36,888 nucleotides of DNA from Chloroflexota bacterium (lineage in GTDB: Bacteria > Chloroflexota > Dehalococcoidia > Lucifugimonadales > UBA2985). The notes under the pieces were generated by a model that was given only the letters and a program-made list of their open reading frames with translations, ran no database searches and was not told the DNA's origin. A program made the position numbers and the translations under genes. This document shows, piece after piece, positions 1-36,888 of this stretch (its first letter is position 1; each line of letters begins with the position of its first letter). The stretch spans positions 39,493-76,380 of the forward strand of contig PBBS01000016.1 in the NCBI GenBank assembly GCA_002717805.1, given 5' to 3'.

Positions 1-34
1 CTTCTTCAGTTAGCGGGGTATTGATCTTTTTCAT
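1..34 (-). CDS. Fumarate hydratase class I, beta subunit (5' end only)
   Basis: Only the first 11 codons are inside the window. Reading leftward from an ATG at 34-32 gives MKKINTPLTEE, which runs off the edge. This matches the usual N-terminus of the beta (C-terminal-domain) subunit of two-subunit class I fumarases or tartrate dehydratases. The gene lies 28 bases downstream of the alpha subunit stop on the same strand, the expected fumA-fumB order. A GAGG-like ribosome site precedes the ATG. The identity rests largely on the neighbour and the short N-terminal match. Confidence 0.7.
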   Translation of the reverse strand, partial: MKKINTPLTEE

Positions 35-62
35 AAGGATAGCCCTCTTATATTATATATTC

Positions 63-908
63 TCATATAGTGGCAGTCTTTAGCCTAGCACTATGGCATT
101 GTAGATTTACTCCAACTGGGAGTGAGGTTATATGGGTTGGGTGAGTTTCTATGTTTACAGCCAAGGCAGTAGACCTACCTCCCCAAGCCTGAGGACCAAT
201 CCCACTAGCGTTAACTATTTCCAGTAGCTCCTGTTCAAGTTCTGCGACTTCAGGGTCTGGATTGAGCTCCCCAACTTTTCTAAGTAGGGATTTCTTTGCC
301 ATGTGCATTACATGTTCTGCCGTTCCACCAATGCCAACTCCTACTATTAGGGGAGGGCAAGGGTTACCTCCAGATTCCTCTATGGCCTTCAATGTGAAAT
401 CTATTACGCCCTTTTTCCCGTCTCCTGGCCTAAGAATCGCAAGTCGGCTCATGTTTTCACAGCCACCGCCCTTTGGGAGTATAGTTATTTTAAGATCTTC
501 ACCTGGGACTATATCTGTATGTACTATAGGTGGGGTGTTGTCTCCGGTGTTGATTCGCGCTGAGAATGGTTGGTTGACTATTGAATTTCTCAGAAAACCC
601 TCTTTATATCCAGACCTGACCCCATCTGAAAGGGCATCTATAAGATGACCTCCGATTAGGTGCACATCCTGACCTATTTCTAGGAATATAACTGTTGTAC
701 CTGTATCTTGGCATAGTGCTATTTGCTTTTCTGCAGCTATTTCGGAGTTCTTGACTATCATGTCCAAGACTTTTTGGGCCCTAGGGGCCTCTTCATTTTT
801 CCGAGCCTTTTTCAGTGCGTCTAATACGTCATCAGGTAGGAAGAAATTGGCTTCCTGTGACATTCTTGAGACAGTATCTCTTATATCAGATACATGAATT
901 TCTCTCAT
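63..908 (-). CDS. Fumarate hydratase class I, alpha subunit
   Basis: This 281-residue protein is the N-terminal-type subunit of a heterodimeric, oxygen-sensitive [4Fe-4S] hydro-lyase that interconverts fumarate and malate. Family signatures are ALCQDTGT around C66, the KGGGCENMS segment around C150 and the GGNPCPPLIVGVGIGG segment around C184. These cysteines are candidate cluster ligands. The length is normal for an alpha subunit. The start is an ATG with a strong GGAGG site six to seven bases upstream. The beta subunit follows immediately downstream, and malate dehydrogenase lies just upstream on the same strand, so this is a TCA-cycle operon. L-tartrate dehydratase is a relative, but the mdh/icd context favours fumarase. 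Confidence 0.93.
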   Translation of the reverse strand: MREIHVSDIRDTVSRMSQEANFFLPDDVLDALKKARKNEEAPRAQKVLDMIVKNSEIAAEKQIALCQDTGTTVIFLEIGQDVHLIGGHLIDALSDGVRSGYKEGFLRNSIVNQPFSARINTGDNTPPIVHTDIVPGEDLKITILPKGGGCENMSRLAILRPGDGKKGVIDFTLKAIEESGGNPCPPLIVGVGIGGTAEHVMHMAKKSLLRKVGELNPDPEVAELEQELLEIVNASGIGPQAWGGRSTALAVNIETHPTHITSLPVGVNLQCHSARLKTATI

Positions 909-994
909 ATCTCCTCCAGTAAAGAAATTATAGGATCAGTAGCACCAATATACTAGTTAGGGAATTACTGTTCCCAAAGCAGATATAAGTATAT

Positions 995-1930
995 CTAGCT
1001 GCCACGCTTGCTCATGACATCTATTAGTTCAGTTACAGCTGCGGCGGAGTTATCTAGATTTGCTTTCTCATCTGTAGAGAGTTCTACCTCAATTATCTCC
1101 TCTATACCTTTGGCACCTAGTTTGACTGGCACTCCTATATATAGACCATCGATGCCGTATTCGCCTTTAAGGTATGCGGCACAAGGGACTATTCTCTTCT
1201 TGTCCAATATTATAGAGTCGACCATTTGGGCAACAGCTGCTGAGGGAGCGTAGAAAGCGCTACCAGTCTTGAGTAATCCTACTATTTCTGCACCGCCATC
1301 TCTCGCTCTTTGTACTATAGGTTCCAGTACATCTGGTGCCAACAGCTTTGATATAGGTATACCCGCTACGTTAGTAGATTGCACTAAGGGAACCATAGTG
1401 TCACCATGTCCACCTAAAACATATGCTTGGACATCCTCTACGGATGCATTTACAGCCTCGGAGAGGAATGTTCTAAATCTGGCTGTATCCAGTATGCCAG
1501 CCATACCTATTACTCTTTCCCTAGGGAATTTAGTTATATCAAGAGCCTGCTGTGCCATTGCGTCTAATGGGTTAGATACTACAATGATTATTGACTCTGG
1601 AGAGTATCTTGCTACTTGTTCTGCAACTCCACCAACTATGTCCATGTTAGTGAAGAGTAAATCGTCTCTGCTCATGCCAGGTTTGCGAGCTATTCCGGCA
1701 GTGATAACTACCACATCAGAATTTGCCGTGTCCTCATAGGAGTTAGTTCCTGTGATTTTGCTATCCGTACCTAGGACAGGTCCGGATTCTAACATGTCTA
1801 GAGCCTTACCTTGAGGAAGGCCTTCTACTATATCCACTAGAACTATATCAGCGTATCCTCTTTCAAATAAGCGTTGTGCTACTGTTGCTCCTACATTTCC
1901 TGCCCCAACTACCGTTATCTTCTTACGCAC
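995..1930 (-). CDS. mdh: Malate dehydrogenase (LDH-like type)
   Basis: This 311-residue NAD-dependent dehydrogenase oxidises malate to oxaloacetate. It has a Rossmann glycine motif GAGNVG (9-14), an acidic residue (D33) at the end of beta-2 that prefers NAD over NADP, and the substrate-loop sequence [11 protein letters not shown] with R82 and R88. The SNPLDAM segment follows, and catalytic H175 lies in GGHGDT. The short form and these motifs place it in the LDH-like malate dehydrogenases found in Chloroflexus and many other bacteria. The start codon is GTG at 1930-1928, with AAGGAGG about 12 bases upstream. It lies between isocitrate dehydrogenase (upstream) and fumarase (downstream) on the same strand. 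Confidence 0.95.
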
Positions 1931-1997
1931 GTTTCTTCAAATCCTCCTTATAAATCCATATATAAATTATTACAACCTTGGTTTGCCTAATTGTATC

Positions 1998-3203
1998 CTA
2001 GGAGATCCCACTGTATCGATTCCATCTCTCTTCAAGGTCCGGTTGCATAACAGTGTTGAGCAAGTATTCTCCTAGTTCTCTACTAGTGGCTCCTGTGTTT
2101 CTTCCTGTCATGACGACTTTGCGTTCATATTGTCCGCATACGTCGAGCGCTTTGTGAAGTTTCGAACCAAGTTCTGGGAACCCGATGTGTTCTAGGAGCA
2201 TTGCACCTGCCCGTAATACTGAACTCGGATCAGCGAATTGATCTCTGCCCTCATTTACCATTCTGGGAGCTGTTCCATGAATTGCTTCAAACATGGCGTA
2301 TCGGAGTCCGATATTTGCACTTCCGGCGGTTCCAACCCCCCCCTGAATCTGACCAGCTTCGTCGGTGAGTATGTCTCCGTATAGGTTTGGTAAAGCCAGT
2401 ACTTGGAACTCGTGGCGGCGTGAGGTATCTAGTAACTTTGCGGTCATTATGTCTATATACCAGCCGTCCCAGCTGATGCCAGGGTACTTTTCTGATACTT
2501 CCCTTGCTATGTCAAGGAATTTCCCATCAGTTGTTTTTACGACGTTGGCCTTAGTAACTACTGTTACTTTATCTTTGCCAGTTCGTTTGGCGTAATCAAA
2601 TGCTAGTTCTAGTATTCTTCTGGATCCTTGAGTGGTTATGACACGGAAGTCCATAGCAAGATCCTCTGTGACATTAATACCCTGACTGCCAAGGGCATAC
2701 ATGTCTTCCGTGTTTTCCCTAAAGAAAGTCCAGTCTATGTTATCTTTCGGTATACGCACAGGCCTCACATTTGCGAATAAGTCTAGTTCTTTACGCATTG
2801 AGACATTTGCACTTTCTATATTGGGCCATCCGTCGCCTTGCTCTGGTGTGTGCGTAGGACCTTTTAGTGTTACATGACACTTCTTTATCTCTTCCAGTAC
2901 ATCATCCGGTATAGCTTTCAGTTGCTTAGCTCGGTTTTCTATAGTTAAACCGTCGATGGTTCTAAATTCGACATTTCCAGCTTTCACTTGATCTGCCAAA
3001 AGATGTTCAAGAACAATTTGGGCTTCTTTTGTGATTGTAGGCCCAATACCGTCTCCACCGAGAATGCCTACAATGATAGGCTTTGCAGACGAGTAATCAA
3101 TCCAATCCTGATTGTTCTTGAGTCCATCAATTCGCTTTAGTTGAGCTTCCAACAGTGAGCCAAAGTGTTCTTTAGCGGATTCTATAACTTCTTTATCAGC
3201 CAT
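1998..3203 (-). CDS. Isocitrate dehydrogenase (isocitrate/isopropylmalate dehydrogenase family)
   Basis: A 401-residue beta-decarboxylating dehydrogenase. Visible family features are the GGDGIGPTI start of the fold, FFRENTEDMYALGSQGI (the ENTED-type substrate segment of isocitrate dehydrogenases), the IDIMTAKL segment, NLYGDILTDEAGQIQGG with the metal-binding aspartates, and EAIHGTAPR near the nucleotide site. The RENTEDMY segment favours isocitrate over 3-isopropylmalate. The context of mdh and fumarase supports a TCA role giving 2-oxoglutarate. Cofactor specificity (NAD or NADP) cannot be fixed with confidence from what I can see. The ATG start has a strong GAAGGAGG site. Confidence 0.88.
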   Translation of the reverse strand: MADKEVIESAKEHFGSLLEAQLKRIDGLKNNQDWIDYSSAKPIIVGILGGDGIGPTITKEAQIVLEHLLADQVKAGNVEFRTIDGLTIENRAKQLKAIPDDVLEEIKKCHVTLKGPTHTPEQGDGWPNIESANVSMRKELDLFANVRPVRIPKDNIDWTFFRENTEDMYALGSQGINVTEDLAMDFRVITTQGSRRILELAFDYAKRTGKDKVTVVTKANVVKTTDGKFLDIAREVSEKYPGISWDGWYIDIMTAKLLDTSRRHEFQVLALPNLYGDILTDEAGQIQGGVGTAGSANIGLRYAMFEAIHGTAPRMVNEGRDQFADPSSVLRAGAMLLEHIGFPELGSKLHKALDVCGQYERKVVMTGRNTGATSRELGEYLLNTVMQPDLEERWNRYSGIS

Positions 3204-3326
3204 TGTGCCACCCTCCTTCTTCCTTCGCCTACTGAGGATTTTCAGTAATTTCAGTAAATAGATGTTATTATCTGATTGCCCTTCTACTATTATATAATCT
3301 ATTGGTAGCTCTTTTCTACTCTTAAT

Positions 3327-5237
3327 CTATTCAATCACCGCCAGAACGTCGTTCTTAGCAACCCAATTGCCCGGCAGGGCGCTAAATTCCTTAACTATTC
3401 CATCTATAGGTGATGGTATCGCATTTTCCATCTTCATAGCTTCAAGATAGAGCACTGCATCTCCTTTTTTGACATGCGCTCCTATCTCGGCACCGTATCT
3501 CAGTAGTATTCCTGGCATAGGCGCAAGTATTTTGGTGCCTGATGCCGAAGAAGTCTGTATTTTAGCTTCAGTTGGTTTACTTTCTGGTAACGGATCTATG
3601 GTTTTTTCTGATTCTTGAACCGTCTGAGAACTTTGACTTGGTTGCGTAGGTGTGAAAGATTCAGGTGGAAGGCTTGTTTTCGTACCTCCAACGGGTTCTA
3701 CGGCCACTTGGTAGACTTCCGAGCCTAAGTATACGTTGAAGAGCCTGCTAGATGCTGGTGGAGTTACATTGGTTGCATGTTGTAACGGTGCAGCTTTGTC
3801 TCCTTGAGAAGCTTCACTAGGTGGAGCAGGTTCGTGTGGTTGCATTTCGTCCGGCAGTGGTTCCAGTCCGTATTTCCATTTTAGAAATCGTAACCCCGTT
3901 ACAGGATAAAGTGCATATGTCAGAACATCGGACATATCTGACGAGATATGCTTTATATCTTCTATTGCTTGTTCCATCTCAGGTTCTAGATAGTCTGCTG
4001 CTCTACCAGATACTGGATTCTGACCGCGGTCGTAATCCTTGAGAACTTTTGATGTTACTTCTTGGTCTATTTCCCTAGGTGGTTTCCCATAAAGACCAAA
4101 AACGTAGTCCTTTACTTGCCCGGAAACCATTTCATAACGTCCGAACAGGACGTTTAGTACTGCTTGGACTCCCACGATTTGGCTTGTTGGTGTTACCAAT
4201 GGAGGATAGCCAAGTTCTTTTCTTATCCTAGGTAATTCCTTATATACTTCATCTATTCGGTCGAGCGCATCTGCTTCTTTCAACTGAGAAGTAAGATTAC
4301 TTGCCATACCTCCAGGTATTTGATGGCTTAATACATTTGTATCTATTACTGAGAATCGAGTGGTGTCGAAATGTTCTTTATATTTTGGGGCTATAGATTC
4401 GAAATAGTCACCAAGTTTCAATATGTTATCAAGGTCAATACCAGGGCTCCTTTCGGTATCCTGAAGTGAAACGAGTAGTGGCTCTATAGCTGGTTGGGAT
4501 GTCCTGAGAGCAAAGGGAGATAGACATGTATCCACTATGTCTATACCTGCTTCTATGGCCTTGAGAACTGTCATAGAGGCCATTCCACTAGTGTAATGGG
4601 TGTGGAGGTGGATTGGCATAGAAACTGTTTCTTTAAGCTTACTAACTAACTGGTATGCGTCATAAGGGGAAAGGAGGCCTGCCATGTCTTTAAGACACAG
4701 ACTATCAGCGTCCATTTGTTCTAGTATACGCGCTTTATCTATAAAGTAGTCCAGATTGTATACGTCTCCGCCCATTCTAGGGCCAGTTACTGAGTAACAT
4801 ATAGTCCCTTGGAAATGTTTTCCTGCTCTTTTAATTGCTTTTGCAGCTGTTTCGAAGTTGCGTTCGTCATTTAAGGCGTCGAAAACCCTGAAGATATCTA
4901 TGCCAACTTCAGCCGACTTATCTATGAATGCATCGACTACATCATCCGGATAATTTCTATATCCTACTAGATTTTGGCCCCTTAGCAGCATTTGCAGAGG
5001 CGTCTTAGGAGCCAATTTCTTTAGTGTTCGCACTCTATCCCATGGGTCTTCTGCTAAAAACCTGGTGGTGACGTCGAACGTAGCACCGCCCCATACCTCT
5101 AGCGACCAGAAGCCTACCTCGTCCATTGCTGCAGCTATGGGTTCCATATCCGATAAACGCATACGCGTCGCTGCCAGACTCTGGTGGGCATCCCGCAGGG
5201 TTGTGTCAGTTATTTTTACGGGATTTGAAGAATTCAT
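3327..5237 (-). CDS. Pyruvate/oxaloacetate carboxyltransferase with fused biotin carrier (OadA/PycB/5S-like)
   Basis: A 636-residue protein with two parts. The N-terminal TIM-barrel carboxyltransferase domain begins ITDTTLRDAHQSLAATRM and continues through the FDALND and HLHTHYTSGMA metal-site segments. A conserved PYC/OADA C-terminal region follows, then a low-complexity linker at about 480-570 rich in P, S, T and E. The C-terminal biotinyl domain carries the AMKM biotinylation motif with K602. The protein moves a carboxyl group between biotin and pyruvate or oxaloacetate. Its neighbour upstream is a PccB/12S-like carboxyltransferase, and neither a biotin carboxylase nor sodium-pump OadB/OadG genes are in the window. 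It could be oxaloacetate decarboxylase alpha, pyruvate carboxylase subunit B, or the 5S+1.3S part of a transcarboxylase. The domain call is firm and the physiological reaction is open. Confidence 0.88.
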   Translation of the reverse strand: MNSSNPVKITDTTLRDAHQSLAATRMRLSDMEPIAAAMDEVGFWSLEVWGGATFDVTTRFLAEDPWDRVRTLKKLAPKTPLQMLLRGQNLVGYRNYPDDVVDAFIDKSAEVGIDIFRVFDALNDERNFETAAKAIKRAGKHFQGTICYSVTGPRMGGDVYNLDYFIDKARILEQMDADSLCLKDMAGLLSPYDAYQLVSKLKETVSMPIHLHTHYTSGMASMTVLKAIEAGIDIVDTCLSPFALRTSQPAIEPLLVSLQDTERSPGIDLDNILKLGDYFESIAPKYKEHFDTTRFSVIDTNVLSHQIPGGMASNLTSQLKEADALDRIDEVYKELPRIRKELGYPPLVTPTSQIVGVQAVLNVLFGRYEMVSGQVKDYVFGLYGKPPREIDQEVTSKVLKDYDRGQNPVSGRAADYLEPEMEQAIEDIKHISSDMSDVLTYALYPVTGLRFLKWKYGLEPLPDEMQPHEPAPPSEASQGDKAAPLQHATNVTPPASSRLFNVYLGSEVYQVAVEPVGGTKTSLPPESFTPTQPSQSSQTVQESEKTIDPLPESKPTEAKIQTSSASGTKILAPMPGILLRYGAEIGAHVKKGDAVLYLEAMKMENAIPSPIDGIVKEFSALPGNWVAKNDVLAVIE

Positions 5238-5345
5238 CTATTCAGATAGCCTCCATTTTAAGTAGATTAATGCAATTAATAGTCATAAAAGCCAAATTCA
5301 TAAGTTGGTTGGATAGAATATCGATTGCAGCTATGGATTGGTTTT

Positions 5346-6908
5346 CTAGAGAGGTATGCTACCGTGTTTTTTAGGCGGAAGCGCGTCTCGTTTGTTTTTT
5401 AACATGTCCAATGCGGCAATGATTTTCGGACGAGTTTCAGATGGGTCTATGACATCGTCTATGAAACCTCGGCTGGCTGCTATGTAAGGGTTACCAAATT
5501 TCTCCCTGTATTCCTTTACAAGTTGCTGTTTAGTCTCTTCTTTGTCTTCAGCCTCGTTTATAGCATTTCTATATATGATATTAACGGCTCCGTCAGGTCC
5601 CATAACCGCTATCTCTGCGGACGGCCAAGCTAAGTTAACATCACCTCTCAAGTGCTTGCTGCTCATTACTATGTATGCGCCACCATAAGCCTTTCTTATC
5701 AGAACACTTACTTTAGGCACTGTAGCTTCTGCGTAAGCGTAGAGTAATTTTGCTCCATGTCTTATTAATCCACCATATTCCTGTTCTGATCCTGGTAGGA
5801 ATCCTGGTACATCAATTAGTGTAACTATAGGTACGTTAAAGGCGTCGCAGAATCTAATAAACCTAGCAGCTTTTGTGGAACTGTCTATATCGAGTACCCC
5901 AGCCATAGATTCTGGTTGTTGCGCGACGATGCCTACTGTCTTGCCATCCATTCTGGCAAATCCAACTATAACGTTCTGGGCGTACATGCGGTGAACTTCC
6001 ATAAAGTCACCCATATCCACTATTCGCTCTATGATTGTTCTCATATTGTAGGGCCGAGATGAATCTTCAGGTATTATGTCTCTTAATTCAATATCTGCCC
6101 TACTTGCTGGATCCTCGGTAGGATAGTATGGAGCATCCTCTCCATTGTTCTGAGGAAGGAAGCTCAATAATCTTCGTAATTGAGTTATACATTCTTCTTC
6201 GCTATCTATGGCAAAATGTACTACCCCACTGCGAGTGGCGTGAGTAGTGGCTCCGCCAAGTTCTTCATGGGTTATTTCTTCTCCTATTGCTGCCTTTATG
6301 ACATCTGGGCCTGTTACATACATTTGGCCAGTACCGTTTACTGCGAATATGAAATCTGTCAGAGCGGGGGAGTATACAGCGCCACCGGCTGCTGGACCCA
6401 TAATAACAGATATCTGTGGTATGACTCCTGATAGGATGACGTTTCGATACATTATTTCTCCGTATGCAGCCAGGCTGGCTACGCCTTCCTGTATACGTGC
6501 TCCACCTGAGTCGTTCAGGCCTATTATTGGAGCTCCGTTCTTAGCGGCAAGGTCCATAAGTTTACTGACTTTTTCTCCGACAACCTCGGAAACGGACCCA
6601 CCAAGTATTGTAAAGTCGTGGGCGAATGTGAATGTAAGTCTTCCATTGACCCTTCCGTATCCGGTTACCACTGCGTCTCCGTAGTAGTGTTTTTCATCCA
6701 TTCCGAAGTCCGTCGCCCTGTGAGTCACAAATGAATCTATCTCTTGGAATGAGCCCCTGTCCATCAGCAGTGCTATTCGTTCTCTTGCTGTTAATTTACC
6801 TTTGTCGTGTTGCTGATCTATACGATTTTGTCCGCCTCCAACGGCTGACTCTTCTCGCATTTGTTGGAGCTCCTCCAGTCTTTGGGAGGCTGCTCTGCCT
6901 GTAGCCAT
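5346..6908 (-). CDS. Acyl-CoA carboxylase/transcarboxylase carboxyltransferase subunit (PccB/MmdA/12S-like)
   Basis: A 520-residue double-crotonase-fold carboxyltransferase of the propionyl-CoA carboxylase beta / methylmalonyl-CoA decarboxylase alpha / transcarboxylase 12S family. Seen are KGKLTARERI, the oxyanion segment GGSVSEVVGEKVSKLMDLA, NDSGGARIQEGV, MGPAAGGAVYSPALTDF, and in the second half IVTLIDVPGFLPGSEQEYGGLIRHGAKLLYAYAEATVPK followed by RKAYGGAYIVM (quoted here only as landmarks). It transfers carboxyl between biotin and acyl-CoA, most likely propionyl-CoA/methylmalonyl-CoA. The gene sits 108 bases upstream of the biotin-carrier-bearing OadA-like gene, so both likely share a biotin domain. 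The ATG is preceded by AAAAGGAGCAAT. Confidence 0.92.
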   Translation of the reverse strand: MATGRAASQRLEELQQMREESAVGGGQNRIDQQHDKGKLTARERIALLMDRGSFQEIDSFVTHRATDFGMDEKHYYGDAVVTGYGRVNGRLTFTFAHDFTILGGSVSEVVGEKVSKLMDLAAKNGAPIIGLNDSGGARIQEGVASLAAYGEIMYRNVILSGVIPQISVIMGPAAGGAVYSPALTDFIFAVNGTGQMYVTGPDVIKAAIGEEITHEELGGATTHATRSGVVHFAIDSEEECITQLRRLLSFLPQNNGEDAPYYPTEDPASRADIELRDIIPEDSSRPYNMRTIIERIVDMGDFMEVHRMYAQNVIVGFARMDGKTVGIVAQQPESMAGVLDIDSSTKAARFIRFCDAFNVPIVTLIDVPGFLPGSEQEYGGLIRHGAKLLYAYAEATVPKVSVLIRKAYGGAYIVMSSKHLRGDVNLAWPSAEIAVMGPDGAVNIIYRNAINEAEDKEETKQQLVKEYREKFGNPYIAASRGFIDDVIDPSETRPKIIAALDMLKNKRDALPPKKHGSIPL

Positions 6909-7246
6909 ATTTACTATTGCTCCTTTTAATGTTCTCTACTCACCGTCGAGTAGGAATAACTTTTCAGTGGACCATGTTACCAGATAATACAAGTATGTGC
7001 AATTTTATTTGTGCCTAAGTTTTTATAAACAAATCTGAATTCTGAAACTCGTACGAATAACAGCTAATTATGCTGATTACAATATGGATTACGTAAAGAA
7101 AGATCTATATATATTGACTAGTCGAAATGGCTCTATAGTCCATTTTGTGAATTATGGGTGTGGTTTCTAGTTTGAGTCAGATGACTAACTAAAGTACTAT
7201 ATGTATTAATCAGAATACGAAGTGTATACCGTATATAGAGGAATAA
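6909..7246. other. 338 bp divergent intergenic region
   Basis: This AT-rich spacer separates the leftward carboxyltransferase gene from the rightward membrane-protein gene. It must hold both promoters, but I see no -35/-10 pair with good spacing that I would defend. A 6-bp inverted repeat CTACTC/GAGTAG with a 6-base loop lies at 6936-6953, just upstream of the leftward start, and could form a leader hairpin. I see no open reading frame or RNA gene. Confidence 0.5.
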
Positions 7247-9097
7247 TTGGATCGAAAGATGATTTGGTTGAGACGTATAATATCAGTACCACTGGTGATC
7301 CTGTTTATAGCATTAGCCATTCCTGCATTTTCTGTGTTCACATCAATAAACATTCTGATCGAGCCGGATTTCATTAAGCAAAATCTGATTAGTAATGGAG
7401 TGTACGAAACGGAGTTTAAACGATCACTCCGTCGTAGCGTTACTGAAACTATTGATACTTGGAAAGATCACCTTGAATATAGTACGGGACAGCCACTAGA
7501 TATCGAGATTGACAGTAAGAATTTGGCTTATGCCTTCGAACGATCAATTGCTATGGATGTGATAGAGGCAGAGACGGGAAGAGCTATAGAAGAGATTCTT
7601 AGCTATATGAGGAGGGATCAAGAAGAGTTTGATCTAGGTATAGATATGGACAGGATTATTGAATCTACACTTTTAAATCTGGTAAATATCTTGTATAAAG
7701 AAGAGATTGTGGATTTGGAGATCGTTTCTAAAGGGGTAACAAATTCTGTCATCAACTCAGATATAGACGCTGAGATCATAGCGCAATCTATTCCAAACGA
7801 GTGGCTGAATAACCAGATAATTGAGGCTATACCGGAATTTGTGCCTTACGCTGCAGGCCAATCTGAAACATTTTCTATAACAGTAAATCTTGATGGAGTG
7901 TTTGAAGAAGATTCCATAATATACATAGACGGTGTAGCCAATGATGCACTAGGTCGTTGGTATGAATATATTAGTGATTTACTGGTTGAAAGCTTTATAA
8001 ATCGATCTGTGGCGGAACCTGTGGAGATAGATCTTTTCGGCGTATTTTCTGTAGGCCTTTCCGTAGATGAGTTGAGATATATTGTTAATGAAACTGTCGC
8101 TTCCAAAAACTTTGATGACCTGATTGATAGTCAATCTCTGGATGGGTTGGCATCATATCTTATGGGTTCTAGCGATGAATTTGAGTTATCTATGGATTTT
8201 GGGGAAGTTTCTTCTGGGGCTGTAGATCCTACTTTAGATATAATTAAAGCTAAGCTATTAAATACGGCGTCACAAGGTTCAGCTATTAATTCGATACTTG
8301 AAGGTGCTATCACCGTTCTAGTAGATCAATATAGGGATCCTATAGAAGCTGTGATTTCTGATTTAATACCTCACAATCTACTGATTAGTAAACATGATTT
8401 GATTGCAGAGCTCTCCAGAACAGAAGAAGGAATGGAGATATTGCGATCGATGGAAAACTTAAGGGCTTTATTGAAAGAAGGATTTGTTTATACAGATAAA
8501 GAACTGCGATCTCAACTTGGACCTGACGGAGTAGTACGTCTTAATCAAATCAGGGATTTAATTAAGGAAGCCTCGGTTTATGATGAAAAGGATTTGATCC
8601 GTCATATGATGGAATACGGTAAACTTGATACAGGCCAAATTGAAGAACTTAGAGATATCTTGAGTAACAATGCTAGTAGGGTTCTTGTGATGCAATTGCT
8701 GAGCCTTGTATTGCTTGTGATGATTGGACTTTTGGTTGCACGTGATTATATAAATAAAATACGCGCTATTCTGCTGTTGGGATTTGTTGCGTCTCTGGTT
8801 ATGTTAGCTGTTGTTATATCTGTTGATTCTGTTTTATCTAACAGCATAATTTCATTGATAACTGATCTGGAAAATCAGATTGCACGTCGAGAGTACGAGG
8901 GGGATTGGACTGATTTATTCGTAAGTAACATTGTTACTGAGTACACAATATCTACTATTAATATCATAGATAACTTCAGGATTATTTTGGTAGATGAAAT
9001 TAAATATTTTGGTGTATCGTGTGGATTACTAACCTTCGCACTATTTGTTGCCTCTCATTTGGTTTCCACGCTCGGTAAGCAATGGAAATCAGCTTGA
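7247..9097 (+). CDS. Unrecognised large membrane protein with long extracytoplasmic domain
   Basis: I do not recognise this 616-residue protein. One hydrophobic segment lies at about residues 11-33. A long acidic, mostly helical-looking region of about 440 residues follows, containing many Asp/Glu/Ile/Leu-rich stretches. Near the C-terminus are a pair of strongly hydrophobic segments (about 486-530) and a final one (about 585-605). This suggests a large loop outside the membrane held by four membrane helices. The start used is TTG at 7247, with GAGGAA ending three bases upstream. An ATG at 7259 is the alternative. It is a single-gene unit converging on the MBL gene with a three-base gap. No catalytic motif is visible. 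Confidence 0.75.
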   Translation: MDRKMIWLRRIISVPLVILFIALAIPAFSVFTSINILIEPDFIKQNLISNGVYETEFKRSLRRSVTETIDTWKDHLEYSTGQPLDIEIDSKNLAYAFERSIAMDVIEAETGRAIEEILSYMRRDQEEFDLGIDMDRIIESTLLNLVNILYKEEIVDLEIVSKGVTNSVINSDIDAEIIAQSIPNEWLNNQIIEAIPEFVPYAAGQSETFSITVNLDGVFEEDSIIYIDGVANDALGRWYEYISDLLVESFINRSVAEPVEIDLFGVFSVGLSVDELRYIVNETVASKNFDDLIDSQSLDGLASYLMGSSDEFELSMDFGEVSSGAVDPTLDIIKAKLLNTASQGSAINSILEGAITVLVDQYRDPIEAVISDLIPHNLLISKHDLIAELSRTEEGMEILRSMENLRALLKEGFVYTDKELRSQLGPDGVVRLNQIRDLIKEASVYDEKDLIRHMMEYGKLDTGQIEELRDILSNNASRVLVMQLLSLVLLVMIGLLVARDYINKIRAILLLGFVASLVMLAVVISVDSVLSNSIISLITDLENQIARREYEGDWTDLFVSNIVTEYTISTINIIDNFRIILVDEIKYFGVSCGLLTFALFVASHLVSTLGKQWKSA

Positions 9098-9100
9098 TAT

Positions 9101-9919
9101 CTATTTAGGACCAGCACCCCAGTGGCCGGGCTTACTTGTTGTCTCACGCCATTTTCGCAAGGTACGCCAGTTTTTCAATACTATTTTCCACGTGGGAAGG
9201 TCGTAAGGTCTGTCCGTTAGGCCCCGGACTTTATTATTAACATCATCTGTTAAAGGCGGACCATGGCCAAACATAGCAACATCTGAATCTAATTCTCTCA
9301 ATCTTCTTAGTGATGTGTCTAATTCCCTTCTTCTGTTCCTATCCCACATGAGAGGCCTGCTAAGTCTATTGATGTTATTTAGTACAGAGTCGCCGAGGAA
9401 TAATACCCGTGGTCCCTCGAGTACGGGGCAGATACTCCCTGGGGTGTGACCTGGAGTATGCATTATTCTAATGCCACCAAGGCAAGGTATAACATCATCT
9501 TCCTCAACAGTTTCGTGAACCTCCGTATCGTGATACTTTATTTCTTGAGTTCTCTTATTGCCACGTCTTCCCATCAGCCAGCTGTATATCTTCGGGGGGC
9601 CTTCAGCGCCTTCGTTTCCTTTGATAAGTAGAGATTTACCTTCAGGTGTCAGTTCTGTTTCTGCCCTGTGAGATACTATCTTGGCACCAGTAAGTTCATG
9701 TAGTTCCTGAGCGCTACCGGAATGATCAAAATGAAAATGTGTGACTAAGATCCATCTCAGGTCCCTGGGATCGCGTCCAATGCTTTTTATATAGGAAGCT
9801 ATAGATTCTCCATTACCAGATATACCAGTATCTACAACTGCCATTTGTTCATCTACGATTAGAACAGCATTACTGCCATTTATATCGGTAATTCTATGTA
9901 CGCCCGGTGTTATTTCCAT
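9101..9919 (-). CDS. MBL-fold metallohydrolase
   Basis: This 272-residue metallo-beta-lactamase-fold enzyme has the zinc motif HFHFDHSG (H61, H63, D65, H66), then HTPGHTPGS, FLGDSVL (bridging aspartate) and a late FGHGPPL histidine. This is a full di-metal ligand set, so the enzyme should be active. The family includes glyoxalase-II-like thioesterases, lactonases and other hydrolases, and the sequence does not show which substrate is used. It has no signal peptide, so a cytoplasmic site is likely. The gene ends three bases from the convergent membrane-protein gene and lies 122 bases downstream of the Gfo/Idh/MocA gene on the same strand. The ribosome site is weak. Confidence 0.88.
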   Translation of the reverse strand: MEITPGVHRITDINGSNAVLIVDEQMAVVDTGISGNGESIASYIKSIGRDPRDLRWILVTHFHFDHSGSAQELHELTGAKIVSHRAETELTPEGKSLLIKGNEGAEGPPKIYSWLMGRRGNKRTQEIKYHDTEVHETVEEDDVIPCLGGIRIMHTPGHTPGSICPVLEGPRVLFLGDSVLNNINRLSRPLMWDRNRRRELDTSLRRLRELDSDVAMFGHGPPLTDDVNNKVRGLTDRPYDLPTWKIVLKNWRTLRKWRETTSKPGHWGAGPK

Positions 9920-10041
9920 AACTTTTCGTAATCCACCAATCGTTTATGATGACAAGGCACGTTGTGGATTGTATTTAATAGTTTAGTTTCTGTCTATAGT
10001 GACTAGCAATATGAACCTTATTCTATGTTTTATTAGTCATA

Positions 10042-11124
10042 TCAATCGTTGGGTATCCGTATTCTAGCGCCAGTTGATGATGATTCTCTTATAGCATCTA
10101 ATATTTGTTGGCACTTGTATCCGTCATAGAAATTTGGTCTAGGAGAGTATCCTCCTGATACTCCAGCAATGAATTCTTGGACTAATAGTCTAAATGGTCC
10201 CAATCTGTCATCCCGGTCGTCATAGATTGACTCGAGTCTCTTGGGAATTTCCAACTTCTTCAGGCCGTCATCTCCATTTCTAGCACCAAAGAGGATTCCA
10301 TGTGGCGGAGGATTGAACCCGTTTCCTTGATGTGGTGTTACTAAAGTTCCCCCGTTTCCATATATCTCGATGTTGCCTCCAGATCCGAATGGAGCAGCGT
10401 TCGTTCCATTCATGGTTGCCCATCCTCCATTCTTAAATGCAAGTGTGAACGTGAATGCATCGTCAGATGTCGCCATTAATGATTGTCCATTGGCAGGATC
10501 GGTGCGCTCTGGGAAATGCGTATGCACTTGGCCGCTGACGGATGAAACTTCACCAAACCAAGTTCTTAGACAGTCAATATAATGAGAGCCTAGAGCCCAG
10601 AGGAATCCGCCTCCTTGTTCTGCATGATCTCTATTGCTTATGTTTCTAGGCTTGAAGCCGTCTTTGGGTCCGTTTACCAAGTTGACCAATGCCATATGGA
10701 GATTTCCTATATATCCTTCATCAATTAATTCCTTGGTTCGCATTCTTGCTGAAGCATATCTGAATTCATGTGCTATCATGCATGTGACATCACTATTTTC
10801 TGCCTGCTGCCACATCATATATGCTTGATCTTGATTCAGGGCGAACGGCTTCTCGCATATTACATGTTTTCCAGCTTTAATAGCATCTATAGCCATATCT
10901 TTATGGAGCGAAGGAGGGCTGACTATGCTTACTGCATCCAAGTTCTCTAGGTTAAGCAAATCTCTATAGTCCGTGAAGACATTCGGAATAGAAAATCTTT
11001 CTGCAGCTTCCTGTGCTCTCTCTTTTCTGCTCGCGCAAACTGCAACAACATCCAAGCCTTCAGAGATAAAAGCAGGTATATGAACGGTGGTACCGAAACC
11101 AACTCCTATTACGCCTATTCTCAT
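10042..11124 (-). CDS. Gfo/Idh/MocA-family NAD(P)-dependent oxidoreductase
   Basis: This 360-residue protein has an N-terminal Rossmann domain (IGVIGVGFGTTVHIPAF, residues 2-18) and the family hallmark CEKPFALN around residue 90, whose lysine is the usual catalytic or cofactor-contacting residue. A C-terminal GFO_IDH_MocA-type domain follows. Members oxidise or reduce sugars, inositols and related polyols or aldehydes, and the substrate cannot be read from sequence. The gene begins 27 bases after the stop of the selenocysteine peroxiredoxin gene on the same strand, so the two may be co-transcribed. The ATG at 11124 has only a weak AGG upstream. Confidence 0.9.
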   Translation of the reverse strand: MRIGVIGVGFGTTVHIPAFISEGLDVVAVCASRKERAQEAAERFSIPNVFTDYRDLLNLENLDAVSIVSPPSLHKDMAIDAIKAGKHVICEKPFALNQDQAYMMWQQAENSDVTCMIAHEFRYASARMRTKELIDEGYIGNLHMALVNLVNGPKDGFKPRNISNRDHAEQGGGFLWALGSHYIDCLRTWFGEVSSVSGQVHTHFPERTDPANGQSLMATSDDAFTFTLAFKNGGWATMNGTNAAPFGSGGNIEIYGNGGTLVTPHQGNGFNPPPHGILFGARNGDDGLKKLEIPKRLESIYDDRDDRLGPFRLLVQEFIAGVSGGYSPRPNFYDGYKCQQILDAIRESSSTGARIRIPND

Positions 11125-11151
11125 GACCTAGTGACACACTTCATAGTTGAA

Positions 11152-11673
11152 TTAGCTTTCGGAGCCACCTTGGTTATGTATCTGTTCTTCAATAATTCTT
11201 TTTTCTCGACTTGTTATCAACCTAGTTGCTTCTTCAGGTGAAAATCTACCGACGGGACCTGATGCGTACATAGATCCCAGCACAGTACCCCCACGGTTAA
11301 TTATGAATTCAGAAGGTTGTATATATTCTCTGTCATCACCTTCAGCTGACCACCATGCTCCGATGGCGTTGGCATCTTCAATGGTTGCTCCATATGCCAA
11401 ATTAAATGAAAGATTTGGCGAGACAATATTTTTAGTATCATCTGCGTTGTCCACGCTTATTGCAAATACACTAACGCCTAGCGATGTGAGCTCTTCCATG
11501 TTTTGCTCCCAAGCGGCTAACTGCCACTTACAATAAGATCACCAATGCCCTCTGTAGAAAAGAATTACCGCATACCTAGTGGGCATTTCATCGGGTAGGG
11601 TTAAGGTATTGCCGTTTATAAGGTTCAGCGTTATAGAAGGAAACTTGTCTCCTTGCTGAAGTTTTTGTTGCAT
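11152..11673 (-). CDS. Peroxiredoxin-like (AhpC/TSA) selenoprotein with UxxC active site
   Basis: Reading from the ATG at 11673-11671 gives a 173-residue thioredoxin-fold protein with one in-frame TGA at 11541-11539 (codon 45). The context is FYRGHW-[TGA]-SYCKWQLA. In this AhpC/TSA subfamily the same place normally reads GHWCPYC, so the TGA replaces the first, catalytic cysteine and the resolving C48 is kept (UxxC). The frame is intact before and after it, and a 7-bp hairpin suited to a bacterial SECIS follows at the right distance. I therefore read TGA as selenocysteine. The protein would reduce peroxides or disulfides. Without recoding, gene callers would report only a 115-residue fragment starting at 11499, which lacks the active site. 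An AGGAG lies 12 bases upstream of the start. A nonsense-mutated pseudogene is the alternative, but the exact position argues against it. Confidence 0.88.
11511..11529 (-). promoter_or_regulatory. Candidate bacterial SECIS element
   Basis: On the mRNA strand AAGUGGC (11529-11523) pairs with GCCGCUU (11517-11511), seven pairs including one U-G wobble, around a five-base loop AGUUA (11522-11518). The apical loop starts 16 bases after the UGA, and its second base is G followed by U. Bacterial SECIS elements are known to lie immediately inside the coding region after UGA, with a G among the first two loop bases. The wobble pair would be a C-A mismatch on the other strand, which fits function on the minus-strand transcript. 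The fold was done by eye only. Confidence 0.72.
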
Positions 11674-11838
11674 CTTAACAATTTTCTCCTGTATCAACAT
11701 TGTAGTTAGAGTAACTAACTGTTGGAATCAATTTCAACACTATCACAGAGTATCTTATAAATTAGATTTGGTGTCTATTACTAACGCTTTCATATTGACC
11801 CCGACGTTATAGATAATTATTATCTTCTGTGGTATCCA

Positions 11839-11865
11839 GTAAACCTTATTGACAGTATGGTTTAC
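11839..11865 (+). promoter_or_regulatory. Inverted repeat around a TTGACA box upstream of the flavoprotein gene
   Basis: GTAAACC (11839-11845) and GGTTTAC (11859-11865) form a perfect 7-bp inverted repeat with a 13-base spacer. The spacer contains TTGACA (11849-11854), a consensus -35 hexamer. A -10 candidate, TAATCT at 11870-11875, lies only 15 bases downstream, shorter than ideal. The layout suggests an operator over the promoter of the flavoprotein gene at 11900. Confidence 0.45.
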
Positions 11866-11899
11866 GAAATAATCTTGGCTATGTCTCCTAGGAGGGAAA

Positions 11900-13378
11900 A
11901 TGGATTCAGCTCAATATGATGTTCTTATAGTAGGCGGAGGTAATGCAGGGCTTTGTGCTGCTATGTCAGCATTGGAACTTGGCGTGAAGGTTGGGATCTT
12001 AGAGAAAGCTCCCAGAGCCCAGAGAGGTGGCAATAGCACACTTACCTCACATATGAGATTTGCTTTCGATAGTGTAGAAGACCTAGTCCCTTTAATTAAT
12101 GAACCATCTGAACAGACGATAAAAGATATGGCAGATAAATTACCTGGCAGGCCACAGGCTGACTTATGGGATGAAATAATGCGTGCTACAGAGGGGCAAA
12201 GTGATCAAGACCTGGTTCACATACACGTAAGAGAATCTTATAACACAATAAGATGGCTACGAAGTAAAGGGAACTCTTGGGTTTCAAACTCTGGCGACCC
12301 AACCGCAGGAGATTTGATATTGATGAATGGAGGCGGATTTGGCCTTCAGGACCATAATTATAACTTTGTGGAAAGCAATGGAGCTAAGGTGCACTATGAC
12401 ACATCCGCCTTCGAGTTGATTCAGGACTCAAGAGGAAGAGTTACTGGAGTAACAGCGTTAGGCCCAGACGGGATAGTAAATATTTATGGCAAAGCAGTAG
12501 TATTGGCAAGTGGTGGTTTCGAGGGCAATGCCGCTATGAGAGCAAGATATCTCGGAGCAAAATGGGATACAGTAAAAATGAGAGGCGTTCCATATAATAC
12601 AGGAGAAGGGTTAGAGATGGCACTAGACATAGGTGCTATGCCGTATGGAAGTTGGAGTAGTTGTCACGCCTCCCCACAGGATATGAATAGACCCACATAT
12701 AGCCTTCCTTCATCCCAAAGTATTGGTGGCAGAGAATGGAATAGATATGCTTATCCGTTTGGCATATTGGTGAATGTAAATGGTCAAAGGTTTGTTGACG
12801 AAGGCGAAGATATACGAGCTATGACATACGCAAAGATGGGTAGATCAATTCTGACCCAGCCACAAGGTGTCGCATTCCAGATATTCGATGCAAAGACCAG
12901 AAGGATGGGCCTTTTATCGGCATATGGGACTGCGTCTGGTGACACTAAAGGGACTTTGGAGGAATTGGCAAATAGTTTAGGAATAGACCCGATTGGTCTT
13001 ACTAATACTGTAGCGGAGTTCAACGGTGCTATTCAGCCTGGCTCGGCCAATCTGACTGCTTTTAGGACTGATGGTATATCTACATCTGGAATCACCCCAG
13101 CAAAAAGTAATTACGCCATTAGTATAGAAGAGCCACCCTTTGAAGGCTACGCAGTATGTTGCGGAATCACATTTACATTTGGGGGACTATTAGTAGAACC
13201 TCAGACTGCCCAAGTGCAGCATGTTGCTGGTAGGCCAATTCCTGGTCTCTATACAGCAGGTGAGATGCTAGGTGGATTATGGCACTGGAATTATCCTTCA
13301 GGTTCGGGAATGATGTCAGGTGCAACTTTTGGACGCATTGCTGGCAATAGCGCTGCAAGAGACGCCTTATCCATTTAG
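11900..13378 (+). CDS. FAD-dependent dehydrogenase, tricarballylate dehydrogenase (TcuA)/fumarate reductase flavoprotein-like
   Basis: A 492-residue flavoprotein. The FAD Rossmann motif VGGGNAGLCAA lies at residues 11-21, followed by EKAPRAQRGGNSTLT, the RGGN(S/T) segment typical of TcuA and related FAD_binding_2 enzymes. The C-terminal part ends with PGLYTAGEMLGGLWHWNYPSGSG, the usual FAD-binding end of this family. It would oxidise a carboxylic acid or reduce an unsaturated one. The exact substrate is unknown. It has no signal peptide. The start has AGGAGG with good spacing. An inverted repeat around its putative promoter suggests specific regulation. It points toward the nearby split dikinase and hydratase genes, possibly one catabolic module. 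Confidence 0.85.
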   Translation: MDSAQYDVLIVGGGNAGLCAAMSALELGVKVGILEKAPRAQRGGNSTLTSHMRFAFDSVEDLVPLINEPSEQTIKDMADKLPGRPQADLWDEIMRATEGQSDQDLVHIHVRESYNTIRWLRSKGNSWVSNSGDPTAGDLILMNGGGFGLQDHNYNFVESNGAKVHYDTSAFELIQDSRGRVTGVTALGPDGIVNIYGKAVVLASGGFEGNAAMRARYLGAKWDTVKMRGVPYNTGEGLEMALDIGAMPYGSWSSCHASPQDMNRPTYSLPSSQSIGGREWNRYAYPFGILVNVNGQRFVDEGEDIRAMTYAKMGRSILTQPQGVAFQIFDAKTRRMGLLSAYGTASGDTKGTLEELANSLGIDPIGLTNTVAEFNGAIQPGSANLTAFRTDGISTSGITPAKSNYAISIEEPPFEGYAVCCGITFTFGGLLVEPQTAQVQHVAGRPIPGLYTAGEMLGGLWHWNYPSGSGMMSGATFGRIAGNSAARDALSI

Positions 13379-13423
13379 GTATATCTAGCCGATTCTAAGT
13401 AATTCTATCTCCAACTAGCTTAA

Positions 13424-14272
13424 TCAACTACTAATTGGACGGCATTGAAGCAGATAGAGCTCGTTGTCTTTGTAAGCAACTTCTAAGTCGACTGGCCACC
13501 CCATTCTGGTTTCTAACTCAATCGCTAATTTGCCTAGCTTCAATGCCTGACTTTGATCTATTGATGGTTTATTTTGCATTTCACTAGATAAATCTACTTC
13601 TTCAGTACCTTGGACATTGAAAGCAGTTAAAACAGTTTTTCTAGATATGTGCTTTGATATAATAGAAGATGAAGATTTGTCTATAATATGCGTATCAGGG
13701 TTTACGGTTCCTCCAACTAAACTTTCTCCAAGTCCGAATGTAGAGTTTATATAGATCTCATTATTGTTTTTGTTAATCGGATTAATACTGAAAACTACTG
13801 CTGAGACGTCTGATTCTATCATCTGCTGGATCAGCACAGGCATAGTTTCTTTGTTATCATCTAGCCCGAGATGTTCTCTATAGGACAAAGCATGTTTTGA
13901 GTAGGAGGATAACCAACATTGAGAGATGGCATCTCTGACTTCGTCGTCTCCTCTGATATTCAAGTAAGTATCATGTTGACCCGCAAAAGATGATCCTTGA
14001 GCATCTTCATCTAGAGCGGATGATCTGACTGCTACACTAACATTCTTGACACCAGAGACTTCACATAATTTGTGATATGACCATGCGATGTTATCCGAAT
14101 ATTGAGGTGGTACAACTATGACCCCATTTTCCATCCGAATTTCATTTATTGGAGGTATCACAAATCCTGGGGGTATCTTATAGTCATTGTACAAAATACT
14201 TATGTTTGCTGCTTTGTTTCCTACAAATAATGGATTTGTACTTGAAACATCACCAAGCCAAATTATTGACAT
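13424..14272 (-). CDS. Stand-alone ATP-grasp (PEP synthase/PPDK N-terminal-like) subunit
   Basis: This 282-residue protein corresponds to the ATP-binding domain of pyruvate phosphate dikinase or PEP synthase. It has VGNKAANI near the start, IPPGFVIPP, the nucleotide-binding VRSSALDEDAQGSSFAGQ stretch, a GLGESLVGG segment and the C-terminal LQCRPI typical of the end of this domain. No phosphohistidine or PEP-binding domain is present. Those functions appear to be partly supplied by the divergent gene starting at 14414, which ends in a swivelling His domain. Separation of ATP-grasp and His subunits is known in phenylphosphate synthase. The start is ATG at 14272; the ribosome site is a weak GCGGGATAT. 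Confidence 0.85.
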   Translation of the reverse strand: MSIIWLGDVSSTNPLFVGNKAANISILYNDYKIPPGFVIPPINEIRMENGVIVVPPQYSDNIAWSYHKLCEVSGVKNVSVAVRSSALDEDAQGSSFAGQHDTYLNIRGDDEVRDAISQCWLSSYSKHALSYREHLGLDDNKETMPVLIQQMIESDVSAVVFSINPINKNNNEIYINSTFGLGESLVGGTVNPDTHIIDKSSSSIISKHISRKTVLTAFNVQGTEEVDLSSEMQNKPSIDQSQALKLGKLAIELETRMGWPVDLEVAYKDNELYLLQCRPISS

Positions 14273-14312
14273 ATATCCCGCTTAAGAATAGATTTTACGA
14301 GAAGCCGAAGTC

Positions 14313-14333
14313 TTAGTATAGATAGTATACTAA
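14313..14333. promoter_or_regulatory. Inverted repeat between divergent dikinase genes
   Basis: TTAGTATA (14313-14320) and TATACTAA (14326-14333) form a perfect 8-bp inverted repeat with a 5-base spacer, GATAG. It lies in the 141 bp between the two divergent dikinase-type genes, 41 bases from one start and 80 from the other. A shared operator is a reasonable inference, although AT-rich palindromes also occur by chance. Confidence 0.45.
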
Positions 14334-14413
14334 AACCTAGCATGTATAAACTCGGGTATCATGGTTGTTATACATATAAGTCTCATATACCGACCAGATG
14401 TTATGGAGATGTG

Positions 14414-15961
14414 ATGGAAGATTCTATATTTAAGTTACCCGACCCCAGATATGAGGAATACACTTGGGTTTTACAAGATGAGCATAACCCAGCCGCACAT
14501 ACACCTCTAATATCTACAGGGAAGCACACAGGCCGAGTTGTGACGGAGCCCACTGATCGTGATATACCTGAAGCGATTGTGGTTAATGGAGTAAATTATT
14601 CCAGACAGGATATTATGGGGGCTGCAGTTAGTCCATTTGGTAGCATAGTTGCTCCAGAAACAGTGCAGGATTTGCGCAAATGGAGGACAGAATGGCTCCC
14701 TCAGATGGATGATTTGGCAGATATACTGCAAGGATTTGACCCAGAAGAAGTGACACAAGGTAAGTGGGCAGAGACTCTGGATGCTCATGATGCAGAATAC
14801 AGAAGAGTGTTTGGAGGCATTCATAGAAGCGCCGTGGGCCCTTCCAGGCTAGCCGTATCTCGGTTTGTTGATAGATACATTGAGATATTTGGGAAGGGGC
14901 GTCGTATGGATGCGATATCTCTACTCCAAGGATTTCAAAATAAGTCTTTAGACAGAGTCTATGCTCTTTGGGACTTAAGTCGAATACTAAGAGAAGACCC
15001 TTCTTTGATTGAGCCATTTAGGGAAGAGAAAGAATTGCCCAAGACATCTTTCGGGCTACATTTTCAGAAATCTATGACAACTATGCTAGATAATTTTGGG
15101 CATACATCTAATAACGGACTTCAGGATTTACCTACTTGGGGGGAAGGATCCAGAATTCCTATAGAGATAATACTTTCTTACTCTAAAGAGGATGATTCCA
15201 AGAATCCTAGATATATTACAGAGACTCAGATTGAGCGAAGATTAGTGTTAGAAAAAGAACTAAGAGATACATTAAATGTGGAAAATCAGGATCTCTTAAC
15301 GTTGATGGGCATTGCCCAAGAACTCATACCAAATCTCGAGGATCATAACCTACTTTGTGATCAGAGATGCGTTTACGTATCTAGGGCTCGGTGGCTATCT
15401 ATTGGAGATTACATGTGCCAGAAAGGTAAATTGTCGTCCAGAGATCAGGTGTTTTACTATACCAGAAATGAATTAGTTACAGCACTTGAAGGAGGCGTTA
15501 TCGTCCAGGACAACGAATTAAATAACAGGCGTGAACTTCAAACAATATATAGGAATACCTATCCTCCAATTTATATGGGTGTTCCACCAGTTAATGCAGA
15601 GGACATCTCCTATATTCCAGAGGAAGGGCAAACTAGGGTTCAGGCGAAAGGAGTGCCAGCTTCTCCTGGAGTATATAAAGGCAGAGCTAGGGTGATCCAG
15701 TCTCTTGAAGAGGCTGTTTCACTTGAGGATGGGGATGTGCTTGTGGTTAGGGCTCTCACACCGCCATGGACGCCATATTTGGGCTTAATAAAAGCTGTAG
15801 TCACCAACACCGGAGGTGAATTGTCACATGGTGCAGTAGTTGCTAGAGAGTTTGGGATACCAGCAGTGGTAGGGACTGTTAATGGTACAGCAGTTATCTG
15901 GGACGGTTCAGTTATATCTGTAGATGGTACTAATGGTTTGGTGTATCTAGAACAACAGTAG
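14414..15961 (+). CDS. PEP-utilising-enzyme mobile (phosphohistidine) domain protein, partner of the ATP-grasp subunit
   Basis: This 515-residue protein ends in a PEP-utilising swivelling domain. About 90 residues from the end come KGVPASPGVYKGRARVI, then VLVVRALTPPW and TNTGGELSHGAVVAREFGIPA, whose SH histidine is the phosphoryl carrier. The first 400 or so residues resemble the substrate-side region of rifampin-phosphotransferase or phenylphosphate-synthase-type proteins and hold no motif I can name. An upstream in-frame ATG at 14342 exists, but GGAG at 14405-14408 sits five bases before the ATG at 14414, so I prefer the shorter form. With the divergent ATP-grasp gene it forms a split dikinase predicted to phosphorylate a small molecule with ATP. 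Confidence 0.82.
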   Translation: MEDSIFKLPDPRYEEYTWVLQDEHNPAAHTPLISTGKHTGRVVTEPTDRDIPEAIVVNGVNYSRQDIMGAAVSPFGSIVAPETVQDLRKWRTEWLPQMDDLADILQGFDPEEVTQGKWAETLDAHDAEYRRVFGGIHRSAVGPSRLAVSRFVDRYIEIFGKGRRMDAISLLQGFQNKSLDRVYALWDLSRILREDPSLIEPFREEKELPKTSFGLHFQKSMTTMLDNFGHTSNNGLQDLPTWGEGSRIPIEIILSYSKEDDSKNPRYITETQIERRLVLEKELRDTLNVENQDLLTLMGIAQELIPNLEDHNLLCDQRCVYVSRARWLSIGDYMCQKGKLSSRDQVFYYTRNELVTALEGGVIVQDNELNNRRELQTIYRNTYPPIYMGVPPVNAEDISYIPEEGQTRVQAKGVPASPGVYKGRARVIQSLEEAVSLEDGDVLVVRALTPPWTPYLGLIKAVVTNTGGELSHGAVVAREFGIPAVVGTVNGTAVIWDGSVISVDGTNGLVYLEQQ

Positions 15962-16016
15962 GCTTGATTCGAGCGGTGGGATTGGGTTCTATATAAGAGA
16001 ATATAGGAGGAATGGA

Positions 16017-16826
16017 ATGGAAGAATTACAAGATTTGTTACTTTCTAGAGACAATGGAATAGCGACTATAACACTAAATAGACCACATCAACTTAACGCT
16101 ATAAGCCCAGCTATGACGAATGGTCTCGTGAAATTGGCCAGAGAGTTACCTGAGGACCCAGATTTGAAGGTAATAGTAGTAACTGGTGCAGGTAGGTCGT
16201 TTTGCGCAGGGGGAAACGTTACTAGTATTGCCAGTAATGTAGAGGCCAATCAATCCGGTAGGCCTGCTGCACCTCTTAGACTAACTCATCCAGAAAACAA
16301 CTATCAAATAGCATTTACACAATGTGAGCGCCCAATCATTGCTGCGATAAATGGCTATGCAGTTGGACTAGGTATGGGCTTGGCATTGTCATGTGATATA
16401 AGAATAGCCTCTGAAGAGGCTCAATTTTTCGTAGCTCAGACTAACATTGGTAGAAGACCTGACGGAGGTTTGAATTTCTTGTTACCCAGAGTAGTAGGTG
16501 TTGAGAAGGCGTTGGAATTAATGTGGACAGGTGACAGGATAGATGCCTATGAGGCTTATAGAATAGGGCTTGTTAGCAAAGTAGTACCTGCCAAAGATTT
16601 GATGGGTGAAGTTATGGAACTTGCAGATAAGATCGCCAAAGGACCTACTATTGCGCAAATGTTAGCCAAGAGAATGGTATATAAAACTATGTATCCGGAG
16701 GAAGCACAAATAGCTTCAGCTGAAATGGAACATTACACAGGATACGTCATTAATATGACAGAAGATGCCCTTGAAGGTGTAAGGGCTTTTAGAGAGAAAA
16801 GGAATCCTGTATTCAAAGGTCGCTAG
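16017..16826 (+). CDS. Enoyl-CoA hydratase/isomerase family protein
   Basis: This 269-residue crotonase-fold protein has the N-terminal ITLNRPHQLNAIS segment, an oxyanion-hole segment GAGRSFCAGGNV (about residues 57-68) and the second one around AINGYAVGLGMGLALSCDIRIA. The region where hydratases carry a catalytic glutamate reads RPDGG, so it may be an isomerase or a hydrolase rather than a classical hydratase. It begins 55 bases after the swivelling-domain gene on the same strand, with AGGAGG six bases upstream of the ATG at 16017, so the two may be co-transcribed. It is convergent with the TusA gene. Confidence 0.88.
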   Translation: MEELQDLLLSRDNGIATITLNRPHQLNAISPAMTNGLVKLARELPEDPDLKVIVVTGAGRSFCAGGNVTSIASNVEANQSGRPAAPLRLTHPENNYQIAFTQCERPIIAAINGYAVGLGMGLALSCDIRIASEEAQFFVAQTNIGRRPDGGLNFLLPRVVGVEKALELMWTGDRIDAYEAYRIGLVSKVVPAKDLMGEVMELADKIAKGPTIAQMLAKRMVYKTMYPEEAQIASAEMEHYTGYVINMTEDALEGVRAFREKRNPVFKGR

Positions 16827-16840
16827 GTAAGGCTGTAGGA

Positions 16841-17089
16841 TTAGGTTTTATTAGCTAATGGGATCAGGCGTACAATCCATTCTTTCTCTGCAATCAATTC
16901 TACGTTTATATTCCAGCCTTCCTTCAATGCTGCATTTGATACTGTTAATATCGCTGGGAGAAAATCAGTGATCATATCTATGGATTGTCCTTTTTCGGCG
17001 CCTTTCATGGCTTCCATCGCCTTGATGAGTGGGGTCGGGCATATCTCACCGCGCATATCCAGTGTTATAGCAGATTGACTGTTGTTCAT
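16841..17089 (-). CDS. TusA/SirA/YedF-like sulfur-carrier protein
   Basis: An 82-residue protein with the family signature LDMRGEICPTPLIKAMEAM, where C17 in the CPxP motif is the persulfide (or selenide) carrying cysteine. TusA-family proteins pass sulfur to tRNA thiolation, molybdenum cofactor or sulfur-oxidation pathways. YedF-type members occur with YedE transporters and have been linked to selenium metabolism. It is the last gene of the minus-strand operon that begins with YeeE/YedE at 22690, and the second TusA copy in that operon. A good AGGAG site precedes the ATG. It follows the di-haem cytochrome gene by 31 bases. Confidence 0.9.
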   Translation of the reverse strand: MNNSQSAITLDMRGEICPTPLIKAMEAMKGAEKGQSIDMITDFLPAILTVSNAALKEGWNINVELIAEKEWIVRLIPLANKT

Positions 17090-17120
17090 ATAGCTGATCT
17101 CCTATCTATTTTTTAGTGTT

Positions 17121-18620
17121 CTATTTTCTACCAAAGGTAGATATGTATGCAATTAGTGCGGATTTGTCTGCATCAGATAGACTCATGTAATTTAGTCGTG
17201 ACTCATTTGCCTCACCCATGTGCATACCTATCGCTTCTTCTATTAGGGTCGCTCTACCATGGTGCATGAAAGGGGGTTCAGACATCATTCCCCATAGCTT
17301 TTTTGTTATCCAGTATGCTGGATCTACAAAACGCTGTTCCCGATTTTCATTAGCAAGTATTGGACCCATATCATGTCGTTTAAGATCTGTAAACGCGTGT
17401 ACGAGGATTGTTCCTTCACGGCTCCTTGTGACAGAGTTTGTACTTGAGTTTTTAGTCAAATCAATATCATATATATCAGGAATAGGGTAATCAGACAAAG
17501 TCCCTGCAGGATTGAATGGGTTAGGTTCTCTGTATATAGGTGATTCTAGTTCTAGATATGGTCTATGACATACTGCACATCCTATATCAGAAAATACCCA
17601 ATCGCCTCGATTCACTTTTTCCTTACTTGCTTCGTTCTTGGGTTCCAAAAATGTAGGGGCTTCTAGAGTGGCCTGGAATAATATGATCGCCGTTATATCA
17701 GCAATAGTCAGTTCATTTGGGACTCCATCCTGGTCTGCGTCTATATCACTGCCTGCTCTTTCTTCAGCCTGCAAACCATGGTGTAAATTAAAGGAGTCTA
17801 ATGTGAATTCCCTTAGCGAAGTATATACGCCTTTCTGAGAAAATGGTCTTACTATTAGGTCTTCATCTATGCCTTCAATTTTTGAGTTATCTATTAGACC
17901 ATCAGGCCAAGCTGTGATTTCCCCAAATGAAACTCCTTTTGTAATTGCTGGTAATGTTACGGGCCTGTCTTCCTCCATTGCTTGGATCTTTGCATTGTCT
18001 CTGATGGTAAGTAAGTCTGTAGTCATCTCTCTTGCAAGAAGCTCTATTAACCCGGAACCGAACATAGATATAGTCCCTCTCTCGTTACCTATATCTAGTA
18101 AATTATGAGTTTCGTAGAGATCACCAGGGCCTTTGTCAAAGTTGGCGTTGGGAAATTCATGAGCTAATACAAAAACGTTAGCAACATTGTCTCCTCCTCC
18201 ACCAACACTAGGTAAATTGTGGCATCCCATGCAAGAGTTGGCATCTGGTCCAGATATTCTATTAAAGCGTGCATTTATCTTTGATATATTGTCTTGATTA
18301 GGTAATAGTCGTGTCTTTGAGTTGCCTGCTCCATCTAATGTATTCAAAGATGCCCGAAAAATTTGTTCCCCGATGTCCAGTAGCTCTTCTAGGGGTATCT
18401 TGCCATCTTTTAGATCTTGGTTATTGGCGTGCCTGACTATGCCGGGACTTTCTACAGATGCAACAGATTCTACCTGGTAATCGTTGCTGGAGCACGACAA
18501 AACGATACTCAGAACTATGACAGACACGACAATCAGTGGGAATGTGAATCTTACGTCCGAGAAGGTGAGACCCTCCGGATTATTCCAGTAGGGTCTCACA
18601 AATTTATATACCGGCATCAT
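17121..18620 (-). CDS. Di-haem cytochrome c lipoprotein (di-haem oxidoreductase/DUF1111-like)
   Basis: A 499-residue exported protein. A hydrophobic segment at 26-42 ends in VLSC, a lipobox with lipidated C43. Two haem c sites follow: CMGCH (130-134) in the SCMGCHNLPSVGGGG segment and CAVCH (348-352). Between them, DIDADQDGVPNE (292-303) is an EF-hand-like calcium loop. The FMHHGRATLIEEAI segment near the C-terminus is typical of di-haem peroxidase-like or thiol-oxidoreductase-like DUF1111 proteins. It would act as a membrane-anchored periplasmic electron carrier or oxidase. Its placement in a TusA/YeeE/rhodanese operon suggests oxidation or reduction of a sulfur or selenium compound. The upstream gene stops eight bases before its start. 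Confidence 0.85.
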   Translation of the reverse strand: MMPVYKFVRPYWNNPEGLTFSDVRFTFPLIVVSVIVLSIVLSCSSNDYQVESVASVESPGIVRHANNQDLKDGKIPLEELLDIGEQIFRASLNTLDGAGNSKTRLLPNQDNISKINARFNRISGPDANSCMGCHNLPSVGGGGDNVANVFVLAHEFPNANFDKGPGDLYETHNLLDIGNERGTISMFGSGLIELLAREMTTDLLTIRDNAKIQAMEEDRPVTLPAITKGVSFGEITAWPDGLIDNSKIEGIDEDLIVRPFSQKGVYTSLREFTLDSFNLHHGLQAEERAGSDIDADQDGVPNELTIADITAIILFQATLEAPTFLEPKNEASKEKVNRGDWVFSDIGCAVCHRPYLELESPIYREPNPFNPAGTLSDYPIPDIYDIDLTKNSSTNSVTRSREGTILVHAFTDLKRHDMGPILANENREQRFVDPAYWITKKLWGMMSEPPFMHHGRATLIEEAIGMHMGEANESRLNYMSLSDADKSALIAYISTFGRK

Positions 18621-18628
18621 GATTACGC

Positions 18629-19360
18629 TTACCTTGGTTCTGGTATGGTTATCTCTCCGTCGATCATATCACCTGTGAAGGTGAATTCAGGGCCGAATAT
18701 GGCGTAGTTGATTGGTGCAGTGTCTGGTTCGAAGAATACTGTAAATTCAAAAGTATCTCCGGCAGGTCCCCCACCTAAACCAGCATCAGTTGCCTTGATT
18801 CTATATTCTGCAAACTCGGCTACTTCTCTGGATCCCATAGTAAGGTTAGCCTTTGCAACTTCGGTGAAACAATCTAGTCCACCAGTAATTAGGATCTCAT
18901 TATGACCATCAGTTCCTTTTGTAACCTTAAATTCCTCTATGGTTGTCGTGGACATTGCCATGAAGAATTCGTTTTCTTCTATAAGTACTTCACCCATTTG
19001 GAAGGTTGGCATTATGAATGCCTCTGGGTTGTTATCTACCCTGCAAAAAGCATGATTGTTGTCAAAACTGAATACTTCTTGGAGTTCTACAGACAGCTCT
19101 CCGGTGTCAGGATGAGGCATCATTTTGGAGTTTACTCCTCCACCTGAAGCTGAGTTTAGATTTAGCCTTGATAATTCTGCTTTAAGTGCATCTACATCTT
19201 TAGCCTTCTCTGTCAATTGCCTGTTTTCTACAACAACAGAACTCTTCTGATCCTCTAGCTCTGTTATCTTGGCATTACCTGCGTTATTAGCTATCACATA
19301 TCCAATTAAGAAACCGATTATCAGTGCTCCAATTATTTGTACAGCCTTATTATTCATCAT
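18629..19360 (-). CDS. Membrane-anchored protein with coiled coil, function unknown
   Basis: I do not recognise this 243-residue protein. It has one N-terminal membrane helix (about residues 8-26), a predicted coiled coil at about 30-68 (ELEDQKSSVVVENRQL and following), then a Ser/Gly linker and a beta-rich acidic domain of roughly 170 residues. That domain contains cysteines near 109 and 163, which could form a disulfide outside the membrane. It lies between the double rhodanese and the di-haem cytochrome in the same operon, with GAGGAG before the start, so it may be a partner of the cytochrome. Confidence 0.8.
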   Translation of the reverse strand: MMNNKAVQIIGALIIGFLIGYVIANNAGNAKITELEDQKSSVVVENRQLTEKAKDVDALKAELSRLNLNSASGGGVNSKMMPHPDTGELSVELQEVFSFDNNHAFCRVDNNPEAFIMPTFQMGEVLIEENEFFMAMSTTTIEEFKVTKGTDGHNEILITGGLDCFTEVAKANLTMGSREVAEFAEYRIKATDAGLGGGPAGDTFEFTVFFEPDTAPINYAIFGPEFTFTGDMIDGEITIPEPR

Positions 19361-19431
19361 TTTCTCCTCTATATATAGCTACTGTTATTCCGATATAGTA
19401 GTTTATGTGTATTCTTGGATATACGATATAT

Positions 19432-20055
19432 TTATCCATCGTAGTAGGAAAATTCTATGTTTGCCGACCTGCATCCTGCGGCTCCATCTGGAACATCAAC
19501 AACGTTAGTGAATCCATTAGCTTGAAGGATGCTAACTGCTGATGAGCTCCTAATTCCGGCTTCACATATAACGGCTATTCCAACATTAGGGTCTAGTTCA
19601 TCCATTCTGCTTCTCAGTTCACCAAGCGAAATCAGGATTGAGCCAGGTATATATCCCATTTCCCATTCTATTTGTTCTCTAACATCGAGTATTTGATACT
19701 CAGACTTAAGTAATTCTTCTATTGACACCTCCTTGACTGTTACTGAGAGTATTTCACTCTGCCCTGATGAGTCTTTATCGATTTCTATAGCCCCTCTTAA
19801 CTGAAATGAGCTTCCGCTTAGTTGCTCGATTGCCCCATCAAGTTGGTCTAATTCATTTGCCAGGATTATGATCGGCCTATCAGGGCTAATCAGAATGCTG
19901 AGTCTAGATTCAAGTCCCCTAGCACTGTACGGTAGGCTTATAGACCCAGGAGGATGCCCGATCCCGAACGGTTTCGGGCCCCGGACATCCACTATCCTGG
20001 CTTTTCCATCATTTGCCAGTTCCAAAGCTTCGGTTGCAGTAAACTGTGTAGTCAT
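19432..20055 (-). CDS. Double rhodanese-domain sulfurtransferase
   Basis: A 207-residue protein with two rhodanese folds. The first (about 1-95) has the RIVDVRGPKPFGIGHPPGSISLP signature pieces but no cysteine in the active loop (it reads ILANELD), so it should be inactive. The second (about 108-207) has QILDVREQIEWEMGYIPGSI and the active loop C164-E-A-G-I-R, a six-residue loop suited to sulfur transfer. Inactive-plus-active tandem rhodaneses are common. There is no signal peptide, so it should act in the cytoplasm and pass sulfane sulfur (or selenium) to the two TusA carriers encoded in the same operon. It starts 11 bases after the beta-propeller gene ends. Confidence 0.9.
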   Translation of the reverse strand: MTTQFTATEALELANDGKARIVDVRGPKPFGIGHPPGSISLPYSARGLESRLSILISPDRPIIILANELDQLDGAIEQLSGSSFQLRGAIEIDKDSSGQSEILSVTVKEVSIEELLKSEYQILDVREQIEWEMGYIPGSILISLGELRSRMDELDPNVGIAVICEAGIRSSSAVSILQANGFTNVVDVPDGAAGCRSANIEFSYYDG

Positions 20056-20066
20056 TCTAGTGAAGT

Positions 20067-21167
20067 TTACTCGTTTGCCCAGAGGAACATTCCGCCTGGA
20101 TTACTTTCCAATTCTATGCGACCAGCTACAGACCAATTCGAAGTATCGACAATTACTATCGATGCCTCTTTTGAAGCGTTCGCATATATATACTTTCCAT
20201 TAGGATGTACAGCGACCTTATTTGGAGAGTTACCAACAGTTACTCTGGTAACTTCTTCAAGTGTCTCTGTATCTATAACTTGAACAATTGGGTCACCGGC
20301 ATGTCCTATGTAAGCCAGTGAACCATCAGGGCTGAAAGTTCCTACAACGGGTTTTTGAGCAGCTGGTATTCTCTTCACAAGCTCAAGGGTTAGAGGGTCA
20401 TATATCGCGTTTGTATGGCTACCAATCTCTTGAACCCACATCCGTCCGTCTTTCGGGTTGTTGGTATGCATAACGGGCCTAGCTCCTTCTGGACTATTGG
20501 TCTCTTTAAGGACTGCACCAGTGTGGGCATCAACCATGACTACTGAGTTTCCGTCTAGGGTAGGGTAGTAGAATCTCTCTACTCCGTCTGATCCTTCTAC
20601 TACGTCTGCGTCACATACTACACCGTCCTCGCTTTGTCCTCGAGGCAAGTCTTTCCATGTGTGTAGTACCTGATGGGCTTTCGTATCAATAGTGACTATC
20701 TCAGCCGATCCTTGTTTTCCAACGTGTATGACTCCGGCTTTAGATGATTTACCTATGTATATATTCTTCTTTTCTTTACCAACCGAATGCCTGGATTTTT
20801 CTTCCAACGTGTTTACATCCAATGCAATAACAACTGCATCATCAGCCTCAGGATACTTCAGACCCAGCCAAACGTGAGTACCGTCAAAATAGTTGTTATC
20901 GTCGTTCCAGGTCCATTTTGTAAAATTCTCTATGTCTTTGGTTTCCAGTACCATATTGCTTTCGGCATCTATAACTGATACGTGTGGGCTAGAATTGCTA
21001 AAAGCAAGTATCTTTGCAGTCTCAGGTGGTTTTGGAGTATCTGTGGGCACGGCAGTATTAACTGGGGCAGGTGCTGGTGTGGATGTAGGATCTGCGCTGC
21101 TGCATGCTACGGCTCCAAGTACTACCGTCAGTAACAATGGCATTAGTATTTTTTTGATATGGTTCAT
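20067..21167 (-). CDS. YncE/YVTN-type beta-propeller lipoprotein
   Basis: A 366-residue exported lipoprotein. A longer in-frame opening to 21281 exists, but I place the start at the ATG 21167-21165. That gives a signal peptide MNHIKKILMPLLLTVVLGAVAC with a lipobox cysteine at 22, then a TPAPAP linker. The start overlaps the upstream TusA stop as ATGA, and AAAGGAG lies upstream. The mature part contains repeated blade sequences of the VSVIDAESN, VQVIDTETLEEV and IVIVDTSNWSV type, characteristic of the YVTN/cytochrome-d1-like seven-bladed propeller. No haem motif is visible. It probably binds a substrate or partner outside the membrane. Translational coupling to TusA ties it to the sulfur/selenium operon. 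Confidence 0.88.
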   Translation of the reverse strand: MNHIKKILMPLLLTVVLGAVACSSADPTSTPAPAPVNTAVPTDTPKPPETAKILAFSNSSPHVSVIDAESNMVLETKDIENFTKWTWNDDNNYFDGTHVWLGLKYPEADDAVVIALDVNTLEEKSRHSVGKEKKNIYIGKSSKAGVIHVGKQGSAEIVTIDTKAHQVLHTWKDLPRGQSEDGVVCDADVVEGSDGVERFYYPTLDGNSVVMVDAHTGAVLKETNSPEGARPVMHTNNPKDGRMWVQEIGSHTNAIYDPLTLELVKRIPAAQKPVVGTFSPDGSLAYIGHAGDPIVQVIDTETLEEVTRVTVGNSPNKVAVHPNGKYIYANASKEASIVIVDTSNWSVAGRIELESNPGGMFLWANE

Positions 21168-21394
21168 TCCTGATTTTCTCCTTTTGGTATTAGGGATATT
21201 TTCCATTCCGGTGAGCCAGTTTCCTCTATTTCGCAGATGTAACCGAATCTGCCAGCTTGAGGAGGAATAGTTTCCAGGCAAGGTGCATGGTCAGTTATGA
21301 CAACGACCGAGTCGCTACCCTCCAGTTTCTTCATTGCCTCTACTGCTTTCATCATTGGGTATGGACATATTTCCCCACGAACATCCAATTCCAT
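21164..21394 (-). CDS. TusA/SirA/YedF-like sulfur-carrier protein
   Basis: A 76-residue carrier with LDVRGEICPYPMMKAVEAM and the CPxP-type cysteine at residue 10. It follows the YeeE/YedE transporter by 39 bases, and its ribosome site GGAGGTGAT is very strong. YeeE-TusA pairs are a known unit: YeeE-type TsuA imports thiosulfate and the TusA-like TsuB is needed for its use. YedE-YedF pairs are the candidate selenium version. Its stop overlaps the start of the beta-propeller lipoprotein gene. The second TusA at 16841 differs in sequence, so it is not a recent duplicate. Confidence 0.92.
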   Translation of the reverse strand: MELDVRGEICPYPMMKAVEAMKKLEGSDSVVVITDHAPCLETIPPQAGRFGYICEIEETGSPEWKISLIPKGENQE

Positions 21395-21433
21395 ATATCA
21401 CCTCCAGTATAGATTGATTCCAATAATTAATTG

Positions 21434-22690
21434 TTAGCTTATCCTCTTTATCGCTTGTACTCCTATAAACGATCCGCATGCTAAAGATGCTGCAAAAAGC
21501 CATCCACTAAGGCTTAGAGACGGAACTGCAGAGAAAAATGCTCCTACAGTGCATCCTATTGCTAATCCAGCTCCGTATCCCATTATCACCCCGCCTCCTA
21601 GTGCCTGGATATATCTTTTTCTGTTTTGAGGGAACCTAAGCTTGAATTCCCTAGAAAACAGTGCAGCTATAAAACTTCCTGGCAGAATACCAACTGTTAC
21701 AGCAAATGTATGACTAAAAAAACCACTTTCATCGGCTCGACCAGCGCATCCCCCGAGTTCACTTAGACCGAGAGCATCTGGAGGAGCCATGTTCATGAAT
21801 GTCATAATATTGTTAGACCATCTGGTTAACTCGCCGGTTACGCCCCAGGGCATATGACTGAGATACATTAGCACCACGATGCCACCTAGAATTCCTCCGC
21901 CAACTATTGGTGACCATCCTCGTACGAATATAGTGTTCCATATTGAACCGAGTTTTTCATTGAAAGTATCGTTTGGTTCCTCTTTGCGTTTCATGTCAGG
22001 CATAGAAAGACCTACGCGTGACTCCCACCAGACCAGAAACAGAAATACTATAAAGAGCAGGGATAGGGTTACAACAACAGCTCCCCCGTATCCGAGGTCT
22101 AGTTTTGAAGGTATCCATATCTTCTCTTCATTCGAAATGAAGTTGGTCCACCACCAATTCCATGACTGAGATATCAGACCTAATCCTATTAAAACTCCAC
22201 CTATTGATACCCATGAACTTATATATCCTTCTGCCATTCTGTATAGAGATCCTGAAACGCAGCCACCAGAGATAACCATACCAAAGCCGAATATTATTCC
22301 TGCGAATATGGTAGATATGCCGAAAGGAAGTATATTTGCCTCTGAGGGCAGGACTCCAAAGTTTGGGAATGGGACCATCCCATACATATTTATTGCGAAT
22401 CCTATTGTAGATATTGATAACCCTACTAGAATTCCTTTCAAAATCTTGCTGTTACCAAATAGAAACAGGTCCCTAAATGCCGAAGCAAAGCAGAATCGGC
22501 TTCTTTGAAGAGTGAATCCAGCCATGATACCAAGTAGCCATAGTGGTGCTAGAACAGGGTCAACCCCAGACATATATACAGCCAATGCTAATGAGCCAAT
22601 TAGCACGGATATTGCAGCTAAGTTGTGTGTTCTGAGTATTGTTGGTGGATTAACAGGTGTTCCACCTATATTGTTAACTTGTGTAGTCAT
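21434..22690 (-). CDS. YeeE/YedE-family sulfur (thiosulfate) or selenium transporter
   Basis: A 418-residue polytopic membrane protein with the family's two-lobed pattern. GFTLQRSRFCFASAFRDLFLF lies at about 59-78, SGGCVSG around C144 in the first lobe, and GGCAGRADESG then AIGCTVGAFFS in the second. Small-residue-flanked cysteines are the conserved substrate-relay residues in TsuA-like thiosulfate importers. Size and about ten membrane segments are as expected. The gene heads a minus-strand operon. It is preceded by a promoter, a structured leader RNA and an intrinsic terminator, with no clear Shine-Dalgarno between the terminator and the ATG, so expression looks conditional. Thiosulfate and selenium substrates cannot be told apart from sequence alone. 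Confidence 0.9.
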   Translation of the reverse strand: MTTQVNNIGGTPVNPPTILRTHNLAAISVLIGSLALAVYMSGVDPVLAPLWLLGIMAGFTLQRSRFCFASAFRDLFLFGNSKILKGILVGLSISTIGFAINMYGMVPFPNFGVLPSEANILPFGISTIFAGIIFGFGMVISGGCVSGSLYRMAEGYISSWVSIGGVLIGLGLISQSWNWWWTNFISNEEKIWIPSKLDLGYGGAVVVTLSLLFIVFLFLVWWESRVGLSMPDMKRKEEPNDTFNEKLGSIWNTIFVRGWSPIVGGGILGGIVVLMYLSHMPWGVTGELTRWSNNIMTFMNMAPPDALGLSELGGCAGRADESGFFSHTFAVTVGILPGSFIAALFSREFKLRFPQNRKRYIQALGGGVIMGYGAGLAIGCTVGAFFSAVPSLSLSGWLFAASLACGSFIGVQAIKRIS

Positions 22691-22703
22691 ATCTATGTAA
22701 ATG

Positions 22704-22732
22704 AAAAAAGCCCTAGGTATATTTCCTGGGCT
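22704..22732 (-). terminator. Intrinsic terminator/attenuator ahead of yeeE
   Basis: On the minus strand AGCCCAGG (22732-22725) pairs with CCTAGGGCT (22717-22709) with one bulged A and a seven-base loop. It is followed by TTTTTT (22709-22704). It ends 13 bases before the yeeE start codon and therefore lies inside the leader, which suggests premature termination control rather than the end of the preceding gene. Confidence 0.8.
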
Positions 22733-22883
22733 GGGTTAGTTATTTCCTGGTTTTTCAGTTTCTTGTAGCGATTACCCGGCCGTATAGGCATGGCTTATAC
22801 AAGAGCAGGTCGTCCAGAGTACCGACTGGGCTCTGTTCAGTTCATTCCAGTTGTATGAGTTACTTTCGGTGACTATAAACACC
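22704..22883 (-). ncRNA. Candidate structured leader RNA (riboswitch-like), class not recognised
   Basis: A good promoter at 22917-22889 predicts a transcript starting near 22883 that ends at the terminator at 22704, about 180 nt. Helices visible by eye are GGTG/CACC (22883-22880 with 22871-22868), ACTGG/CCAGT (22851-22847 with 22829-22825, or alternatively CAGAG/CTCTG at 22835-22831 with 22819-22815) and GTATA/TATAC (22800-22796 with 22786-22782). A competing TCTTGTA/TACAAGA pairing (22803-22797 with 22767-22761) overlaps the last helix. Mutually exclusive helices followed by a terminator are typical of riboswitches or attenuators. I could not match it to a known class. A free-standing small RNA is the alternative. 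Confidence 0.55.
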
Positions 22884-22888
22884 GGCCC

Positions 22889-22917
22889 ACTATACATAAT
22901 TGTTAACTAGACGTCAA
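22889..22917 (-). promoter_or_regulatory. Sigma70-type promoter of the yeeE leader
   Basis: Minus-strand TTGACG (22917-22912) and TATAGT (22894-22889) are separated by exactly 17 bases, close to consensus, and point toward yeeE. Transcription would start about seven bases downstream, near 22883. The -35 region is inside an 8-bp imperfect inverted repeat TTGTTGAC/GTTAACAA (22920-22913 with 22907-22900), which could be an operator. The rest of the gap up to 23029 shows nothing I can name. Confidence 0.7.
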
Positions 22918-23029
22918 CAATCTATATCGATATCTGGACCAGCTAAATACATTGTTGTTACGATATACGTAATGGCGCATGGATGTTCTCTTTTATACTG
23001 GCAAGTTTCTCAGATATTATCAAGCATAT

Positions 23030-23722
23030 TCAGGCATCGTATCTGGGCCTAGCTATTAACAATCCATTTTCTTTATTTACAGATATAGAGAAATCGAAGT
23101 AGTCTATCGATAAGGCCCATTTCTTATCGTTAGGATGAAAGTGTGGAAGACCTGGATCTGAGAATTTCTGAGACTCTTCGCTGGCTTCCACTAGGTCTAC
23201 TACAGAATTATGGTTGGGTTTTCTACCTTGGAGCAGGTTTCTTATATAGAATCCACACTGTTCATCTTCATCGGTTCTATATTTTCCTGCCGAACCCATA
23301 GCGACGATGCTTACAATTTCAGGTTTGGATGCCAATATTGACCTAGCTGTTGCGGCTGCATTTACTAACGATCCAGCGTATATTGTATCTGCATTTATTG
23401 CTGCGTTAACACCTACAGTTCCTGCACGGGTAGACTGAATTAGAATCTTACCTTCGACATCGCCGTTTGCTAGCTCGTGTGGCGAGTTGCCCATATCGAA
23501 TTGTATAGGTTTTATGCCATCAACTTCCCCTACACACAAGTCACCAGTACCATTTTCTCTCAGCGCTATGGCCTCTTCTATTTCTGACACCAGTATTATT
23601 TCCTTCGCTCCTTTAGAGAACGCTACTGAAGCTGTAGTGAATGCTCTATATACATCTATTATAACTACGGTTCCACTTGCTTCTTGAGCACCTGAAAGCA
23701 GGCTGTACATATTGATTTCCAT
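23030..23722 (-). CDS. ComB-like 2-phosphosulfolactate phosphatase family protein
   Basis: A 230-residue protein resembling ComB, the magnesium-dependent phosphatase that makes sulfolactate from 2-phosphosulfolactate in coenzyme M synthesis. Visible family segments are VVIIDVYRAFTTA near the N-terminus (usually DVLRATTT), the GNSPHE piece, ILIQSTRAGT and the DEDEQCG segment, which corresponds to the family's acidic-cysteine motif. ComB homologues are widespread in bacteria that do not make coenzyme M, where their role is unsettled. The gene follows RidA by eight bases and the MFS carrier before that, so these three form one operon. A sulfonate-related role is possible but unproven. Confidence 0.8.
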   Translation of the reverse strand: MEINMYSLLSGAQEASGTVVIIDVYRAFTTASVAFSKGAKEIILVSEIEEAIALRENGTGDLCVGEVDGIKPIQFDMGNSPHELANGDVEGKILIQSTRAGTVGVNAAINADTIYAGSLVNAAATARSILASKPEIVSIVAMGSAGKYRTDEDEQCGFYIRNLLQGRKPNHNSVVDLVEASEESQKFSDPGLPHFHPNDKKWALSIDYFDFSISVNKENGLLIARPRYDA

Positions 23723-23730
23723 GCTAACAC

Positions 23731-24195
23731 CTATCCTTTTAATTCTACTATGAGTTCTATTTCGACTGGTACTCCTCCAGGTAGACTTCCCATTCCTGCA
23801 GCTATTCGAGAGTGTTTTCCTGAATCACCTAGTATTGCGACTAGGAGATCTGATGCCCCATTTGCCACTGCTGGGTGCTGTGAGAATTCAGCGGTGGCAT
23901 TTACCATGCAGAATACTCTTATTATGCGATTTACATTGTCTAGGTCGCCAATAGCTTGTTTCAGCGACGCAAGGAGTGATAATGTTACGTGTCTTGCTAT
24001 TTCATATGCCTCATCGACAGACATATCATCTCCAACTCGACCGACAATTAAAGATCCATCCGCATTGCGTGGTACATGCCCTGACATGAATACCAGTTTT
24101 CCTGTAGCAATTGCTGGTAGATAATTAGCCACTGGTGGTGACAACTCGGGAAGTGAAAGTCCCATATCTTTTAACTTATCTTCTATAAACGACAT
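23731..24195 (-). CDS. RidA/YjgF/YER057c-family protein
   Basis: A 154-residue protein of the RidA (enamine/imine deaminase) superfamily. I place the start at ATG 24195-24193, which has GGAG about seven bases upstream. The longer opening to 24303 overlaps the end of the MFS gene and has no family sequence. Typical segments are LVFMSGHVPRNADG, a long central helix and a C-terminal SLPGGVPVEIELIVELKG with the beta-strand pattern of the trimer. The RidA arginine is not in its usual place (the R in SRIAAGMGSLPGG is elsewhere), so it may belong to a Rid subgroup with another activity. It is flanked by an MFS carrier and ComB on the same strand. Confidence 0.85.
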   Translation of the reverse strand: MSFIEDKLKDMGLSLPELSPPVANYLPAIATGKLVFMSGHVPRNADGSLIVGRVGDDMSVDEAYEIARHVTLSLLASLKQAIGDLDNVNRIIRVFCMVNATAEFSQHPAVANGASDLLVAILGDSGKHSRIAAGMGSLPGGVPVEIELIVELKG

Positions 24196-24226
24196 ATTAT
24201 TCTCCAGTCTATTTTTGCAAACTATT

Positions 24227-25495
24227 TTATGAGTCATTGCTTGGAGGCTTTGGTGGCGTTGCAAACAGAATAAGTATACCCGCCAAAGACCATGATACAG
24301 CAAATATCGTGAACGATAGATTGTAATTGCCTAACGTGTCCCACATCCAACCTGCAAGTACAGGGGTAAAAGGTTGGACTATGTTTCCCGCTGGGGTAAC
24401 TATACCCCTTATTGCCCCTGCATTTTGTCTTCCAAAATAGCTAGCTAATGCTACGCTCATTAGTGGAGGCCAGCCCCCCATACTTAAACCATGGAATATT
24501 GCATAGCAGTAAAGCATCACTATATTGTCTGCTACCACAAGTATATATAGCGATACGCCGGCTGGAATTAGGGAAGCGGATAGTACATATCTTATAGGAA
24601 ATCGCTCTGCTAGAAACCCATAAACGAGCTTACCGAGTATAGCGAATCCAGCGAGAGTAGTAGCTACAGTTGCCGCAGTAGATAGGCTAAAATCTTTATC
24701 TTGTATATATGGGACCTGGTGAAGCAGAACTGGCATTAGAGACATCGCTCCCAGCGTTTGTACTCCTAGTAGAATCCACATAGCCTTAGTCCTGATGGCC
24801 TCTTTGCGAGTCCAGGGGTATTCCTCAATTTGGCTGTTGGCAGGTCTATTGTCGCCATTCGTCGTGCCATCATTAAAGTTTGGTATCCCGTCTGGCAACA
24901 GACCTATGTCCTCAGGTTGGCGTTTCATAAGCAATGCACTTATTGGCGTTATGGAAACTATCATAACTATCCCTAATGCAACCCATGCTGATCTCCATCC
25001 GTATTCGGATACCAACCATCCAGCAAGAGGCGCTATCACAAACCCTCCTCCAGATATTCCCATAGCACTTATAGCCATCACTCGGCCACGTTTTTTAATA
25101 AACCATTTCGCTAAGATTGCTGGACCTACTAGCATTCCACCCATACTGTATTGAGCTATGCTGAATAGCACTCCGTATATCAAGTAGAAATGCCATAACT
25201 CATGTACTAATGATGTGCCCATTAATATGAGCCCAGCTATTAAGCTCCCAAAAGATATTAGTATCCTGGATCCGTTACGTTTGTCGACAAATGAGCCTAG
25301 AAAAGGGATCAGGGGCAGTGCTGCAAGCCTGAAGATGGTCACAGTTGAGAATTGAGTTCTGGATATACCCATCTCTTCGCTCATGGGCTTTAAGAAAAAT
25401 GGAAGCCCATATCCACCTATCCCAGCAGTAATCATACTGGTCATGAAAACGATTAATACTATGTACCACCCGTAAAAAAGTTTGTTATTAGACAT
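24227..25495 (-). CDS. Major facilitator superfamily transporter (monocarboxylate/oxalate-type)
   Basis: A 422-residue MFS protein with about 12 hydrophobic segments. It has the N-terminal YGWYIVLIVFMTSM segment typical of OFA/monocarboxylate porter-like members and a GSFVDKRNGSRILI loop between helices 2 and 3 that matches the GxxxDRxGxR motif. The second half has the GKLVYGFLAERF equivalent. Such carriers move small organic acids or similar compounds, and the substrate is not readable. It heads an apparent operon with RidA and the ComB-like phosphatase, so it may import the compound they process. The ATG has no clear ribosome site. Confidence 0.88.
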   Translation of the reverse strand: MSNNKLFYGWYIVLIVFMTSMITAGIGGYGLPFFLKPMSEEMGISRTQFSTVTIFRLAALPLIPFLGSFVDKRNGSRILISFGSLIAGLILMGTSLVHELWHFYLIYGVLFSIAQYSMGGMLVGPAILAKWFIKKRGRVMAISAMGISGGGFVIAPLAGWLVSEYGWRSAWVALGIVMIVSITPISALLMKRQPEDIGLLPDGIPNFNDGTTNGDNRPANSQIEEYPWTRKEAIRTKAMWILLGVQTLGAMSLMPVLLHQVPYIQDKDFSLSTAATVATTLAGFAILGKLVYGFLAERFPIRYVLSASLIPAGVSLYILVVADNIVMLYCYAIFHGLSMGGWPPLMSVALASYFGRQNAGAIRGIVTPAGNIVQPFTPVLAGWMWDTLGNYNLSFTIFAVSWSLAGILILFATPPKPPSNDS

Positions 25496-25649
25496 TATTG
25501 ATGATTCTAAAAATATACGTGTGTTTGGATGCTTGTTTGAGGTTATAAGGTTCTAGGAATTTGCTTATACAGTACAAAATTGTATATCACAGGTTATAAT
25601 CAGGAATCAATCTTAGCTTAGTTACTTTAATTTAGATAGAGTTAGACAA

Positions 25650-26444
25650 ATGAAATTATTCGATTGCCATACCCATCTTTTTGAGTACCCAAGAGATGAG
25701 ATAACAGAGATATTAGACAGAGCTCAAGATTCAGGTGTGGCCGGCGCTATTCTAGCTGGCACAACAATAGAAACGAGCAGGAAGGCTATCGAATTAGCTA
25801 ACTTGGATACTCGCCTATTTGCTGGAGTTGGCATACATCCAATGGATATAGAGAAACAACCGAGCGATGAAAATATTGATGAGATCCGTCATATGCTCGA
25901 TGATCCTAGAGTGGTAGCAATTAGTGAAGTTGGTTTGGATGGGATGGAGGGGGCTCCTAGCCAGGATTTACAAGAATGCGTACTCCGTATGCACATTCAA
26001 CTTGGGCATGAAACGGGGTTACCAATAATATATCATGCTAGATTTGCTTATCCATGGATACTGGATGTGTTGAGAGAAGAGAAGGCGGGTGCATTAGGTG
26101 GGGCAGCACATTATTTTCAGGGAGACTTAGATACTGCATACAAGTGTATAGATATGGGTTTCTATATTTCACTTGCCAGGCCACTTCTTAGGATTAAGGA
26201 ACTCCAGGAGGTGACCCGCAAGATCCCGCTAGATGCTATAGTATTAGAAACAGATTGTTATCCTCAGCCATTCAAAAAGAAACGTGAAAATTGGACAGAA
26301 CCCAGGCATGTATTGGAGGTGGCGGAGGCGGTAGCCGAACTGAAGGGTTTGGAGCTTAATCAGATCATAGAGCAGGCAGGAGATAATCTTATCAAGATGC
26401 TAGGCCAGCGCTCGACTGAGGTGACTCGGCTACTTGGTGAGTAG
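25650..26444 (+). CDS. TatD-like metal-dependent hydrolase
   Basis: A 264-residue TIM-barrel amidohydrolase-type protein. It has the N-terminal metal site FDCHTH (residues 4-9), GVGIHPMD around 63-70, an EVGLDG segment with the bridging glutamate, IIYHAR with a metal histidine, and LETDCYPQP with the C-terminal aspartate. This is a complete TatD metal-ligand set. TatD enzymes are reported as DNases and D-aminoacyl-tRNA deacylases. The sequence is somewhat divergent from classical TatD in the barrel middle. It is followed 39 bases later by a methyltransferase gene on the same strand. Confidence 0.85.
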   Translation: MKLFDCHTHLFEYPRDEITEILDRAQDSGVAGAILAGTTIETSRKAIELANLDTRLFAGVGIHPMDIEKQPSDENIDEIRHMLDDPRVVAISEVGLDGMEGAPSQDLQECVLRMHIQLGHETGLPIIYHARFAYPWILDVLREEKAGALGGAAHYFQGDLDTAYKCIDMGFYISLARPLLRIKELQEVTRKIPLDAIVLETDCYPQPFKKKRENWTEPRHVLEVAEAVAELKGLELNQIIEQAGDNLIKMLGQRSTEVTRLLGE

Positions 26445-26483
26445 AACATACAAGAGATAGTTAAAGGGGGTTGATCGTACACC

Positions 26484-27191
26484 ATGATGGAAGATGTAGG
26501 TAAGAGAGTTCAGTGGGTATATGAATCTGCTGGAGATGTAGAAGAACTCGGTAAGAGATATGATGAATGGGCTAGATTTTACGATTCTGATATTACAGAA
26601 CACTATGGATATCAGTTGCCTTCTAGAGTGGCAGAACTCGTCACAAAATACGTTACCAATAAGCAAAATCGTATACTAGATGCAGGTGCCGGAACCGGCT
26701 TGGTTGGTCAATTACTACACAACTTGGGGTTCAACAATATAATTGGAATAGACCTTTCAAAAGGCATGTTGGCAGAAGCAGAGAAGAAAAGGGTATATAC
26801 GGCTCTACATCAGAAAGTATTAGGCGAGGATCTTGGATTCGATACCCATCTATTTGACGCGGTGGTATGCGTTGGTACGCTTACGATTGGTCATGCTCCA
26901 GCATCCTCTCTGGAAGAATTGATACGAGTTACAAAATCGAACGGCTTCATAATTTTTAGTATGAGGCCAGATGTCTATGAGAACCATGGGTTTAAAGAAA
27001 AACAGGATGAGTTGGTAAGGGGTGGATTTTGGCGGATAGCTGAAGTGACAGAAGATTTTCTTGGTTTACCGAAAGGCCAGCCTGATGGATACAATAGGAT
27101 ATATGTTTATAGAGTCCTCAGAACCAAATCTATAACAAATATAGGGGACGATGACGGGGACGTTTTTCATAGATGGTCGCTCGAGCTATAG
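26484..27191 (+). CDS. Class I SAM-dependent methyltransferase
   Basis: A 235-residue protein with a clear SAM-binding motif I, LDAGAGTGLVGQLL (about 67-80), then GIDLSKGMLAEA (motif II acidic residue) and VVCVGTLTIGHAP (motif IV region). It is of the Methyltransf_11/25 small-molecule type. The substrate is unknown. Two ATGs in tandem at 26484 and 26487 are possible starts, and a purine-rich AAAGGGGG lies upstream at a longish distance. It follows the TatD-like gene and is convergent with the exporter gene ending at 27299. Confidence 0.85.
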   Translation: MMEDVGKRVQWVYESAGDVEELGKRYDEWARFYDSDITEHYGYQLPSRVAELVTKYVTNKQNRILDAGAGTGLVGQLLHNLGFNNIIGIDLSKGMLAEAEKKRVYTALHQKVLGEDLGFDTHLFDAVVCVGTLTIGHAPASSLEELIRVTKSNGFIIFSMRPDVYENHGFKEKQDELVRGGFWRIAEVTEDFLGLPKGQPDGYNRIYVYRVLRTKSITNIGDDDGDVFHRWSLEL

Positions 27192-27298
27192 GAATTAAAA
27201 TAGGACCAATTGGCGTTTAACATAGCTTGAGTTCGTGCCTAGATTTGTATTTGTTGGTAATATTTGAGGGCTAGTTTCCTGTAGGTCCAGTTACTCTT

Positions 27299-28738
27299 TT
27301 ATGTTGTGTAGGTATCTCTTGGAAGTGGCCTCAGCCCTCTGGATGCTGAAGTAACTATTGCAATCAGAACGAACATTAGCGCTACTGCAAATCCGTCTGC
27401 GTAACCACTTATGACAGCTCGCTCAGCAAGGGCTGTAGCACCACCAATATCTTGAGTTAATCTTTCGTAATGAAACGATTCTCTTATCGTGTAAACAGTG
27501 CCTACGATTGTTATTCCTAGCGATAGACCTACCTGTCTAACTACCGGTATGACGGCTGAAACCATACCTATTCTATCCCTACCTACTGAACCCATGACGA
27601 CATTGTTATTCGGTGGAAGGAACGTCGAACTGCCGCACCCAGCAAGAAATAGCCCAAATACTATAATTACTATTGACGAATCAGTATCTAGATTCATCAA
27701 AATCGTATAACCGGTTGCCATTATTATGAGACCGAAAGTTGATATTGTTCTAGACTGGAATCTATCAGATAGGAATCCACTCAGTGGAGAGAAGACCAGA
27801 CGTGTGATTTGCAATGTCATTAGAAGAGGCCCCGCTTCTATTGGTTTCATTCCTAGTCCTTGCAGCAGGTAGAATGGCATTAAGAAAAGAAATGCGGATT
27901 GGGCAATAAAATGGAGGAGTGAGCTGGTTACAGCCATAGCAAAAATGCGCTGTTTTAACAAACCAAAGTCGAATATAGGTAAGTCTGTTTTCTGCTCTGC
28001 AAGGAAGAATAATGGTAAGCTTACAGCTGTTGATATAGATAATCCAATAACCAGGTTAGAAAATCCATCTATCGGCGCTCTATTTATTAGTAGTAGTAGA
28101 CTAGATAATCCGATCATAAGTAGGGTTGCGCCTGTATAATCAAACCTTCTTCTCTCTGTGGGGATAGTATCAGGCCTGAGTACAATTAGTGCTATTAGGA
28201 GACCAGATATGCCAACTGGTATTCTCGTCCAGAATAGGGCTCGCCAGTCGAAGAATTCCAATATAAAACCACCTATGACTGGACCACTTGCTAATCCTAT
28301 TCCCACCATTGCCCCATTGATACCTAGTGCTCTCCCTCTCTCATGGTCCGGGAATGCTGATACTATCAAAGCGTTGCTGATGGCAAGCATCATTCCTTGG
28401 CCGATCCCTTGAAGTATTCTAAATCCGATTAATTGACCTATATTTTGACTCATTGTCACTAGGACTAATCCAATTGTGAATACGATAAATCCGCCTACAA
28501 ATAAGCGTTTGCGTCCCAGTATATCTCCTACGCTTCCTAGTGGTAATGCTAACGTGGCGCTTACGATTAGATATGCAACAGTTACCCAGAGTATTGTAGA
28601 TGCTTCTGTGTCGAACACATCAGTTAGGATCGGATAGGCAATATTAACTATACTTCCATCTAGTGTACTGGATAATATTCCAGCGCCAACTGTAGCTACT
28701 GTAAGCCATTTATAAGTTCTATCAGATACTCTTAACAA
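27299..28738 (-). CDS. MFS exporter, DHA2 (EmrB/QacA) family
   Basis: This 479-residue, roughly 14-helix MFS protein has the DHA2 signature LDGSIVNIAYPIL in helix 1 and the loop GSVGDILGRKRLF (motif A). A motif C-like GLASGPVIGGFI lies in helix 5. This is the family of proton-driven multidrug exporters. The start codon is TTG at 28738-28736, 22 bases after the stop of the MMPL-family exporter, so the two efflux genes form a unit. No membrane-fusion partner is encoded here. Confidence 0.9.
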   Translation of the reverse strand: MLRVSDRTYKWLTVATVGAGILSSTLDGSIVNIAYPILTDVFDTEASTILWVTVAYLIVSATLALPLGSVGDILGRKRLFVGGFIVFTIGLVLVTMSQNIGQLIGFRILQGIGQGMMLAISNALIVSAFPDHERGRALGINGAMVGIGLASGPVIGGFILEFFDWRALFWTRIPVGISGLLIALIVLRPDTIPTERRRFDYTGATLLMIGLSSLLLLINRAPIDGFSNLVIGLSISTAVSLPLFFLAEQKTDLPIFDFGLLKQRIFAMAVTSSLLHFIAQSAFLFLMPFYLLQGLGMKPIEAGPLLMTLQITRLVFSPLSGFLSDRFQSRTISTFGLIIMATGYTILMNLDTDSSIVIIVFGLFLAGCGSSTFLPPNNNVVMGSVGRDRIGMVSAVIPVVRQVGLSLGITIVGTVYTIRESFHYERLTQDIGGATALAERAVISGYADGFAVALMFVLIAIVTSASRGLRPLPRDTYTT

Positions 28739-28760
28739 TGGTACATAAATTCCCCAGAAA

Positions 28761-30968
28761 TCATGATGTTCCTGGTCTTTTCTTATTATTTATGAATGGG
28801 GCCCACCAGTTAAAGTCTCCCATGATTCGCATTAAGGCAGGTACTAATAATGCTCGAACCAAGGTGGCGTCTATTAGAATAGCCAATCCGAGACCAATGC
28901 CAAACATTTTTACAATCACTATATCTGCTAAAGCGAATGAGCCGCAGACTAAGACCATGATTAGTGCAGCGCTTGTTATGATCCTACCAGTTTTCTCGAG
29001 GCCGTAGGCCACACTAGACGTATTGTCGCCAGTTTCATCATATATTTCTTTAACTCGACTGAGCAAGAATACTTCGTAATCCATGCTTATTCCAAATGTT
29101 ATACAGAATAATACTACAGGTAGTACGGCATCTACGTATCCTAGTGTGTCTATTCCAAGTAAACTTTGGAAATAGCCGTCCTGGAATATGAGGACTACGG
29201 CACCGTATGTCGCAAATATACTCATACCATTCATGATCACTGCTTTCATGGGGAGTACAACGGATTTAAATAGGAGCAATAGGGCAATGTATATGGACAC
29301 CAGTACAAACATAACAGCTGTAGGGAATGAACCGTATATCACTTCAATACTGTCCATCAGATCTGCTGTTCCGCCAGTCACGTATCTTGTCATATCACCA
29401 CCGTATTCGTAAGCCCGAATACTTCTTACAAGTTCCTTAGTTTCATCTGACATGATCTCAAAGGATGGAACAACTTTTATGTAAGTGGCATTGCTGTTTG
29501 CATACGTAGAGATGATTTGTTTTGATATAGGATCTACTTGGCTTAGGTTATCGGCAAACCGCTCCTGGTACTCTGTCAGTGTAAAGCCAGGGTACAAACT
29601 GAAAATGCTTTCTGATCTACCCACCGCTGGGTTAGATGATAGATTCTGAGTCATTTCATACAGAGCATTTATATTGTTGGCTTCAAAAACGCTTGTAGGG
29701 GAGGTGTACACGATTATTATAGGGCCAGCTTCCCCATGTCCAATATCCTCGCTCAATACATCAAATCCCTGCCGTGACTCTACGTCCTCTGGCAGTATAT
29801 TAGCCCATGGCGCACCTAGGTTCACTCTCAAAAAAGGTGTTCCGAGGACTAGCAAGAATAGCATTAGTGGTACTGTGACCCTTAGTGGATGCCTCATAAC
29901 CCATGAGGCCAGTCTGTGCCAGAAATAGAAATTTCTCATTCCGCTTATAGTCGGGAATATTCTTAAAGAGTTAACCCTAGGGCCTAACAATGATATTGAG
30001 GCCGGGAGTAGAGTTAGAGCGACTGATAATGACAGGATCATTACTGTTACACCACCTATTCCTAGGGATCTGAGCATCATGAAATCGAATAGGAGCATTC
30101 CGGATAAGCCCAGAACTGAAGTTATCGCAGAGAATATAACTGATTTACCTGCAGTAGACATAGTTATAGCGATAGCGTTCTCGGTATCATGTTTTGCTAG
30201 TTCTTCACGAAACCTGTTTACCACCAGAAGAGAGTAATCGACTGCCACTCCTAGACCAAGTAGAGTTGCTATATTCAGGACGAATAGAGACATATCAGTA
30301 AATTGAGCTAAGCCGTATATCAAGGCCGCAGTAACGACTATGCTGCAAGCGCCCATCATTAATGGTAGTCCTGCGGCTATAAGGCTTCCGAATACAATTA
30401 TCAGTACTATCATCACTAGAGGGAATGCGACAGTCTCAGCTCTTCTCAAGTCATGTTCGCTGACGATATTCATGTCATAGAATATTGGTATACCGCCTGT
30501 AGTCCATACACTAAGTGAATCTGAGTGGAGATTATCTCTTAAGTTACCCATTCCATCCATAGCGTCGTCGAGACTTTGGTCTAGCTGCACCACTACGTAT
30601 ATTGTCTTTCCGTCACTGGATACCATGTAAGGATCACCGGTGTTGTATGGTGTCATAACCCCAGCTACTTCTGGGAGTGCACTTGCCAGGTTTTGTAGTG
30701 ACCTAGCTACTTCATCTTTGTAGTCTCTGTCTGTGTAAACTGAAGTTTCGCTTTTGTAAACAACAGTTACAGAAGACTGTGTTAGTCCCATATCTTGATC
30801 TAATACGTCGAGCCCTCTTTGTGATTCTGTATTGGTCCTGCCGAAACCGCTACTTAGTTCTTCAGTTACTAGGCTGCCTAATGGCACAGCCAAGATCAGA
30901 ATCATCATCCAGATGCCAAGGATTAGCCATCTCCAGCGATAAACTATCTTACCCCACGTGTATAGCAT
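28761..30968 (-). CDS. MMPL/RND-family transporter
   Basis: A 735-residue protein of the MMPL branch of RND transporters, with two repeats. Each has one membrane helix, a large extracytoplasmic domain and a block of five or six helices. Landmarks are GLGVAVDYSLLVVNRFREEL in the first block and FGISMDYEVFLLSRVKEIY in the second, the conserved GxxxDY motif whose Asp-Tyr pairs carry protons. An in-frame opening extends to 31076, but I choose ATG 30968-30966, which has AAAGGA five bases upstream and gives the normal N-terminus YTWGKIVYRWRWLILGIW. Members export lipids or other hydrophobic compounds. It is co-directional with the DHA2 exporter. Confidence 0.92.
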   Translation of the reverse strand: MLYTWGKIVYRWRWLILGIWMMILILAVPLGSLVTEELSSGFGRTNTESQRGLDVLDQDMGLTQSSVTVVYKSETSVYTDRDYKDEVARSLQNLASALPEVAGVMTPYNTGDPYMVSSDGKTIYVVVQLDQSLDDAMDGMGNLRDNLHSDSLSVWTTGGIPIFYDMNIVSEHDLRRAETVAFPLVMIVLIIVFGSLIAAGLPLMMGACSIVVTAALIYGLAQFTDMSLFVLNIATLLGLGVAVDYSLLVVNRFREELAKHDTENAIAITMSTAGKSVIFSAITSVLGLSGMLLFDFMMLRSLGIGGVTVMILSLSVALTLLPASISLLGPRVNSLRIFPTISGMRNFYFWHRLASWVMRHPLRVTVPLMLFLLVLGTPFLRVNLGAPWANILPEDVESRQGFDVLSEDIGHGEAGPIIIVYTSPTSVFEANNINALYEMTQNLSSNPAVGRSESIFSLYPGFTLTEYQERFADNLSQVDPISKQIISTYANSNATYIKVVPSFEIMSDETKELVRSIRAYEYGGDMTRYVTGGTADLMDSIEVIYGSFPTAVMFVLVSIYIALLLLFKSVVLPMKAVIMNGMSIFATYGAVVLIFQDGYFQSLLGIDTLGYVDAVLPVVLFCITFGISMDYEVFLLSRVKEIYDETGDNTSSVAYGLEKTGRIITSAALIMVLVCGSFALADIVIVKMFGIGLGLAILIDATLVRALLVPALMRIMGDFNWWAPFINNKKRPGTS

Positions 30969-31186
30969 GTATTCCTTTCTGGTATCAATATACGATACGT
31001 TCGACGTCATGCCTGAACGACAGGCAGGATAATTATACGCAATATATATCAAATCGCTAGTGGTTAGACGGCCCATTTCGAGTAGAGTTTGCAGTAGTTA
31101 TTAAACCTATTGTTGCTTTATTATAATTCTGTATCTATTATTTTGCGGGAAGACTTTGGGATTGCATGTCCTGGGAGATATATGCT

Positions 31187-32215
31187 ATGACGAAATCGGT
31201 AGTTGAATACTTGCCGGGGTTGCTACTTTGTTCGTCGCTTGCACTTGTTGTAGCGGTTGTAGCAAATGCTATATCTGTTAACTTTTTAGACCCCCTAGTG
31301 ATAGCGTTGTTAGTGGGTATTCTATATAGGAATGTATTTCGATCTGCTACTTGGCACGTACGTGGCGCTAAGTTTGCAGAAAAACATATATTGGAACTCT
31401 CTATAGTTATGCTAGGTGCCAGTATTTTCCTACCTGAAGTTACTAGTGCAGGGCTACCTCTATTTGCACTTATATTAACTGGTGTGGTTGGCAGTATGAT
31501 TGTCGCCATGCTAGTTGGCTACTGGGTTCTTAATATGGATGGCAAGTTGGTAACATTAATAGGAGTTAGTAATTCTATATGCGGAAACGCAGCTGCCGCA
31601 GCTATAACTCCCATAATTGGAGCTACTCCAACTCAACTTGCTACAGTTATGGGAATAAGCAGCGTACTCGGGGCAACCCAGATTATCCTGCTTCCATTAT
31701 TGGTGCCTGCATTTGGGATAGGGGACTATCACTATGGGGTTGTGTCTGGTATGGCTGTATACGCTGTGTCGCAGGTATACGCAGCATCTGCTACGGTTAG
31801 TGCGACATCAGCCTCTGTAGCTACTTTCGTAAAATTGTGCAGAGTTGTATTGCTTGCGCCATTGGCTTTCCTTGCTCAAACAATAGTTTCTATAAGAACC
31901 TCGAGAAGTCAGGCTAGGGCAGAGGGTGACACTAACTTAAAGCAAGGTATTCCTTTGAATAGATATCTCCCATGGTTTGTTCTCGGGTTCTTGCTATTCG
32001 CAATATTGAGATCATTGGAAATTATTCAAGAAGATTTAGGTGACCAGGTGAGGCAGATTTCAAGGCACTCATTCCTGGTCGCAATGTGTGCAGTTGGTAT
32101 GAGTGTAGATATGAGGGAGATATTTAAGGTAGGGCTTAAGGTGGCAATTGTCATCTGCTCTGTAATATCTTATATGCTGGTAATCAGCTTTTTTGGAGGG
32201 AATCTTGTACTTTAA
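31187..32215 (+). CDS. YeiH/UPF0324-family putative exporter
   Basis: A 342-residue polytopic protein of the YeiH family, annotated elsewhere as putative sulfate exporters. It has about ten membrane helices, the conserved GVSNSICGNAAAAAITP segment and a YAVSQVYAAS segment, both typical of the family. Another in-frame ATG lies at 31166. The ATG at 31187 has GGGAG nine bases upstream and gives the more usual N-terminus, so I prefer it. Experimental support for sulfate export is thin in the family in general. It is followed by RmuC 17 bases later. Confidence 0.88.
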   Translation: MTKSVVEYLPGLLLCSSLALVVAVVANAISVNFLDPLVIALLVGILYRNVFRSATWHVRGAKFAEKHILELSIVMLGASIFLPEVTSAGLPLFALILTGVVGSMIVAMLVGYWVLNMDGKLVTLIGVSNSICGNAAAAAITPIIGATPTQLATVMGISSVLGATQIILLPLLVPAFGIGDYHYGVVSGMAVYAVSQVYAASATVSATSASVATFVKLCRVVLLAPLAFLAQTIVSIRTSRSQARAEGDTNLKQGIPLNRYLPWFVLGFLLFAILRSLEIIQEDLGDQVRQISRHSFLVAMCAVGMSVDMREIFKVGLKVAIVICSVISYMLVISFFGGNLVL

Positions 32216-32232
32216 TAAGATGGGGTAGTCGT

Positions 32233-33393
32233 ATGTTGAAAATATTTGGGTGGCTGTGGAGATCTATTCTATTTTTGCTTGGCATAGATCATGGAATGAG
32301 AGGAACTAGCAATGCAGATAGGGATGCAGAGCTTAAATCTCAATTCAAATTGATATCACATGAAGTGATTAGCGAGATGCAGAAAACTTTCTTAGCGACG
32401 GCTGAATTACAATTCAAAGCGCAGCAGGAATCTAATAATCGCGATTTGATTCAGAATAAGCAATTGATAGACCAACGACTTGAAACCATGACCAAGGATA
32501 TGGCCAAAGTCACTGAATATATAAATAAAGTTGAGATAGACAGGGAGACACAGTATACGAAGTTGGACGTTGGTATCAAACAGGTTGCGGAATCTACAAA
32601 TGCTCTTGAGAAGGTGCTCAACAATCCGCAGGCTAGGGGTCAGTGGGGTGAACATGCTGCAGAAGATATACTCCGGAGCCAAGGCCTCATAGAGGGAGTA
32701 AGTTACCTGAAGCATTTTGCACTTGATAATGGTGCAGGTATACCTGATTATACGTTCCTCCTGCCACAAGGCAGGAAGCTACATATGGATGTGAAATTTC
32801 CATTCACAAATTACAACGGTTATATCAAAGCCGAATCTGAAACCGATAAGGATACGTACAAAGCTAACTTTCTTTCTGATGTAGGTACCCGTATAAAGGA
32901 AGTTACTAAGTATGTAGATAGTGGAGAAGAAGCAGTCGACTATGCTTTATTCTTCATTCCTAATGAAGGTATATTTCATTTTATTGCAAGTGAAGACCAG
33001 GAAATATTTCAATCAGCACAGAAGGCAAAAGTAATATGCTGTTCACCTATGACCCTTATAGTAGTCATATCAGTCATAAGACAAGCAGTGGAAAATTTTG
33101 CACTCGAAGAACAGTCGAACGAGATGTTAGTTATACTCAACCAATTTAAGAATCAATGGGACATGTTTTCTAAAGCATTTGAAGGCCTTGGAAAGAACAT
33201 AAACCAAACGCAAAAGGCCTTTGAAAACCTTCAAGGTACTAGAAGCAACCAACTTAACAGACCTCTTCGGAAGCTGGATCAACTTCGCCAGAACAGGGGA
33301 TTAGCATCATCAGATCTCGAGCCAGAGTACTATGAAGTCGATACTGTTGATAACGAATTGGAAGTGGATTCATCCAAGGACTTAAATAGTTAA
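32233..33393 (+). CDS. rmuC: RmuC-family DNA recombination protein
   Basis: A 386-residue RmuC homologue. A short hydrophobic N-terminal segment (about 4-18) is followed by a long coiled coil (about 30-135). The RmuC domain begins with the hallmark NNPQARGQWGEHAAEDIL and continues through PDYTFLLPQGRKLHMDVKFPF, which matches the restriction-endonuclease-like fold (D...D-x-K). RmuC limits rearrangements at inverted repeats in E. coli, and its exact activity is unsettled. The acidic C-terminal tail (about 355-386) is longer than usual. It starts 17 bases after the YeiH gene. Confidence 0.92.
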   Translation: MLKIFGWLWRSILFLLGIDHGMRGTSNADRDAELKSQFKLISHEVISEMQKTFLATAELQFKAQQESNNRDLIQNKQLIDQRLETMTKDMAKVTEYINKVEIDRETQYTKLDVGIKQVAESTNALEKVLNNPQARGQWGEHAAEDILRSQGLIEGVSYLKHFALDNGAGIPDYTFLLPQGRKLHMDVKFPFTNYNGYIKAESETDKDTYKANFLSDVGTRIKEVTKYVDSGEEAVDYALFFIPNEGIFHFIASEDQEIFQSAQKAKVICCSPMTLIVVISVIRQAVENFALEEQSNEMLVILNQFKNQWDMFSKAFEGLGKNINQTQKAFENLQGTRSNQLNRPLRKLDQLRQNRGLASSDLEPEYYEVDTVDNELEVDSSKDLNS

Positions 33394-33799
33394 ATCATGT
33401 CATTAACAATATATTCAGGCACGCATTGAACCTAAGCGATACACAAACGTCAGGGAAATGTCTTGTTTCTAGATCATATATTGAGCCGTATTGCGGGCAA
33501 ATGGCGGACATTCAGTCTTTGTAGGCTAAAGCTAAATTGTTTCATCAAATGGATGAGGATAGTTTATCTTGATTCATGACTGTAGCAAGAATAATCCTAT
33601 AGATGGACCCTGACTGTTTAAATGGTTATACAAAACAAACCCTATTTTAGCCTGGCGAGGATGTATATTTGTTCTTAAACAAGATAATTTCTAGATTTCT
33701 TTAAATAAACCATTTGTTATATCTTGACATATACTGACATATGCTGTAGTATGCGAGCAATGCTTACATAAATTCACTTGATAGAAAGGTTAATGAATT
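33394..33799. other. 406 bp intergenic region ahead of the HTH/SPFH cluster
   Basis: No reading frame or RNA gene is evident. The first 300 bases hold nothing I can name, and I see no clear terminator after rmuC. The last 80 bases hold the promoter described separately at 33724-33752. Confidence 0.5.
33724..33752 (+). promoter_or_regulatory. Candidate promoter with a short direct repeat
   Basis: TTGACA (33724-33729) is a perfect -35 and lies 17 bases before TAGTAT (33747-33752), a partial -10 match. The -35 is part of a direct repeat: TTGACATATAC at 33724-33734 and CTGACATATGC at 33734-33744 match at nine of eleven positions, roughly one helical turn apart. Such spacing suits a dimeric regulator, perhaps the HTH protein encoded just downstream. 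Confidence 0.55.
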
Positions 33800-34258
33800 T
33801 TGACTACGCCAAACGACATATTGACACTTACAGAGTTGGCAGACTATCTCAAAATAGCAGAGAGGACCGTTTACGGTTGGGCTCAGGATGGAAAATTACC
33901 TGCTTACAAAATGGCTGGAAATTGGAGATTCAGACGCAGAGATATTGATGCTTGGTTGGAGACACAAAGGACTGGCCCTGTTTTGGATAATGCTCGAATT
34001 TCTTCTAACGTTGCAACTCCTCCTGTAGGACCAACTGAAGAGAAAGTACAGAGATTAAAAGAATATGAGGCTTCGGTATTAGATTGTGTCTCAGAGATTG
34101 AAGCAGATTTAGGTGACAGGAGTCGTAGTGTATGGGCTATGAGTAGGTACCATAAGTTTGATGAAGATGTGCTAAATGATGCGATAAGGAGGTTAAAGCG
34201 CAGAAAGAAGATTAAGACGAATAAAACAGATGGGGAAATAACAATAATAAGGAGTTAA
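33800..34258 (+). CDS. Excisionase-type helix-turn-helix DNA-binding protein
   Basis: A 152-residue protein. Residues 9-53 form an excisionase/MerR-like HTH (TLTELADYLKIAERTVYGWA, then the wing GNWRFRRRDIDAWL), the HTH_17 type also found in many plain transcription regulators. The C-terminal 80 residues are charged and helical and end in a basic KRRKKIKTNK stretch. No integrase or other phage gene is nearby, so I read it as a regulator, not a phage excisionase. The start is TTG at 33800, with AGAAAGG ten bases upstream. The ATG at 33793 is in another frame. The next gene's ribosome site overlaps its stop codon, showing tight coupling. Confidence 0.85.
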   Translation: MTTPNDILTLTELADYLKIAERTVYGWAQDGKLPAYKMAGNWRFRRRDIDAWLETQRTGPVLDNARISSNVATPPVGPTEEKVQRLKEYEASVLDCVSEIEADLGDRSRSVWAMSRYHKFDEDVLNDAIRRLKRRKKIKTNKTDGEITIIRS

Positions 34259-34261
34259 GTT

Positions 34262-34801
34262 ATGGGATTTTTGTGGTTTGGTAACAAAGCAGTGAAAAGT
34301 TTGAAGGACTTCAAGGTCAGAGACCTCGAGAAAGAGAAAGTGGCGTTGAACGTTAGATGGGATATAGCTCAGGCTGACAGAGCTAATGCCTCCAGATTGT
34401 ACGATCAATTTAAAGATCTTGGCGTTAACGCTGATAGCAAGGATAAGGTGGACAGAGCTGCATACGAAATGGGTAGGCAGACAAAAGCTATTCGTGCAGC
34501 TGAAGAGGTAATAAACACGACTCAGACCAGGATGGGCATAGTAGACGCAATACTTGATACGAAAGCGATGGAAAAACAACAGGCTTCGTCTGCCATGTAT
34601 GAAAAACTAAATAATATGGATTCGGAGCAGCTAGAGTCTGTGTTTACAAGAATTGCAGAAGAGCGCATGACCAGTATCCTAAATCTTGAAAAAGTTAATT
34701 CTATTGTCACAGCTCATTCGCAACCATTTGCCCTAGAAACTCATAGGGATGCTGATACAAGTGAAGCTTTGAAGGAAATAAACAAAGCTAGGGGTGAATA
34801 A
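34262..34801 (+). CDS. Coiled-coil protein, PspA/ESCRT-III-like in character, function unknown
   Basis: A 179-residue protein, almost entirely helical and highly charged, with heptad-like stretches at about 15-60 and 65-105. It has no signal peptide or membrane helix. The alternating basic N-terminal half and acidic C-terminal half, and the position next to SPFH and CvpA genes, recall PspA/Snf7-type membrane-remodelling proteins. I see no sequence signature that proves this. The ribosome site AAGGAG overlaps the stop of the HTH gene. I would call it an unknown coiled-coil protein. Confidence 0.75.
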   Translation: MGFLWFGNKAVKSLKDFKVRDLEKEKVALNVRWDIAQADRANASRLYDQFKDLGVNADSKDKVDRAAYEMGRQTKAIRAAEEVINTTQTRMGIVDAILDTKAMEKQQASSAMYEKLNNMDSEQLESVFTRIAEERMTSILNLEKVNSIVTAHSQPFALETHRDADTSEALKEINKARGE

Positions 34802-34864
34802 GTAAAAGTGAAAACTCAAATTACTTATTTCGCTAATCTTATTAATAGATAGAAGGTGATGGGT

Positions 34865-35824
34865 ATGTCTATATGGTCCCGGAATGGTCCAGACATTATA
34901 GCCAGGATATTACATGGCTCAGCCCTTCAGGGGTTTAGACGCAACATAGTTGTCGGACCTAACGAATATGCAGTTTTATTCAAGGGGGGGCAAATCCAGC
35001 CAGTGGGAATGGATATGGTAGTTACTGAAGGAGTATATCCAACCCTTACTGCTGGAGAGGCATTAGGTTCTATAGTGGGTATGGGCCCACACAGACCAGG
35101 AGCTTTATGGACAAACGCATCACCTCACACCCTCGAATTCTGGCTCGGAGTAGACGTCAGAGACTCGGAACAGAATGATCCTTACAGAGTGAGGCTGATT
35201 ACTAAAGACGGCCATCAAGTTCCCGCTAATATTACAGTTACGGTTGCTGTAGATCCGATTCAGGCTCATAGGCTCTTTAACATACCGGAGCTTCAGGCTA
35301 GTAATTTCTTCAGACAGAGTGATCTTGCGCTCAAGCTGAAAAATGAAGTTATATCGAACATCGTGATCCCGGAAGTCGAAGAGCATACCTTGGATGAATT
35401 AAGAGGTAATACAGAACTAAGAGAAGACATCAGAGATAAATTAGGAGAAAAGATAGCTGAGACACTTCCCTGGTATGGAATGCGTCTTGCAGGAGGTGTC
35501 TTTTCTATAACCTGGGGCCTGACGGAAGAGGAACTAAATAGAATGGAGAAGAGGAGGCTTGAGTGGCAGGCCGTGCTTAATCCTCCAGAAGAACCAGAAC
35601 CTCAGAGTAATGAGGAGGATTCAAATGAGGACAGCGTATCAGCCCCTGGCGGGGTAAAGTGGGTCAATACAGGAGAAATACAAGGTTCTGTGAATGTAAC
35701 CCAGAACGTTAAGATATCAGGCAATAACGAAAAAATACACACCTTCATGATAATAGCCCGATTGGCAGGGCTATTAGGTGGGGCAGCAGCATTAGGATTC
35801 ATATTAATGGACAGATTTGGTTAA
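34865..35824 (+). CDS. SPFH/band-7-like protein with C-terminal membrane anchor
   Basis: A 319-residue protein. Residues about 20-220 resemble an SPFH/prohibitin-like domain, with VVGPNEYAVLFKGGQI, a central VRLITKDGHQVPANITVTVAVDP strand region (the canonical V-T-x-D beta core) and a long helix after it. An acidic linker of about 25 residues follows, then the motif W266-x-N-x-G-x-I-x-G-x-V-N-V-x-Q-N281, and a single membrane helix at about 297-316. GTG at 34856 and ATG at 34859 are also possible starts, but AGAAGG is best placed for ATG 34865. Unlike classical SPFH proteins, the anchor is at the C-terminus. The same motif occurs in the protein at 36503. Confidence 0.72.
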   Translation: MSIWSRNGPDIIARILHGSALQGFRRNIVVGPNEYAVLFKGGQIQPVGMDMVVTEGVYPTLTAGEALGSIVGMGPHRPGALWTNASPHTLEFWLGVDVRDSEQNDPYRVRLITKDGHQVPANITVTVAVDPIQAHRLFNIPELQASNFFRQSDLALKLKNEVISNIVIPEVEEHTLDELRGNTELREDIRDKLGEKIAETLPWYGMRLAGGVFSITWGLTEEELNRMEKRRLEWQAVLNPPEEPEPQSNEEDSNEDSVSAPGGVKWVNTGEIQGSVNVTQNVKISGNNEKIHTFMIIARLAGLLGGAAALGFILMDRFG

Positions 35825-35854
35825 TAATTCAGATATGAAAAGAGGATCAAGAGA

Positions 35855-36481
35855 TTGAACTGGATTGACTTTGTAATTATAGGTGTATCGGTGGCAAGCT
35901 TGCTTATGGGATGGAGGGTTGGCTTACTTGGTGCGATATTCACGACGACTGGCCTTTTAGCCGGAATCTTGCTGGCAGGGCGATTGTCAGGTGATATATC
36001 GGCACTTCTTACTGATTCTGTATCTAATGACACGACAGCGACAGTTATATCTTATGCGGTAATCATAGTAGGTGCATTCATAGTGTCTCAAATAATTAAG
36101 AGCACAGCAAAAAGGATGTTGAATATGTTTCTGTTGGGATGGGTTGATTCGGTAGGAGGCATATTTCTCGGATTCCTGGCAAGCATGATTATCTGTGGTG
36201 CTTTGCTTATTACTCTTACCAGGTTATCTACCGATGTTATATCTAGTTCATCTGGAGACTCTTTGGAGACAATGTTGATTAATTCGCAAAGATCAGCTGT
36301 CCAAAAATCTATCCATGATTCTCTAGTTCAATCTTCGTTGGTACCAACTTATATTGATATTGCACTTATGGCTCCTCAGAATGCTTTGGACATAATTCCT
36401 GAGGAATTTAGATTTGTTATGACGTCACTTGAGGAAGATATACAAGAATACAAATTATCTCAGGCAGCTGAACAGAATTAG
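35855..36481 (+). CDS. CvpA-family membrane protein
   Basis: A 208-residue protein with four membrane helices in the first 130 residues and the CvpA/colicin V production family pattern: NWIDFVIIGVSVASLLMGWRVGLLGAIF at the start, a GWVDSVGGIFLGFLAS segment in the middle and a soluble tail. CvpA is linked to envelope stress and colicin V secretion in E. coli, with no known enzymatic activity. The start is TTG at 35855, with GAGG about ten bases upstream. It lies 30 bases after the SPFH-like gene and 21 bases before the next one, so it is part of the same operon. Confidence 0.82.
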   Translation: MNWIDFVIIGVSVASLLMGWRVGLLGAIFTTTGLLAGILLAGRLSGDISALLTDSVSNDTTATVISYAVIIVGAFIVSQIIKSTAKRMLNMFLLGWVDSVGGIFLGFLASMIICGALLITLTRLSTDVISSSSGDSLETMLINSQRSAVQKSIHDSLVQSSLVPTYIDIALMAPQNALDIIPEEFRFVMTSLEEDIQEYKLSQAAEQN

Positions 36482-36502
36482 GAATAATCAGGAGCATAAA
36501 TC

Positions 36503-36888
36503 TTGAGCCAACCACCAGAAAATAACGGTCCTGAAGATAGGATATCCTGGAGAAACGACGGGACTATTAATGGCCCTGTTAATGTTGTCCAGAACATAAT
36601 CAGGAGCAATCCTCTGTTAGCTGTGGTTGGAATAGTAGCTATAGTAGCCGTAGTCGGTATAGTTGTGTACGCAATCAGCCAAAACAACCAACCCACAACA
36701 GTAGATAATTTAACGCCTGAGCCGATTGCTACACCAACACCTGTGCTTTCAACACCAACACCTGTGCTTCCAACACCAACACCTGTGCTTCGAACACCTA
36801 CACCTATACCTCCAACTCTGACACAGGAACCACAGATTATCAAAGAGATCATTACAATTAAGGAAGTTATTCTTGTTACACCAACGCC
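36503..36888 (+). CDS. Membrane protein with juxtamembrane VNVxQN motif and TPTP linker (3' end outside window)
   Basis: A reading frame open to the window end (128 codons seen), starting at TTG 36503 with AGGAGC seven bases upstream. The short N-terminus holds W16-x-N-x-G-x-I-x-G-x-V-N-V-x-Q-N31, identical in spacing to the motif in the SPFH-like protein. A single membrane helix follows (about 38-58), then a Thr/Pro linker made of four near-identical seven-residue repeats. A charged stretch (IIKEIITIKEVI) leads out of the window. The N-terminus should be cytoplasmic and the linker external, leading to an unseen domain. The protein is not recognised. Confidence 0.7.
   Translation, partial: MSQPPENNGPEDRISWRNDGTINGPVNVVQNIIRSNPLLAVVGIVAIVAVVGIVVYAISQNNQPTTVDNLTPEPIATPTPVLSTPTPVLPTPTPVLRTPTPIPPTLTQEPQIIKEIITIKEVILVTPT
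36731..36814 (+). repeat. Four 21-bp tandem repeats (TPTP linker)
   Basis: Units begin at 36731, 36752, 36773 and 36794, each starting ACACC. The first three differ at only a few bases, and the fourth is more diverged. Each unit encodes a TPTPVLx-type heptapeptide. They are in frame and lie within the coding region at 36503, so they form a protein linker that could vary in length by slippage or recombination. Confidence 0.8.

Follow-up and report, generated by a model that had tools for sequence, protein, structure and literature searches.

We found that the window (the whole 36,888-nt stretch of DNA analyzed here) holds a gene that appears broken and is almost certainly intact, its "stop" codon encoding a selenocysteine (Sec) in a redox active site. 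That this gene encodes a selenoprotein, with the UGA at codon 45 read as Sec, is a conclusion we hold with very high confidence. The protein is of a known kind of selenoprotein from ocean bacteria and is kept by dozens of related species; we found no earlier report of it for this lineage. In dozens of related genomes as well as this one, standard annotation would cut the gene to a fragment that lacks the active site and would hide a selenium demand of the lineage.

A gene interrupted by one in-frame UGA

The 173-codon frame (11673-11152, minus strand) (Table 1) has a sole lesion, the TGA at codon 45, with 44 open codons on its 5' side and 128 on its 3' side. An earlier note on this DNA had reported such a TGA at 11541-11539, with no second stop in the frame, and a re-reading of the sequence agrees. 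It had also claimed that default annotation would yield a 115-aa fragment from 11499 lacking the active site; translation with table 11 alone indeed gives only the 115-aa ORF 11499-11152. In the read-through protein, the Pfam AhpC-TSA domain extends across the TGA (residues 8-131; score 65.5 bits, above the cut-off of 26) and occurs together with a UxxC motif (U45-S-Y-C48), the combination that defines Prx-like UxxC proteins (PF00578). An in-frame ATG upstream, at 11700, was ruled out as the start because homologues begin at the equivalent of 11673. The gene is present in a single copy in the source genome (1.32 Mb), a draft in 25 contigs that is 87% complete.

Table 1. Features of the predicted selenoprotein gene and its product, with coordinates in the window
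Feature	Position	Strand	Description and basis
UxxC Prx-like selenoprotein gene	11152..11673	-	173 residues, Sec45; ATG 11673, TAA 11154-11152; read-through translation
UGA in frame at codon 45, read as selenocysteine	11539..11541	-	TGA in 45/48 aligned homologues
AGGAG, putative ribosome-binding site	11686..11690	-	12 nt before the ATG; from sequence
Bacterial SECIS hairpin	11510..11530	-	8-bp stem, 5-nt loop AGUUA (11522-11518), conserved loop G at 11521; RNA fold
Cys48, second redox residue of UxxC	11530..11532	-	No variation across the 40 aligned sequences; counterpart of the peroxiredoxin peroxidatic Cys by alignment
Pro120 (Q119-P120), thioredoxin cis-Pro site	11314..11316	-	At least 90% conserved; aligns with the peroxiredoxin active-site Arg

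Using tblastn on homologous loci, we compared codon 45 between the window gene and 47 homologues; 47 of these 48 aligned sequences come from the order and one from an alphaproteobacterial MAG (L031). The codon is TGA in 45, TGC in two (L058 and L059), and TCA (Ser) in one (the second gene copy in L060), counts that are not independent events, the homologues being related. Besides the alphaproteobacterial MAG, the TGA homologues cover 14 family labels within the order, and their frames are open before and after the TGA. Matches at E 1e-10 or better occur in 55 of the 147 genomes of the order, the weakest of these matches probably being other AhpC/TSA proteins. In a sample of 400 genomes from the phylum, other members carry TGC or TGT at codon 45. 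The Cys that the earlier note had expected at this position is thus present in two order members and elsewhere in the phylum, giving the pairing of a conserved in-frame UGA with Cys in homologues that marks a selenoprotein. A distant group of the same phylum (f74, L079-L092; ∼33% identity) has the UxxC motif as GHW-U-SHC, with TGA and the same downstream hairpin motif. A scan of genome contigs returned one distant relative only, and no relative of the gene was found among phage records.

The downstream hairpin and the selenocysteine machinery

The RNA 3' of the UGA folds as UAAGUGGC-AGUUA-GCCGCUUG, with a loop that begins 16 nt after the UGA and a folding energy of -12.7 kcal/mol (z of -2.8; three of 200 dinucleotide shuffles were equally stable). 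Rfam gave no match on the whole window nor on 11440-11600, so we judged the hairpin from its fold, its homologues, and published limits. For bacterial SECIS elements (bSECIS), these are a loop of 3-9 nt, a stem of 4-16 bp, a G in loop positions 1-2, a distance of 16-37 nt from the UGA, and an MFE of -7.5 kcal/mol or lower (PMC13188914). The window hairpin satisfies all four limits (5 nt, 8 bp, a G in second place followed by U, and 16 nt) at -12.7 kcal/mol, and we take it to be a bSECIS.

Conservation points the same way. The loop letters in the 45 TGA genes are A (45), G (45), U (43, with C in two), U (45), and R (45). When amino acids were held fixed and codons were resampled from each gene's own usage, the loop G was expected in 30.6 genes as against the 45/45 observed; coding constraint therefore fails to explain the conservation of the loop. 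Silent sites over the hairpin are frozen: Arg is CGG in 86% (40% expected; z 7.7), Ala is GCC in 97% (47% expected; z 7.8), Gln is CAG in 100% (z 3.8), and Leu is UUR in 43/45 (z 3.5), although, as the sequences share ancestry, these z values imply more independent events than there are. Well-conserved residues in adjacent columns mostly show ordinary codon variation, the strongest exception being Ala at -9 (z 4.1). Stem pairs vary among several types (e.g., G-C, C-G, U-A, G-U, and U-G at columns 14-28), and in the f74 group, as read from the sequences, a stem G-C is replaced by A-U in some members. The MFE z against synonymous resampling is modest (mean -1.0; -1.5 for the window gene), and a simple stem test fails in a few relatives, some of which refold with a 4-nt AGUU loop.

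The loop G is absent from all three sequences that lack the TGA, its position being occupied by C in the in-order Cys genes and by A in the Ser copy. In a phylogenetic tree that was midpoint rooted, with the codon-45 residue set to Cys in all rows and the deeper position of distant rows unsure, the in-order Cys genes and another Cys gene of the phylum (L074) group inside the TGA clade (support 95/87), so Sec to Cys would be the simpler direction of change for the in-order genes. The Ser codon occurs in a tandem pair (L060:920-1924, genome G118) in which the first copy has TGA and the second has TCA; in the second copy CAG has become CAA, which puts A in place of the loop G. A tentative account, which we put forward as possible rather than probable, is that the Sec form is ancestral and nearly the sole form across the order, with one switch to Cys within it and one tandem copy that went from TGA to Ser (TCA) and lost the loop G; the Ser copy could then be a regulator or binding partner and not an enzyme. 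If true, the lineage would be strongly selenium-dependent for redox housekeeping. The Cys and Ser versions, without the loop G, illustrate how Sec coding is lost in nature.

The earlier note had also expected selA, selB, selC, and selD in the same genome. SelA, SelB, SelD, and tRNA-Sec are all encoded there: selA, tRNA-Sec, and selD score over cut-off, and selB is partial at a contig end. The selA gene (C10:45248-46582) scores 516.8 bits (cut-off 267.9), and selD (C4:54550-53630, minus strand) scores 356 bits (cut-off 125) and has its own in-frame UGA in LTDLTKCAG-U-AAKFSP, fitting the UxxK listed as a Sec motif of SelD (PMC13188914). The selB frame (C2:23780-22188) is open to the contig end and supplies a C-terminal part of more than 500 residues; its 229.2 bits fall just below the cut-off of 242.25 because the start is missing there, along with the N-terminal 80 model positions. 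The tRNA-Sec gene (C10:66968-66875) scores 65.5 bits (cut-off 47), a gathering score that was also passed in five of 14 control genomes and that other long tRNAs may reach; the call rests on the full-length 65.5-bit match and on the UCA anticodon (ARAGORN). A relative that carries the Cys form (G045; 91% complete) had no selA, selB, or selD over cut-off among the matches listed. Across the order, almost every selD gene that scores over cut-off has an in-frame UGA, and one single-contig genome (G007) has two full-length UGA-containing selD genes (C1:3386799-3387722 and C1:15765-16688).

Alternative readings and the active centre

An in-frame stop is a standard sign of decay, and the gene could be read as a decaying pseudogene in which a point mutation placed a stop in a once active Cys gene, a reading to which the Ser at codon 45 of one relative's tandem copy lends some color. 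Yet the same TGA is found in 45/48 homologues at ∼40-59% protein identity with frames open on both sides, the silent codon sites just 3' of it are frozen, and the genome encodes the Sec machinery, which together make decay extremely improbable. We consider a changed genetic code, with UGA meaning Trp, Gly, or Cys organism-wide, to have next to no chance of being correct: it would account for an in-frame UGA at a conserved residue that is Cys in homologues, but UGA terminates six of the 32 window genes taken, where read-through adds short tails only, and the tRNA with the UCA anticodon is tRNA-Sec, found together with selA and a Sec-containing selD. It is also very unlikely that the UGA terminates deliberately to give a short peptide, with the internal ATG at 11499 starting a working protein from the 115-aa C-terminal part. 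An ORF with that ATG does exist; however, its product would have neither the UxxC centre nor the fold's first beta strands, conservation is among the highest in the residues that precede and surround the UGA, and the frames of the Cys homologues continue through codon 45.

If the gene encodes a selenoprotein, what would the protein do? Alignments to solved structures (5xbq, 2cx3, and 6q5v) place Sec45 on the Thr/Ser of the T/SxxC motif and Cys48 on the peroxidatic Cys, and Pro120 falls on the active-site Arg of 2cx3 and 6q5v. Peroxiredoxins have lost the N-terminal Cys of thioredoxin (TxxC) and have Arg at the cis-Pro position (PMC2757866); the canonical signature of T/SxxC plus an active-site Arg is absent here, with U45 at the Thr/Ser site and Pro120 at the Arg site, and a thioredoxin-type active centre (UxxC plus Pro) is therefore retained in a peroxiredoxin-like fold. 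An AlphaFold model built from the 40-sequence alignment (mean pLDDT 88.6) has peroxiredoxins as its nearest solved structures (Bcp4, 3hjp, with Z 19.4 and rmsd 2.5 over 155 residues) and puts residue 45 immediately before helix 46-57. The placement of the UGA at the first catalytic Cys, as originally proposed, therefore stands where the CxxC subfamily is concerned, whose first Cys lies there; the peroxidatic Cys of true peroxiredoxins corresponds to Cys48 instead.

These alignments also bear on whether the selenoprotein is a true peroxidase with Sec45 as its peroxidatic residue. The peroxiredoxin fold and the Pfam AhpC-TSA match would suit a peroxidase, and glutathione peroxidases have Sec at the N-terminal position of their motif (UxxT; PMC1088965). 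On the other hand, Sec45 aligns with Thr/Ser and not with the peroxidatic Cys, and Pro replaces the peroxiredoxin Arg. We regard a true, selenium-based peroxidase as rather unlikely yet a serious alternative, and a thiol:disulfide oxidoreductase or reductase as the most likely activity, judging from the alignments.

From the frame, the conservation of codon 45, the hairpin, the machinery, and the predicted fold, we infer Sec insertion, the chemistry, and the substrate as follows. When a ribosome reaches codon 45, SelB would bring Sec-tRNA(Sec) (anticodon UCA) to the UGA by binding the hairpin just downstream, whose loop would present the conserved G, and Sec would be inserted with no termination. 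In the 173-residue product, Sec45 would be the attacking selenol, placed at the N-terminal end of the first helix of the active site, and Cys48 its resolving thiol, with Pro120 at the cis-Pro site. The most likely substrate would be a disulfide, or a peroxide reduced via a U45-C48 selenenylsulfide, with recycling by a thioredoxin-like reductant.

Lineage, neighborhood, and known relatives

Using what we take to be the letters of the SAR202-312R probe, we found an exact match to the 16S of one member of the order and one to two mismatches in two others. The probe itself is published (PMC10030979). The source genome gave no 16S gene match, and the lineage is therefore judged from these relatives, being probably SAR202-like Chloroflexota. 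In the literature searched, which is incomplete, we found no paper on SAR202 together with a selenoprotein.

The neighboring genes (9101-9919, 10042-11124, 11900-13378, and 13424-14272) were not beside the selenoprotein gene in the other loci compared and so gave no clue to a function as an operon. Two divergent genes of the window, 13424-14272 (minus strand; PPDK_N ATP-binding domain) and 14342-15961 (plus strand; PEP-utiliser mobile domain), carry domains that usually form one enzyme. The window also holds a small TusA-family sulfurtransferase (16841-17089, minus strand), a family whose members are sometimes tied to selenium metabolism, and a 616-aa ORF with a TTG start (7247-9097, plus strand) that has no match in Pfam or NCBIfam.

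No NCBIfam model scores above its cut-off for the window protein. PrxU (TxxU; NF040737) shares its fold and superfamily, but the Sec of TxxU is at the peroxidatic position and that of the window protein is three residues earlier; the PrxU model reaches 25.2 bits, far below the 270 of its cut-off, and the peroxidatic position is Cys48, not Sec. ResA/TlpA-type thiol:disulfide oxidoreductases have a CxxC-type centre in common with it, and the window profile matches ResA structures, with the ResA model itself giving 26 bits (cut-off 170). SelL-related redox proteins (NF040769; 23.3 bits, cut-off 120) are distant Prx-like relatives with a different Sec motif, that of SelL being UxxU.

The closest known system is the family of Prx-like UxxC selenoproteins, which, as the earlier note stated, is established from marine metagenomes: 22 sequences were reported from the Sargasso Sea in 2005 (PMC1088965), the GOS survey of 2008 listed 225 sequences of "Prx-like 1" (PF00578, UxxC) (PMC2398784), and a "Prx-like thiol:disulfide oxidoreductase" (PF00578) is listed as a high-confidence prediction (PMC13188914). 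The window gene shares with these PF00578, the UxxC motif, a bSECIS just downstream, and many Cys homologues. Judged by domain, motif, and bSECIS, we found no difference of kind; the window gene comes from another lineage.
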